64,000 nucleotides of DNA, taken from Punctularia strigosozonata HHB-11173 SS5. Lineage: Eukaryota > Basidiomycota > Agaricomycetes > Corticiales > Punctulariaceae. The notes under the pieces were generated by a model. That model made no database searches and had not been told where the DNA came from. It was given only the letters and a program-made list of their open reading frames with translations. Position 1 is the stretch's first letter. The number at the start of each line of letters is the position of its first letter. Where the stretch lies: NCBI RefSeq assembly GCF_000264995.1, contig NW_006767440.1:738787-802786 (forward strand). Direction: 5' to 3'. This document shows positions 1 to 64,000 of the stretch, piece by piece. A program made the translations under genes and the position numbers.

Positions 1-44
1 TATACCCCCCACGCCCTCACGAGTTCGCCAACCCAGACGCCTGC

Positions 45-896
45 ATGGAATACTTCTTAAGCATACTCGATTATATATGCCCCGAGGACAAGGAACCGTT
101 CGGCCCGCCGGAGCCGAGTATCTTCCGCGACGTCCTGGTAAACCAACCGGTCTCGAACAACCAGCGAGCGGAACCGTTCTACATGATAACCGGACTCAAC
201 CGCAACGTGGCCCATACCCTCCGCACGCAGCCTGTTTGGTCCACGAAGGTCGGGACTATGTTCGTACTCCCCCACCCCCTCCCCTTGCCCACCTTCGCAG
301 TATCGCTCACGAACTTTACGTGCCGCGACAACGCGAAGGAGAAACTCCACGAGGAGGTAGTTAACTTCCTGCGCGAAAACCTAGCCTTCCGCAATATGGT
401 AACGGTCAGCGCAATCGAGCTAAACGTGGCCGACATCGACAGCCAGGCGGGAGCCGACAAGCACATGGAAAGCGTCCTCCGAACGGTAGAGCTTCGCCCC
501 CTCTGGATCCCTCGCGGCGACAACGGCTCAGAGGGCTACGAATCCCGCTGGAACCTATACATCGACTGCCCGATCCCGCCCGAACGCCACTCGGATTGGG
601 CAGAGATGCTCCGGAGCTTCGAATACAAGGCCAAGTGGGGCACGGGCACCGACGCCGGCCACATGCGCTGCTCGTATTGCTCGAGCGTAGATCATCAGCG
701 AGCAGTATGCGAGTTCCAAGCACTCCCGAACTGGTTCGACACCGAACGCACCGCCCCCAAGGCTATCCCTGGTCAGTCCATCGCGCCCGTCATCCCCAAC
801 TCCCGCGGCAACAAGGGGGGCACGAGGCAACGCCCCGAGAACAACCGTGGCGGTAACAAGCGGAGGGGAGGCAGAGGCTCGGGCGGGAGGAAGTAG
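45..896 (+). CDS. LINE ORF1, Gag-like protein with zinc knuckle (5' end beyond window)
   Basis: The protein ends with a CCHC zinc knuckle (C-x2-C-x4-H-x4-C, residues about 211-224 counted from the first visible Met) followed by a Gly/Arg/Asn-rich basic tail. That is the layout expected of an RNA-binding LINE ORF1 protein that coats the element RNA. The frame stays open upstream of the ATG at 45 to the first base of the window, so that ATG may be internal and the true start may lie to the left. The preceding part has no domain I can name. It is followed by 575 bases without a long frame before the next ORF. Confidence 0.8.
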   Translation: MEYFLSILDYICPEDKEPFGPPEPSIFRDVLVNQPVSNNQRAEPFYMITGLNRNVAHTLRTQPVWSTKVGTMFVLPHPLPLPTFAVSLTNFTCRDNAKEKLHEEVVNFLRENLAFRNMVTVSAIELNVADIDSQAGADKHMESVLRTVELRPLWIPRGDNGSEGYESRWNLYIDCPIPPERHSDWAEMLRSFEYKAKWGTGTDAGHMRCSYCSSVDHQRAVCEFQALPNWFDTERTAPKAIPGQSIAPVIPNSRGNKGGTRQRPENNRGGNKRRGGRGSGGRK

Positions 897-1471
897 AACC
901 CCCGCCCTCCGACACCCGTAACGAATACCTGTACCGTTACGAATACGATACATATATAGATGCGCGCACGAACCCCCTCTCAATATCATCTATATGACCT
1001 GCCCCCACACTGTCGGGAAGTGAGTGAAAGGGTGAACACACGACGCGATATCGAGCAGCGGCTAAACACCAGTAAGAGGGCCCAGTGACTAGACAGGCCC
1101 GCCGGCCCCGCGAATAGACAGGCCCGCCGGCCCCGCGACCGAACGGGCTCGGCGTAAGTGGACCGTAGGGAGACCGCTCGACGATCACCCAGAGCTTAGT
1201 GCCGCCTAACGTAATACTATACAAACTACGTCATACTCGGGGGGCACCGCCTTATAAACAACCAACCAGAGGACGACCCACTGAATCGAACCACCTCCCT
1301 GCCCGACAATCGGCTAGCAGGCATGAGAATCGAAGCAGTAAGGAGGAGATAAAATCCTGAGCGGTCGCCCCAAGGGAACCACAACACCACACACTCATTA
1401 ACCCTGGTACGGTAGCCATCCCTCGCCTGCCGAGAACGAACATTAACACGCTTGCCCTCGCCACAGAAACA
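897..1471 (+). other. LINE spacer between ORF1 and the middle ORF, with a 25-bp tandem duplication
   Basis: I see no convincing coding frame in this 575-base stretch of the element. A 24-base unit that starts tagacaggcc is present twice back to back, at 1090-1113 and 1115-1138. It contains the GC-rich self-complementary core gcccgccggcc-like sequence, so it could fold. The length and repeat suggest a structured leader, for example for internal initiation or reinitiation at the ORF that starts at 1472; that role is a guess. Confidence 0.5.
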
Positions 1472-1939
1472 ATGTCAAGTACCTCTACCCCGACTCCATT
1501 CCTTATAGAATACAGCCCGATCCACGCTAAACGAACATTAGCTGGGAGGTGCGACGCACACTGGCAGGCGTACGAACCATCGGAGGAAAACCCCCTCCCC
1601 ACCACCTGGCACGGCACCAAGGTCCGCCTATACGACAACCTGGGCGCCGTAGCTTGGGGAATCCTCACGATCGATCAGATCGACGACAACTATGTCACGT
1701 TCAGACTGAGCGGACCCACCTGGAGCTCCACCATCGTGGATACGAAGGACAAGAACCCTCCCGTGATCACGGATAGAAACTGCCCCCCCATCTCGAAGTT
1801 AACCCTTCTCTCCATACCGAAGCTGGACGACACGGACCTCGGAATACCGTGGTGGAGGTGGGCGATTGCGCGCGCGAAGGGGATGCTTAACATGAATGTC
1901 CCAATGGGCCTTGATGTCTTCTGGGCGGAACCGATATAA
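1472..1939 (+). CDS. LINE middle ORF, 155 residues, unknown function
   Basis: This frame begins with ATG at 1472 and ends 246 bases before the long ORF. The protein is 155 residues and acidic to neutral, starts with a Ser/Thr/Pro stretch, and has a Trp-rich end (WWRWAIARAK near residues 126-135). I see no zinc knuckle, membrane segment or known fold. Typical two-ORF LINEs lack a separate protein here, so it may be specific to a subgroup of basidiomycete LINEs. It could also be a chance frame, but its length, ATG start and position between two real ORFs make coding plausible. Confidence 0.5.
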   Translation: MSSTSTPTPFLIEYSPIHAKRTLAGRCDAHWQAYEPSEENPLPTTWHGTKVRLYDNLGAVAWGILTIDQIDDNYVTFRLSGPTWSSTIVDTKDKNPPVITDRNCPPISKLTLLSIPKLDDTDLGIPWWRWAIARAKGMLNMNVPMGLDVFWAEPI

Positions 1940-2185
1940 ATAGCGTAGACTAGCCCCCAATCAACGAATAATAACCTGTCTGTCGCACGCACCGTTACTG
2001 GAGGATGGGACACACCGACCAGACCAGACAGCGCGGAACGTAATAGGGTGCGAGCGACCCAAGCTAGGTTCGGCCGGCCAAAAGCGGGCCAAACCATAGA
2101 CGAGCGAACGCCGCGAGGCGGGCAGACCGCCTGCCGTCGAACCTGAATAAATTCAGCTACAAACAACACACACACACCACCAACA

Positions 2186-5100
2186 ATGAGAGAGAACGAC
2201 AAACAGCAACCTGTATTGAGCGTTGACCGTTGCCCTAACGAGGGAGACGGCCCCGGGACGAGAGCGCGGTCCGCTGTGCATGGGACGGAGATGCACAGTT
2301 TAAACAGAGCGAATCCCCCGCCCTGCGGTGGGACTTCAACGGTTCGAACACCACAGACCCATGAGCGAGAACCTAGGGGAGCCCTCCGCCTCCCAGATCA
2401 ACCACAGGAGGCGAGCGACTACCCGACGAACAACACCGCGGAAGCGCCGCAACCAACCCCCCGGACACGAGAAGAAGCCGAGAGAGCCAGGGGTAGTGCC
2501 ACGCACGACGAGAGCGACGACAGCTCCGAAGACGACGAAGGGGCGCAACGACCATGGGACTTCGAACTGGACGAAGACATGATGTGGGAGCCCGAAAACG
2601 CCCCGCGCCCGGGAGCCAAGCCGGGCAAGCCTAAAGGGATGAAGAACACTAAGGCGTCAATCAAAATTGCAAGCCTCAACATGAGAGGGAGAGGGGACAT
2701 GACCCACCTCGAACAGAACAAACCACGTAACAAGTGGTTCCACATAAACCAACTGGTGCGGGATAGCAGGATAGGCATCCTCCTGCTCCAGGAAACTCAC
2801 CTGACGGCGGAACTGAAAAACCAGGTCGAATCAGTCTTCAGTAAGAGACTACGCGTCCTCAACTCAGAGGACGAAGAGGCACCAACCGCCGCGAGAGGCC
2901 TCGCCTTCGTCCTCAACAGGGAAATCACGAACGCGGAAGATGCGACCATCGTAAACGTGATCCCGGGACGTGCCGTCATGCTGAGAATACCATGGCACTC
3001 GGACCAAGAGCTTACCATCCTGGGGGTATACGCACCGAACGAGGCCAAAGAGAACTCCGAATTCTGGAGAAACTTGAAACGAGTATGGAGGACGGAGCGG
3101 CTCCCTAAACCCGATATGATGATGGGCGACTTCAATCTAGTAGAAGATAAGCTGGACCGCCTTCCGATGCATAACGACAACGGCGAAGCCGTGGAGGCCT
3201 TCCGCACCCTCAAGGCGAAAATGGGCATGCACGACGGATGGAGAATGGACCATGAGGACTATCTTCAGTACAGCTACACGCAGAACGCGACCGGCTCCCA
3301 CTCACGAATAGACCGCATATACGCCGCCGAGCATACGCTCCGCAATTGCAACGTCTGGTACATAGAACCCCCCGGGGCAGTCCAAACGGACCACCGAATG
3401 GTATCCGTCCAGTTAACGGACGCGAGCAAACCGTTCATAGGGAAGGGAAGATGGGCTATGCCCGCTGAAATGCTAAAACACAAGGCAGTTAGGGAGAGCA
3501 TCGAAACAATGACACGAGAACTGGAAGCGAACGTACAACTCGCCTGCAAACTGCCCCATCGCTCCCCGACATGGAACCCACAGACCCTCCTTGCAGACTT
3601 CAAGAAAGAGCTGGAGAGCGACGTACGAGACATCCAAAGGAAACGAATGCCGAAGATCGATAGGAAGATCGCCGGCCTAAACCTCCGCCTAAGCCAGACC
3701 GTCAATAACCGTGAGATTGACGAAAATGAACGCTCCATACAAGGAGCGATAATAAACGAAAAGATAGGAGAGCTTACCGCCCTGAAGCACACCCAGACAC
3801 GAACGAACTCGGCGGCACACGACCAGCTCAAGGGAGAGGTCATATCGAAGTACTGGTCCGCGATCAACGGCGATAGGAGACCAAGAGATACGTTGGCGAG
3901 AGTCCGAAACCCGAAGAGAGGCGGCCCGAACGAGCCAGAGTTCCTGACGAGCTCGGTAAGAATCGCCGAAGCGGCCCGGGACTACCACGAAGGACTACAG
4001 AACCTAGGCAGGAGACCAGATAATGAGACAAACGAAGCCAGGGTGAGAGTGCGGAATAGCACGAAAATACGCCTCAGCGAAGAGCAAAAGAATCACATGG
4101 CGCAGGGGGTCACAAGGGACCAGGTAATACAAGCGATCAAGGGTGCCCCTAACGGGAAGGCCCCCGGGATGGACGGATTCCCGTCAGAGATGTGGAAATA
4201 CCTGCACGAACAATACGAAAAAACCGAGAATGATGACAGGCCGACGTGCGACATCGCCGAGATATTCACCAAAGTATTCAACGACATAGAGAAGAACGGG
4301 ATATGCTCTGGAACCGACTTTTCGTTAGGATGGCTCTGCCCGATCTATAAGAAAAATGACAGGCAGGACATTAGCAATTACCGCCCGATTACTGTCCTGA
4401 ACGCAGACTACAAGATATTTACCAAAGCGTTAACCCTACGACTGTCCAAAGTTGCCGAAAAGGTGGTCCATCCGGATCAAGCCGGATTCATCCCCGGAAG
4501 ATCGATATTTGACCAGGTTAAGCTCGCGAAATTGACAACGCACTATGCAGACCAAACTGACTTCCGGGGAGCCCTGGTCTCCCTGGATCAAGAAAAAGCG
4601 TACGATAAAATCGAACACGCGTACCTTTGGGACATACTAGAGAAAATGGGATTCCCCAAGTCGTTCATCGACACCATAAAGCACCTATACGACGGGGCAG
4701 AGACCCTAGTGATCATAAACGGAGTCCTGAGCACCAGGTACGGTGTATTTCGAGGAGTGAGGCAAGGGGACCCCCTCTCATGCCTCCTCTTCAACCTAGC
4801 AATCGAGCCGCTCGCAGATATGATCCGGAGGTCAACGCTAAGGGGGATGAGCATCCCCGGAATACTGGAACGCACTATCGTGTCCCTATTCGCAGACGAC
4901 ACATCAGTCATCCTACACCACCTTGACAAATTCGAAGACCTCACCGCGATACTAGACGAGTGGTGCGCCGCATCAGGCGCAAAATTCAACGTGCTGAAAA
5001 CCGCGGTGATACCACTAGGCCCGGAGCAATACAGGGCGGAAGTAGTAGCGACGCGCAGGCTAGCCGCCGGCAACAACTGCATCCCGGACGGCATAAAGAT

Positions 5101-7483
5101 CGCGAGCGACGGCGAGGCAATACGTTTCCTGGGGGCCTGGATCGGAAACGGAGCCGACGACGCTACCCCGTGGGGACCAACCCTAGAAAAGATCGACGCG
5201 GCGCTAGGCAGATGGGAGAGGAGTCATCCAACACTGGAAGGAAGGCGCCTAATAGTCCAAATGGTGGTAGGAGGAATGAGCCAATACCTAACTAAAGTCC
5301 AGGGAATGCCGGTAGAAATCGAAAAGACACTGACGAAAAAGATACAGACCTTCGTCTGGAACTCACCCAAAACCCCACCAATCAACAAAGACACGATGGC
5401 TAGGCCCATCTTAGAGGGAGGAAAGAAGATCCTGAGCCTGAAGGAAAGGAACGAAGCGATCCAGCTAACGTGGCTGCAATCGTACCTAGACATCGGACAG
5501 ACGCGCCCAAAGTGGGCATACGTGGCAGACGAAATAATGAGAAGGAACGTCCCGAAATCCCTGAGTAAGTGGGACGAGGATGCCCTGATAAACTGTTTCC
5601 AACAGGACTGGAAACCAAAGACGAAAGGAGGCAACCTACCGAAAGAGCTGCGGGACCTAGTCGTAACCGCTGTCAAGCACGATCTAAAGTTCGAGGCGAT
5701 AGAAATCAGCACTAATGTTAAAGCCGAGCTCCCGCTGTGGCTCCACATCGGAGGGGAGTCCGCCGCAAAACGCCTACAAAACACGCCGAGAGCGAAATGC
5801 CTGAGACGAAACCATGACCTGCTCACCGTGGGCGACTCCGCATACTATACACACTTCTGGCCAAACAACCATAAAGCTCGAACAGACTGCCTATGCGGTG
5901 CATGCATGAGGGCAAAAGCAAGAGGATGTACGAACCCCGAGGCATGCCGCAAAGCCTGCGAGAGAGTATACAACGAACTGGGAGAGAGATGGAAACCCTC
6001 TGGCCCCCAGTACATAAGGAAGGAATTCGACAGTAACGTCACCTGCGCGGGGATACCTGACGAAGAAAGAGGACAATTGAGACCCTTCGACTCCGATCAC
6101 ATAGTGAGGCAGACGAGGGACTGCTTCCGGATATTCGCAGGGAACCTCACCCCAAGAAGGGCCCCACCGAGACCGCGAACTAGTCCTGGAGACACCTCGG
6201 CGATCTCAGTGGCAGTAGCTGGGGCCAGATGGTCCAAGGAAGGCGAAGACGCCAGGCACGCAGGGGGTATCTGGGCTGGAGAAGGCAGCCAATACAACCA
6301 AGGTTTCCGCACACCAGGCGGGGACTCGACGACATACACGCAGGGGATATACGCAGCGATAGCAAAGGCCGCGAGCATCATCCCCGCCTCCAAACCGCTC
6401 ATACTTCGCGTTCCGAGCGAGGCCGTAATCCAAGAGCTCACGACGAAAAGAGCGAGAAACGAAGATAACGACTGGGTCGATAAAACCGAATCCGACGCGC
6501 AGAGAACTGCGATCGCGAATATAAGGGCCAGGGAGGCCTGGACGGCGTTCATAATGACGCCTCTGAAGGGAAAGAACGCATCAGTGAAGAAGGCGAGAGA
6601 TGCCGCAAAAGCAGCGAATGAAGCGGGACCAATCGAGGAACTGACCGCGCCTCCTCCAGAGTTTACAATACACGGAGCAAGACTCTGTGCCTCCACCCAG
6701 AGCTCCCTATACCGGAGCCTCATCAAGAAAAGGAAGCCCACCACGAGAAGACACACCGCAATGAACCTGGACATAATACGGTGGGCGGCGGCCGGACTAG
6801 GGCGGAAGACCCCCCCCTCAGACGCCCAGATATGGAAAGCAACCCGCAGCCCGGTCATGTTGAGGGCCGAACGCGCGTTCCTGTACAAAACCGTGCACGA
6901 GGCCCACCGGGTGGGCGGTTTCTGGGAGAAAATACAGAACTACGAAAACAGAGCAGTCTGCGGCGTATGCGACTGCACAGAATCCATAGAGCACATACTC
7001 ACCGACTGCGAAGGTAGCGGGTGCTACATAATTTGGCGACTAGCGGAGTCCCTGTGGAGACGCAAGACGTCCAAGCCATGGCCAGGCAACGCGTACGGCA
7101 CCATAATGGCGTCGTGCATGGCGAGTTTTGAGGACGACAAGGATGGGAGCGTTAGCAGATTCTACAAGATCCTGATCGCGACGTCGGCTTACATGATATG
7201 GGTCATCAGGTGCGAACGGCGGATCCAACGCGGGGAACACCCAGAGAAAAGGCACACGCGAACGGAGATACACAATAGGTGGGTAGCCAAAATTAACCAA
7301 CGGCTGAACCTAGATAGGGCGATGGCGAACGGATCACGTTACGGAACGAAGGCCCTAGCAAGGAAAACGGTCCTGAAGACCTGGTTGGGCGCACTAGATG
7401 ACGAAGAAAGCCTCCCCGAGGACTGGATCTGGAAGAGCGCGGTTTTAGTGAGTATACGACCAATACGCGATCGGGGTGGATAA
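2186..7483 (+). CDS. LINE ORF: APE-type endonuclease, reverse transcriptase, RNase H-like region
   Basis: This is one uninterrupted frame of 1765 residues. An acidic disordered leader precedes an APE-type endonuclease at about 159-415, with the motifs SLNMRG, QETHL, GVYAPN, GDFN, DRIY and TDHRM. Reverse transcriptase follows at about 690-960; the palm is marked by FRGVRQGDP and the catalytic FADD near residue 901. A Cys-rich segment (six Cys, about 1235-1262) and a C-terminal CxxC...H...C zinc motif (about 1590-1610) resemble those of other LINE polyproteins. Between them, about 1338-1480, sits a stretch shaped like RNase H1 but lacking three of the four catalytic acids. The protein nicks target DNA and copies the element RNA in place. 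Confidence 0.93.
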   Translation: MRENDKQQPVLSVDRCPNEGDGPGTRARSAVHGTEMHSLNRANPPPCGGTSTVRTPQTHEREPRGALRLPDQPQEASDYPTNNTAEAPQPTPRTREEAERARGSATHDESDDSSEDDEGAQRPWDFELDEDMMWEPENAPRPGAKPGKPKGMKNTKASIKIASLNMRGRGDMTHLEQNKPRNKWFHINQLVRDSRIGILLLQETHLTAELKNQVESVFSKRLRVLNSEDEEAPTAARGLAFVLNREITNAEDATIVNVIPGRAVMLRIPWHSDQELTILGVYAPNEAKENSEFWRNLKRVWRTERLPKPDMMMGDFNLVEDKLDRLPMHNDNGEAVEAFRTLKAKMGMHDGWRMDHEDYLQYSYTQNATGSHSRIDRIYAAEHTLRNCNVWYIEPPGAVQTDHRMVSVQLTDASKPFIGKGRWAMPAEMLKHKAVRESIETMTRELEANVQLACKLPHRSPTWNPQTLLADFKKELESDVRDIQRKRMPKIDRKIAGLNLRLSQTVNNREIDENERSIQGAIINEKIGELTALKHTQTRTNSAAHDQLKGEVISKYWSAINGDRRPRDTLARVRNPKRGGPNEPEFLTSSVRIAEAARDYHEGLQNLGRRPDNETNEARVRVRNSTKIRLSEEQKNHMAQGVTRDQVIQAIKGAPNGKAPGMDGFPSEMWKYLHEQYEKTENDDRPTCDIAEIFTKVFNDIEKNGICSGTDFSLGWLCPIYKKNDRQDISNYRPITVLNADYKIFTKALTLRLSKVAEKVVHPDQAGFIPGRSIFDQVKLAKLTTHYADQTDFRGALVSLDQEKAYDKIEHAYLWDILEKMGFPKSFIDTIKHLYDGAETLVIINGVLSTRYGVFRGVRQGDPLSCLLFNLAIEPLADMIRRSTLRGMSIPGILERTIVSLFADDTSVILHHLDKFEDLTAILDEWCAASGAKFNVLKTAVIPLGPEQYRAEVVATRRLAAGNNCIPDGIKIASDGEAIRFLGAWIGNGADDATPWGPTLEKIDAALGRWERSHPTLEGRRLIVQMVVGGMSQYLTKVQGMPVEIEKTLTKKIQTFVWNSPKTPPINKDTMARPILEGGKKILSLKERNEAIQLTWLQSYLDIGQTRPKWAYVADEIMRRNVPKSLSKWDEDALINCFQQDWKPKTKGGNLPKELRDLVVTAVKHDLKFEAIEISTNVKAELPLWLHIGGESAAKRLQNTPRAKCLRRNHDLLTVGDSAYYTHFWPNNHKARTDCLCGACMRAKARGCTNPEACRKACERVYNELGERWKPSGPQYIRKEFDSNVTCAGIPDEERGQLRPFDSDHIVRQTRDCFRIFAGNLTPRRAPPRPRTSPGDTSAISVAVAGARWSKEGEDARHAGGIWAGEGSQYNQGFRTPGGDSTTYTQGIYAAIAKAASIIPASKPLILRVPSEAVIQELTTKRARNEDNDWVDKTESDAQRTAIANIRAREAWTAFIMTPLKGKNASVKKARDAAKAANEAGPIEELTAPPPEFTIHGARLCASTQSSLYRSLIKKRKPTTRRHTAMNLDIIRWAAAGLGRKTPPSDAQIWKATRSPVMLRAERAFLYKTVHEAHRVGGFWEKIQNYENRAVCGVCDCTESIEHILTDCEGSGCYIIWRLAESLWRRKTSKPWPGNAYGTIMASCMASFEDDKDGSVSRFYKILIATSAYMIWVIRCERRIQRGEHPEKRHTRTEIHNRWVAKINQRLNLDRAMANGSRYGTKALARKTVLKTWLGALDDEESLPEDWIWKSAVLVSIRPIRDRGG

Positions 7484-7657
7484 CCCACCCCGCGGTTGGA
7501 GTCTCACACTCGAAGTGCGTAAAGCATTTCCGCGCGGTGATATATGACTTCTATGATTATGACACACATGCAGGCTGATACTTCTTACCCACACTTTGAC
7601 CAGGCGATGATCTCTCGGAGGCGGGCTTGGCCCGACCGTCTGAGAGTAGCCTACAAC

Positions 7658-7693
<36 letters not shown>
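7484..7693 (+). other. LINE 3' UTR and A35 tail
   Basis: About 175 bases of non-coding 3' end are followed by an uninterrupted run of 35 A's at 7659-7693. The insertion boundary is the G at 7694. The tail lies only about 230 bases upstream of the start codon of the next gene, so the element sits in or just before that gene's promoter or 5' UTR. Confidence 0.85.
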
Positions 7694-7695
<2 letters not shown>

Positions 7696-7921
7696 TGAAA
7701 GTCGTTCTCTTCCTCGCCTCTGATCAAGGCTGCTACATCCATTCTCAGGAGGCGATTTCCACGAAGAAGAAATCGAAGCGCAGAACCAGAATTCAACGAA
7801 GTAGGTCGACGCATACAGGCTGTGGTCGTAGTCTACGTCGAACGAGCCAACAAGCCCAGATTGGCCAGCTCGTTGCGCGCTTAGAGCGTATCGCAACTCA
7901 ATATTGATACCAACAAGAAGT

Positions 7922-9661
7922 ATGGATAGGCAAGTTCCGCCTATTCAGAAGCATTTTCCAGCGCATCTCATGACTTTGTTCCCCGACGCCACTCCACCTG
8001 ACAACCGTAGCCGGCTCCCCTCTCCTAGTATTTCTCCACGGAGCTCTGCTATGGATGAGATCAGACAGAAGATTGATGACAAGATATACAAACTACTCGA
8101 AGAGGTCCGGAGCTTACGAGAAAATCGGAACCACTTAGCACCGATCTACAAGCTTCCCGTCGAAATGATGTCCTCTATCTTTTGTCACTGCATGCCAGCT
8201 TCCCGGGGTGACCCTGTCCAGTATCCATCCAGCCACACATTTATGAACGTATCGCGCCGTTGGCGTGAGATTGGGCTCGGAACCGCCGCTGTGTGGGCAA
8301 ACCTGCCAAGTCGCATCCTAGCTTCCCCGGAGCTGACTCAGATGTTCCTGTCGAGGTCGAAGGGCACGCCTCTCACGTTGAACGCGATCGTTCGATCCGC
8401 CTCTCCCAGCCCAGTCGACAGCATCATCTCCCACATGGACCACACAGTGAATCTACGACTTCGCTGCACGAGTTCTCCCAACCTGAAGGTTGCACTCTCA
8501 GTGCCTGCCCCGCTTCTTGTTTCGTGTTTCGTGCACCGCGTGCAGCTACCAGACGATTTCTTGGCCCTATCTGCCCCGCGACTCCGGCACATGCACATGT
8601 GTTACACGAAACTAAACTGGGCCACAATGTCTACCTCGCTTCTGTGCTCTCTGACCAAGCTCCATTTGGAAGATATGTATGGCGTCTTCGACACCGCGGC
8701 AGAGTTGATCAACGGATTGAGATCGATGCCACGGCTCCAGGAACTGCGCATGCACGACGTCTCGGTCCTTGGTAATGATCTGGATACCAAGGAGGCATCT
8801 CACGAGCATAATCCTCTTATCCTGGCTCAATTGCGAGTTTTCTATTTCAGTGGGAAAGTATCTAACCTCAAATTCATTCGTGGCATCCGATTTCCTCCCG
8901 CAGCCTCTCTGACTATCCGTATTCGCTCCTACGGCGAGATCTCATTTCCATGGGACTGGCATGGACTACTGGCATCTCTGCAAGATCATGGCACCCGGTG
9001 CGATACTGGGCCCAATGTACGACGCTTGGAATGCTATGAAGATTCACGTAACTTCGCATTCCACGCGTACGCGACGCCCTGCCTGGATGACCCCACTCCG
9101 CCATTGCTTCGTTTGATCATCGATGACAAACTCTTTATCAATACGGAGCGCGACATCGACTTCGTGGGCATGCTTCAACTTGAACATCTCGAGGTGCTTG
9201 GCCTATGCCTTAGAGATGGTTTCAATGAAGACTTGGTCACTCGCATTCTTAAGCACGGTCATAACGTGTCCGAGCTTTGGCTTCGCAGTCACTACGCGAG
9301 CAAAACGGCTCTTACTCAGCTGGCAAGATCATCGCTGAAGCAGGGCAAGAAGAAAGGGCAGTCCACGGATCCCCCCCTGCTGCCGGAGGTCCGACGCATT
9401 CACGCGAATTTGGAAGAGCGGCGACCGAGTCAAGATCTGCTCAGTCGACTCCGAAGCCTCCTGAAACAAAGGTCCAGAAGCGCGAGTGGGCCTCCGGAGC
9501 TCATGCTCGTGAACAGTCGAATCGACAAGCCCGAGGAGATCGAGAAACTGCGAACGGCAGCCGGCAGAACGGAGCTTGTGCAGTTGATGGACGACGCGGA
9601 CGTGTCCGGAGAAAGCTATTTCGGTTTACCGGATGAGACCCCGGAGGATGAACTTCACTAG
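7922..9661 (+). CDS. F-box protein, intact member of a local family
   Basis: The protein is intronless and 579 residues long. The start is taken at ATG 7922 because the sister copy at 10354 begins at the matching codon. A short coiled coil (about 43-70) leads into an F-box-like segment (about 74-110, IYKLPVEMMSSIF), which in this family binds Skp1 in SCF ubiquitin ligases. The rest is a degenerate Leu-rich repeat region that would choose the substrate. Basidiomycetes carry very large families of this type, and the targets are generally unknown. The LINE inserted about 230 bases upstream may have altered its promoter. Three decayed relatives lie elsewhere in the window (10354-12108, 34055-35720, 36240-36510). 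Confidence 0.85.
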   Translation: MDRQVPPIQKHFPAHLMTLFPDATPPDNRSRLPSPSISPRSSAMDEIRQKIDDKIYKLLEEVRSLRENRNHLAPIYKLPVEMMSSIFCHCMPASRGDPVQYPSSHTFMNVSRRWREIGLGTAAVWANLPSRILASPELTQMFLSRSKGTPLTLNAIVRSASPSPVDSIISHMDHTVNLRLRCTSSPNLKVALSVPAPLLVSCFVHRVQLPDDFLALSAPRLRHMHMCYTKLNWATMSTSLLCSLTKLHLEDMYGVFDTAAELINGLRSMPRLQELRMHDVSVLGNDLDTKEASHEHNPLILAQLRVFYFSGKVSNLKFIRGIRFPPAASLTIRIRSYGEISFPWDWHGLLASLQDHGTRCDTGPNVRRLECYEDSRNFAFHAYATPCLDDPTPPLLRLIIDDKLFINTERDIDFVGMLQLEHLEVLGLCLRDGFNEDLVTRILKHGHNVSELWLRSHYASKTALTQLARSSLKQGKKKGQSTDPPLLPEVRRIHANLEERRPSQDLLSRLRSLLKQRSRSASGPPELMLVNSRIDKPEEIEKLRTAAGRTELVQLMDDADVSGESYFGLPDETPEDELH

Positions 9662-10353
9662 GCTCGTCATAGGTATTGCGTCGACCTGTTAAATATGTTG
9701 ACAAAGAGCTGCACTTGCGCGATTGAGCACAAAATTCCGACTCCCCCCGTAAGGGGAAGGAGTTGGTACTGGACTCGGTCATAGTGACACCCCCTGTGAC
9801 CCCGCCAAAACGTTACAGAAGCGTGATAAAGCGTGATGGCTCCGCGGAAATCGGACAGCTAGGCGCTCGAATTAATCTGGCCGCAGCAGCGTGACAAAGT
9901 GAGTGTGAGAATGCTTAGATCATGTATTGGAATCAGTTGTAAATCTGATCAAGGAGCTCGCCGAGGTGCCGAAGGTTACATTGTTGCTGATACTGGTCAG
10001 TTACGTAATTGTTACCTCTACTGCGCATTTTCTTCTCTGCGTGATGACACTTTCCGTCTTGGGCCTTGAGATGTGGAGCTTCGGGCGCTTGTTTATTACG
10101 TAGATTTGACGGTGCATAGTTGGAACTCCGAGCCACGGGTGACCTGTGCCTTGTGGTCCGATGTAATCTCCGCCCGAATGTAACCAATCAGATTGGACGG
10201 GGGAGTCGGAATGAGGCGCTTGCCGCCCCCTTACTCACGTCCATGCCGTCCGAGCCGCAGCGATTGTTTGGTGTGCTCTATGGCTCGACCTTGTTGCACG
10301 TCGCAAATATCTTAGAATAATACGACGAAGCCTAGACTCCTTCGCGTAGGAAA
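9662..10353. other. Intergenic spacer between the two F-box copies
   Basis: About 690 bases with no coding frame that I can support. It should hold the 3' UTR of the intact gene and the former promoter of the broken copy. Sequence similarity between the two copies begins close to the start codon of the second. Confidence 0.6.
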
Positions 10354-12108
10354 ATGGACAGGCGAGTAGCGTCTGTTCAATAGCGCAATCCGGCTTCTTC
10401 AACTTTACAATCCTTTAGCCAACTCTCTTCCGCAGACGCCCCTTGGCTGAGCTCTGCGGCGGACGAGATACGTCGCGAAATTGATAGCAAGATACACGGC
10501 CTGCTTGAAGAGGTTCGGGCCTTACGCGAGAGGCGCAACCATTTGGCGCCTGTCTACAAGCTTCCCGTTGAACTGTTAACCTCCGTCTTCTGTCATAGCA
10601 TGCCTGCTTCAAAGGACGAACCCGTTCAATTCACTTCAAGCCACGCATTCATGAACGTATGTCGCCGTTGGCGTGAAGTCGGGCTCGGAACTGTCGCTGT
10701 TTGGGCGGAACTGCCCGGCTATGTCCTAGCCTCCCCGAAGATGACTCAGACATTCCTATCGAGGTCGAAAGGCGCGCCGTTGACGTTGAATGTGAGCGTT
10801 GGTTCTAAAACGACAACAGCCTCCCCCGCTGCCGTCGACACCGTCCTCTCTCACATGGATCGCACAGTAAAACTTCGGCTTCGTTGTACAAGCTGGTCCC
10901 TCCCAAAGCTTACCCAACTCCTACAGCCAGCTCCGCTCCTGTCCTCGTGCTCCATCATTAGCATATCAAGGACCCCCATGTGTCTACCAAACGATTTCTT
11001 GGCTCTATCTGCCCCACAGCTCCGCCATCTACACTTATATCGCACAAAACTCCACTGGACTGCGATGTCAAGGTCGCTACTGCAAGGACTGACAACACTC
11101 GAAATGGACAGTGTGTATGGGGTTTTCACCGTGGCAGAACTCATCGACGGATTGAGATTTATGCCATTGCTTCACGAATTGCACCTGCGTTGAGTCTCGC
11201 CATCGGATTCGAAGAAAAATACTACACGTTCTGGTCCCGTCATGCTGCCTCGACTGAAAGTTTTTTATCTTCAGGATTCGTTGGAACGCTGGGACAAAAG
11301 AGCCAGCGAATTGATCAACATGATCAGAGTACCTCCTGAGGCTTCGGTGACTATCCGGCTTTCCAGCCTTGACCGAGGTCCATGGGATTGGCCTGGATTA
11401 TTGGCGTTTTTGCAGGATCATTGCACACTATGCGTTACCGGGCCCCGTATTCGCCGCTTGGAATGCTACGAAACCTCGGACACTTTTGCCTTCCATGCAT
11501 ACGCAACACATGTGTTACATCATCATGACCCTCCATTGCTTCGTGTGATCCTCAAAGGAACCCTCTTCGACACCATGAACCGCGATATTGACTTCGTGGG
11601 GATGCTACAGCTCGATCATCTCGAGATACTCGGCCTGCTCCTCCTTTCGCATTCTGATCGGGACTCGATCGTCCGCATTCTCAAGCACGGAGGGAACGCG
11701 TCCGAGCTTTGGCTCCGAGATCACCATTCGTGCAAGACGGTGCTTCCTCTCCTGATCGAATCGTCGCCAAGGCAGGGAAAGAGCGATCAACAGCCCACGG
11801 AGCATCTTCTGCTTCCGGAGCTCCGAAGGATTAACGCGAATCTGGAAGATCGACGACCGTCTCAGGATCTGCTCAGTCGATTCCGAAGCCTCTTGAACCG
11901 AAGATCCAAGCTCACGAACGGGCCATTGTCCCTCGCGCTCGTCAACAGCCGCATTGACAAGCCCGAAGACCTTGAGAAACTTCGAAAGGCTGCCGGTCAA
12001 ACGGAGCTGGTGCAGGTACTGGACGACCGAGGTGCGTCTGGAGAAGACTATTTCATCTTGTCGAATGTGGACAAGGAGCCGGAGATCATTGACTCGCCGC
12101 ATTCGTGA
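10354..12108 (+). pseudogene. F-box pseudogene, sister of the gene at 7922
   Basis: It is colinear with the intact gene over its whole length in one reading frame, from the start-codon region (MDRRV against MDRQV) through the F-box (VYKLPVELLTSVF) to the conserved end. Two in-frame stops interrupt it: TAG at 10381-10383, ten codons after the start, and TGA at 11191-11193. Around the second stop the copy is also shorter than its sister. Neither stop sits in a plausible intron. Translation could begin at ATG 10543 and give a 216-residue F-box fragment, so a truncated protein is possible. Otherwise this is a recent host-gene relic in tandem with its source. Confidence 0.8.
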
Positions 12109-12461
12109 TAAATGTCGAATTCAATCGATATTACATGTCTAATGGCATAGTCTTAGCTAATTCCTGCCATCCATCTCTGCTTGATAGTTATCTGGTCGTT
12201 CGCGAGGTGAACGGTTGGCCTGCTCAGACCCTCCGTTGTCTGTTGGCGTCTTCGTCATATGTCGAGGCTGCAAAGACAGGGGGTTGCGGTATCGACGACG
12301 AAACGAGATAATTGACCTCTGCTTGTTCGTCGGTCTTCGTTCGCAGGACAACGCATATTTGTTACGTTGAACAATAAGGCCAAGGAAGCATTAGTAGTAT
12401 ATTGCCATTGATGCGGAATATCATATACATCAGAATGCTGTTCAAGGCGCATGCGGACAAA
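12109..12461. other. Spacer between F-box pseudogene and UGT 3' end
   Basis: About 350 bases separating two convergent units. I see no gene here. Confidence 0.6.
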
Positions 12462-14585
12462 CTACAGGGTTAAATCCTTTAAGAGCTGTGTCGTTGCTTT
12501 CGATGCTCGGCCACCCTCGTCCGCATTGCTCAGCAGCATGTCCCTCACCCGCCCCGCATTGACTTTCTTCCTTCTCCCATCCTCACCACGCATGCCCACC
12601 AGCACGTCCTTGAATTCGCTCCGGACGCCGGCCACAGTGCCCGTCGGGGCGTGTCCAGAGCGGTACACTGGCCTGCGTATATGTGGGCCTGTTCGCACCT
12701 CAAGTAGCTCATAGGCAACGTCGAGCGCGTCGGGGTCGGACAGAGCGGCTGCAACAAGAGGTTGGTCGGCGGCGAAAGGCCAGCAGATCCTGCGTAATGT
12801 AGTAAGGGCCGCAGGAAGGGACGTCGATAAGTTGTTGCCTACATCGGCACGCCCGCTGTCAGACTTTCCATCGCACTGTTCCAGCCTCCGTGCGTCAAAA
12901 ACCAGCCGGTGGCCTGCATTAGATATGTCAGCCACCCTAACTGAGAGCATCCTTGCTGGACGAATGAAGACGCACCGGGTGAAGGAGGATGCGTTGCTGA
13001 GGTGCCCACGCGGACACAATCCCGAGTCCGCTCTTCTCTATTTTCGACGAGATGGTCAGAGGCACGGTTGCGTGCGGCGAAGAATGCGTGAGGATCTGAC
13101 ACAACAGATGCATTAATACCGCGACTCAATGACAGATAAGGAAGGCGTACGAAGGGAACGCCATGATCGATCAGCTCATCGAGGATTGCCCATAGCTTCT
13201 CCGGGTGCGCCCAGGAGCCGTAAATCGTCCCGAACGAAATCTGTGAAAGGCGCTCCTCGGTTGTAAGATTCTGGAGTATGGACAGAATGACTTACATAGA
13301 CGACGGAATGAGGGCCGTTACACTGCAAGGCCGCATCAAGAAAACGAGCAAAGTCATCGATCACCGCGGGACAATCAACCGAGGCTAGACCAAACGGGAG
13401 CTGAGGTCCAATGTTGTAAACTTTACGAGGCGGCGAGAAAGACGTCATCCAGTCTTCCATAATCGCAACGCCCGGATCACACGCGACATCGGTTGTTTGC
13501 ACAACTCCATCACATTCTTGGAAGAAGCTGGGATGTGGAAAGAGAAAGAAACGACGTCAGGTAGAGAATCTTGCTGAGCGAAGAGACACCCACTCGTATG
13601 CGGCGGATTGACCGTGCATCCAGCGCTGAATCATGGGTTGTGTCATCTGCATCGTCCATTCCAGTCAGGTTCGATCTTTACATACACTGACAGCCATATC
13701 TCACCTCTTGCGGAAAGTCCTCGTAGTCATACATCTCCGGAAGACCGGGAAGGCGGTACACCTCCCCAGGACGGTTCTCCATCCACTATCAGCACGAGTA
13801 CCCCGTTCAGATCCGACGGCGCAGAATCCTGAAGACCGTACCTCACTGGCGGCGCTGACGAGGTTATTGCAATCCCGCGCCGCAATCTCGTTCAGAATAG
13901 GCCGAAGGTCGCCGAGACCGCCACGCTCCTTAGGGCCAAATAGACGTACGACAGCGCTCGTGGCGCCGCTCTGCCACGCGAGTACGGGTATGAGCGGGCT
14001 TAGCTCCTTGATGGCGCGCAGGACGGGAAGTGCGAAGAACTATGTCGCGTAAAGCGTCAGAACGGATCAGGCCCAGGGAAAAGAGCATCCAAATTCCTCA
14101 CGTCGACGATAGCGGCGATGGGCGGCGGTAAGGGCGCGAAGATGGTGCCCCTAGCGGCGCACGTCACAGACTGCGCCTGTAGCAGTTTCGCGTACACGGC
14201 GCGAAAGAGTGTGCCGCCGTGCTGCGCATCCGACAACGAAGCGTCAGATGTAAGCGACACGATCCTGCGAGCGTCAATGGTCACATACGACGACCACGTG
14301 TACGGAGCCATACCTGATCAACTGTTTGGCATCTTCCTCGTTCGGTTCGAAGTTGCAGGAGACCTCGTTGTGTACCTTGTCTATGATTGACGGCCAAGCG
14401 AGCAGTGTGATGTTCACGGGGCGGGCTTTGACGAGCCTCGCTGCGAAGTGGCATAGGGGACGCGCGTGTCCTGTGGTTTCGATATAAGACGGTAATCACA
14501 AGAGTGACGGAAGCCACTGCGCACCCCAGGCTGGATAGGTAAATAAGAGAAGATGCTTGGAGACGGAAGCTTGAGGCGAAGCCAT
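12462..14585 (-). CDS. UDP-glycosyltransferase (GT1 family), 11 exons
   Basis: By family this enzyme transfers a sugar from a UDP-sugar to small lipophilic acceptors such as sterols or xenobiotics. I spliced 11 exons: 14585-14525, 14470-14314, 14264-14102, 14039-13842, 13785-13705, 13646-13594, 13527-13296, 13240-13151, 13095-12976, 12913-12843 and 12789-12462. They give 517 residues with no stop. Evidence is the N-terminal GHARPLCHFA acceptor-side motif and the C-terminal donor motif ATGWFLTHGGWNS with its catalytic-domain His, followed by WPFAADQP. The introns are 53-66 nt. No signal peptide or membrane anchor is evident, so it is probably cytosolic. Confidence 0.9.
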
Positions 14586-15339
14586 GCTGTTCTGAGCTGC
14601 TGATAGTCTCCTCAGCAAGCTCGTTACTTATACGTTGGTCGAGGCGGAATTTCATCTCGGTGTGTCGGTAGAAAAGAGAACACGTGAGTCGTTGTTCAGC
14701 ACGTTGGAGAGACCAGAGAGGAAGCTTGGCGAGCAAGCATGAGACTACTGCATTCTTGATACGTCGTGGTTCTCCATAGTCGCAGCGCACGGAGTCGTCG
14801 TCAAGATCGGAGGTTGCATCCAACTTCGGTGGATAGTTAGTTAGTCGTTCTGTTTGTCGACCTGCCAAGAGCCTGCTGGGCACGGGACTGCCGCTTTCAT
14901 TGATCAGGAAGAATGACCAGGACGACCGAGTCCTTCGCGTAGCACTCGAATTCGGATAATGACCAAGGTGCGTGAATGTCACATGATTGTCTCTGTAAGT
15001 CATGTATCGGTTTTCTCGACCTGTGTACGATATAAAACGCCGCATGAGTTAGACCGGACGTTGATTATCTTCAGTCCTGAGAAAGAGTGCTCTTGACGAG
15101 ATGATGCGCAGCCTTTTGTAGGAACTCGAAAAAACCAATGAGCTCATTAATCGACTAGTGTAACAATCTACATGCAGATGCATGGGCGACGCGCAGTGGT
15201 CCCGGGGTCCGGCGTACTCAGGATGGTAAAGGCGGCTATGATGGGGCGTCCCTGCGGCCGGCTCTTGACACGGCGCGGGGGCGCGCGTATATGCACATGC
15301 ATATGTCGTACTCATAGGACACGGGTGCAAAGTAGAGGC
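14586..15339. other. Upstream region of the UGT gene
   Basis: About 750 bases between the UGT start and the Mrp10 stop, both on the minus strand. It should contain the UGT promoter. A long minus-strand frame crosses part of it but matches nothing and overlaps UGT exons in another frame. Confidence 0.5.
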
Positions 15340-15716
15340 TTATTTGTTGCTCTGAGATTTGCTAAGCTTCGCGAGGTGATAGTTGATGGTAGATCGATGG
15401 CCCTTGCCCCCCATCGGCTGAGGAGTACAGACGGTTTAGAATCAGGCCTCCTGCCAAGGAAACGCCGGACACGCACCGTAGTCCTCATGCAGTGGAAAAG
15501 CGCGTCCGCAGTCTCTTTACATGGGCCGACGGACATCATGTCGCTCGTGGCGGCCCAGCAGCTGAGCATCGTTCCCAGCTCGGCCGCGCACATAACCTGC
15601 GGGGGTGCTAAGGGATGTCAGTACGTGAGCTACGCTCTCTCTTCGCCCTGTAGACTATGACCAAGCGTACCCTTCCGTGGCCGAACCTTCAGCTGTTTGA
15701 TGGTGATGACGCCCAT
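15340..15716 (-). CDS. MRP10: Mitochondrial small ribosomal subunit protein Mrp10 (CHCH domain)
   Basis: This is a small three-exon gene (15716-15671, 15607-15477, 15417-15340) giving 84 residues. It has two CX9C pairs, CAAELGTMLSC and CKETADALFHC, in the Mrp10/CHCHD1 spacing, and the family's end motif STINYHLAKL. The basic start (residues 1-15) is also typical. Such proteins are imported into the intermembrane space or matrix through the Mia40 route and join the 37S subunit. An alternative first donor nine bases downstream also stays in frame, so three residues are uncertain. It is divergent from the E2 gene, with only 235 bases between the start codons. Confidence 0.85.
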
Positions 15717-15951
15717 CCTGCTACGTTGTCTTCCCCAACTACCTGCGAGCGGACCGGGATGGCTGGCGACGGAAGAGAGCGAAGGAAAGCCAATGGTGAT
15801 CAGGTGATTTCCATTGATTGAGCGTCACCGCGCTTCCACGTTGCCGCTCCTATCGCCATACTTGACCCTGTAGCTGATTCACGCTCCTTCCCTCAGAAGA
15901 AACCTCTTTGTCTCCGCTGTGTAGCTCGTCCTGCGGGTTGAATATCTCAAG
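15717..15951. promoter_or_regulatory. Divergent promoter, MRP10 / Ubc6-type E2
   Basis: Start codons of the two genes point away from each other across 235 bases, so both promoters must sit here or overlap the transcripts. No specific binding site could be named. Confidence 0.6.
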
Positions 15952-17302
15952 ATGGCGTCGTTCAACAAGAATAATTCAGGTGAACATGACCTGAAGCGTT
16001 TGTCGTGACAAGGCTCGCTAACGTGCTGCGCATCGGTAGCTGTGAAGCGTATTATGCAGGAGGCGAGGGAACTTGCGAACGATCCTTGCACGGACTACAC
16101 TGCTGCACCTTTGGAGGTGTGTCAGGACTTTCCTCTCTGCTAGTGCCCAGCATCTTATCGACTTACAGGATGATATCTTTGTGCGTTACGGGTCTTGTCT
16201 CCCGACCGCTAGTCCCGAATTGACTGGCTTCCTTGACAATAGGAGTGGCACTGCACCATTCGTGGGCCTCCTGACACCGACTTTGAAGGTGGACTCTATC
16301 ACTTCCGGATACTGCTTCCAGCCGAGTATCCGTTCCGACCGCCGTCTATCATGATGTTGACACCAAATGGTCGTTTCGAGCTGAACACAAAGGTGCGTTA
16401 GTCACAGTCGGACTCAAGGTATTCAGCTGACGGGTGCTTCAAGATTTGCATTAGCTTTACAAACTGTGAGCGGCATGCGCCTCTATGCAGATAAGGAGGA
16501 CTGACACCGCTGATTCCAGACCACGAGGAGCTCTGGCAGCCTGCATGGGGTGTTCGAACAGGTTAAATATAACCAAACCTCTCAGCAGGATCGCCAGACT
16601 GACCAGATTCACAGCGATCATCGGTCTCATGGGCTTCTTCCCTCTCAAGGGCAAAGCCGCGATTGGTGTCGGCGCTGTAGAGTATCCACCATCGGAAAGA
16701 AAGCGCCTCGCTGCTGCGTGAGTGCATGTCCTTGTAATTCACCGTGGACGCTCAATTTGAGCCATCACAGCTCGCGCAATTGGACGTGCCCAACTTGTCA
16801 GAAGATGAACGTGGACTGTCTCCCAGACCTACCCAAGAACGATGCCGAAACTGGTCCCTCTTCCTCATCTTCCACGGAGCATACCCATACAACCGAACCA
16901 ACTCTACCCGCGGAGCACGCACACACAACCGAGTCGAGTGTGGCTACAGAACCAACGACAGGAGCGACACTGCCGCTTACAGATCCGGCTCTTCCAGCTC
17001 CCGACCCTACGTTGACTCCCGAACCTCTCCCCGTTCCAGGATCCGAAGCTATCGTGCCTCATGAAGACGTCGAGCCGAAGCTCGTTCTCTCCGCCCCAGA
17101 GATACTTCCTGCAAGCACCACAGCGACTTCTTCCGGACCTGTACCGCCTGCAAACCCTGCCGCTCAACCCCAGACCCAAGTCGCCGTAGCTACTAGAAGA
17201 GCAACCACACGTTCTCCGCCGCGGCCTCCCATGATCATAGATGCGGCTATCGGCGTCCTCGCTGTGCTTGTTCTTGCCATCATTTGCCGACGTATCTTGT
17301 AA
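15952..17302 (+). CDS. ubc6: Ubiquitin-conjugating enzyme E2, Ubc6/UBE2J type, tail-anchored
   Basis: Eight exons (15952-15979, 16040-16116, 16169-16180, 16243-16392, 16444-16465, 16520-16561, 16615-16717, 16771-17302) give 321 residues. The UBC fold starts at about residue 10. The usual HPN is replaced by TPN (79-81), and the catalytic Cys is residue 91 (KICISF), both hallmarks of the UBE2J class. A CPTCQ segment and a long Thr/Pro/Glu-rich linker lead to a C-terminal hydrophobic anchor (about 302-317), which places the enzyme on the ER membrane facing the cytosol for ER-associated degradation. Exon 3 is only 12 nt. It shares a short divergent promoter with MRP10. Confidence 0.92.
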
Positions 17303-17720
17303 TGAGTCACTTCGGTTATCTGGCTAGTCGTAACTTATCTCGCGCTTCATTCGTCGCATACATCCGGATCGTGGACATTCTCGTCGTCTAGTTTTCTTCC
17401 GTTACAGTTCCTAGTTACATCTGTACAATAGATAGGCGTACTGCTAACATAACCTATTACGCAAAGCCGCAGTTCGTTGGAAAGGCCGGAGTCGGATGGG
17501 ATTCACCATTATTTAGACGCTCGTTTCTGTTCAATAGCACGCCTCCAAGACGCATCAGCTTTCACAGCTCTGTGCGTTTGCAGCTTGTCGAAAGTGCGGA
17601 GAGCCATGCAAACGTTTGATCAATCTCGCCTTCCTTGGGCGCGTCGCACGGAGGCAGCCCTGCTGCGGGCTGCACGAATTCTCCAGCATTGTGGGTTGGC
17701 CCGGATATTCTCTGACAGCC
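17303..17720. other. Convergent 3' spacer between E2 and DOMON-b561 genes
   Basis: About 420 bases holding two 3' UTRs that face each other. No gene seen. Confidence 0.6.
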
Positions 17721-19566
17721 TCAATACGTGGCCGCTGGAGTAGGCCGGCTGGCGGTCGGGTTCACGACGAGCGGTCTCGTAACGAGTGGACTGACCCCCG
17801 TACTCGATGACATCTCCACCGTGCTCATGGACGTCGACCGGGTCGTCGTCGGCGGCCTCGTCACGAGGGGCCGGACAGATACCGGCAACGGGCTGGTCAT
17901 CTCCCGCATCTCAATAGTATCGCTCGAGGGTCCGAATCGCGACCGCGAGCCGGAGTAAGCAGGCGGGTCGCTGTATACGTCGTGCGTCCCGTCGTCGTCC
18001 TGTGCGAAGATGCGCGAGATGCCGTTCGAGGTGCTCGTGGCGGAGCTTCCCCGGAGGTCGTACCGCGAATTGACGCGAGACATGGGCGGCGTTTCCGAAA
18101 GGAGTGGAAGGGTGAACCCGAGGCGTTCCTGGATGAGTTGTCGGCGGAGGAGAATGAAGCCAGCGCCGTAGAGGATGACGAATATCTGGATCGCGGTAAC
18201 AAGACATCAACCGAGCATGCAGGTGATGGAGAGAGACGCGACCAACCGCTATCCATATGATCCAGAGATCAGCGAAGAAGGCAGGCGGGGGAGTGCCGGA
18301 TCTCTTGCGGTACTCGATAGTCAATCCGGTTCTGGTCTGCATCGTTTGATTAGAAATGCGGATCGCATCTTCGTCCCGAGAACGCCTTACCTGCCAGAAA
18401 GCCATGCCGAGGGTAGTCAGGCCGAATATAATGTGGAGAATATTGCGTGGTGGATGTTGTCTAGCACGTTCTCTGGGTTTGCGAGCGTGGATGTAATAAC
18501 CCAGCGTGCATTGGGCAACATACATCAAGAAAAGCAAGACCCCTCCGATCTGCACGCTAGCATGAGCTTCGATGGTCTCACCGCCAGGATACAATGGGAT
18601 ATACCTGATGCGCGTCTTTCAGGTGAGCCCCGCCGCGTTCGGCCGCAGCGAGGGGTGCGAGTATGAACCCGATGGTGATGATTGGCATGCCCAGGATCAC
18701 ATTGAGCAACCAATGAGTCTTGAACCAGTATGGGGTATATACTCGACCCCACCGAGCTACCAGTCCGGCGAGGGGTAGGAGTAGCGTGAATCCCAGGGCG
18801 GAAAGAGCGGCGTGAGCGAGCATGATCGCACGGTATCTCGGAGAGCGATCCACGCCAATGTTTGAGCCGCCAGAAGACTTGGAGCCTGTTTGAGCAGGAT
18901 TTTGACTACTGGTGGATGACGACGCAGTTGCTCCAGACGTGGACGTTGGCGCTAAATCCTTCGTCAAATCCAGAGTGAAATTACCCGCATCCTGGTGCTG
19001 GAGAAGGTGCGCATTCGGATCTGAGGAGTCAACCGGGGTGAAACCATAAGCCCAGATCAAGTCCTCGCTTGCGTCGGAGTTCGACGCAACGGTGAAAGAC
19101 ACGACTGGTGTGGATTCAGTAAGCTGAAGAGGAAACTTGTCAGCGAGAATCTGCTTGTTTATGAACGGTTTTACAGACATCGATAGACTGTGTCAGTAGG
19201 GTCGCGACGCCTCGAAGAGGTGTGGGGTCCGGAGAGGGTTCGACTTCGCCCGGGGCCTTTCGTTGGGACATCACTATAGTGCCATCGGAGTCCGGCCAGA
19301 CGATGACCATGGACGTGTTGGCCATCACGGGGCCAAAGCCCATGGCCATCCAACCGAGCTGATTCAGCGACGTCAAACCATCTATCAGAAGGAAAACACA
19401 CAGAGTGAGTATATGCTATGCCGAACTATACAATCGAATCCTTACATGTCGTGGTAGAGCCGTTGACGATCGCCGCGACGCACATCAAGTTGCCGCAAAA
19501 CTTATCGCCTTTGATACCCGAAACAGCTAGGGCGAGGCTGAGCATCGTTGCGATGACTAGCACCAT
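17721..19566 (-). CDS. DOMON / cytochrome b561 membrane protein
   Basis: Six exons (19566-19446, 19381-19179, 19123-18605, 18549-18391, 18336-18247, 18185-17721) give 518 residues. A signal peptide (about 1-17) precedes a DOMON domain related to the cellobiose dehydrogenase cytochrome (to about 165). A Ser/Thr linker leads to a b561 core of five to six helices with His residues in LAHAALS, KTHWLL, KDAHQ and NILHIIFG, which would bind two hemes. The last 100 residues are a disordered cytosolic tail rich in Ser, Thr and Pro. Family members pass electrons across the membrane, often in iron or redox metabolism. Donor gtctgt ending exon 2 is weak but is the only one that keeps the frame. Confidence 0.88.
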
Positions 19567-20539
19567 TCTCAGAACGTGTATCCCATCCTGCCTCTTGAAC
19601 GCGATCAGCCGCATTTGGCAGATCTGATCGTAAAAAGTATTGAAGCCGTCCGTAGGCCGACTTGGGGGTGTAGAAGGGGGAGGGGGGAGGTATACCGAAC
19701 GGACGGGACTGTCCCACAACCATTTGGAAAGCCTGACGGTGGCCCCGAAACATGGGAATAACTCGTACTGTGCTAGAATGGCGGAGCTTCAAGGTGAGAG
19801 CCGGTGCAACGAGGAGCGGGCGAGCCCAGCAACAGGTATAATCGCTCCAGGCTCATGGGAGTCGGCGTATCCCGTTGCTCGCGGACCGTCCACGGAAGAC
19901 ACCGACGACTCTCTTGATAGAGGTGGTACCATCCGGGTGGAAGAATCTCATGAGGAGCTTCGCCCGAGAGAACGGATGCGGCCGACGCCGCAGAGAGGGC
20001 GCTCGTCCGGCGTATACATATGGGTGAAAGCCGATGGGAGTTCTCCCAAGTCTCCACCTCGATCAACTGCGCAACTCTGCGGTGAAACGCCAAAGTGCGT
20101 CAGGCTGTGAATGTAGTTGGTGCACGCATCGAGGTCCAGGGAATACAGGATCGAGCAAAGCCATCGAGCAAAGCCGTGGAGAGTGAGACCTTGAGGAGAA
20201 GGTAGGTGGGTAGATAGGTAGGTATATTTCCGGCGCGGTCCCAATAGCGGAACAACCGGTTGCCGCACCGCACGCCAGTACGTGGAAGGAGAGATGTGCT
20301 ATCTCCCGCTTGAACACGTCGCGTCACGCGCGTAGCAAATCCTGTCACGCTTATAATATGTGTCACACCGTCGATAAATGGCTCGCCCGCGTACTACATA
20401 TCTCATCTGGTGTTTTGCACTTGGATCGCTGCGTGTCGTAAAGCTCTGCGTTGATTTTATGTTCACGAACGCATCAAGAACATTGTCATACGCCATACCC
20501 CGAAATCCTACACTGAAATCCGGAAGATCAATTCCGCGT
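19567..20539. other. Upstream region of the DOMON-b561 gene
   Basis: About 970 bases with no gene that I can support. A short tandem tract of GGTAG/GATAG-like units lies near 20199-20224. Minus- and plus-strand frames here are short and unconvincing. Confidence 0.5.
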
Positions 20540-21227
20540 TTACTCGAAGATCCAGGCAGCCTGGTTGTGCTCGTACTGGACGACGCCTTCAGGGAACCAC
20601 CTAAAGATGAGGATTTGAATGAGGATATATGAATCAACCCAAAACCATGCTCAGGACTCACAGCTTGATCTCCTTCTCGGCGTTCTCGACGGAATCGGAG
20701 CCGTGGCAGATGTTGCGGCCGACAGCAAGGGCGAAGTCGCCACGGATAGTTCCTAAGTTTATCTCAGATCTACCAGTGCTACTGTGAAGAAGAAAATGAA
20801 GTACCCGGAGCAGAGGCCAGGGGGTTGGTAGCACCGAGCATGGAGCGGCCGGTTTTGACGGCGTCAAGACCCTCCCAAACCATGGCGACAACGGGGCCGG
20901 ATGCCATGTACTTGATCAAGCCGGGGAAGAAGGGCTTGCCCTTGAGGTCAGCGTAGTCTGTGTTATGGATCAGCTAAGATGTTATAACATCGCAGTCTAG
21001 AAGGGCGTACGGAGCTCGAGGTGCTCGGGGGTGGCATGAACGAGCTTGAGCGCGATCAGCTTGAAGCCGCGCGACTCAAAGCGCGCGATGATGTTTCCAA
21101 CGAGACCGCGCTGGACACCATCGGGCTATTTTTTTCGAAACAAGCTTTAGTCGCCGGTCAAAAGCTCAAGGAGTACCACGCGTACCTTGACCATGATGTA
21201 GGTACGCTCAGCATTGTTGGGGGCCAT
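20540..21227 (-). CDS. NDK1: Nucleoside diphosphate kinase
   Basis: It balances nucleotide pools by passing phosphate from ATP to other NDPs through a phospho-histidine. Five exons (21227-21186, 21125-21011, 20957-20805, 20752-20662, 20600-20540) give 153 residues, the normal length. The start [19 protein letters not shown] and the active-site motif RNICHGSDS, with His120, are clear. The hexamer-forming core is complete and the end WIFE matches the family. It is divergent from QCR7 with 229 bases between start codons. Confidence 0.96.
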
Positions 21228-21456
21228 GGCGTCGTGTAGTAGGAGGTAGTAGGTGGTGGTGGAGAGTTGATAGACGATCTATGCACGTTGCCTCGGGCGC
21301 GTTGGCGATCTTATACTTTTGCTGTAATCGACCATCTACTGATATCGCCCCTATAAACGGTCACATCCAAATCAGGGAAAGCCGTGGGAACATGTGCGAG
21401 AAACCTCGGCGTCGTCCGGAACAGTGACAAGCCCGCTTTCTTCATCGACTCCAACG
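21228..21456. promoter_or_regulatory. Divergent promoter, NDK1 / QCR7
   Basis: A 229-base region separates the start codons of two housekeeping genes that point away from each other. No named motif was identified. Confidence 0.6.
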
Positions 21457-22029
21457 ATGTTCGGCGCCCTCGGACCTTCCTTTGCGTCGCAAGTGCGCGC
21501 CTCGCGCACCCTCTACTCCTGGCTTAAGCCCATCGCCAATTGGTACGCTGACCTCGCCGGGTACCGCAAAGTTGGCCTGAAATACGATGACCTTCGTATG
21601 TCCGTCCGTCTGCATTGCTCTGCGCTCAGCTGACAGTATGTTTAGTGGTCGAGGAGAACGAGCCCGTTGAGCGGGTACGATGCCAATGCCGGCTTCCTCC
21701 TTTAGTGCGATGACTAACCTGCTTGCGGATTCCAGGCTGTCCGCCGCTTGACTCCTCGCGAAGCTTACGACCGCGCGTATCGTTTCAAACGGGCGTCGCA
21801 ACAAAGCATCCTGCACACGAATCTTCCGAAGGAGGCATGGACGAAGCCCAGCGAGGTGCGTACCGATCATCCCACATTAACGCAGTCATAAGTGTTCCCT
21901 GCACACGAGGCTGACTGAATCTCGTTGCTGCAGGATGTTCGCTACCTCAAACCTCACGTCGCGGATGTGGAGAAGGAGCTGACCGAGCGGCAGATCTGGG
22001 ACACTCTGGAGGTCAAGCGCACGAAGTAG
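21457..22029 (+). CDS. QCR7: Cytochrome bc1 complex subunit 7 (14 kDa subunit)
   Basis: Four exons (21457-21595, 21646-21674, 21736-21855, 21934-22029) give 127 residues, the standard length of Qcr7. Recognisable parts are YSWLKPIANWYADLAGYRK near the start, LTPREAYDRAYRFKRA in the middle and YLKPHVADVEKELTERQ near the end. The protein sits on the matrix side of complex III and is needed for its assembly. It converges with the transketolase gene, leaving 224 bases between stop codons. Confidence 0.95.
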
Positions 22030-22253
22030 ACGCCGGTCATGGCATATTAGACAATTACCGCTGTTGGGCCAATCACCGGCCTGCGATTATACTTTGCGCT
22101 TGTCATCCTATAATTTACGGCCATTTACTTTCGAACTCGGGAGTGCTATCCACCATTGTTTCATGCGCACATTCAAAGCGAGGAATAGGTTACAATTTCT
22201 ATCGATGCTTCACTAAACCCCAAGGTCCTGAGAAGATTCGCAATGCACCCCTC

Positions 22254-25043
22254 CTAAAAGGCCTTCACGAGCGGAGAGATGACCTCACCGCCCTTCTTCT
22301 TGTAGAAGTCCACGACCTTTTTGCCAACAACGGCGATGTCTAATGGAGATGTCAATACTAGCGCAAGCGCCATCCTGGAGGGAAAACGTACTGTCGGGGG
22401 TGATGCCCACGCGCTCGTAAATCTTCTGGTACGGCGCCGACATTCCCCACCCGGTGAGACCGTACTGCTCGTGGCTGTACTTGGCCCAGCCGACGGTCTG
22501 TGATAAGCAGATATTGTCAGAGGGGGTCGTATGCGTCGACGCACTACGAGGTACGCACCGAGAGCGCCTCCAGCGAGAGGATGGGAGCGCCGCTGCGGAG
22601 CACGCTAAGCCGGTACTCCTCCGGCTGCTGGTCGAACACGAGCCAGCACGGCAAGCTGACGACGCGCGTCTTGATGCCCTGCTCCTTGAGCTTGCCCGCC
22701 GCGGCGAGCGCGATGCTCACTTCGCTCCCGGTCGAGACAATTGTGAGGTCCTCGTTGTCGACCTCGTACAGCACGTAGCCGCCCTTGCTCGCGCGCTCGA
22801 TCGTCGACCCCTCGAGGTTCGGCAGGTTCTGGCGGGAGAGGGAGAGCACGGACGGCGTGCGCGAGGATTCGAGGGCGACGAGGTACGCGGCCGAGGTCTC
22901 GTTGCCGTCGGCCGGGCGCCAGAAGGCGAGGTTGGGGATCGCGCGCAGGTGCACCGCTGTCTCAACGGGCTGATGGGTTGGGCCGTCCTCACCGAGACCG
23001 ATGGAATCGTGGGTTGCTACGTAATGATATTAAGCGCCCTGATCGGCCGTTGAGCAGAGAATGAATACTCACCAACCCAGATCACCTGGTGATGGCTCAA
23101 TGCAGAAAGCCTGACGGCACCGGCGGCGTACGACACGAAGTTCTAGGGCAAGTTGAGAAGGCGTTCGACGCGTGTATCAATTCTCGTGCTCACCATGAAA
23201 GTCGCGACGAAGGGGATGATACCACCGTACGCGGCGAGACCGTTGCCGATGGCGCCCATACCATGCTCACGCACACCATAGCGAATATACGTGCCAGCGT
23301 AGTTTCCAAGGCCGGTGCTCGGTGGCTGGAAGTCGACCATCGCCTTCGTCCGCGTCAAGTTGCTGCCAGTCAAGTCGGCCGAGCCGCCGACCATCTCGGG
23401 TAGCACGGGCGTGATCGCAGTGAGGACGATCTCGCTGAGCTTCCGGCTCGCCTGCGCCGCGTCGGAGGGCTTGTACACGGGCAGGCTCTTCTGCCAACCG
23501 TCGGGGAGCTTGCCAGCGATGCGGCGGGTGAGCTCGGCATACTCCTTCGGGAACTTCTCGGAGTAGGCGGAGAGGAGCTTGTTCCATTCGGACTCGAGCT
23601 TGGCGCCGCGCGCGGCGACGGCGGCGTAGGTGTCGTAGGTCTCCTTCGGGACGTGGAAGGCCTGGTCGGTCGGGAAGTTGAACTTGGCCTTGAGCTGGAT
23701 TATATCGTCGGCCTTGAGCGCTGTAGACCGCAAGCCGTGAGCATGTGCTGGTGGGACGGAAGGGTAAGAGACAAACGTGAGCCGTGGACGCCGTGAGTGC
23801 CCTGCTGCTTGGAGCCGTAACCGATCGTGGTGCGGAGACGAATGATGGTAGGCTTGCTCTTCTCCTTGCGGGCTTCAGCAATGGCGTTATAAATGCCGGC
23901 GAGGTCACTAGGCCGCGTGAGGAAGTTTTCAAGTCATGATTCATGGTATTCACTTATCGCCGTTGTCGACATGGAGGACCTGCCAGCCGTACGCGAGGAA
24001 GCGCTGCTCAACGTTCTCAGTGAACGCAACAGCAGTGTCACCGTCGATGGAGATGTCTGAGTCGGGGGTTAGTCAGGCACCGGGACGAGCTTCTACACTC
24101 ACGGTTGTCATCGTAGATCTGTATACGAGAATTAGCAGAAGCAGTCGGACAATATAGATCGAACCTACAGCGATGAGGTTTCCGAGCTGCAGATGACCCG
24201 CAAGACTAGCAGCTTCGCTAGCAACACCCTCCATCAAGCAACCATCGCCGGTGAACACTGCGATCGATTAGCATTTCATCGGCAGGATTGCATATAGGGA
24301 ACTCACTGTAAGTGTAGTTGTTGATGAGATCGTAGCCATCTTTGTTGTAGACAGCTCCGAGGTGCGTTTGGGCAATGGCCAGACCGACAGCGTTGGCAAA
24401 ACCCTGACCCAGAGGACCAGTAGTTACCTCGATACCTACAGAAAATGGTCAGCGTCCGCAGTAGATCGCAGCTTTCGACGTTACCATCGGTGTGTCCTGC
24501 CTCAGGGTGACCGGGAGTGAGCGAATCAAGCTGACGGAACTGTTTGAGGTCGTCCATGGAGAGTTTGTAGCCGAGTAGATGGAGGAGGATGTACTGCAGA
24601 GCACAACTAGATGCGCGTTGGAATCGTAGTCCTGTCTGTTGCAAAATTGCACTCACGCATGACTATGGGAAGGAAGCTGTTAGCGATGAGATCGCCGTCA
24701 GTATGCGCAGGCGTACCCATTGGAAAGCACGAATCGATCGCGGTTGAACCATTTGGAGTTCTTCGGGTTGGCGTTGAGAAACCTTATGCAGCTGATCAGT
24801 AACTACCTCAGGCGATCTACAGCCTGGAGAGCTGACCTTGAGAACAGGACATGGGCTACCGGGGCCATGCCCATGGGGGCACCTGGATCGCTACAATGAG
24901 CGCCGGTTCTCGCGACGATGGTATGGACTGTGAACCGACGCACCAGGATGGCCAGAGTTGGCCTTGCCAACAACATCGGCAGCGAGGGTGCGGATGGTCG
25001 CAATGCAGACGTCGTCCGTGGGCTCTGGGGTAAACGAAGACAT
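22254..25043 (-). CDS. TKL1: Transketolase
   Basis: A thiamine-diphosphate enzyme of the non-oxidative pentose phosphate pathway that moves two-carbon units between sugar phosphates. I read about 13 exons adding to about 684 residues with no stop. Diagnostic stretches are [14 protein letters not shown], the TPP-binding [30 protein letters not shown] and [17 protein letters not shown]. The end is SPLVKAF. The conserved NGHACALQY segment requires a six-base exon at 24662-24657 between two introns. Cytosolic, with no targeting peptide. Divergent from CMC2 across 346 bases. Confidence 0.95.
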
Positions 25044-25389
25044 GGCTGCTCGCGACGGTGGGTGTAGAGAGGGGATGAAGAGACTAAGGATGTCGCGAGC
25101 GGTCCGAGTTATCTGTGTGACTAACGGCATCGCGCCGGGTGATCTCCGGGGTCTTTACCCACGCCCGTCCGCCCGCGCCTCCGCCTTTTGAGCTTGCACC
25201 CCTTGCTTGGGAATCGCTCCCGCCGATTGTCCGTACAAGGCTCGCCGTTCCAGCTCACGTTACTCGCTTTGTGGTCGTGGTAACCGGACTTGAACCAATC
25301 CCGACGGTGCACGTCGGTCAGCAAGCCGAGTTGTGCCCTTAGACCCAGGGAACGTCAGCGAGGTTGCATCCCACCGGGACCGTCTATAC
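25044..25389. promoter_or_regulatory. Divergent promoter, transketolase / CMC2, with tRNA-like element
   Basis: 346 bases lie between the two start codons. A tRNA-like box B occurs inside it (see the separate entry). No other element was recognised. Confidence 0.5.
25272..25340 (-). other. tRNA-like remnant (box B and T-arm)
   Basis: On the minus strand the sequence ggttcaagtcc (25296-25286) fits the Pol III box B / T-loop, with stem partners attgg and ccggt on either side and a downstream accacgacca that resembles an acceptor end with CCA. Upstream, gggtctaaggg resembles the D-loop part of a tRNA-Leu box A. I could not find a matching 5' acceptor strand or a clean anticodon arm. It may therefore be a decayed tRNA or tRNA-derived SINE piece, or chance. 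Confidence 0.25.
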
Positions 25390-25745
25390 ATGCACCCGCA
25401 ATCCTCAGACAAGAAGTTAGGCGCGTAGTCACGGAATCGGGCACCGGAAACGGGTTGGCGCTGACTGAATCCGGTCGCACAGTGTGCAAGTCGTTTTTCG
25501 ACGCGCTGGAAAAGTGCCACGCGGACTCCTGGCTTTACTGGACCGGAGGATGCAACCAGATCAAGCATGACTTGAATATGTGCCTGAGGCAAGAGGTGAG
25601 AACCCCTCCGCGCCGGTTGTATCCTAGTCGGAGCTAACGAAACGATTTAAAGCGACTTGACAGGGCGGCCAAAAACAGGGAGGACGCGAAAACGCGTCGC
25701 GCGAAAGCCCAAGCTGCATGGGCCGATTTGCATAGAGATGACTAA
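25390..25745 (+). CDS. CMC2: CMC2-like mitochondrial protein, twin CX9C
   Basis: Three exons (25390-25420, 25483-25595, 25653-25745) give 78 residues. Two CX9C pairs are exact, CKSFFDALEKC and CNQIKHDLNMC, and the start MHPQSSDKKLVCK and basic end (AKNREDAKTRRAK) match Cmc2, an intermembrane-space protein needed for cytochrome c oxidase biogenesis. The first intron can only be spliced in frame with a GC donor (TTAG|GCGCGT) to the CAG at 25482. All nearby GT donors give the wrong phase. Confidence 0.85.
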
Positions 25746-27199
25746 TACCTGGCATGGATATAACTGCCCTTACGGGGTTTCCTCTCATTCTCTGTCGCGC
25801 ACCGCCAGTGTTAAGCAGCAGGAACCCAACATCCGATCTGAAATGTCTTCGAGAACCTCTAATCTTGGCCTTAGCCAAACGGGGTTAAACACAACGTTTA
25901 TCGTCAGACTGGTACCGTTCTCTCGGATAGACTTTTGTTGGTAGCTCACATGTCGCCTCGCCCGAATAACAGTGCTCTTGACTCGATCACAACTCGACGA
26001 TTGACTCTTCGTCGTGCTGCACGCAAACAGTGTATCCGAGGTCCTCCACCTATGCGGATATAGACGGGGGCAGCGGACCGATCGCCTACGGTGTGGTCAT
26101 CGTCTTTCTAGATCTTAGCAAGCATGCATCAACTCTGTCATCGACAACCCGTGCTGCCTATGACCCATTCGGAGTGCCCGGAGTGCCCCGCGTATCGTAT
26201 TGGCTGCTCAGCCACAGTCGAATGACACGTCAGGAATCAGACTTTCTGCATCTAATTCTCGTACCCGATGGGTCAAATGTATACATGGATTATCCAGAGA
26301 AAAACAAAACACGAATGCACAATTGGACAGTGCTAAGTACGGAAACTGATACTAATAGCAATACTCACTATTGATTGGTACCATACACCTTATGAAAGTT
26401 TCTTACAATTTACATGTTTCAGTCCCAAAGGGCTACGCCGCTATTTGTAGATTCGATGAGGAATGACGATTGCTGCTTGGATACATGGTTCGACGTCCAG
26501 TCCTCGGAGGCTCTTGCTCCTGGTGGTGTAGACAAGCGCGATACAATGGGTATCGTGGTCCGGTATCCTTGCAACCTCAGCAAGCATCTCGCCGCTGCCG
26601 CCGCCAGTGCGTGTCCATCATTGCGACATGCAGGATCCGTTGTCCGGGTGGATGGAGCGCGGCCAAAGCGAGCGCCGCATATCTTCGATCTTTCCATGCT
26701 TTACGTATGTGAATGGGGTGAGCACGAGGTGACCCCGATCCAAGACATAGGAGAGAGTGCGGTGATCGCGGACGGTCCCAGTCAGGAGGCATGCATAAAG
26801 CGCGGTACGTAGTACAGTGACTCAGTGAGTACTACTTGAGCACCAGTGATGTTGCAAGTTTCGCCCATTGATGGCGTCTCGCCGCTGAATGTTTTCAATG
26901 GTGGTCAGCAAGGGGCGATCCCGGATCCCGGCAGCAACGGATCGATCAGGTGTGCATGGGAGGGCAAGGCGTGAGTGCAATCGGGGGATGGATGCAGGTG
27001 TGACTGTAATTTAAAGAACACTGAAATTGAAGGTGCGCGCTCACGTGATCGTTCAACTCCCTCATTCCGCCAAACCGCCTTCTGTTCTGCAACAATTCCT
27101 CGCTTCATCAGCACGCCCATCCTATCAGCCTGCACTTGCCCGAGACCGGCTCTGGATCTCTTACATTCCTTAAAAAAACCCTGTGACGACCCACCTCTT
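25746..27199. other. Intergenic region between CMC2 and the Ser/Arg-rich gene
   Basis: About 1.45 kb. I find only short frames without family features on either strand. The part nearest 27200 is pyrimidine-rich in places and probably contains the promoter of the next gene. A frame upstream of the ATG at 27200 is open for 75 more codons from a non-ATG start and is more likely 5' UTR. Confidence 0.5.
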
Positions 27200-28696
27200 A
27201 TGTCTACGATCACTCTCGGCGCGGTGCTCACTGCGAGCCCGCCGCGCAACCCGCTTGGCACCAGGACGCCGACGCCCAGCGTCTACATTATTCCGCCTGA
27301 GGAAGAGCAAGAGGATAATCCACCGTGGTGCTGCTACGATTCGGAGGCGCCGCACGCCGAACCCGCGAACACGGCCGAGTTCGTGACCGAGCTCGAGGCG
27401 GACCCGAACTGGAACGCCGACGATGAGTCGCCCGTGTTTCGTCGCTCGGACTCGCGTTCGCTCGACGAGATCGCGGTCATGCCCCGGAGGGGAAGTCGCC
27501 AGAGTGTGTACTTTGGCGATAGGGCGGCTCCGGATGCGGTGGTCACCGGGTCGGGGACCATGGACGTGGATGTTGATGATATCGTCGTCGAGGTAGTAAG
27601 GGTAGGACGGAGGAGGGAAGTCGAGGCAGCGGATGAAGAAGCCGCAGTGAAGGGCGATACCTGGAAGAAGACAAGGGGCTTGACCTTGCGCGCGCGGGCG
27701 GCGCAGGCGCTCAAGTCGATGCGCGGTGCTGGTTCGTCCTCCGTCAAGACGGCGGGGACGTCAAGCACCAAGAATAGGCCAGAACACGCGAGAAGGCATG
27801 TGAAGGACGTGTTCAGGCCCGTGGAGAACGCACAGATGGAATCGAGTGGGCCAGGCCCCGTGCGGCGGATGTCGGTGACGAAGCTCGCTCGGCGGAGCTC
27901 TAAGGCGACAAGGAGGGGCGCGCCAGAGGCTTCAGAGATGCAGGCGTCAGACAGCCTGCCGACACACTCGACGCGCACGATTACTCGGCGGCTGTCACAG
28001 CTGTTCGTGTCCGCCAGCCGCTCTTCGATGGACTCAGTACGCGGTGGGGATACCGCTGCAAGACCACAGTCTCCCTTAGCGTCGGACGTTATGGCATCGC
28101 CAAGTTGTACTTCATCGATGGTGGACGTCGCGATGGACGTTGCATCAGAGCCTGCAGCGCAAGACGCGAATGTGGACTCTCGCCCTCTTTCCCCAGGCCT
28201 TCAGCCCAAGCGTGGGCCCTCTATCCGAAGACTGTCCATGCGCAATATCAGGGGGCTATTCACCCGTGATGCCCCTTCTTCCAGTACCATCCCTATCTCG
28301 GACAGCCAAAGCACCACGACGCTCGCTCAGGCTGGCTCGTCAGCGACGGTCTCGGCTAGCGCAGCACCCGAAGAAATACTGGTACAATCGCCTTCCTCGT
28401 CCAGCTATTCCTCATACATGGGCATAGGCTCCCCAACCTCCCCTATCCTCATGTCCCGCGACTCACGCACTGTCTCGGATGCGTCTACGGAGCCGCCGGA
28501 AACACCCAAGGACCCCGTCGCACGTTTCTCCTTCAGCAGGGACCGTATGGGACGCTCCTCCGTCTCTACATCTCGACTGTCCGAGGACGCCGCGGGCGGC
28601 AAGGTCGACATGGACGAGAACCTCGAGATGCGGCTTGACTCGCTCCAATTCGACTCGATACACTTCGACCCGGACGAGTTTCAGGTGTCGTTCTAG
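27200..28696 (+). CDS. Disordered Ser/Arg-rich protein with repeated RRxS sites
   Basis: A single-exon frame of 498 residues from ATG 27200. I recognise no domain. Composition is dominated by Ser, Arg, Thr and Ala, with an acidic first quarter. Five Arg-Arg-x-Ser motifs occur (PRRGS, VRRMS, ARRSS, TRRLS, IRRLS), the consensus for cAMP-dependent protein kinase. Two sit in similar amphipathic stretches, TRRLSQLFVSA and IRRLSMRNIRGLF. The end, with repeated LDSLQFDSIHFDP, is acidic. A regulatory scaffold or kinase substrate is a fair guess; no function is claimed. Confidence 0.7.
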   Translation: MSTITLGAVLTASPPRNPLGTRTPTPSVYIIPPEEEQEDNPPWCCYDSEAPHAEPANTAEFVTELEADPNWNADDESPVFRRSDSRSLDEIAVMPRRGSRQSVYFGDRAAPDAVVTGSGTMDVDVDDIVVEVVRVGRRREVEAADEEAAVKGDTWKKTRGLTLRARAAQALKSMRGAGSSSVKTAGTSSTKNRPEHARRHVKDVFRPVENAQMESSGPGPVRRMSVTKLARRSSKATRRGAPEASEMQASDSLPTHSTRTITRRLSQLFVSASRSSMDSVRGGDTAARPQSPLASDVMASPSCTSSMVDVAMDVASEPAAQDANVDSRPLSPGLQPKRGPSIRRLSMRNIRGLFTRDAPSSSTIPISDSQSTTTLAQAGSSATVSASAAPEEILVQSPSSSSYSSYMGIGSPTSPILMSRDSRTVSDASTEPPETPKDPVARFSFSRDRMGRSSVSTSRLSEDAAGGKVDMDENLEMRLDSLQFDSIHFDPDEFQVSF

Positions 28697-29134
28697 CTAT
28701 AACGCTCTGCCGCCATCCATCCACTGCCCCACCTTTTCCACCGACCATGCATATACGAACGACATTGTACGGATAACATACCCTCCACGTCCATAGCCTC
28801 ATGTACATAAGACAAGGATATCTATTAGACGCCGGCCATCTTCCATATTATACTACTTATACAACCCTCATGCAATTGGTACTACGAGCTCAGCGACTGG
28901 GACCTCGTCGGCGCACGCTCACGTGTTGCCGCCGGCTTCCGCTGGAGCACCGCCACTGCTGCTACCACGACGTGTCCGGGGACGAGCGCCTTGACGGATT
29001 TTATCGCAGGCTCTACCTTACCTTTAGACTTTCCCGATCGCCGAGGGCTCTTATAAGCGGAACTGAATTGGACAACGCGGCCTCCGGTGGAATCCCCAGC
29101 TTTATAGTTCCCAGGGTTCGCGTCGGTGTGGACC
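28697..29134. other. Spacer between Ser/Arg-rich gene and GH63 gene
   Basis: About 440 bases, both neighbours on the plus strand. No gene seen. Confidence 0.5.
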
Positions 29135-32100
29135 ATGGTGACTTTACGCCCGCTGGGCCTGCTCCTCGTCTCTGGCATCGCATATGCAACTGCTCAAGAT
29201 GCCTCGTTATTATCTAATGGCTCGGAGGCGATGCTTTGGGGCCCCTACCGCCCGAATCTGTACTTCGGCATACGACCGCGACTCCCGCAGTCGCTGATGA
29301 CGGGTCTCGTATGGTTTGGAGTGCACGACTACATGTCTGTCAGCCGTCAGTCCCATATTTATTCCCGAAGGCTTATACCTTGCGGGGCTGACTTATTGAG
29401 GACGATGTAGAGGCTCGTCACTCTTGTGAACAGGGTGATCAACTGGACGGGTACACCTGGACGGAGTACGACTCGCGCCGCGGCGGTGTGCAGGTGATCA
29501 AGGACGGAAAGAACAATGTGAAGATTACGACGGAGTACTTGAAAGTACCTGGGGGTGAGCACGGGGGCAGCTGGGCAGCGCGGATCAAGGGAGAGCCCTT
29601 GAACGAAGGTTAGTATCATTTGTTCACGACTCTATGCGTAGCGTGGTAATGATGCCTGCTACAGGGCGACCAAGCATGATTTCCACTATATTCTATGCCG
29701 GAATAGAAGGGTTTGGAGGCTTAGACATGGAGACCGACGAGTCTGAAAATGTGAGCAAGCACATTCCACATCACTCGAATCCTCGCTGAATGAAATGCTG
29801 TTGCAGGACTATGAAAGCGATCTCGTTTTTGCGGGATCCTCCACCGAGCTCGACGAATTTACCTTGCGCGTAGTCGACAACGACTCGAACAATCATATCA
29901 CGAACGGGCCACACAGCGCGTCCTTCGCTAACCGCGCGGGGAAGACCCACGTGTCGGGATACCGCATTCCCTCCGGCGACGTGTGGACAGCCAAAGGTTC
30001 TGCTTCCTATAAGTTCACGTCTTCGATGATTGCTCACCTTTGGCGCCGCTCTATGTTGACAGATTATATCATGCAAGACATTATCACGCACGCCCAGCCC
30101 ATTCTCGACCGATACAAGTCCTCCGCCCAGACGACCGGCTATCCAGCTCCCGCATTCCTCCTTCAACTCTCCGACGAGGTCCTCACTAGTTCAAACGTGT
30201 ACGCGGTGCAGAAGACCTTCGAAGGGCCGTTTGAGTTCGACGTCTTCTTCGAGAGCAAGAGCGCGGGAAGTCAGGGCAAACTGAGTGGTAAGCTTGCATC
30301 TTTGGTTGAAATCGAAGCAATCCTTGATGAGCCTTCATGCAGGAGCTACCCTCGACGCGGGTATCGCCTCGCTGACAGCATCCGTCGAAGCCCACTTCGA
30401 GGCCACATTCCCCATCGACCCGGCAACCCTGCCTGCGGACGCGGATATCGACGGTCTGAAAACGTTCTCGAAGGAAATCACTGCGAATCTTCTTGGCGGT
30501 GTTGGTTACTTCTACGGCACTTCAATCGTAGACAAGGGCTTCGCGTACGAGTGGGACGAAGACGACGAGCCGGAGCTCACCATCAGCGACGATGATGACG
30601 AGGACGAGAATAGCGGACGGCGCAAGGAGAAGAAGGGAGGCGCGCGGCTCACTGAACCCCGGGCGCTGCTGACGGCAACGCCGAGCAGGAGTTTCTTCCC
30701 GCGTGGCTTCTACTGGTTCGCATCTTACTTTTGGCGGAGACGGAATCCGGTTGCTGAGCCAACGTATCAGGGACGAAGGCTTCCACCTTCTGCATATCGG
30801 CCCTTACGATACTGACTTCAGGTGAGCCTGAAAGCTGCAATGATCAATTCTTCGGCGGTCTTACAAATCGGACAGCTTGGAGATTCTCAAGGACTGGATT
30901 GGCCTTATCGACGAGAACGGCTGGGTTGCGCGCGAGCAGATCCTTGGTGAGGAAGCCCGCAGCAAGGTCAGCCTATCCGTCTTCCATTCTCACCTCGCTG
31001 ACTATCGACCTGTTCAGGTCCCCGCGGAGTTCCAGACGCAGGTGCCTACGTACGCTAACCCGCCGACGCTCACGATGGCTGTCACCGCGTTTATTGAACG
31101 CCTTAAGGCAGCCGGCGCCGCTGGGCCCTCAGACGCAGAGCTCGGCATGGACTTTGGTGGCCCCGCGGCACAGACGCCTCTTCGTGCCTCAGCGGCCGAG
31201 CTCGCATCCTCACGCTACCTGGCGCAACCCGAGCTCGCCTTGGACTTCCTCCGTGGCATCTACGCGCCGCTGAAGCGTCACTACGAGTGGTTCCGCCGGA
31301 CGCAGCGCGGGCAGATCAAGCAGTACGCGCGCAAGGCCCGGTCGCGTACGGAAAGCTACCGGTGGCGAGGGCGCTCGGCGTCGCACGTGTTGACGAGCGG
31401 GATGGACGACTACCCGCGCGGGCCGCCGCATGCGGGTGAGCTACACCTCGACCTCATCAGCTGGATGGCGTTCTTCTCTGGTACGATGCACGACATCGCC
31501 GCGTTTGTTGGTGAGACAGACGACGCGGCGAGTTACGCGGAGATCCGGCAGGCGATCGTGGACAACATCGACGGTGCGTTCATGTTCGAGGCATACCCTA
31601 GGATGGAAATGCTGATGGGCGAGTGCGACAGATCTGCATTGGAACGAGGAGGAGCAGATGTACTGCGACGCCGGCGTGAATGATGATGGTGAGCTCTGTT
31701 TCCGGTACCTCTCCATCGTCGCCGCTGATCGCGTCGCGCAGACGAGTCATATCACGTTTGCCATCGGGGATACCTCTCGCTCTTCCCGCTCTTGCTCGAG
31801 ATCCTTGATCCGGCCTCCCCGCATCTCGGCGCGCTCCTTGACTTGCTCCGTGATCCGGAGCACCTCTGGTCGCCGTATGGTCTCCGCAGTTTGTCTGCGT
31901 CTCATCCGGAGTTCGGCCAGGGAGAGAACTACTGGAAGGGCCCGATATGGATCCAGATGAACTACCTCGCGCTCCGCGCGCTGCACAAGGTGCGTGTCGC
32001 GCAGACTTAAGTCGTGGAGCTCGACGAGGGCTTCCATACGATGAGAAAGGGGTAACGGCTGATGCCGATTCCAGACATATGCGGCTCATGAGGGTCCGCA

Positions 32101-32452
32101 TCAAGCGCGGGCAAAGGAGATTTACCAGGAACTGAGGCTCAATGTAATCAATAATGTGTACAAGGTGGGCAGACATCCCTCTGTTCGATCGGATGGTGCC
32201 AATCGAACCGTGTCCCTCAGGAGTACAAGCGAACAGGCTACGTTTGGGAACAGTACGACGCTCTCACCGGAGAGGGTCGCCGGAGGTGAGTGGCTTAATG
32301 CATCACTCCATTCGATGTTCACACTCGCCCTTCACTAGCCATCCGTTCACCGGTTGGACGTCGCTCTTGACGTTGAGTAAGTCATATGCCGCTCGCCATG
32401 TTCCGCGCGCCTCTGACGAGTGTTCAACGCAGTTCTTGCCGAAAAGTATTAG
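29135..32452 (+). CDS. GLS1: Mannosyl-oligosaccharide glucosidase (ER glucosidase I, GH63)
   Basis: It trims the outermost glucose from the N-glycan precursor in the ER. Fourteen exons (29135-29345, 29411-29608, 29665-29750, 29807-30287, 30343-30715, 30771-30821, 30876-30966, 31018-31573, 31632-31688, 31742-31989, 32075-32164, 32221-32285, 32339-32376, 32433-32452) give 854 residues. A signal peptide (about 1-21) precedes an N-terminal beta domain. The catalytic (alpha/alpha)6 part shows [13 protein letters not shown], with Asp451 as likely acid, and [10 protein letters not shown], with Glu763 as likely base. An acidic insert of about 30 residues (about 395-425) interrupts the catalytic domain. 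It converges with TACO1, with only 114 bases between stops. Confidence 0.93.
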
Positions 32453-32566
32453 GAGTAGACTATTTTACTCCAGGCTATTACTATATATTCGCTATCCGCG
32501 TGGTGTCTACGCGCACAGATGGTTCCTATGCACGTGAAAGGGGATATCCGCACTGCTTGCAGAGGG

Positions 32567-33826
32567 CTATCGGTCTAAAGTTGTCCATACGGACAGCACG
32601 TCCTCGTTCGCCTCTAGGTCGTCCACAAGCTCGTCAATCGTCGCCTTCAGCTCCGGATCCTGAGGTGCCGGCTCGGTTGGCCGATATTCCAGGGCGCTTG
32701 ATAGCAGCTCCTTGCATATCCCCTGTATGCTGACCGCAGCAGTCAACTGTGCGAGGGACTGCGGCGGACATGTGAACTGCCACAAAACATCACCGTCAGA
32801 CATGCTATAAGATGTCGACAAAGGTAGGAAAAAATACCTCCATCTCCAGTGAGTTAGAGGAGTCAGTTGACGAGCCGAGCTCTTGAAAGTCTTCGGCGCC
32901 AGCTTCAAGCGCAGCTTCGATCAGCTTTTCCATGCGCACCTCTCGGTCGGGCGCGCTTGCGTCCACAGCAACACGAACAGAGCCAAGACGCTTGAATTGG
33001 AACAGCACCGGCGCGAAGCGCGCTCTGAGAGGGGGTAAAGCAGGCATGAACACTGGGCAAGTGCAGAAGAGCAATGTTTGGGCTTACTTGTGGTCATCGA
33101 GCGTTTCCCGGACAGCAGCAAAGGTACGGTTACTATTGTCTGATAGACACTCACTTGAGGGATATGTGAGTCGATCACGGACACGGAGAGGGGAAACCGG
33201 GCAGGACATACACCACCAGTCCGACCGCGCCGCGCGCGAGTACTTCGTACGTTAGTTGCTGGTCGGCTTTCTTGCCAGTGCCTGCGGCCTACAGTGTCAT
33301 CAGTGATGAGAGTCACAGATGAAAAGCGGATCCTTACGCGTTCCAAAGCTCTCTCGATGTTTTCCTTTGGCACTCCTTGCGCCTTGACGCGCTTCAGCAC
33401 GACGGCCAGTGCCTGGTTCAGCTCCGGGTTTGGCGAGCCGCCCACTGGACAGCGTTTCGTAGATCAGCTGGGCCGCCGTGGCGCGTGACGAAGACGTGTG
33501 CTCACTCCTGGCTGCAATGAGAATGTCCTGTTCGTATGAGCGTCGACCTTCACGCGTCCCTCTACGACCCGACCAGGTGTGCTTACGCTCCGCGCCTTTG
33601 CATACATGGCCGACTTCTGGGCATCAGCGGCCCCCTTCTTTTTCTCGATCTTCGACCACTACAGCGCATCAATGAACACGGGCTCTCCTGTAAGCGAGGT
33701 GGGAATCTAACACACTTTGTTGTGGCCGGAAAGAGCAGGGTTAGTGGCAGAGAGACATCTCCGTGGAGGGATCCAGCAAGAACCAGGTTGAAGGCCTGCT
33801 AGTCGGGTAACCCGAGCAGCGAACAT
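32567..33826 (-). CDS. TACO1: TACO1/YebC-family mitochondrial translation factor
   Basis: Eight exons (33826-33716, 33658-33587, 33527-33506, 33444-33338, 33288-33212, 33153-33088, 33024-32838, 32776-32567) give 283 residues. The family signature SGHNKWSKIEKKKGAADAQK follows an Arg-rich, acid-free leader (about 1-30) that looks like a mitochondrial presequence. VPKENIERALER and ARGAVGLVVECLSDN continue the YebC fold. Homologues relieve ribosome stalling or activate translation of mitochondrial COX1. Exon 3 is only 22 nt. Confidence 0.92.
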
Positions 33827-34054
33827 TTAGGAATCAACAGCAGTAGAGTATTTCCCGACAAAATTGGAGGACAACGGGAGACAGTGACAGGGCCGATTAC
33901 GGTCACATGTGACATGCGCGAAGACGTGACAAACAGGTAAACCGTACGCGATCTACATATAGACCGACTATGAACATGAAATGTTGTATTCAGCGGCATA
34001 TATAGAGCCACACAGTCAGCCCAACAGGTTTCTAAATATTTCCTCTCCAATTAT
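33827..34054. promoter_or_regulatory. Upstream region of TACO1
   Basis: About 230 bases between the TACO1 start and the end of the F-box relic. It is the likely TACO1 promoter; no motif was identified. Confidence 0.4.
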
Positions 34055-35720
34055 TGCGACCGGGCTTTCACCGAAATCACCCGTGTCGTCCAAGACATCC
34101 ACAAGTCCGAATCGGCCGGCGGCGTTTTGAAGCATGAACAAGTCGACGGGGTCATAGAGGCGAGTGCTGACCAGCGAGAGCGCCAATGACGAATTCGAAA
34201 CTTTGGATCTCCACCTCCGCCTTAGAAGGCTTCGCAGTTGGTCAAGTAAGTCCTGGGTCGGTCCAGATTCACGTAGATGTGTCGCAACGCAGGGAGTAGC
34301 AGGTGGTCCGCCGCCCCTTCTTTCTTCTCGCTCCTCTTCGGTGACGAACCGATGAGGAGAGGTAGGGTTGTATCATGAGCATGAGCGCTCCGGAGCCGGA
34401 GCTCGTCTGAATTCCGACAGTGATCGAGGATGTTTGCAACGGCGGTTCACTCGAGTTTAGCTTGGAGTTGCAGGCCGAGTAATTCGAGGCGAGAAAGATG
34501 AAGCTTGCCAACAAGATCCATGCCGCTGTTCATGTAAGGAGCATAGGAGAATACCACACGGAGCAGCGGAGGATTGGGATCACGCAAATTGGACGTTGGA
34601 TAAGCGAGGATCCCGAAGGTGTCAGAAACCTCGAAACACTCCAAGCGGCGTACGTCGAATGGTCCCGTTCTCGCAACAAGCGGAATGACCCTCCAGGAAG
34701 GCTGCTAAAGGAGACAGGTCCCACGGCGGGCTTGACGGCGCGATGGCGCCAAGGAAGAGGGTCACCGAAGCGCCTGGAGGTGCTCTGATGAGGGACAGCA
34801 AACAGCATACGAGAGGCCCAGAATCCGTTAAGTGCACATTAGTCAGCTGGTCGAGAGTCAGGGGATTCCTGATCGTCTCTGCGAGGTTAGGAGCATCGGA
34901 ATCAAGTTCCAAAGCAAATTGTAGGTGGAGAGTCCGCAGTGATGGCATTGATTCGAGCATGCGGATGACCTCTGCTACAGTCGGCGGATTGCTCAGGTTC
35001 TTCAACAAAAAACTCGTCAGACCACGGGAAGCCGAGGCGGTGGGCATCATCGCCCAGTTCAGTGACGTGTTACACAGGTGCAGATGGCGGAGTCTTGTGA
35101 TGCATGAGGCTAGAAATTCATCCGGAAGATGCCCCGGAGTTCCTGTCATGCCAGTCGAGACATAGCAATGAACAAGCATCGAGGCAGCGTTTGAGCGTGA
35201 CATGAGCATTTCGAGGAACCAACCCGGGGCACTGAGGTCAAGCTTTGCTATACGAATCATGATAGAGGAGACGCCTTCGAAGATACTGGCCGCGATGGGT
35301 ATGCTTTCATCAGGGCGAACGTTGACGGACAATGCCAACGGCGCGCCCTTCGACCTCGAAGCGAACATCTGCGTGATAGATCGGGAAGCGAGGACATGAG
35401 TTGGCACTTCCGTCCAAATGACGACAGTTCCGAGCCCGACTTGATGCCAACGGCGTCCATGACTGTGTGGCTGGAAGGGAATTTCAAAAGGAAGTCTTTA
35501 GAGATAGGCATTCAGTGGCAGAAGACGGAGGACAGCAGTTCGGCGGGGAGCTTGTAGACCGGCGACAACTGGTTGCGATTTTCGCGTAAGGCGCGGACCT
35601 CTTCGAGCAGATCGCGTATCCTGACATCAATTTTGCATCGCAGCTCATCTGCCGCAGAGCTCGACGAAGGGATACTAGGGGGCACCACTCGGCTAGAGGG
35701 CCGTAAAGTTGAGTAAGGAA
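34055..35720 (-). pseudogene. F-box pseudogene, third family copy
   Basis: Read on the minus strand, it follows the intact gene at 7922 segment by segment: coiled coil and F-box (VYKLPAELLSSVFCH), ASRSITQMFASRSKGAPLAL, the LRHLHLCNTSLNWAMM repeat, and the end LALVSTRLYDP...AAGRFGLVDVLDD. It is clearly broken. A TGA replaces a Cys codon just after the F-box (TGC in the sister copy), a short deletion shifts the frame in the following WRxxGLG segment, and further shifts follow near 34640. The conserved tail ends near 34060. It is older than the copy at 10354. Confidence 0.75.
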
Positions 35721-36239
35721 AACGATGAAATACGTCACGCCAGAACGCGTTGTAGGCCGGAGGATAGACAAATACTCACCTGGCCATGGTTATCCGACGA
35801 TAGCGCGTTCTCGATGTGCGAGTCTCCGTTACGAGGGGTTCTTGACCGTGCAATGAGGTCGAGGCGACAAGTCAGGCCTAGTCAGGTTCGGCAGGTCGTT
35901 CAGCGTCCCAGGACGTCTTCGGCCCTGGCTCGTAGTGGGCAAGTCCTTCCCCGTCGCAAGTGTCCTCAATCCGATGGTTCGACAATCGAGAACAGAGATG
36001 AGGGTAGAAAACGGATGTGATCTCGTGGGCCGTGGCATAGTACTACGCATTATGTTGTCGCGCCCAACCACGCGACCATTACGTGCAACTCAGCCTCTTT
36101 CTGTCTGCACATCGCGACCTGCCGGAAACAGAACTATGGACGGCGACGTAATTGTGGACGATGGCGAACGCGAAGAATATATCTGCCCTTTGGTGATGCT
36201 TTCGGTAACCACAGAATCCACTGTATACCAACTGTCTCC

Positions 36240-36510
36240 GCTCAGGTGCCCGGCCCCGCTTCAAACGTCCTGTTACCGTCGTATTCAGGCACGCTCAGAC
36301 AGCCTCAGAGGCAACGAGCTGCCAGCAGACTTTCTGGGAGATTATATGCTCCTCAACTCCACGATTTGCAGTTACACCGCATCGGACCCTACTGGAAGCT
36401 CATACGTTGCGATCTCTCGTCCAAGGTCTGACGAAACTGATGCTGCGGAGCTCGCCCGCCAGCTCATTCCCTACCGGAAAGCAACTGAGCAAGGCTCTAA
36501 GAGCAATCGC
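36240..36510 (+). pseudogene. F-box gene fragment, fourth family copy, inverted relative to the third
   Basis: Plus-strand frames match a central piece of the F-box family. CPAPLQTSC corresponds to QPAPLLSSC, ELPADFL to CLPNDFL, YAPQLHDLQLHR to SAPQLRHLHLYR, and SLVQGLTKLML to SLLQGLTTLEM of the copy at 10354. At least two frame changes separate these blocks, so only a relic of roughly 90 codons remains. It lies about 500 bases from the third copy in opposite orientation. Confidence 0.6.
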
Positions 36511-38476
36511 TCGGAGCACCCACAATGTATCGGCTTCTCCGTACCACCGGATGTGCGGATCTTTTGAAGGTGAAAATCAACAGGTGCGACAACGTTGTCC
36601 AGGATATACAAAGATGACGTGAGAGCGATGGCGATAGCAAGTAATGGGGAGAGATGAAGCGGGGAGGGAAACCCGGCGTACGCGTGCCATGACCCGGAAC
36701 GGAAAGCAAGGATGTTCTCGCGATATTTTCCTTGCATCAATGCCTATCCCTGGTGACAGGATGACATAGCCAAAACAGGCTATAAACCCCAGTGCTCGTG
36801 TACCAGGTAGCTGCGGTTTACTGTCAGAAGTAAGACCACGTTCTGCTCCCGAACCGTCGTCCAGGCGGGGCCGTACTTGCCATTCCGGGTATCGAGCTAT
36901 GCCCGTCGACAAGTATGACGGCTGGTCAACCCGTTTACAAGCGCCGAGTGACATTCTGGAAGCGGTGGGAACGCTAACAAATGCTCCGCTCATGTTCGTT
37001 TATTGGCCGCTGGTTTCGGAAGTGGACCTACATGTTTCCTTTCATCGAACGAGGCCAAAATAAAGGCCAACAGCCTCGGCTCGAGCTCTAACATCTCGCA
37101 TTCGTACTACCGCAAACCACACAGGAATACGGGCAACTTCAAATTTTCGCCACACACTCTCACTTTGCAATGTTGGCGCCTGTTCCAGCGCCCGCCTTGC
37201 CACCCGACCCGGATGGTGCGATGGTCGCCACAGTCGACATCCCCACTTTCAACCAGATTTTGTATGTGGCGATCGTTGTCCATGTGAACCACCGACTAAC
37301 CGAGTCGATGTCTCTGTCAGAGAGTCGTGGATCGACATGAAGAACTGCAGCGAGAACGAACCGAGCCTCGATCCAACGCACGGGCAGGGCACGCCCGTAG
37401 TTGAGGACCGACACCTCGTTCTCGCTTGGAAGAGTGATACCGACTTCGAACTGGCGCTGGACGATCTCTTTCCGCAAGACTTCGCGTTTTTCATCGACGC
37501 GCCAGGCCTCTCGGCTCACAGCCTCCGTGACGATACAGAACGTCAATCCAAGATATACGTTCCCTACGACGACGAATGAGCTGTGCTGATACATGGCGGG
37601 CTAGGACACGCTTCAAGACCGGCCGCGGACCGATCTGTCGTTCACCGTTCTCCCTCCATCGACGCCGTCATCGAACTCCTCTTGCTCCTTATCGGCACGT
37701 CCCTTGAGTGAGGTTGAGCCTATCGGACATGCAAGCACGCATGAACCTGATAAAACCCACCGCGTTGATCTCCCCGATCCTCGAGGATCTCATTTGATCG
37801 TTCCCGGCGAATCTTACATCGCCCGGCCTGATTTGCGGGGTAGGGACTCCAACCCGGGCGCGGGAGATGTCAAGCATCCGTTGGCGCCCGGGAATACCAC
37901 CGACGAGACATGTTCGGGTAGTCGAACTGGCGGTGATGCACTAGGGTAGGACGGCGCCGAGAGATAATCGGGTAGCAGTTTTTCGGCTCCTTCTTTGGTA
38001 GGCTTTTGTGAACGGTGTGCGAAGGCCGAGAAACATATGTGAGCAAGGCTGTGAATTCGCACGTTCGTTGGTCCTGGAGTTCGGGGATCATATAGCTATA
38101 GAGCGCGTCGATTCTGGGCACGACAAGTGGGCCAAAATCCTGAATCCGTAAGGGCTACTCGCTGGCGTGAATCCATCGCTTCCGAACGAGCTTGCGATCC
38201 GTCGATGGACGGCGATGTCGCATTCGGCGTGTATGGAGGCATAGGGCCAAGTTTTGGGTATAGTAATCGAGCGGGGCCGGTGAGTGGGTATCCTCAGTCA
38301 GAGGAGAAAATATCGATCACGGCGAATACTCAGTATTAAAAAAGGAGTGTCAAGTTGTTTGTAGTCGTGGTGGGTTGACGATGCATTGGCGCGTGAGTCA
38401 CGTGGATGAGTCACTGATCTCAGCAGCGGGCGAAATCAGCTATACCTCGACGTCCACCACCGCCGACCGCACGACG
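36511..38476. other. Gene-poor region upstream of the metacaspase
   Basis: About 2 kb without a gene that I can support. A plus-strand ATG frame near 37170 (rich in Pro and Ala, 56 codons) and a frame ending at 37579 might be exons of an unknown small gene, but I could not splice them convincingly or match a family. The last few hundred bases should hold the metacaspase promoter. Confidence 0.4.
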
Positions 38477-40982
38477 ATGTCCTGGAACGGCTACCCCGGC
38501 CAAGGCCAACACCACCACCAGCACCACCACCAGCAACACCACGGCTACGGTCCACCCCCAGGCCCGCCCGGCGGCCCCGGCGGCTTCGGATCTCCCCCGT
38601 ACGTTGCGCTTGTCAATCGCGCGCACCGACCCTGATTCTCAGCCTGGCGGGCGTAGACCCTTCCCCAACGCCCCTGGCTTCCCCGCTCCGTACGTGTTTA
38701 CCCCCCATACGCGATGCGATGCGCACAGCGATCTTCACCATCCTTGCTTTGACTCACCCGTTTACGCTTGTGCAGACCTTTCGGTGGCCCGCCGCCCGCT
38801 GGCCCACCCGGCGGCGGATACAACCCGTCGTACGCGCCCTCGTACGGCCCGCCCTCGGGACCCCCAGGCGGCGGATACGGCGGAGGGTACGGCTCGCCAT
38901 CCGGTCCGCCCCCGATCCCGTCCAGCACCTATCCCGGACAGCAGCGCGACGGGTATGGCGCCCACAGCCCGTACGCACCCCCGAGCGGCCCTCCTCCCGG
39001 CGGAAGCAGTCCATATGCGCCTCCAGCGGGTGCTCCTCCCGCCGCGAGTTCGTATGGCGGGAACCAGGGCGGATACGGAGGAGGATACGGAGGTGGGTCG
39101 GGATACGGCGGCGACCAGGGCGGGTACGGTGGAGGCGGAGGATATGCGCCGCCAGGTGAGATATATGCGTCATCAGTGCAGAGACCGGCGTCTGACAACT
39201 GTATCGCGCGCGATTTAGCGGGCCCGCCTCACATGCCGCCCAGCCAGCAACAGTTCTACGGCCCGCACTTCGAAGCGAACGGGCGCGATGCGCAGCCGTT
39301 CTTCCAGTACTCGCAGTGTACGGGTCGCAAGCGGGCGCTGGCGGTCCGGTCCTCTCTATCTTCGTTTAAGAGTAAAGCTGACGTGAACGAGCACTACAGA
39401 TCGGCATCAACTACGTCGGTCAAAACGGCGAGCTGAAGGGGTGTATCAACGACGCGAACAACATGGTCAACTTCCTGTGCTGTACGTCCGCGCATATGCG
39501 CCCGCCGCACCAGAAAACCGCATATACCCACATGGAATCCGACATTTTCTTTTCCTAGCCTCGTACGGATACAACCGGGACGACATCGTGATGTTGACCG
39601 ACGACGCACAAAACGCGCGCCAGATCCCAACGAAGGAGAACATCGTACGTTCAACCTTTCTTCTCCTGGTCCTATTCCCGAGAAAAGAAATCGTCTGACA
39701 TCACCGTTCAGTTCCAAGCGATGCAATGGCTCGTCCGTGATGCGCAGCCGAACGACTCCCTCTTCTTCCACTGTGAGCCGCTCTTGTGATTTTTCCTCTA
39801 CTTCGAGGTGCGAAACTGATCCGATCTACAACCACGCAGATTCAGGGCACGGTGGACAAACGAAGGACCTAGATGGTGACGAAGAAGACGGCTACGACGA
39901 AGGTGAGCTCGCTTTCCTCGCCCTCTGTCGATCCCCCTAATGATCTTACTCGCTTCGGACAGTCATCTACCCAGTGGACTACCAAGACGCCGGGCACATC
40001 GTAGACGACGTTCGTTTCTCATTCGTTGCCTCCTTTCACCCGCCCTTCATCGCTAACATGCGTATCCCCAACAGGACATGCACGCTATCATGGTTCGCCC
40101 CCTCCCTCCCGGCTGCCGTCTCACCGCCATCTTCGACGTACGTCCTCCCTCCCTCCCCCCGTCTCCCGTCTAACACCCTCTCCAGTCCTGCCACTCCGGC
40201 TCCGCGCTCGACCTGCCCTACATCTACTCCACCGAGGGCAAGATCAAGGAGCCCAACCTCGCCGCGGAGGCGGGCCAAGGTCTCCTCTCCGCCGTCACCT
40301 CCTACGCGCGCGGCGACATGGGCGGCGTATTCAAGAGCGCCATGGGCGTGTTCAAAGCCGCCACCGGGAACCAGTCCAAGGCGTCCCAGTACGCGAAGCA
40401 GACGCGGACGAGTCCGGCCGACGTCGTGCGTCCTTTCGTCCTCTCGAGAGAGGAAAGAAAGCGCGCTAATCTGTGCATCTTTCATTTCCTCTTGTTTCGT
40501 CGGGTAGATCTCGTTCTCGGGTTGCAAGGACTCGCAGACGAGCGCGGATACGGTCGAGGCCGGGAGCGCGACGGGCGCGATGAGTTACGTGCGTGCTCCT
40601 CTTTCCGTTGTATGGTGATCGCATCTGACCAATCCGGAACGCGGAAACCGTAGGCTCTGATCACCGCCCTGAGTACGTAGCAGCGCCATAGACTAAACGT
40701 TTCAAGCGAGCTGATGTGCCTATTCTGACTGCAGCCGAGAACAAGTCGCCGACGTATCAGCAGCTGCTGGTCGCGCTGAGGTTAGGCCCTCTGAACCCCG
40801 TGTGTCTCCCGACCCACACTGATCGATCGGCATATCTGCAGGACCATTCTAAAGAACCGCTACAGCCAAAAGCCGCAGCTTTCGAGCTCGCATCCCATGG
40901 TGAGCTCCTAGATCCGTTCGCAACAGTTTATTCGGCTCACTTGCGATTCACGAAGGACACGAACGTAATCTTCATCATCTAA
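38477..40982 (+). CDS. MCA1: Type I metacaspase
   Basis: A Ca2+-dependent Arg/Lys-specific cysteine protease linked to protein quality control and cell death. Sixteen exons (38477-38598, 38657-38689, 38776-39155, 39219-39343, 39400-39481, 39559-39644, 39712-39772, 39840-39902, 39963-40009, 40075-40137, 40186-40425, 40508-40588, 40654-40672, 40735-40780, 40842-40899, 40956-40982) give 510 residues. The prodomain (about 1-200) is low-complexity Pro/Gly/Tyr with a His-rich tract near the start. Catalytic His300 lies in YSGHGGQT and Cys356 in [10 protein letters not shown]. Later parts, [13 protein letters not shown] and the end DTNVIFII, are standard. It looks fully functional. Confidence 0.93.
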
Positions 40983-41239
40983 CGGCGGGCCTAGCCCCAG
41001 TGGAGATCCTTCTTGGTTGCGTTTTCGTTATCTCTCTTTCTCCCTCGTCTCGTTTCTGTTGTGTGTGACGGACGCTCTCGCGTGTACTCTACTGTACTGC
41101 CTCTATCTACTCGAAACATGCTGGCGACGACAAAACTCGCCATCGTACGCTCTATGATGTATGCAATATCGCCGCGACTCGAAATCGTGCTGTCCATGCA
41201 ATGCCATTGTACTCTACGCTTCGAAGCGATCACCGACGA
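40983..41239. other. Convergent 3' spacer, metacaspase / MFS transporter
   Basis: About 260 bases holding two 3' ends. No gene seen. Confidence 0.5.
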
Positions 41240-43634
41240 TCAGGTGCCGGCTGCCTGGCCGAGGGCTTTCGTCCTCTCCTCGCTGTACGCGTATTTGGAT
41301 CGCATCCGGAGCCAAGAGCCATATCTCTGCGCGCGCGACCATCAGCATCACCCCCACAACGTCCGTCGGTTCCACCAGAAGGGAAACCACACTCACGCGG
41401 AACAGCCACGGGATCGGCGCACACGCGAGCGCGAGGAAGGCGAAGACGGAGCCCGCCCAGCGCGGGCCGAGCCGGTCGTACATGACGGGCGTGACGAGCG
41501 GGAAGGCCATGGCGAAGACGGAGCGGAGGACGACGGTGGACGCGATCGCGCTCGCGCTGTAGATCGAGTAGGCGTCGAGCAGGTACTGTACGAGCGACTG
41601 CATGATCTGCGCCGTGCCCGCGCCGAAGGGGATGCCGGCGAGGACGGGCAGGATCCAGGGGACGGGAGGGAGGCTGGTCCTGTGCGGGGGGGCGTTGGCG
41701 CGATCAGGCCCGAAAACGGTTCCCCTGAAGTGGGCGCGCGGGGACGGGACGTACCACGCGAACCAGAAAAGCCCGGCGGGGAGCAGGATTGCGCCTGAGA
41801 GCGCGACGTACAGCCGGCTGTGGAAGCGGGCGAGATCAGCGAGAAACTCCAGGTATGGCAGGGTAGTCGGTCACTCACGCTTCGGGGGGCGCCCTTCCGT
41901 TTGGGCTGCGCTCCATTTTAGCCCAATACTTCTTGTTTGCCCAGGGGACCATACACGTCCCGAGGAACACGCCGCCACCAATACCCAGGAAGGCGAGGCC
42001 GCCCTCTCCGGGAGAGAAGTGCCGGTGCTGCTGAAAGACGATTGGATACGCGGCGAAAAAGGAGTAAAGAATGGCATAGGCAATCGCGATGTAGACCGCC
42101 ATCGCGGAGACGATCGGTTCCGTGACGAGGAACACTACCGGTGTTTCTCTGTCAGCATGGCAGTGGGAAGAATCCGCGGGAGATAAAAGATAGGAAACTT
42201 ACAGAAGGGCCTTCCTAGGTTCCGTCGGAGGACGGCGGGTAGGGATCGGTCGGTGTTGTGGTCGTACTTCGACACGTATATGACAGTTCCTGCGGAACCA
42301 GCTTGTAATGCGTGCGCACGCCGACGCAGCAAAGTCGGAGCATACTGAAATGCAAATTAGTCTAAACGACAGTTCACGCGGGGGTGCTTTTACTTGCCGT
42401 CTCGTGCTGGAATAAGAAACCAGAGATGAGGATGCAGCCCGAGAGGATGAATAAGATCCAAAACTCGAAGCGCCAGCGTAGATGGTGGTTTTGTGAAGTG
42501 AATCCTCCCACCATAGGTCCCCATACTACATGAGAAAATGTGCGTCAGCGGTGTCACGGACAAGCCGCAGAGTGCTATATACCTGGACCCATGAACGGGG
42601 CGTTGGCATATAGAGCGGCGGCGGTCCCGCCTAGAGGTGACATCAGTATGGAAAAATATAGTGAGCGTGAGCGAAAGCGCGGTGAGCTTACGTTCGCGTG
42701 CTGTCCATACATCTGATATGGCTCCTCCAGCGTTCGTGAGAGCTGCAGGTAATTATAATTGAGCAATCAACACATTGAGAACCCAATGAAGACACACGGG
42801 ATGAGCCAAATATACCGCCTAGCAAGCGACAAACCAACAAAGTCGTAGCACTTCGCGCGAGGCTCCCACCAAGATGGAAGAGGGTAAAAGCTGAGTAGGT
42901 AAAGAGAAAGACGGGTCGCTGTAAACGTGATAAGTCGTCTGGGTCAAGGAGAACGAGAGGAGCCCGTCACCCGTCCGAGAACCTGCAAGGGAGGTGTCGA
43001 TGAGCCGGATCCGATCTCTCCTATTTGTCCCGGCAATTGAAATTTACCTCGCTAAGGGGTGCGAAAAGCAACGGACTAGTCGGTAGACGCCCGCGGTGAG
43101 ACAAAATACATTCCTACAAATAGGAAGGACGAACCCAAGACCAAATCCGAGCACGAAGAGCGCTACGCCCATAATCGCGACTTCTCTACCAATGTGTAGA
43201 TCGTGCTCAGTCTGCCGGATGCCTCCGCTATACACGCTGCTAGCAAAGGCAACAGAGAACGTCCCCAAGGATATCTGCAGCGTTATATTGACAACATATA
43301 AAGCATTAGCGCATGTTCAAAAACTAACCTGCAGGGTGAAGAACCATTTGCGTGATTTTGTCCAATTATATGGGTTATCCGCGTCGCCATCTTCCCAGTC
43401 GACGATGTATGGCGACTCCTGCGTCCCTTCTCCGCGGAATCGCGCCTTCTCGGTCACAGCATTCACTTCAAACTTACTAGGTTCCGGTAGAGAGTTCGAG
43501 GTTGGCCGTTCCTCCAACTCGAGAGTGGGTATAGAGTCAGCCCGCGAAACCGAGCCAGCGTTTCCCGGCGAAGCGCGTACGGCCGCTGGCGAGGTTGAAC
43601 TGGCGCTCTCTCTACAGTCGTCCAGAGGCGCCAT
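41240..43634 (-). CDS. Major facilitator transporter, DHA1 drug/polyamine type
   Basis: Thirteen exons, first 43634-43329 and last ending in TGA at 41240, give 554 residues. A cytosolic Ser-rich N-tail ends in DNPYNWTKSRKW, the entry motif of fungal DHA1 H+-antiporters (Tpo/Flr1 group). FVLGFGLGPLLFAPLSE follows at helix 2, RLLGGIFGSSPLTNAGGAISDVW gives the next signature, and about 12 membrane segments can be counted. The start was moved to ATG 43634 because a longer frame begins with TTG. One intron, after HET, uses a GC donor in good consensus (GCAAGT). Substrates cannot be told from sequence. It probably acts at the plasma membrane. Confidence 0.88.
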
Positions 43635-44133
43635 CAGCAGTTCCAGCAACGGCGTCGAGCATTATCAGCACGTTCCACTGCCTGTGGCTTTTATGCCGGT
43701 GCGCGTAGCGGTAAGTATGGTGTCAGCGCGGGAAGCAGGGCAGGAAGCCAATCTTGGCTCACGGCTTGCATCCGGCGGGGATTTCGGCATTCACGGCGCA
43801 GAACGGCAGTGGCTGGCATTCTTCCCGGCGGTGTCGGAGTTCGTGCGGCATGATGGTGGCGCTCATTCATCAACAGGGTTTGTATGGCACCGTTTGCTCG
43901 AAGGGTCGTGCTGCGGTCCGGCACTCCTCCGTCACTCCGCCGCATTCATTCATGTTCACGACGGACCCGAGAAGAGCAAGCCTGATCACATGAATACATA
44001 TTATCCATTCAGCGTGCCATTGTACGGAAGACGATCGATAGAATACATGAGACGTATAGAGGAGAGTGAGGCATGGGTATAGCTGGGGAGGAATGTCCGT
44101 CTAGTTGCTTGGCCCAGAGCACCCAGAGTTTGA
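43635..44133. other. Upstream region of the MFS gene
   Basis: About 500 bases between the MFS start and the ATG8 stop, both on the minus strand. No gene seen. Confidence 0.5.
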
Positions 44134-44767
<634 letters not shown>

Positions 44768-45526
44768 GTTGTGTCGATTTCGGGATAGTTATGGACGTGT
44801 GCGATCGGCTGGAGGTGATGGTTGTGGTGAGAGACAACCAGCGGACGGCGTTCAGGGTCGGTGCGGTCGCCCTGACATGAGTCACTCACGTGGTTCAGGC
44901 GCGCTCGCCTGCCCGAATTGGCCTTTCTCAGCAGCAACTGCATCGCCTATATCATTGCGCCGCGGGCTGCGAGGGGGTAGCTCTGCGCCTTACATACCTT
45001 TTCTGGCGTTGCAAATGTTACGAGTGAGCAGTACTCACTCGGCGATCGTCGCGAGGATTCCGTTGTCGTTGGACTGGTTACACTGGCAGTTATTAGGAGT
45101 CATCCTCATCCAGTTCTATGAATTCCGACACCAACACTACCGGTAGAATTCATCTCTATATCAATTGGATTATAGCGCAACATGACTATGGTCTGCTGAT
45201 TCAATATTCTGCGGTATCCTTCTAGTCGTATCATTCTGTCGCCAGTCGAGTTCATGATCCTCGCCCCTTGGCAGCGAATGTTCCGTTCCCGATGTGTGCC
45301 GACGTTGTACCTCGAGAGGCCTCAAGAAAGTACTCCGGAGAGTTGTCCGGTCAGATCGAGTCTGATTGATTAATGCTACGGATGGTGATACATCTGGATC
45401 AGGTGTTGGTATAGTCTCGATCGGATAGAAGGAGTGCATGGCAGAGGTATACAAACTGACTACTGAAACGAAGGGAAGGTCCATCATGGGGATAATGATA
45501 AATTACTACGAATGCCCAACCGCGCT
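44768..45526. other. Upstream region of ATG8
   Basis: About 760 bases between ATG8 and the SPFH gene, both on the minus strand. No supported gene; the ATG8 promoter is expected here. Confidence 0.5.
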
Positions 45527-47722
45527 TCACTTCCTGTCGATGCCCATCCCGGCCGCCATCCCGGTGGCCATCGAGCTGGCCATGGCGCTCCCCATCTCCG
45601 AGGGGACGAATATCGTCCTGTTGCCGTACGCGCCGATGCGCTTGACCTCCATCTCCCTCAGACGGATCTCGCGCGCGAACTGGTCCGAGACCGCGCCGTT
45701 CGCCTGGGCTTTGATGCGGATCGCTTCCGCCTCTGCCTTGGCCGCGATCTCGGTCGCCTTCGCCTGCGCTTCCGCCTCGATCTGCAACCGCTCGGCGGCG
45801 GCCTTGGCTTTCGCGACGATGCCGTATGCGTCTGCATCCGCTTGAGTCTGTTCATAGGGAGAGACCGCTCAGAAGGTGAAGATGAAGAACGAGAGCACAG
45901 CACTGACATTGGTGGCTTGTGCTTGGATCCGTGCGACTGCCAATTGACCTTCCTGCTGCTTGATGCGGTTGCTGTTCTCCCTATCCACGTTCTGGGGGCG
46001 AGGGAATCAGTGATACTCTTCATGATCTTACGAGTTCTAGCTTACAGCAGCTTCCACTTGCGCCTGCAGAGCGCGAGTCGTCAGCTTGTCCATGGTCGCA
46101 GCGATCTCTCCCTTGAACTGCCGGTCGATGACAGCTAGAAGACGACGACGTCAGGCATTTGTTCATCTCGGCGATATCCTGGCGGCTCACCAAGGTCCTT
46201 GAGCACGATACCGTACTCGAGCGCAGCCTCGTGCATCTCGTCCATGGCCCTGGTCCTGAGAGCGTCGAGGAAGGCGGAGTTTGGGTCGGAGCCATCTTCC
46301 AGGTTATCAGGGCCAAGAGTCCGTTGCTTGATCATGGCGCTGTAGTCCAGGTGGGAGACGATCTGCGTCAGGATAGACTGCGTCTTGTCACGCAGCGCGT
46401 CGTATGGCGTATCGTAACCGTGCGTGGTGAGCTAATCAGAGGTTAGCACGACGACTCCCATGGAAAAATCGAGGATGAGCGAACCTTCAACGGCTCCATG
46501 AGCTGCCACTTGAGGTAGATCGTCAGGCTGACAGGAACCTGGTCACGGGTGAATCTGTGTAAGGCGTGAGCATGACCGAGTGCGCCCCTGGAAGCGCTGT
46601 CACACTGACATGTCCTTCGTCGGCATCTCAAGCTGGTTCTCGCCAAGGGTGTATAGCCCGCGGAGAGTGACGTTCGGGCTAGTGATATAATGCTGGCCAG
46701 CGGAGAGCAACTCGAGGTCGTCGCCGCGTTGCAAGATAGCACAGTTCGCGGCGGGGATATTGAGGAACAGCGCGACGACGTATTCTTGATCGGTGCCGCC
46801 CCGAGTCTTGCTCTTCATCCTCACTTCGTATGTCCTGCAGCATCATGCTTAGTCGCATATTTAGGATGTTAACGTCGAATTATTCACGAGCCGAGGATAA
46901 CACCCGTAACCTTGTCCTTGACGACGTGGGGCAGATGTGTCTGGTCCACGATTGCCAGAACATCGTAGGTACCTTCTATGGCGAGCGCTGCGAACCCGCT
47001 GTTCTTGATAACGAAGATGTGATTCTAGGAGGAGCGAGTTAGTCAGAAATACGTGTGATAAGAATGCCTAAGTGCATACCTGGGGATCGGATATCACTGC
47101 AGCTTGATTCTGTGATACTTGCACTATGGTGAGACCTTGGAACTCGATAACGGTGTCGGAGCCTGGATCCGTCCACATTAGCTCGTGATCTCGGATCAAC
47201 ACCACCTGTTCGGGGCCACTCACATCCTTTAGTCCCGCACCATTCACGAGCCCACCAGTTTCTGAAAGGGAACCATGGGTACCGCCCAGGCTTGGTCACA
47301 ACTTTCGGTAAACCACCGTGGTTGATGAGGCCCAAACGACCTGGCGTGATCTCCTGCCCAATCCAGTCGGTCGGAGATTTCTTCGAGAGTATCTTGGTCC
47401 GCCCGGACTGCGCGTTCCAAACAAGTAGCTCATTAGTTGAAAGTTTTCGTTACCAGACGTTAGTAATATTACGTGCCTCTCGTAGCTGCTGATCCAGCCT
47501 GCTAAGAGCGGCGATCACACCATCCTTGCCGATGGGTACGACGAACGGCCTGGTTTGCTGCATATAGTCGACGACATCCACGAACCCTGCTGCGGGCTTG
47601 GATCCGGACGAGCCCTTGCTGGGGCCGGTCGAGTCCTTGTCGGGGATGGACTTCAAACCGTGATCCTCGACATTGCGCGACGGGCCACCCACTACGGTAA
47701 CGTCGTCGTATACTGAGCCCAT
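45527..47722 (-). CDS. SPFH / band-7 domain protein
   Basis: Ten exons, beginning 47722-47459, 47407-47224 and 47162-47080 and ending at the TGA at 45527, give about 565 residues. After a disordered start, the band-7 core runs from LINHGGLPKVVTKPG through VQVSQNQAAVISDPQN, LRGLYTLGENQLEMPTKD and TRDQVPVSLTIYLKWQL. A long Ala/Glu/Lys coiled coil (AEAQAKATEIAAKAEAEA) precedes a Gly/Met-rich end. SPFH proteins oligomerise on membranes as scaffolds. No presequence or clear membrane segment was seen, so it is probably flotillin-like and peripheral. An apparent frame change near 47223 is solved by a 61-nt intron. Confidence 0.85.
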
Positions 47723-48902
47723 GATGTGCGCTTGGTGAGAGTCGAAGAGAAGGCTGGATAGGCTCGAGATTTAGGGACGGAGAGTGGGGATATATGTGTT
47801 ATTCCTGGCCCGAACGACAACGCCGAGATTATTTATGTGTTCTCATGGTGAATCCGCAGCCTCTTTCCCCTGTCCGCTCGGTTACGAAGGCTGTCGAACT
47901 GTCGAAAGCTGTTGCAAAAGCTTTGTCTGTATCATTTGTGTGGCATTTCGATCACAAGAGCGCGCAGAAATCACGCTCACCTTCGCTTGGGAACGGAACG
48001 GACAACTACGCCCGACTGGGTTTTCTATAGCAAACTATAGCTTTGTCTGATGTCAACAAGTCGCGACGACAAGATTTGCAGGGCCATCAAACAGCATGCA
48101 GAGCTTAACACACGTTTCTGAATGGCGGAAGAGCAACCAAGGTCCAAGAGCGCTCCGAGTCCAAGACGCATCGCCCCGGCAAGTGCGGTGCGGTGCGGCT
48201 TGCCATCCGAGGTGCGAGCTCGACGAGCTCAAAGTCGTGCTCAGCTCGTAAACTCTCTCCTCAATCTTCCTCGCCTTTCTCTATACGATCTTCGTCAGAT
48301 ATACCTATCTTGCTCGATCATACCACGAGTACGGCACCAGTCTTGGCCGTCCGACTCCTGTCATGCCAGCGTACTACTCAAGAGGTCGCAAATACTGGAG
48401 CTGCTGACTATAAGTAACGCTGTCTATACATAGTCTGGCATTCCTCTATCCAAAACGTCAGGTGAGATATATGCGCTCTGCACATCCTGGCGCTATCTGT
48501 GACACCAGAGGGAGTAGCTTATCGCTCGCCTACGATACAACATCGTCAAACGTCTCCGATCCTCTGCAATCGCATCACGACTTGCTTGCTGCGACACCCC
48601 CAATTCAAAGCTCCTATGACCATGAGGTACGCACCGACTTATTGCTTCACGCGACAGTATACAGCTGAATAGCAAGTAGACGCGAGGCTTCTATGCATGT
48701 CATCCTCTATGATTAGCTCCGTGGATGGCAGTGCACGCGAAATAGCCCACCCAGGTGATACACGGACACACAGCTATCACCCACGCGCTCCCCTCCTTTG
48801 GCGCATATTGCTATACAAGCTATCGCCTGTATCTCATAGAGGTGGATTCCTTGCCGAGCGTTCGCCTCCGCACTTCCTTCGTCCGCGCTCAAAACAACTT
48901 TC
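47723..48902. other. Divergent region between SPFH gene and first kinase-WD40 gene
   Basis: About 1.2 kb. Short frames on both strands show no family features. Both neighbours start at its ends, so it holds two promoters. Confidence 0.5.
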
Positions 48903-51527
48903 ATGGCTGATAATCCGACATCTCGCAACACGGCTTTGCAGGAGGAGATCGACACGTTAGATCGGGTGAGTAGCTATCTTCAGAAACACAACACCGTATG
49001 AGGTGACATACGGCTTGCGATTCAGGCTCTCGGCTCGATCCCGCGAGATGACGATACCTTTCGGACGTCCCTGCGCACGCTCAGCAAGCTATGCGGGCAA
49101 CACAAACTCTTACCCACGAGCTACACGTTATCAGGACTCGTGAAAGTCAACGAACATCCGCATAGCGCTGGTGGATTCGCAGATGTATTCCGGGGAACTC
49201 ACGACGGTACACCTGTTGCCATGAAAGTGATTCGACTGCACGCGGGAGATCGTGAAACGTATATGAAGGTGCGATCTTTACCTTCACCACAGACACTGAG
49301 AACCTTCATTCACGTCGTCGTCCTGGTATTCAGGTGTTCTGCAAAGAGGCGATCGTCTGGAAACGACTGGATCATCCGAACGTCGTTCCCTTCCTCGGTG
49401 TTGCGCCAGGGTATCAAGCATGCATCGTCTCCGAATGGATGGACCACGGCGATGTCATGTCATATCTCGAACAGCACCCGCGTGCCGATCGCGTTGAACT
49501 GGTGAGCATCATGCGTTGCGACGCACTGGGCCAACCTTACATCGCCACGCTCAGATCACGGGCATCGCTTCTGGCTTGGAGTACATGCACGCGAGCGGTA
49601 TCGTGCATGGGGATATCAAAGGCGTGAGTTGATAGCCACCTCTACCGTCGATAAATGAACATTGGAACCCAGCGCAACGTCCTGGTGGACAGATCCGGGC
49701 ATGCGCGTCTTGGTGATTTTGGTCTTTCCACGACGGTTCTTGGTACCACCTCTTTAGCAGCGACAGCCGGATCGTCCGCAAACTGGGGCTCCTTCCGTTA
49801 CATGGCTCCCGAGTTGAACGATGGCATGGCCAAGGATAAGATCTTGACTTCGAAATCCGACGTATACGCGTTTGGAATGACCACCTGGGAGGTGAGGCGC
49901 AGTCCGACGTGGCCGATTCACGTCGACTGACGCTGGCCGCAGATCTTCGATGGGAGACAACCATTCCACGATATCACAAGCATATTCGTGGTCCTTCGTG
50001 AAGTTCTTGACGGTAAACGACCATCGCGCCCTCCGCACGCAAAAGAGCTAGGTCTGGACGATTTCGTCTGGAGGATTGCCGTTAGCTCGTGCTGGGCAGC
50101 AGACCCATCTGAGCGACCGCAAATGTCGGAAGTACTCGGGTGCCTCGGGTATCACAAAGCTGCACGAGGGGTGATCGCGAAGCTGCTGCATGAAGGTCTC
50201 TCGGATGCCGATCGGCAAAAGCTCGATCAGCTGCTGTTTGCAGGTTAGTCGTGACGCTATGGCTTCCTACGAGCTCTGCACTGAACCGGCATAGAAATAG
50301 GCGGACGTGCTATGCGCAATGTCGCTAATGCAAGAAAGCTTTTTCAGTATCTCGATATCATGCTTGAAGAACTAACGGACTCGAACCTGCGGGAGACGCA
50401 TACACCCGATATAATCTTGGTCCTCGGTCTATATTCGTCGCTGCTGCCGGGCAAGAAGCTATATCCTACGCGCATCATGGAGAAACTGCTATCGCATGTT
50501 GACCACAGGCAATTTGGGACCCGCCAAGATACGGGGTGGATTATGCAGACAAGTGGTACGCGGTAAATTTGATGCGTTGTTCATATTCTGGCTTCCGACG
50601 ATCGTTCCAGCAGAGCCAGTGCAGCAACGCACCATGCAAGGCCATACCCACGACGTGTTATCTGTTTCCTTCTCTCCGGATGGCTCGCAAATCGCCTCGG
50701 GATCCGGGGACAACACCATCCGAATTTGGAACGCGCACACTGGAAAGGAAATCCGCGAGCCTTTACGGGGGCACACGTACTGGGTCCGATCGGTGTCATT
50801 TTCCCCCGATGGAAAGCGCCTTGCCTCGGCCTCAGGTGACGGCACCGTGCGACTGTGGGACGTGGAGACAGGGCAGCGGATCGGGCAGCCGCTCCAAGGG
50901 CATACGCGCTCGGTTTTCTGTGTCGCATTCTCACCCGACGGCAACCGCATCGTCTCGGGCTCACACGACGCAACGCTCCGACTCTGGGACGCGCACACGG
51001 GACAGGCCATCGGCGAGCCTTTATGGGGCCACTCTAACTATGTTTCGAGCGTCGCCTTTTCACCGGATGGGAAGCACATCGCCTCTGGGTCCGGAGACCA
51101 CACAATTCGACTCTGGGACGCAGAGACAGGCCAGCCAGTCGGGGACCCGCTGCAAGGCCACGATTCCTCCGTTTGGTCAGTCGCATATTCCCCCGATGGC
51201 GCGCGCATCGTCTCGGGCTCCGACGACATGACGATCCGGATCTGGGACGCTCAGACAAGACAGACGGTGCTGGGGCCATTGCAAGGGCACGAAAACGAGG
51301 TCACCTCCGTGGCATTCTCGCCGGATGGCAAGTACGTCGTCTCCGGCTCCTACGACCGCAGGATCCGGATATGGGACGCGCAGACGGGACAGACCGTGGC
51401 GGGGCCTTGGGAAGCTCACGGTGGCGAGTATGGGGTTCGCTCCGTCGCGTTCTCGCCCGATGGCAAGCACCTCGTCTCAGGGGGTAGTGACAATCTGGTG
51501 AAGATATGGGATGGAGAGGTCGATTAG
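48903..51527 (+). CDS. Protein kinase - WD40 fusion protein, copy A
   Basis: Eight exons (48903-48965, 49026-49268, 49334-49501, 49555-49623, 49673-49891, 49943-50243, 50295-50555, 50611-51527) give 746 residues. A short N-terminal region (1-65) precedes a kinase with Gly loop AGGFADVF (69-76), Lys88, catalytic loop HGDIKGRN (176-183), DFG (196-198) and APE (226-228), so it should be active; it is of the tyrosine-kinase-like group of fungi. A linker (about 340-440) conserved only with copy B follows. Seven WD40 repeats of 42-43 residues (452-746) are very alike and would close one propeller. The kinase and propeller are joined by a 55-nt intron in phase 1. Role inferred: recognition by the propeller, signalling by the kinase. 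Confidence 0.88.
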
Positions 51528-52035
51528 GCCAGCGTGGGGTGTCGGGATGGGATCGTTGTTGAGGTGCGTATCCGCTTTCGTCGTGCATGGGCCTCCCTGA
51601 CGAGTCAAAATGGTAGTGGACGCCGTCGATTTGCGTCCACCGGCTAGAAGCGCGTGCAGCGACGATCACCCGCGAAGCATCATTCATACGGTTGCGATAC
51701 TATCTCGGAGATTGTCAACGGCTTGAAGGGCGTCCCAGGGATCGTTCGCGCGACTCAGTGGCCGCCGTGTCTCTTAACCTAGATCCTCCAAGATGCGACG
51801 CGTACCGTACGCCGTGTGTATTTGCATCGGTTCCCCGTTCTCGTCGACGTAGTGCACTTATGTATCACACGCCCTGAATAGAGCGGTTCACCGGAGGCGA
51901 TACTGTAACTTTCATACAACACCGAAATACAACGGCGGGCGAATAATTAGGGTGCGCAGGGAACAAAATATCTCCACGTCGTCGCACATTTGGAGTTTTC
52001 TACCATCCATCGAGAGAAAAGGCGTTCGACGGAGG
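51528..52035 (+). repeat. 3' flank duplicated after both kinase-WD40 genes (copy A)
   Basis: From the stop codon onward about 500 bases match the flank after copy B (58636-59140), with several blocks of 15 or more identical bases, for example gatttgcgtccaccggctag and catcggttccccgttctcg. No coding frame runs through it. Similarity fades after the shared agagaaaaggcgt block. Confidence 0.8.
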
Positions 52036-54276
52036 GGAGTGAGGTACTGAGTGCAGTGTCAGTAACGCTAGCGCATTTCGGATGCGACATTACCTTGCAA
52101 TTGTCATCCTCCATTCCGTCACCATCTATCGATCGAAGTTCACCCAGCGCGCAGAGCCCGGCGGACGCGTCCTGGGCAGATGTTCATCGTCTATCCCTCC
52201 TCCCAGCCACCCTCTTCAACGATCAACGTCCAGCGTGGTTCGTGCATGGCTTGGGGACGACAAGCGGCCGAAAGGGTGCCATCGGTCGACGGTCCGGGGC
52301 GGCGAGCGAAGGACGTATGCAGATCGATACCGCTCAGCCAGAACGTCGGAAGAGGCGGAAGGCGCCGCGTACTGAGCCTGCTCCCGCAGCCCTGAATGTC
52401 CTATTCCCCAGTGACCGGAAGAACGTCGAAGAAGAGGTCGTGGAACGCGTGTTGATGGGCGAATGTCTTTGAACGGTCATGGCCGGTTGGGATCGACGGA
52501 CGGCATGGACCCCCGTCATGCTCGATCGCGCGGGAGGATGTATCGATGATGGGAAAAGAGCTGGCATGGTCATCAGCATCGTAGAGGATCGGTACGGGCA
52601 TCAGTCCATCCATTACAAGAAGGGCTTAGCCCCTCGCGCGTCCTTGGGACTGCGATTGAGACTTGCGTGGGCGCATATGGTCGATGATGTAGGTCTTTGT
52701 TCGTCCAATCGCCGGCGCAAGAGAACATCCGAAGGTGCAGAGGGAAGGTCGATGGGCTAGGAGACCTCTCAAAGCTCAGCAAAGCAAGCGGGCCACGGCA
52801 GTCGCGTATTCGCGGACGTGTCTCCGGTTCGCGAAGCCTGAAGTAGCAGAGCTGGAAGCAAGAGTTGAGCGTCGGCGCAGACCTCGGACACGCAGAAAGG
52901 GCGAGAAGTTACCATAGCCTGGATTGCATGAGCAATTGGCGTTACCGAACGCTAGCTGCGTCGTCGTCGAGATACGCCGGACGTCGGAGGCTAACACGGA
53001 GATGGGCCAGATGGCGCTCAAGCGGTCGTAAACGCGAACGAAATCACTTCAGAGATTTCCTGGCGATATTGTGATCACGGCGAGTGGTCGTCAAGTCAAT
53101 GCGGCGGCCGGTACATTCGCGCGACGACGCGGTTGCCTTGGGTGCCGTGTCTGCAGAACAACAGGCATCAGCATCTGGAGGATGGGAAAAGGGGTAATAG
53201 CGCACGGGTAATGCCCTTCAAACACAAGCCGCCCGACGTGACATCTCTCGAAAGCTCGAAGCAATGAATGCCCGAAACGCGGCCTCGAGCTTCGATAGTT
53301 CACGCGATGGTGGCAAGGGGAGCGCGGAGGATCCGACGATGTGGACATCCTTCAACATGGAAGTGTCGAGCCCAGAATCGAACTGTGTTACGTCAAGCGC
53401 AGCTGCATGCTGAGGTTAGATGTCTGTACCAGCACCGTGCATACAACAATGACTCACAATCAGCGATTTTGTAGAGGTGTCGTTGTCCGCCCGGTCTATT
53501 ATGTATCCGCCCTGCCTTTCGCTGTCTTTGTCGAGGAACGCCGCGCATTGGATCGCTGGCACAGATGTGATATGGCGTCCAAAGCATCGAGATTGGTTCG
53601 TCACTCACTCCCGGCGTATGTACGAACAGAAGGTGATGAGACGCACGCAGGCCGCCGATGTAGCGTCCGCCGATGCGGAGACGTCAAGGCGGGAGCTCCG
53701 GTAGATGTCGACCACGATATCCAGGCCGTCATCAGACCCATATACCATACCTGTGGAAAAAAGAGGGAGATCAGAACGCGCCGATGACGATGCGGCGAGG
53801 GGGCGCGACATGCATGGGACATACCGAATGAGATCGCCTCGTAGTTCGACGTGATAGAACTTGTGTGCCGTTGGATCGTGCGCCTTTGGGTTTGCAGGTA
53901 ACAAAGGCGATGCGGTGCCGCCGCCGGATATTTGACAGATTTTGATGCAAGTACGTCGCTTGAGGCTGGCGCATGGGTTGCAAGGAGTCGGAGAGGCGTA
54001 TTGCGGGCAGAGCGGCGAAGGCCATGAGCGGGCGCCTATACGTGAGGGCGGAAAATCGCTCGCGCTTCACCGGGAGTGCGAGAGCGAAGTCCGCGAGACG
54101 TGACGATGACGTCGGGATCGTCGGTCGCGTTTGCCCACCAACCTCTCGCGCCGACTTCTCTTGTGCCACCCTCCCTTCGAAAGTCGCAGCATGATGGATA
54201 TCTTTTGTTGTCCACTAACACTCACCTCACACTCATCTTCACTCTCCCGGACGCGTTCTACTCGATAATCGACCTT
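52036..54276. other. Region between kinase-WD40 copy A and the SH3 relic; no recognised gene
   Basis: About 2.2 kb. Plus-strand frames to 52.5 kb are Arg/Ser-rich and unconvincing. On the minus strand near 53.2-53.93 kb a few open stretches could be exons of a small spliced gene, for example HKFYHVELRGDLIR followed by a GT, and a last piece ending SSFREMSRRAACV. I could not match a family or confirm the joins. Any coding call here would be weak. Confidence 0.35.
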
Positions 54277-55146
54277 ATGGCTGCGACACCAGCGGAACAA
54301 GCCCTCCTCGCGCACGTCGTAGCGCAGATGGAGTCGAATATCGATTTTCTCGTGCAACAGAACTATATTACTGCCATAGATGCGTCGGGCGATTCGCGCC
54401 AAGCTCCCGAAGACAAATGGGGCTATTGCGAGGGCGTTAAGCAGCGGGCCGGTCCCCATCGCGTCCACGACGTCTACGCGCTCGGTACCGCAGACGCCCA
54501 CGGCGACCGTCGTAAAGGCGAAAGCAACCTGGGGATACAACGAGGACGGTTCTGTGAGTACAGTGATCCTTTCCAGCTCTCGCAATAGATTGACCATATA
54601 AATAAGAACCCAAAGATCTGTCCTTCCTCGCGGGGGAGATCATCAAAATCGTCGCCGAGACGAACGAGGACTGGTGGACGGGCAAGCACCGCGGCAAGAC
54701 CGGCCTCTTCCCGTCCAACTACGTCGTGAAGATCGCCGAGCCTGCGCTCCCCGCCCGCAACCTGCCGCCCGTGCGCGCCTACTCGGGACCCGCGCCTCCC
54801 ATCGTGCTCCACCCGCCACCTGCCCCACCTTACGAATCCGGGCAGGTTGGCGCGCCGAGAGAGAACGCGCCTTAAAAGCTGTTTGGGGCCGCGCTTCATG
54901 GCTCAGACCTCCCGCCCAGCGTCGGATCTCCGCAGACCAACTCGGTAGGGCTGCAGGAGGCTCCAGGCCAAGACAAGAAGAAGAGCAAGTACGGTGCACT
55001 CGGGAACACGGTCAGTCCCTCCGCATTGTGCACATTTTAAGGGACTCAACTAGCCTTGTGGATTTGTACTCGCAGATGGCTCATTCGGCCGCAGGCGGTG
55101 CCGGGTTCGCGGTCGGAAGCGGACTCGTACGCGCCATCTTCTGGCT
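54277..55146 (+). pseudogene. LSB1/PIN3-type SH3 protein gene, decayed
   Basis: Starting at ATG 54277 the protein follows the Las17-binding Lsb1/Pin3 family: an N-terminal helix region, then an SH3 domain ([19 protein letters not shown], then [20 protein letters not shown] after an intron at 54549-54606), a Pro-rich linker with PPAPPYES, and a Gly/Ala tail GGAGFAVGSGLVRAIF. Three defects are visible. One extra base in the tcgggcgatt stretch near 54388-54391 shifts the frame before AIRAKLP. A TAA follows ENAP near 54872. The expected stop after RAIF reads TGG, so the frame runs on to about 55480. The family works in actin patch regulation. An assembly error could explain one defect but hardly all three. 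Confidence 0.65.
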
Positions 55147-55992
55147 GGCTTTCCGTCTCAGCTCAGAGTCAGCTTCCAAACTCAGGGTATCGCTTCTAAT
55201 CCTGGACCAGACCACCTCTGTCAGCTCAGTTCAGCTCTCTTACGACTCTCAGCCTCGACAACTCTCGGCTCTTCCGACACGATCTACCGACGTTTCTGGG
55301 CGCGCATCCCGCATGACGCCACAAACACAGGGTCTACCAGCGAGCTCGTTGTCAGCGGGGCTAGCATCTGGAAGCTTGAATATGAGTCCTACGCCGTCTT
55401 ACGCTTCATGGCGGCCCGAGAGGTTGCTGGTGCAGAATCTGCTGGGGGGAGCGCGGAGTCCCGGAAATCTCGGCCGATGATCGTACCTGGCGCCTGCTCG
55501 GGCTGACCGCCTGAGTTTCTGGCGCTCACCAAATGCGTGCCCGCGAGTCGGACTAACTTGTTGACAGGTGCATGGGAGTCCGGACGATCCTGCCATATCG
55601 ACTGTGCGAGGCTAATTCCTTATTAGCGGCACAACGCAGGTCTCAAGTCAACTCTGGCAAGCCTCGCGACTTAGCCTAGCTGCTCACGACGAGAGTAATG
55701 TATATACGAGCTTCATGCTTACAGCCGAAAACGGTTAATGCAAGATAGGAGCCATGCTTCTGCGCATGCTCTCCCGTATAAATAACTAGGTCCAATGGCA
55801 ATGCACGCACAACAGCCTACCGCACTGCCGCCATGCATTGTACAAAGGTGATACACGTGCGAACGGCCATCCTTGCCGCTTTAACCCAGACGGGCCTCTC
55901 GGCGCTAATCGCTATCGAGGACATCAACGAGGCGCATCCGTGGCCGACCCTTTGCCCCAACGCTTCCTCACCTACATCCAGAGCGACGTTAC
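55147..55992. other. Spacer upstream of kinase-WD40 copy B
   Basis: About 850 bases. No independent gene seen; the run-on frame of the SH3 relic covers its first part. Little similarity to the upstream region of copy A was noticed. Confidence 0.5.
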
Positions 55993-58635
55993 ATGGAGGA
56001 CAGTTCAGCGCCTCATACCGTGGACTTGCAGGAGAAGATAGACTTGTTAGACAACGTGAGTGGTTGATCGCATGGACCGCAAAGGAGCAAAACGAGGAAC
56101 TCGACGTGCTCTCTAGGGCCTCGATCGGTTACGTCAAACGGGCGATACGTTTCGAAGGTCCCTGCGCACGCTGAGAGAACTGTGCGGGGAAAGCGGGCTC
56201 GTACCCACCAGGTACAGGTTGTCGGGACTGGCCAGGATTGGGAACGATCCACCTTGCGCTGGCGGATTCGCCGACGTATACCGGGGGACCTACAACGGCA
56301 CGATTGTGGCTCTGAAGTTCATGCGACTGCACGTCAGGGATGGGAAATCGTTCATGAAGGTGCGTGACCTACGATGCCAGACCAAAACGTTCGCGTGGTC
56401 AACTCGCGAAAATGATTAGGTGTTTTGCAGGGAGGCTGTCGTCTGGAAACGACTGAATCACCCACATATCGTCCCCTTCATCGGCATCGATCCGTCGTGC
56501 CAAGCGTGTATCGTGTCGGAATGGATGGAGCATGGCGATGTCATGTCGTATCTTGAAAGCCACCCGCGTGCGAATCGCGTTCAACTGGTGAGCGTCGCGA
56601 TTTGATGTGCACCGTGTCAACCTCACGGGGCCATGTCAGATCACGCACGTTGCTCGTGGCTTGGAGTACATGCATGCCAGCGGTCTCGTCCACGGGGATC
56701 TCAAAAGCGTGAGTGGGCATCCTCCTGAACGGTCAATCCATATTCAGTCATCGGGACGCAGCGCAATGTCCTCGTCGACAGCCTTGGGCATGCGCGTCTC
56801 AGTGACTTTGGTCTCGCCACGACGGTACTTGGTACCGCCACTCTGGCACCGACTGCTGGGTCGTCAGCAAATTGGGGCTCGTTCCGTTACATGGCCCCCG
56901 AGTTGTCCGACATTACGGCGAAGGATAAGACGTTGACGTGGGAGTCTGACGTGTATGCGTTAGGTATGACCGCATGGGAGGTGAGCACAGTTCAACCATC
57001 GGTCCGACATAGTTGAACCATGTTACCAAATACTCTGAACAGATCTTTGCTGAGCGGCACCCGTTCTACGATATCCCACACGAACTTGTGGTTCTTCTCG
57101 AAGTTCGCGACGGCAAACGACCCGAGCGTCCTCTTCATGCACAGGCGTCAGGCCTGGACGATTTCATCTGGAGCAATGTCATCAGCTCCTGCTGGGTAGC
57201 ACGTCCGTCTGGGCGACCTCGGATCTTGGAAGTACTAAATCGGCTTCAATGGTATGAAACTGCTCGACGGTTGATTGCGAAGCTGCTGGACGAAGGCCTT
57301 GCGGAGGTGGATCGTCAAGTGCTCGACGAGATGCTGTCTACAGGTTGGCCACGTTGTCATGTTCCCACAAGCTCTGTACTCAACTCGCACAGAGATGGGC
57401 AGGGCTGCTATATTCAGTAATGCTGGTTCAAGCACGCTTTCTGAGTCTCTTGAAACCATGCTAGGCGAATCAACAGAACCGAACTTGCGCGAGACGCGTG
57501 CGATTGATATGATATTGGTCCTCGGCACGATGTCTTCGTTCCTGCCAGACATGAACTTGAAGCAATATCCCAGACGCGTGATGGACAAACTTGGGCCTCA
57601 CGTTGACAAGAGGCGACCGGGGATCCAGCGGGCGATGGCAAGGATGACGCAGAAATTAATTAGGCGTGGTGGTACGCGGTATTTGGATGCGTTGTGCGCG
57701 TTGTATTGACTCCATCATCAGGGCCAGCGCTGCAGCGTACGATGCAAGGTCATTCCAACTATGTAACCTCTGTTTCCTTCTCTCCGGATGGCTTGCAAAT
57801 CGCCTCGGGCTCCGGGGACAACACTATCCGAATTTGGGACGCGCACACTGGAAAGGAAATCCGCGAGCCTTTACGGGGACACACGTTCAACGTCAACTCG
57901 GTGTCATTTTCCCCCGATGGAAAGTGTCTTGCCTCGGCCTCATATGACAAGACCGTGCGACTGTGGGACGTGGAGACAGGGCAGCGGATCGGGCAGCCGC
58001 TCGAAGGGCATGTAGGCTGGGTCATGTGTGTCGCATTCTCACCCGACGGCAACCGCATCGTCTCGGGCTCACTCGACCACACGCTCCAACTCTGGGCCGC
58101 GCAGACGGGACAGGCCATCGGCGAGCCTTTACGGGGTCACTCTCACAGGATTTGGAGCGTCGCTTTTTCACCGGATGGAAAGCACATCGCCTCTGGATCC
58201 GCCGACAACACGATTCGACTCTGGGACGCAGAGACATGCCAGCCAGTCGGGGACCCGCTGCGAGGCCACGATTCCTCCGTGTGGTCAGTCGCATATTCCC
58301 CCGATGGCGCGAGCATCGTCTCGGGCTCCGACGACATGACGATCCGGATCTGGGACGCTCAGACAAGACAGACGGTGCTGGGGTCATTGCAAGGGCACGA
58401 AAAGGCGGTCACCTCCGTGGCATTCTCACCGGATGGCCAGTACATCGTCTCCGGCTCCTGGGACGGCAGGATCCGGATATGGGACGCGCAGACGGGACAG
58501 ACTGTGGCGGGGCCTTGGCAAGCTCACGGTGGCGAGTATGGGGTTTTCTCCGTCGCGTTCTCGCCCGATGGCAAGCACCTCGTCTCGGGTGGTCATGACA
58601 AGTTGGTGAAAATATGGGATGGAGAGGTCGATTAG
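55993..58635 (+). CDS. Protein kinase - WD40 fusion protein, copy B
   Basis: Eight exons (55993-56055, 56117-56359, 56420-56587, 56640-56708, 56762-56980, 57043-57343, 57393-57671, 57722-58635) give 751 residues. Exons 1-6 have exactly the lengths of copy A. The kinase keeps CAGGFADVY, an invariant Lys in VALKF, HGDLKSRN, DFG and APE. The linker shares LRET, ILVLG, SS-LP and HVD with copy A. Seven WD40 repeats (457-751) differ from copy A mainly at residues after GH and around the xDx turn. The propeller begins after a 50-nt phase-1 intron at the same place as in copy A. Whether the two act together or are alternative receptors is unknown. Confidence 0.88.
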
Positions 58636-59140
58636 GCCAGCGTGGGGTGTCGGGATGGGATCGTTTTCGAGGTGCGTATCCGCGTTCGTCTTGCATGGAC
58701 CTCCCTGACGAGTCAATGGTAGTTGTTGGTGTCGATTTGCGTCCACCGGCTAGAAGCGCATGAAGTGGAGATCACCCACGCAACATCATCCAGGCAGTCA
58801 TGATATTACCTTGGAAATTGTCGACGGCTTGAAAGGCGTTCCAGGGGCCGTTCGCGCGACTCAGTCGACGCCGTGTCATATCCAGACATTCCAAGATGCG
58901 ACACGTACCGTACATGCCGTGTATATTTGCATCGGTTCCCCGTTCTCGTCGACGCAGTGCCTTTATGTATCATGCGCCACGGATAGAGTGGTCGATTGGG
59001 AGGCGACATCGTAACATTCATCCAACAACGAAGTACAGGAGTAGGCGAACGATTAGGGTGTTCAAGGAAAAAGAATGACCACGTCGTCGCACATCCAAGT
59101 TCCTTCTATCCATAGAGAAAAGGCGTCCGAGCGCAGGCGA
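58636..59140 (+). repeat. 3' flank duplicated after both kinase-WD40 genes (copy B)
   Basis: This is the partner of 51528-52035. The shared flank shows that the duplication, or later conversion, covered the 3' UTR as well as the coding part. Confidence 0.8.
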
Positions 59141-59547
59141 TTTGACAGCTTTTGGTGCGACGATATCGAGCGAGGAGGAGGCGTATTGGAGAGGCCTAGC
59201 GCGGACGTGGTTGGCGAGGCCATGACGGGGAGGCGTGTCCGAGCTCAGATATCTCTCGCTTTGCGGGCGGCGGCAGGCGAATCGGCCCATAGCTCTTGAG
59301 CGCGATAGCGGTGACATATACTCCTATGACTCCTTGGTCGGTTCGGCTATTTACCTCTTCGAAAATCACGTTTGTAACGATCCTGGCTACGTCGAGATGC
59401 TGTTGTAGGCAATAGCTTTGCATAATGGGTGGCGGAGGCTCCTGCCAGTCAACAACGTCGGCGATGACATGCTTGGGCAGACTGATCAATGATCACGCAG
59501 GCCGGCCAGCGTGCATTACTGAGCTTGATTCTGCACTGTCTCGAGAG
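59141..59547. other. Convergent spacer, kinase-WD40 copy B / alpha-xylosidase
   Basis: About 400 bases without a recognised gene, containing the 3' UTR of the GH31 gene. Confidence 0.5.
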
Positions 59548-62500
59548 TTACACTGTGAAGATGGCCTCCTTTGCGCCCTTCTCCACCTCCACCGCCTTAC
59601 CTTGAACCTTCCCGCCAGCAGTGACACCCGTGATCCGCAAGCGTTCATCGAAAAGTGAAATGCTCGCAAGCCCAACCGCGCCGTCGACCACGCTCACCCT
59701 GATCTCCGCCCCTTTCCTCTCCGCACGCACTGTGCCCGCAACCTTGCCCGTCTCGCCCGTCGGAATCACGGCCTCGACCTTGGCCCCTTCTTCGAGCTCA
59801 TACAACCGGACCTCCAGCCCCTCCGACAACTTGTAGTCCGGCCGACCAGTGTGCTCCGGGCCCAGGCAGAGGATCGTGTTGGGGCGAACCCAGACGGGGA
59901 TGTCGTCCAGCGGCACCACCTCCTTGACCCACGTCGGGCCGGTGACGACGCGTTCGGGATGGAAGAAGGACGTCCATCGGCCAGCGGGGAGGTAATACTC
60001 GGATTCTTCGCCCTCCGGGACAAAGACGGGCGCTACTAGGAGCGACGAACCGAGCATGTACTGTTTGTCGAGGTAGTGCGTCGTGCGGTCGGAGAAGAAC
60101 TCGATGAACATCGCGCGTTGAACGGGGGCGCCGGTCTCGTGCGCTTTCAGAGCCTGGGTATGATGGGCAACATCGGATTAGCAGGCACTCTCTACGCGGA
60201 GCGACGACACGCACGAGGCTGTATATGTAGGGCATTAAGCGGTGTTTGACTTCCAAGTATTTCGCCATGTTGTCGGCGGCATCTTCGCCGTACTCCCATG
60301 GTACACGGTAACTGTGCGAGCCATGCAGCCGCGAGTGCGAAGAGAAAATGCCATAAGCAACCCAGCGGTGGTACACCTCGGGCGGAGGACGTCCCTAAGT
60401 ATCGAATCAGTGCTCTTCGTTCGCACATGACAGGTGAAGAGTACGGACCTCGAATCCACCGATGTCGTGTGACGTGAATGCATAACCGGACGTTGTCAAG
60501 CTCAGCCCACCGCGCAGTGTCTCAGCCATGGCTTCCAACGTGGATTCGCAGTCGCCTCCCCAATGCACGGGGAACCGTTGACCACCCGCGTGACCCGATC
60601 GAGCGAAGACGACGGCCTCGCCCGTTCCGAAGCGCTTCTTCAGAATGCCGAAGACTAGATCATTGTAAAGTGTTGCGTATACATTGTGCATGCGGTACGG
60701 GTCGGAACCATCGTGGTAGATAACATTCGCATGCGGAATACGCTCGCCGAAGTCCGTCTGCATAAGGTCACCCAACGTGAGTGATTTCGCAGGCAACGAT
60801 AATGGCCAACGTAATCAGTTAGCGCACCTTGAATGTATCGACACCTAGGTCGATCAACTTCTCTAGCTTGCCAGCATACCATTTGCACGCCTCCGGGTTG
60901 GTGAAGTCAACCACAGCGAGACCCGGTTGCCACAGGTCCCATTGCCACGGTGTTCCGTCAGTGCGCTTGATGAAGTAACCGCCCTTTACACCCTCCTCGA
61001 AGATAGGCGAAAGCTGCGAGATGTAAGAGTTGACTGCGAGATGAACGTATAGCGTCAGTAGACTTATAAGTCGAGAACAGCAGAACGCACTCCAGACGCA
61101 GATCTTGACGCCATACTTCTGCTTGATAGACGTGAGATACGCTTTGGGGTCTGGGAACATGTCAGGGTCGAATGTGAAGTCACACCTGCCCATCATGATC
61201 ATGAGTGAATGCATGATGTTCGGGAAGTTACAATTATTACCACTGGTAACCCTTCATCCAGAAGCAGTCTAAGTGGAAAACACCGACCGGACAGTTGCGC
61301 TCTTGCATGCCTTGCAGGAAGCTCGATACAGTCTGGACGTCATGTGATGAGCAGCTAACGCAAGAAGGACACGAAAGACAACCTACCTTCTCGTCGTAAT
61401 TAGTCAAGAAAGAGGTCGATAGCCATAGACCAAACGTCCACGTCGGCAAAACACTAAATGCTACGAATCAGTTCTCTGAATTCCTATCCAAGCTTCGTCA
61501 CTCACGCTGGTCGTCCAGTCATGCGAGTGTATTTCTCCAAGATCTGGCAGGTTGGTAAGTATCCCGCGAGAACGCGTCACGGTGGCTTGAACCGACCTCC
61601 AAGGGAGTTTCGCCATGAATGATAAAGTACTCCAGTGCTTCTCCCGTGACGCTCACACCGACGCGGCTGACCTTCTCGGAACCGACCTCTACCTCTACTT
61701 CCCCAGGATGGTTAATAAATACCCCTGGTGACGAAGTGTTAAGACGTGGCTGTATGCTGACAGTATTCAACGCACCATAACCCCTGTTGGTGATGTAGAA
61801 AGGAACGTTTTTGTAGGCCTGTTCAGAGGACGTTCCACCGTCCTGGTTCCAAATGCTGACGGTTTGGCCTTCGCGTCTTTAGTACGCCATGTACGCGAAT
61901 GATACGTTGTGAGACAACGCACCGTTCTTGATAAAGGGTCCGAATTGTTCGCCCATGCCATAGATCAGCTCTCCGGGGCTGAGGTTCAACTCAGAATGGA
62001 CGTAGCGAACGGTCTCTGGTGGAGGTACAGGGTTGGGGTTGGAGCTAACGTCCGTCGCCAAGCAGCTCGTGTTCGCCGCGCTGTTTTGCGTCCACTTATA
62101 AGGAACGTCGTAAATGCCCTGGTGCTTGTACCCGGCGGAGGTGAGCGTCCGTTTGGACGACTTGAAGGTGATGGTGTACGGGTTTTCGGTGATTTCCGCG
62201 GTCAAGCCGGAAGTGGAGACGGTCCAGGATCCTTGCCCCTGGCTCAGGACAGTCTTGCCTACGATGGCCTGATCGTCTGGGAATAGATGGATCTCGGGCT
62301 TCTGGTCAACGTGCTTGAAGTGGACAATCTTGACGCCGATTACACCCTCAGTAGGGGAGTGGACACGGATGCTGAGGACGGGACCTGAACGACGACGAGA
62401 GTCAAACTGAGCTTAGAGGCAAATAATAATAAGCACGAACCTCCCAAAGTATCGCCCCGATGTCTTATAGGCTTCGTTGAAACTTGAAGATTGTAACCAT

Positions 62501-62588
62501 CGGCGTCTGGCTTGGTCGAGGTAACCTGGAGGCCGTGGTACGCCTTGACACCGGCTTTGAGGAGCCAGAAACCGTCGTTGAACTTCAT
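59548..62588 (-). CDS. Alpha-xylosidase, glycoside hydrolase family 31
   Basis: It removes alpha-linked xylose from xyloglucan fragments. I read about a dozen exons adding to roughly 800 residues, from [17 protein letters not shown], the typical start of fungal YicI-like enzymes, to the TAA at 59548. Key parts are [28 protein letters not shown], the nucleophile region KTDFGERIP (Asp) and the acid/base region [13 protein letters not shown] (Asp). The C-terminal beta domains are complete. No signal peptide is present, so it probably acts inside the cell on imported oligosaccharides. It is divergent from the dehydratase gene across 372 bases. Confidence 0.9.
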
Positions 62589-62960
62589 CGTGTGTCGTCG
62601 TGGGCTGCACAAATCGGTACCAGTCCGACCAGCGTGAGCTATTTGCTTGACGCTTTATGAGGTGAAAGCCTTTCGGTAGAGGAGGCGGCCCGGTCTGCCG
62701 CATCCGAGGTTTCGCCGTTCATTATCGCATTGACAGAAGGGCAAACACCAGTCCCTGGGTGATCAGGAGTTGCTTGCATGAGGGCTCGGTGCCGATAAAT
62801 GCCGCAGGAGCACCAGTCCGGCACGAAGTAACTTCGGAAGAAAGCTGTCTGCGCTAGCCCACGGCATCATCGATCACGTGATGACACGAATGAGTCACTT
62901 GAGAACTCTTGAGAAGTCGCGTTGCAGAGGCTCGCGTCTTCATCGATATCCACGGACACA
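62589..62960. promoter_or_regulatory. Divergent promoter, alpha-xylosidase / dehydratase
   Basis: 372 bases lie between start codons pointing away from each other. No named site identified. Confidence 0.5.
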
Positions 62961-64000
62961 ATGAGCGTCTCGTCAACATCGCCGGACAAGGCCGGGCTCG
63001 TACAGAAGCCCTTATACCTGCAAACGCCCCTGATCAGGTCAAGTCATATATCTTCGGCGTCGAAGTGCGACGCGTACCTCAAACTCGAGGTTAGTGAAGA
63101 GGCTCGACCGGGGCAGTCCACCTGAGCATTGAGCTAGGACGTGTCGTCAGACCCTCCAACCTCCGCAGTCTTTCAAGGCCAGAGGAATATCTTCCTTCGT
63201 ACAGCGTTCTGTCGCGACGCATGGTGCATCTGTGCACATTATTATCGCCTCCGGGGGCAACGCTGGACTGGCCGCCGCCTGGGCCGCACATGCGCTGATG
63301 GTTCGATGCACGGTATTCCTTCCCGAGTCAGCTAGTCGGGAAACCATCGACTTCCTTCACAAACATGGCGCGGAGGTTGTGATAGAGGGCAAGATCTTCT
63401 TGGAGGCTCTAGCAAAGGCGGAGGAGGTTGCTAGAACAGAGGATAACGCGTGAGTTGAGCTCGGGAGACAGGGCCATGAACTCACCCTATATGGGCAAAA
63501 TAGGGTGGTGGTCCCCGCATATGACGACCTCGTGCTATGGCAGGGACACGCCTCAATGATCACTGAAATCCAGCAACAGTTTCAGGATATCCAAGGGGTG
63601 GAACAGGTGACGAAACCGGACGCGATATTCTGCAGCGTCGGCGGTGCAGGACTTCTTGGAGGTGTGCTTGTCGGATTAAAACAGGTTGGCTGGGAAGACA
63701 GTTCGTCCTAGTTCTCTCTGCACATGTACCTGACGATCTGACAGTCAGCAATTTTCAGTCCCAGTCGTCGCAGTCGAGACGCACGGGTCCAACTGCTTCG
63801 AGGAATCCCTGAGATTGAATCGTGACGAAACATTCGAGCCATCGAAGTCCCCGAACATCGACAGGGTGGTTCTCGACGAGCATCACCGAGTCAAGGTTGC
63901 GCACTTAAAGCAGTTGACTTCAAAGGCAACCTCTCTAGGAGCGTCGTCACCTTCCGCGGGGGTGGTAAAGTTGGCTTTGCAACATCCAGGAGGGGTAGCC
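62961..64000 (+). CDS. Serine/threonine dehydratase, PLP-dependent (3' end beyond window)
   Basis: Exons 62961-63089, 63151-63449, 63504-63700 and 63759 onward are in frame to the right edge, about 290 residues. Fold-type II PLP features are clear: SFKARG with the Schiff-base Lys52, the phosphate-binding SGGNAG (77-82), and SVGGAGLLGG. VVAVETHGSNCF and SKATSLGASSPSAGVV match catabolic L-serine dehydratases, which turn Ser or Thr into pyruvate or 2-oxobutyrate plus ammonia. The C-terminus is missing only because the window ends. Confidence 0.88.

What the first reader, a model, noticed from the sequence alone, without database searches (positions are those of the whole stretch)
48903..58635. 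Tandem kinase-WD40 genes that look like receptors with a kinase in place of a NACHT domain
Two genes 4.5 kb apart each encode one protein with an apparently active kinase, a private linker and a seven-repeat WD40 propeller made of near-identical repeats. Seen in sequence: all kinase motifs and seven repeats in each. Known: highly similar WD40 repeats are the ligand-sensing part of fungal NACHT-WD40 incompatibility receptors such as the het-d/het-e family. Inference: the same kind of sensor is here coupled directly to a kinase, so the pair may be a self/non-self or pathogen recognition system with a different output.
Basis: partly seen in the sequence, partly recalled or inferred. Interest (0 to 1): 0.85.

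Follow-up and report, generated by a model that had tools for sequence, protein, structure and literature searches.

The report
Tandem fungal kinase-WD40 recognition genes
Two neighbouring genes, apparently from a fungus, each join a protein kinase directly to a ring-shaped binding domain; the two rings are alike except at the few surface positions that fungal self/non-self receptors diversify, so they may be recognition receptors that signal through a kinase.

Summary
Each gene reads as one 8-exon protein (746 and 751 aa): a TKL-like kinase with its motifs, a linker of about 120 aa without a Pfam match, and a seven-bladed WD40 propeller. All seven intron positions and phases agree, including the in-frame linker-propeller join. 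The repeats are not "near-identical": blades average 53-56% identity, below the 85% of HET-D/E-type receptors, with no sign of blade shuffling.

The stronger evidence was not in the finding. Kinase and linker are old duplicates (dS 0.82, 0.69), but the WD40 exon (dS 0.13) and about 500 bases of 3' flank are far more alike, as if exchanged between copies. Inside that tract, amino-acid differences crowd onto the four repeat codons under diversifying selection in Podospora: 18 of 26 codons differ against 21 of 261 elsewhere, and nonsynonymous divergence there is five times the tract's silent divergence. Old differences spared by exchange would look the same.

Best reading: NOD-less receptor kinases whose propellers diversify like HNWD sensors. 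The non-self or pathogen role is inferred; no alleles, transcripts or fungal relatives could be searched. A new variant of a known kind.

The parts
48903..51527 (+). Gene g1, kinase-linker-WD40, 746 aa; exons 48903-48965, 49026-49268, 49334-49501, 49555-49623, 49673-49891, 49943-50243, 50295-50555, 50611-51527
   Evidence: spliced reading frame without stops, GT..AG introns of 49-65 nt
49167..50140 (+). g1 kinase domain (aa 69-320, converted to window coordinates by hand), TKL-like, over exons 2-6
   Evidence: PF07714 1.5e-46; the 60 PDB sequence matches shown of 2430 include ABL1, RIPK2 and CTR1
50141..50639 (+). g1 linker, about 120 aa, with introns 6 and 7; no Pfam match
   Evidence: 0 Pfam families at E<=5 for the 128-aa linker piece; exon 7 modelled as helices but at pLDDT 52, not reliable
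50640..51527 (+). g1 seven WD40 blades, six of 43 aa plus a shorter seventh with a 2-aa insert, then stop
   Evidence: model mean pLDDT 95.4
50663..52029 (+). Low-divergence tract in g1 (WD40 exon from blade 1 strand a, stop, about 500 nt of 3' flank); 15% differences against 41% upstream and 58% downstream at third-codon and noncoding positions
   Evidence: change-point fit; identity by feature
55993..58635 (+). Gene g2, kinase-linker-WD40, 751 aa; exons 55993-56055, 56117-56359, 56420-56587, 56640-56708, 56762-56980, 57043-57343, 57393-57671, 57722-58635
   Evidence: spliced reading frame, same seven intron positions and phases as g1
56258..57246 (+). g2 kinase domain (aa 69-322, converted by hand)
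   Evidence: PF07714 4e-41
57247..57747 (+). g2 linker, with introns 6 and 7
57748..58635 (+). g2 seven WD40 blades and stop
57771..59130 (+). Low-divergence tract in g2, counterpart of 50663-52029

Best explanation
The two genes are tandem copies of a NOD-less receptor kinase. The WD40 propeller's top face binds a protein ligand whose identity is unknown; binding, or losing it, switches or clusters the TKL-like kinase through the linker, and phosphorylation is the output. Shown: the architecture, both intact reading frames, the homogenised propeller exon, and divergence concentrated on the codons of the d-a and b-c turns, well above the silent rate of the tract. Inferred: that the differences are kept or driven by selection for different ligand specificities, that the ligand is a non-self or pathogen-linked protein, that the kinase is active, and that its output is defence or cell death.
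For: Kinase, linker and WD40 in one frame in both copies, with identical intron positions and phases. Propeller model at pLDDT 95.4, with PkwA's WD40 as best fold match. dS is 0.82 (kinase), 0.69 (linker) and 0.133 (WD40). The low-divergence tract of about 1.37 kb runs into noncoding 3' flank, so codon bias alone cannot explain it. Within the tract 18 of 26 HV4 codons differ in amino acid against 21 of 261 others (p=3e-12). HV4 nonsynonymous divergence is 31.5/63.5 (0.50) against tract silent 20.3/212.3 (0.096), p=2e-11; at the other codons it is 0.038, as under purifying selection. Codons with 2 or 3 changed bases: 11 of 26 at HV4, 2 of 261 elsewhere. HV4 are the four codons reported under strong positive selection in P. 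anserina NWD repeats, on the propeller's top face (PMC1805685, passages). In all seven blades of the model these positions fall at the start of strand a and between strands b and c (read).
Against: Only two sequences: no alleles or orthologues. On HV4's own few silent sites the excess is not significant (binomial p=0.12; p=0.04 for the seven-position set). HV4 are the fastest positions between blades too (odds ratios 20.7 and 28.0, against 26.5 between the genes), so the enrichment alone is not diagnostic. HV4 nonsynonymous divergence equals old kinase silent divergence (0.50 and 0.50), so they may be old differences spared by exchange. Inside the tract five of seven blades carry HV4 differences; blade 5 has none, and those of blade 1 lie before the tract. 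Position 32 of the published seven shows none; position 43, outside the set, varies in 4 of 6. Seven blades and 53-56% internal identity are unlike HET-D/E. No known death-effector gene was recognised among the 26 selected reading frames scanned, which are a part of the window's frames.
Confidence: 0.5

Rival explanations
1. Ordinary duplicated signalling kinases. The WD40 is a substrate or scaffold docking domain; ectopic exchange homogenised the 3' half, and the top-face differences mark two copies that came to bind different partners. No immunity or incompatibility is involved.
For: Silent differences lie nearer the HV4 codons (12 in 75.7 silent sites within 3 codons, 6 in 112.3 further off; binomial p=0.02, permutation p=0.0096; whole propeller, and the 3-codon limit was chosen after seeing the distances), as expected if old segments were spared by exchange. 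HV4 nonsynonymous divergence equals the old kinase silent level. Kinase and WD40 share single ORFs in three bacterial loci, and a WD40-kinase association is reported in eukaryotes too, less often (PMC5587647, passage).
Against: Exchange that spares the ligand-contact codons in five of seven blades still suggests selection for difference. Two or three bases changed in 11 of 26 HV4 codons against 2 of 261 others.
Confidence: 0.33
2. The WD40 exon was acquired or replaced later in one or both genes from a third family member, so the low dS dates a recent capture and says nothing about ongoing exchange.
For: Sharp break at the start of the propeller (g1 50660-50663) while the upstream intron and linker stay at old divergence.
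Against: The join, its intron position and its phase are the same in both genes, which two separate captures would not predict; intron 7 aligns at 64%.
Confidence: 0.12
3. The gene models are wrong and the kinase and WD40 parts are separate genes.
For: No transcripts; intron 7 uses a donor (GTACGC) unlike that of the other introns.
Against: Intron 7 has the same phase and donor in both copies and joins the frames without a stop in both.
Confidence: 0.04

Closest known systems
HNWD/NWD receptors of Podospora anserina (HET-D, HET-E, HET-R): HET-NACHT-WD40
   Same: C-terminal WD40 sensor; exchange between family members; divergence concentrated on repeat codons 7, 9, 25 and 27 on the propeller's top face (PMC1805685, PMC12222747, PMC2873952; passages)
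   Different: No HET, no NACHT; a TKL-like kinase instead; seven blades where functional alleles usually have 11 highly conserved repeats and those under ten are non-reactive (PMC12222747, passages); blades 53-56% alike instead of about 85%; each blade is closest to its positional counterpart, so no sign of shuffling
PkwA of Thermomonospora curvata and bacterial kinase-WD40 proteins
   Same: Kinase and WD40 in one protein; best fold match of the propeller (5yzv, 46% identity); kinase and WD40 matches in one ORF in 3 of 14 fetched loci, L003, L004 and L012
   Different: Bacterial; kinases of those loci only 26-27% identical to g1; divergence at HV codons not tested there; that PkwA's kinase is N-terminal is recalled
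Basidiomycete tyrosine-kinase-like (TKL, Pkinase_Tyr) family
   Same: Kinase type; TKL expansion reported in Laccaria bicolor (PMC2838846, passages); PF07714 and WD40 domains enriched in ectomycorrhizal fungi (PMC8955403, one passage)
   Different: No kinase-WD40 protein is described in the passages seen; that this kinase belongs to the basidiomycete family rests on recall
Fungal NLRs with a kinase N-terminal domain, and effectors fused directly to repeats
   Same: A kinase is a listed NLR N-terminal domain (PMC4986451; PMC9815663); protease domains fused directly to WD40, TPR or ANK repeats are reported (PMC12881547)
   Different: The kinases listed there are N-terminal domains of proteins with a NOD; the repeat fusions in the passage seen are of proteases

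Membership tests
Fungal NLR / NACHT-WD40 (HNWD) receptors | central NACHT or NB-ARC domain | tested here: not met
   the linker pieces (128 and 133 aa) matched 0 Pfam families at E<=5; only the best 25 of 62 and 66 families were shown, none of them NACHT or NB-ARC
Fungal NLR / NACHT-WD40 (HNWD) receptors | highly conserved repeats (about or over 85% internal identity) | tested here: not met
   mean 0.56 and 0.53
Fungal NLR / NACHT-WD40 (HNWD) receptors | excess divergence at WD40 codons 7, 9, 25 and 27 | tested here: met
   between the two paralogues only: 18 of 26 against 21 of 261 codons; dN/dS on these codons' own silent sites 2.6, p=0.12; allelic variation not testable
Fungal NLR / NACHT-WD40 (HNWD) receptors | concerted evolution of the WD40 part | tested here: inconclusive
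   the propeller exon is homogenised between genes, but there is no sign of shuffling between blades
Fungal NLR / NACHT-WD40 (HNWD) receptors | cell death on meeting a non-self ligand allele | not testable with these tools
   needs strains
TKL / PK_Tyr_Ser-Thr protein kinases | kinase domain with catalytic motifs | tested here: met
   PF07714 1.5e-46 and 4e-41; motifs read
TKL / PK_Tyr_Ser-Thr protein kinases | kinase activity | not testable with these tools
   no assay
Seven-bladed WD40 propellers | seven repeats closing one ring | tested here: met
   seven PF00400 stretches; model pLDDT 95.4; 5yzv TM 0.92 over the query
Highly-repetitive WD40 proteins (Hu et al. 2017) | internal identity of at least 0.7 | tested here: not met
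   0.56 and 0.53, the moderately repetitive class (cut-offs)

The most novel reading that the evidence does not exclude
A NOD-less class of fungal recognition receptor: an HNWD-like diversifying WD40 sensor gates a TKL/RIPK-like kinase directly. Diversity arises by copying whole propeller exons between tandem genes while the ligand-contact codons are spared or re-diversified, instead of by shuffling near-identical repeats.
Probability: 0.4. Interest if true: 0.8.

Novelty: new variant of a known kind. Interest (0 to 1): 0.58.

Why it matters
The WD40-sensor receptors characterised in the papers seen here are ascomycete NLRs. A kinase-output receptor with the same specificity codons would show that the WD40 sensor is a portable module, independent of the NOD switch, and would give a directly testable candidate recognition gene. 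The tandem pair also makes a clean test of how sensor diversity is made, because the kinase half serves as the unexchanged control for the exchanged sensor half.

Tried and rejected
Searching the window's own genome: none is held, so genome-wide counts of the family, further copies and alleles could not be obtained. Within the window tblastn at E<=0.01 found no match outside the two genes and their edges. The species was not identified; 'fungus' or 'basidiomycete' rests on gene structure and recall.

Prokaryotic relatives (one scan of genome contigs): 62 stretches matched a pattern and 14 loci were confirmed, WD40 identity 31-57%. Three of the 14 also match the g1 kinase at E<=1e-3, inside the same single ORF. 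This shows that the architecture exists in bacteria but brings no close relative.

Linker fold from exon 7 alone: pLDDT 52, discarded.

Enrichment of differences at HV4 as sole proof of positive selection: rejected, because blades within one gene differ there just as strongly. I rely instead on the comparison with the tract's silent rate.

Codon bias as the cause of low WD40 dS: GC3 is somewhat higher in WD40 (0.70-0.72 against 0.55-0.64), but noncoding 3' flank is also preserved at 76-90% for 500 nt, so rejected as the main cause.

Filing g1 under a named WD40 family: g1 passes the Pfam cut-off for the THOC3 propeller (PF25174, 329 bits against 305) and g2 does not (258 bits); I take these as generic propeller matches, since several other named propeller families pass too.

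Not run: an ordinary (non-immune) WD40 paralogue pair as an external control for the HV4 test.

A claim that fungal kinase-WD40 receptors are undescribed rests only on searches of one open-access library, of which titles and abstract starts were seen, and only the first 10 of 23 and 12 of 26 papers. Subscription papers and preprints were not searched.
Full report
WHAT IS THERE. Two genes on the + strand, g1 48903-51527 and g2 55993-58635, each split into eight exons by GT..AG introns of 49-65 nt. The seven intron positions and phases are the same in both. The first script started g2 two bases too early; with the ATG at 55993 the frame is open. The proteins have 746 and 751 aa and no internal stop. 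Pfam finds one kinase (PF07714, 1.5e-46 and 4e-41) and seven WD40 stretches in each (best 25 of 62 and 66 families shown). By direct reading both kinases keep the lysine (VAMK/VALK), the alpha-C glutamate, HGDxKxRN, DFG and APE. The 60 PDB sequence matches shown of 2430 for g1 residues 1-449 are led by an EGFR kinase chain and include Eph, ABL1, RIPK2, CTR1 and FAK; 'TKL-like' is my classification. The linker between kinase and propeller, about 120 aa, matched no Pfam family at E<=5 in either gene.

THE JOIN. The linker-WD40 junction is an intron of 55 and 50 nt, phase 1, with the same GTACGC donor in both genes. That both copies keep the frame across it, although their linkers are only 45% identical, argues that kinase and WD40 are one protein. 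No transcript was available.

THE PROPELLER. The g1 WD40 exon, modelled from an alignment with its g2 counterpart, gives pLDDT 95.4 and pTM 0.92. The best PDB fold match is the WD40 domain of PkwA, itself a bacterial kinase-WD40 protein (5yzv, 46% identity, rmsd 1.2). By the published cut-offs this is a moderately repetitive propeller (PMC5587647, passages) and not the over-85% class (PMC4986451, passages). Each blade is closest to its positional counterpart in the other gene (0.77-0.95), so there is no sign of blade shuffling.

TWO HISTORIES IN ONE GENE. Between the genes dS is 0.98 (N-terminus), 0.82 (kinase), 0.69 (linker) and 0.13 (WD40). Differences at four-fold sites are 69 of 150 before the WD40 and 18 of 154 in it. 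Introns 1-7 are 49-69% identical, the WD40 exon 90%, and the first 500 nt after the stop 76-90%; the next four 100-nt stretches align at 33-61%, three of them with many gaps. Upstream, the 300 nt before the ATG align at 61% and the 300 before those at 39% (random unrelated 300-mers of the window align at 47 +/- 4%). A change-point fit on third positions and noncoding sites puts the preserved tract at 50663-52029 in g1 and 57771-59130 in g2, with 15% differences inside, 41% upstream and 58% downstream. Preservation of noncoding flank makes exchange (gene conversion or unequal crossing-over) the natural reading. GC3 differs only mildly (0.70-0.72 against 0.55-0.64).

THE SPECIFICITY CODONS. In Podospora NWD repeats, codons 7, 9, 25 and 27 are under strong positive selection and lie on the propeller's top face, each pair bracketing a conserved residue (PMC1805685, passages). 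A later paper uses positions 10, 11, 12, 14, 30, 32 and 39 in another numbering (PMC12222747, passages). Counting from the GH of each blade I map these to 5, 7, 23, 25 (HV4) and 3, 4, 5, 7, 23, 25, 32 (HV7); the conserved V6 and D24 fix the register, which is my own mapping. In all seven blades of the g1 model, positions 5 and 7 bracket the first residue of strand a, and 23 and 25 lie between strands b and c (read). Over all blades, amino-acid differences between the genes are 20 of 28 at HV4 and 23 of 267 elsewhere (p=3e-13; HV7: 27 of 49 and 16 of 246). Inside the tract only: 18 of 26 and 21 of 261; HV4 nonsynonymous divergence 0.50 against tract silent divergence 0.096 (p=2e-11) and 0.038 nonsynonymous elsewhere. 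Codons with two or three changed bases are 11 of 26 at HV4 and 2 of 261 elsewhere.

WHAT THAT DOES AND DOES NOT SHOW. Against HV4's own silent sites, which are few, the excess is weak (dN/dS 2.6, p=0.12; HV7 2.9, p=0.04). Blades within a gene differ at HV4 just as strongly (odds ratios 20.7 and 28.0, against 26.5 between genes), so enrichment alone is not diagnostic. HV4 nonsynonymous divergence equals old kinase silent divergence, and silent differences lie nearer the HV codons (12 in 75.7 silent sites within three codons, 6 in 112.3 beyond; binomial p=0.02, permutation p=0.0096; this count covers the whole propeller, including the first bases of blade 1 before the tract, and the three-codon limit was chosen after seeing the distances). 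So either the specificity patches are old and were spared when the surrounding exon was copied, or they were diversified after copying. Both suggest that differences at the ligand face are useful; sparing by chance would have to occur in the five blades (2, 3, 4, 6, 7) that differ at HV4 inside the tract. Blade 5 shows no HV4 difference and those of blade 1 lie before the tract; position 32 shows none; position 43, outside the published sets, varies in 4 of 6.

SURROUNDINGS. Between the genes lies an SH3-domain gene near 54277-54875 (SH3_1 7.2e-12). Downstream on the - strand is a GH31 glycosidase. No NLR, HET, gasdermin or HeLo match was found in the 26 sequences scanned (10, 10, 6). These are selected frames, not the whole window, and short exons can be missed.

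MECHANISM. I propose that the propeller's top face binds a protein and the linker passes the binding state to the kinase, whose phosphorylation is the output; tandem copies with different faces widen the set of ligands watched. The predicted propeller and the unusual divergence of its turn positions are shown. Ligand, switch, kinase activity and outcome are inferred.

KNOWN OR NEW. It may work like an HNWD sensor but is not a member: it has no NACHT, no HET and no highly conserved repeats. Kinases are listed among N-terminal domains of fungal NLRs (PMC4986451, passages; PMC9815663, passages), and effectors fused directly to repeats are reported for proteases (PMC12881547, passages). Kinase-WD40 proteins are known in bacteria, and the association is said to occur in eukaryotes 'much less frequently' (PMC5587647, passages; the PkwA structure paper PMC6113231, passages). 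Of the 14 loci fetched here, 3 have both domains in one ORF. In a multicellular bacterium, hypermutated putative antigen sensors are tied to conflict systems, and a figure legend on the diversified proteins lists a protein kinase domain (PMC10907252, passages). My ten library searches listed no paper on a fungal kinase-WD40 receptor by title or abstract start; two of the lists were cut. So: new variant of a known kind.

Noticed in passing
window 2147-7483 (+), A35 run at 7659-7693: Long 1778-codon frame with reverse transcriptase (RVT_1 8.5e-35) and endonuclease (Exo_endo_phos 5.1e-06) matches, followed by a run of 35 A: a LINE-type retroelement, open over its length.
   Followed up: partly
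window about 54277-54875 (+): SH3-domain gene between the two kinase-WD40 genes (SH3_1 7.2e-12 for a peptide joined over one inferred intron); exon structure not worked out; it resembles Lsb1/Pin3-like proteins by recall.
   Followed up: partly
window 59548-62412 (-): Glycoside hydrolase family 31 gene in several exons immediately downstream of g2.
   Followed up: partly
window 10384-11193 (+): 269-codon frame with a weak F-box-like match (E 0.003, below Pfam's cut-off).
   Followed up: no
blade position 43 in both genes: The residue just before the next blade's GH differs between the genes in 4 of 6 blades, although it is in neither published hypervariable set.
   Followed up: no
L003 3099-6635, L004 2673-5993, L012 2889-6506: Bacterial (two Planctomycetota-type and one Pedosphaera MAG) single ORFs of 1106-1205 aa with kinase and WD40 matches, best WD40 identity to the query 52% in L003.
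   Followed up: partly
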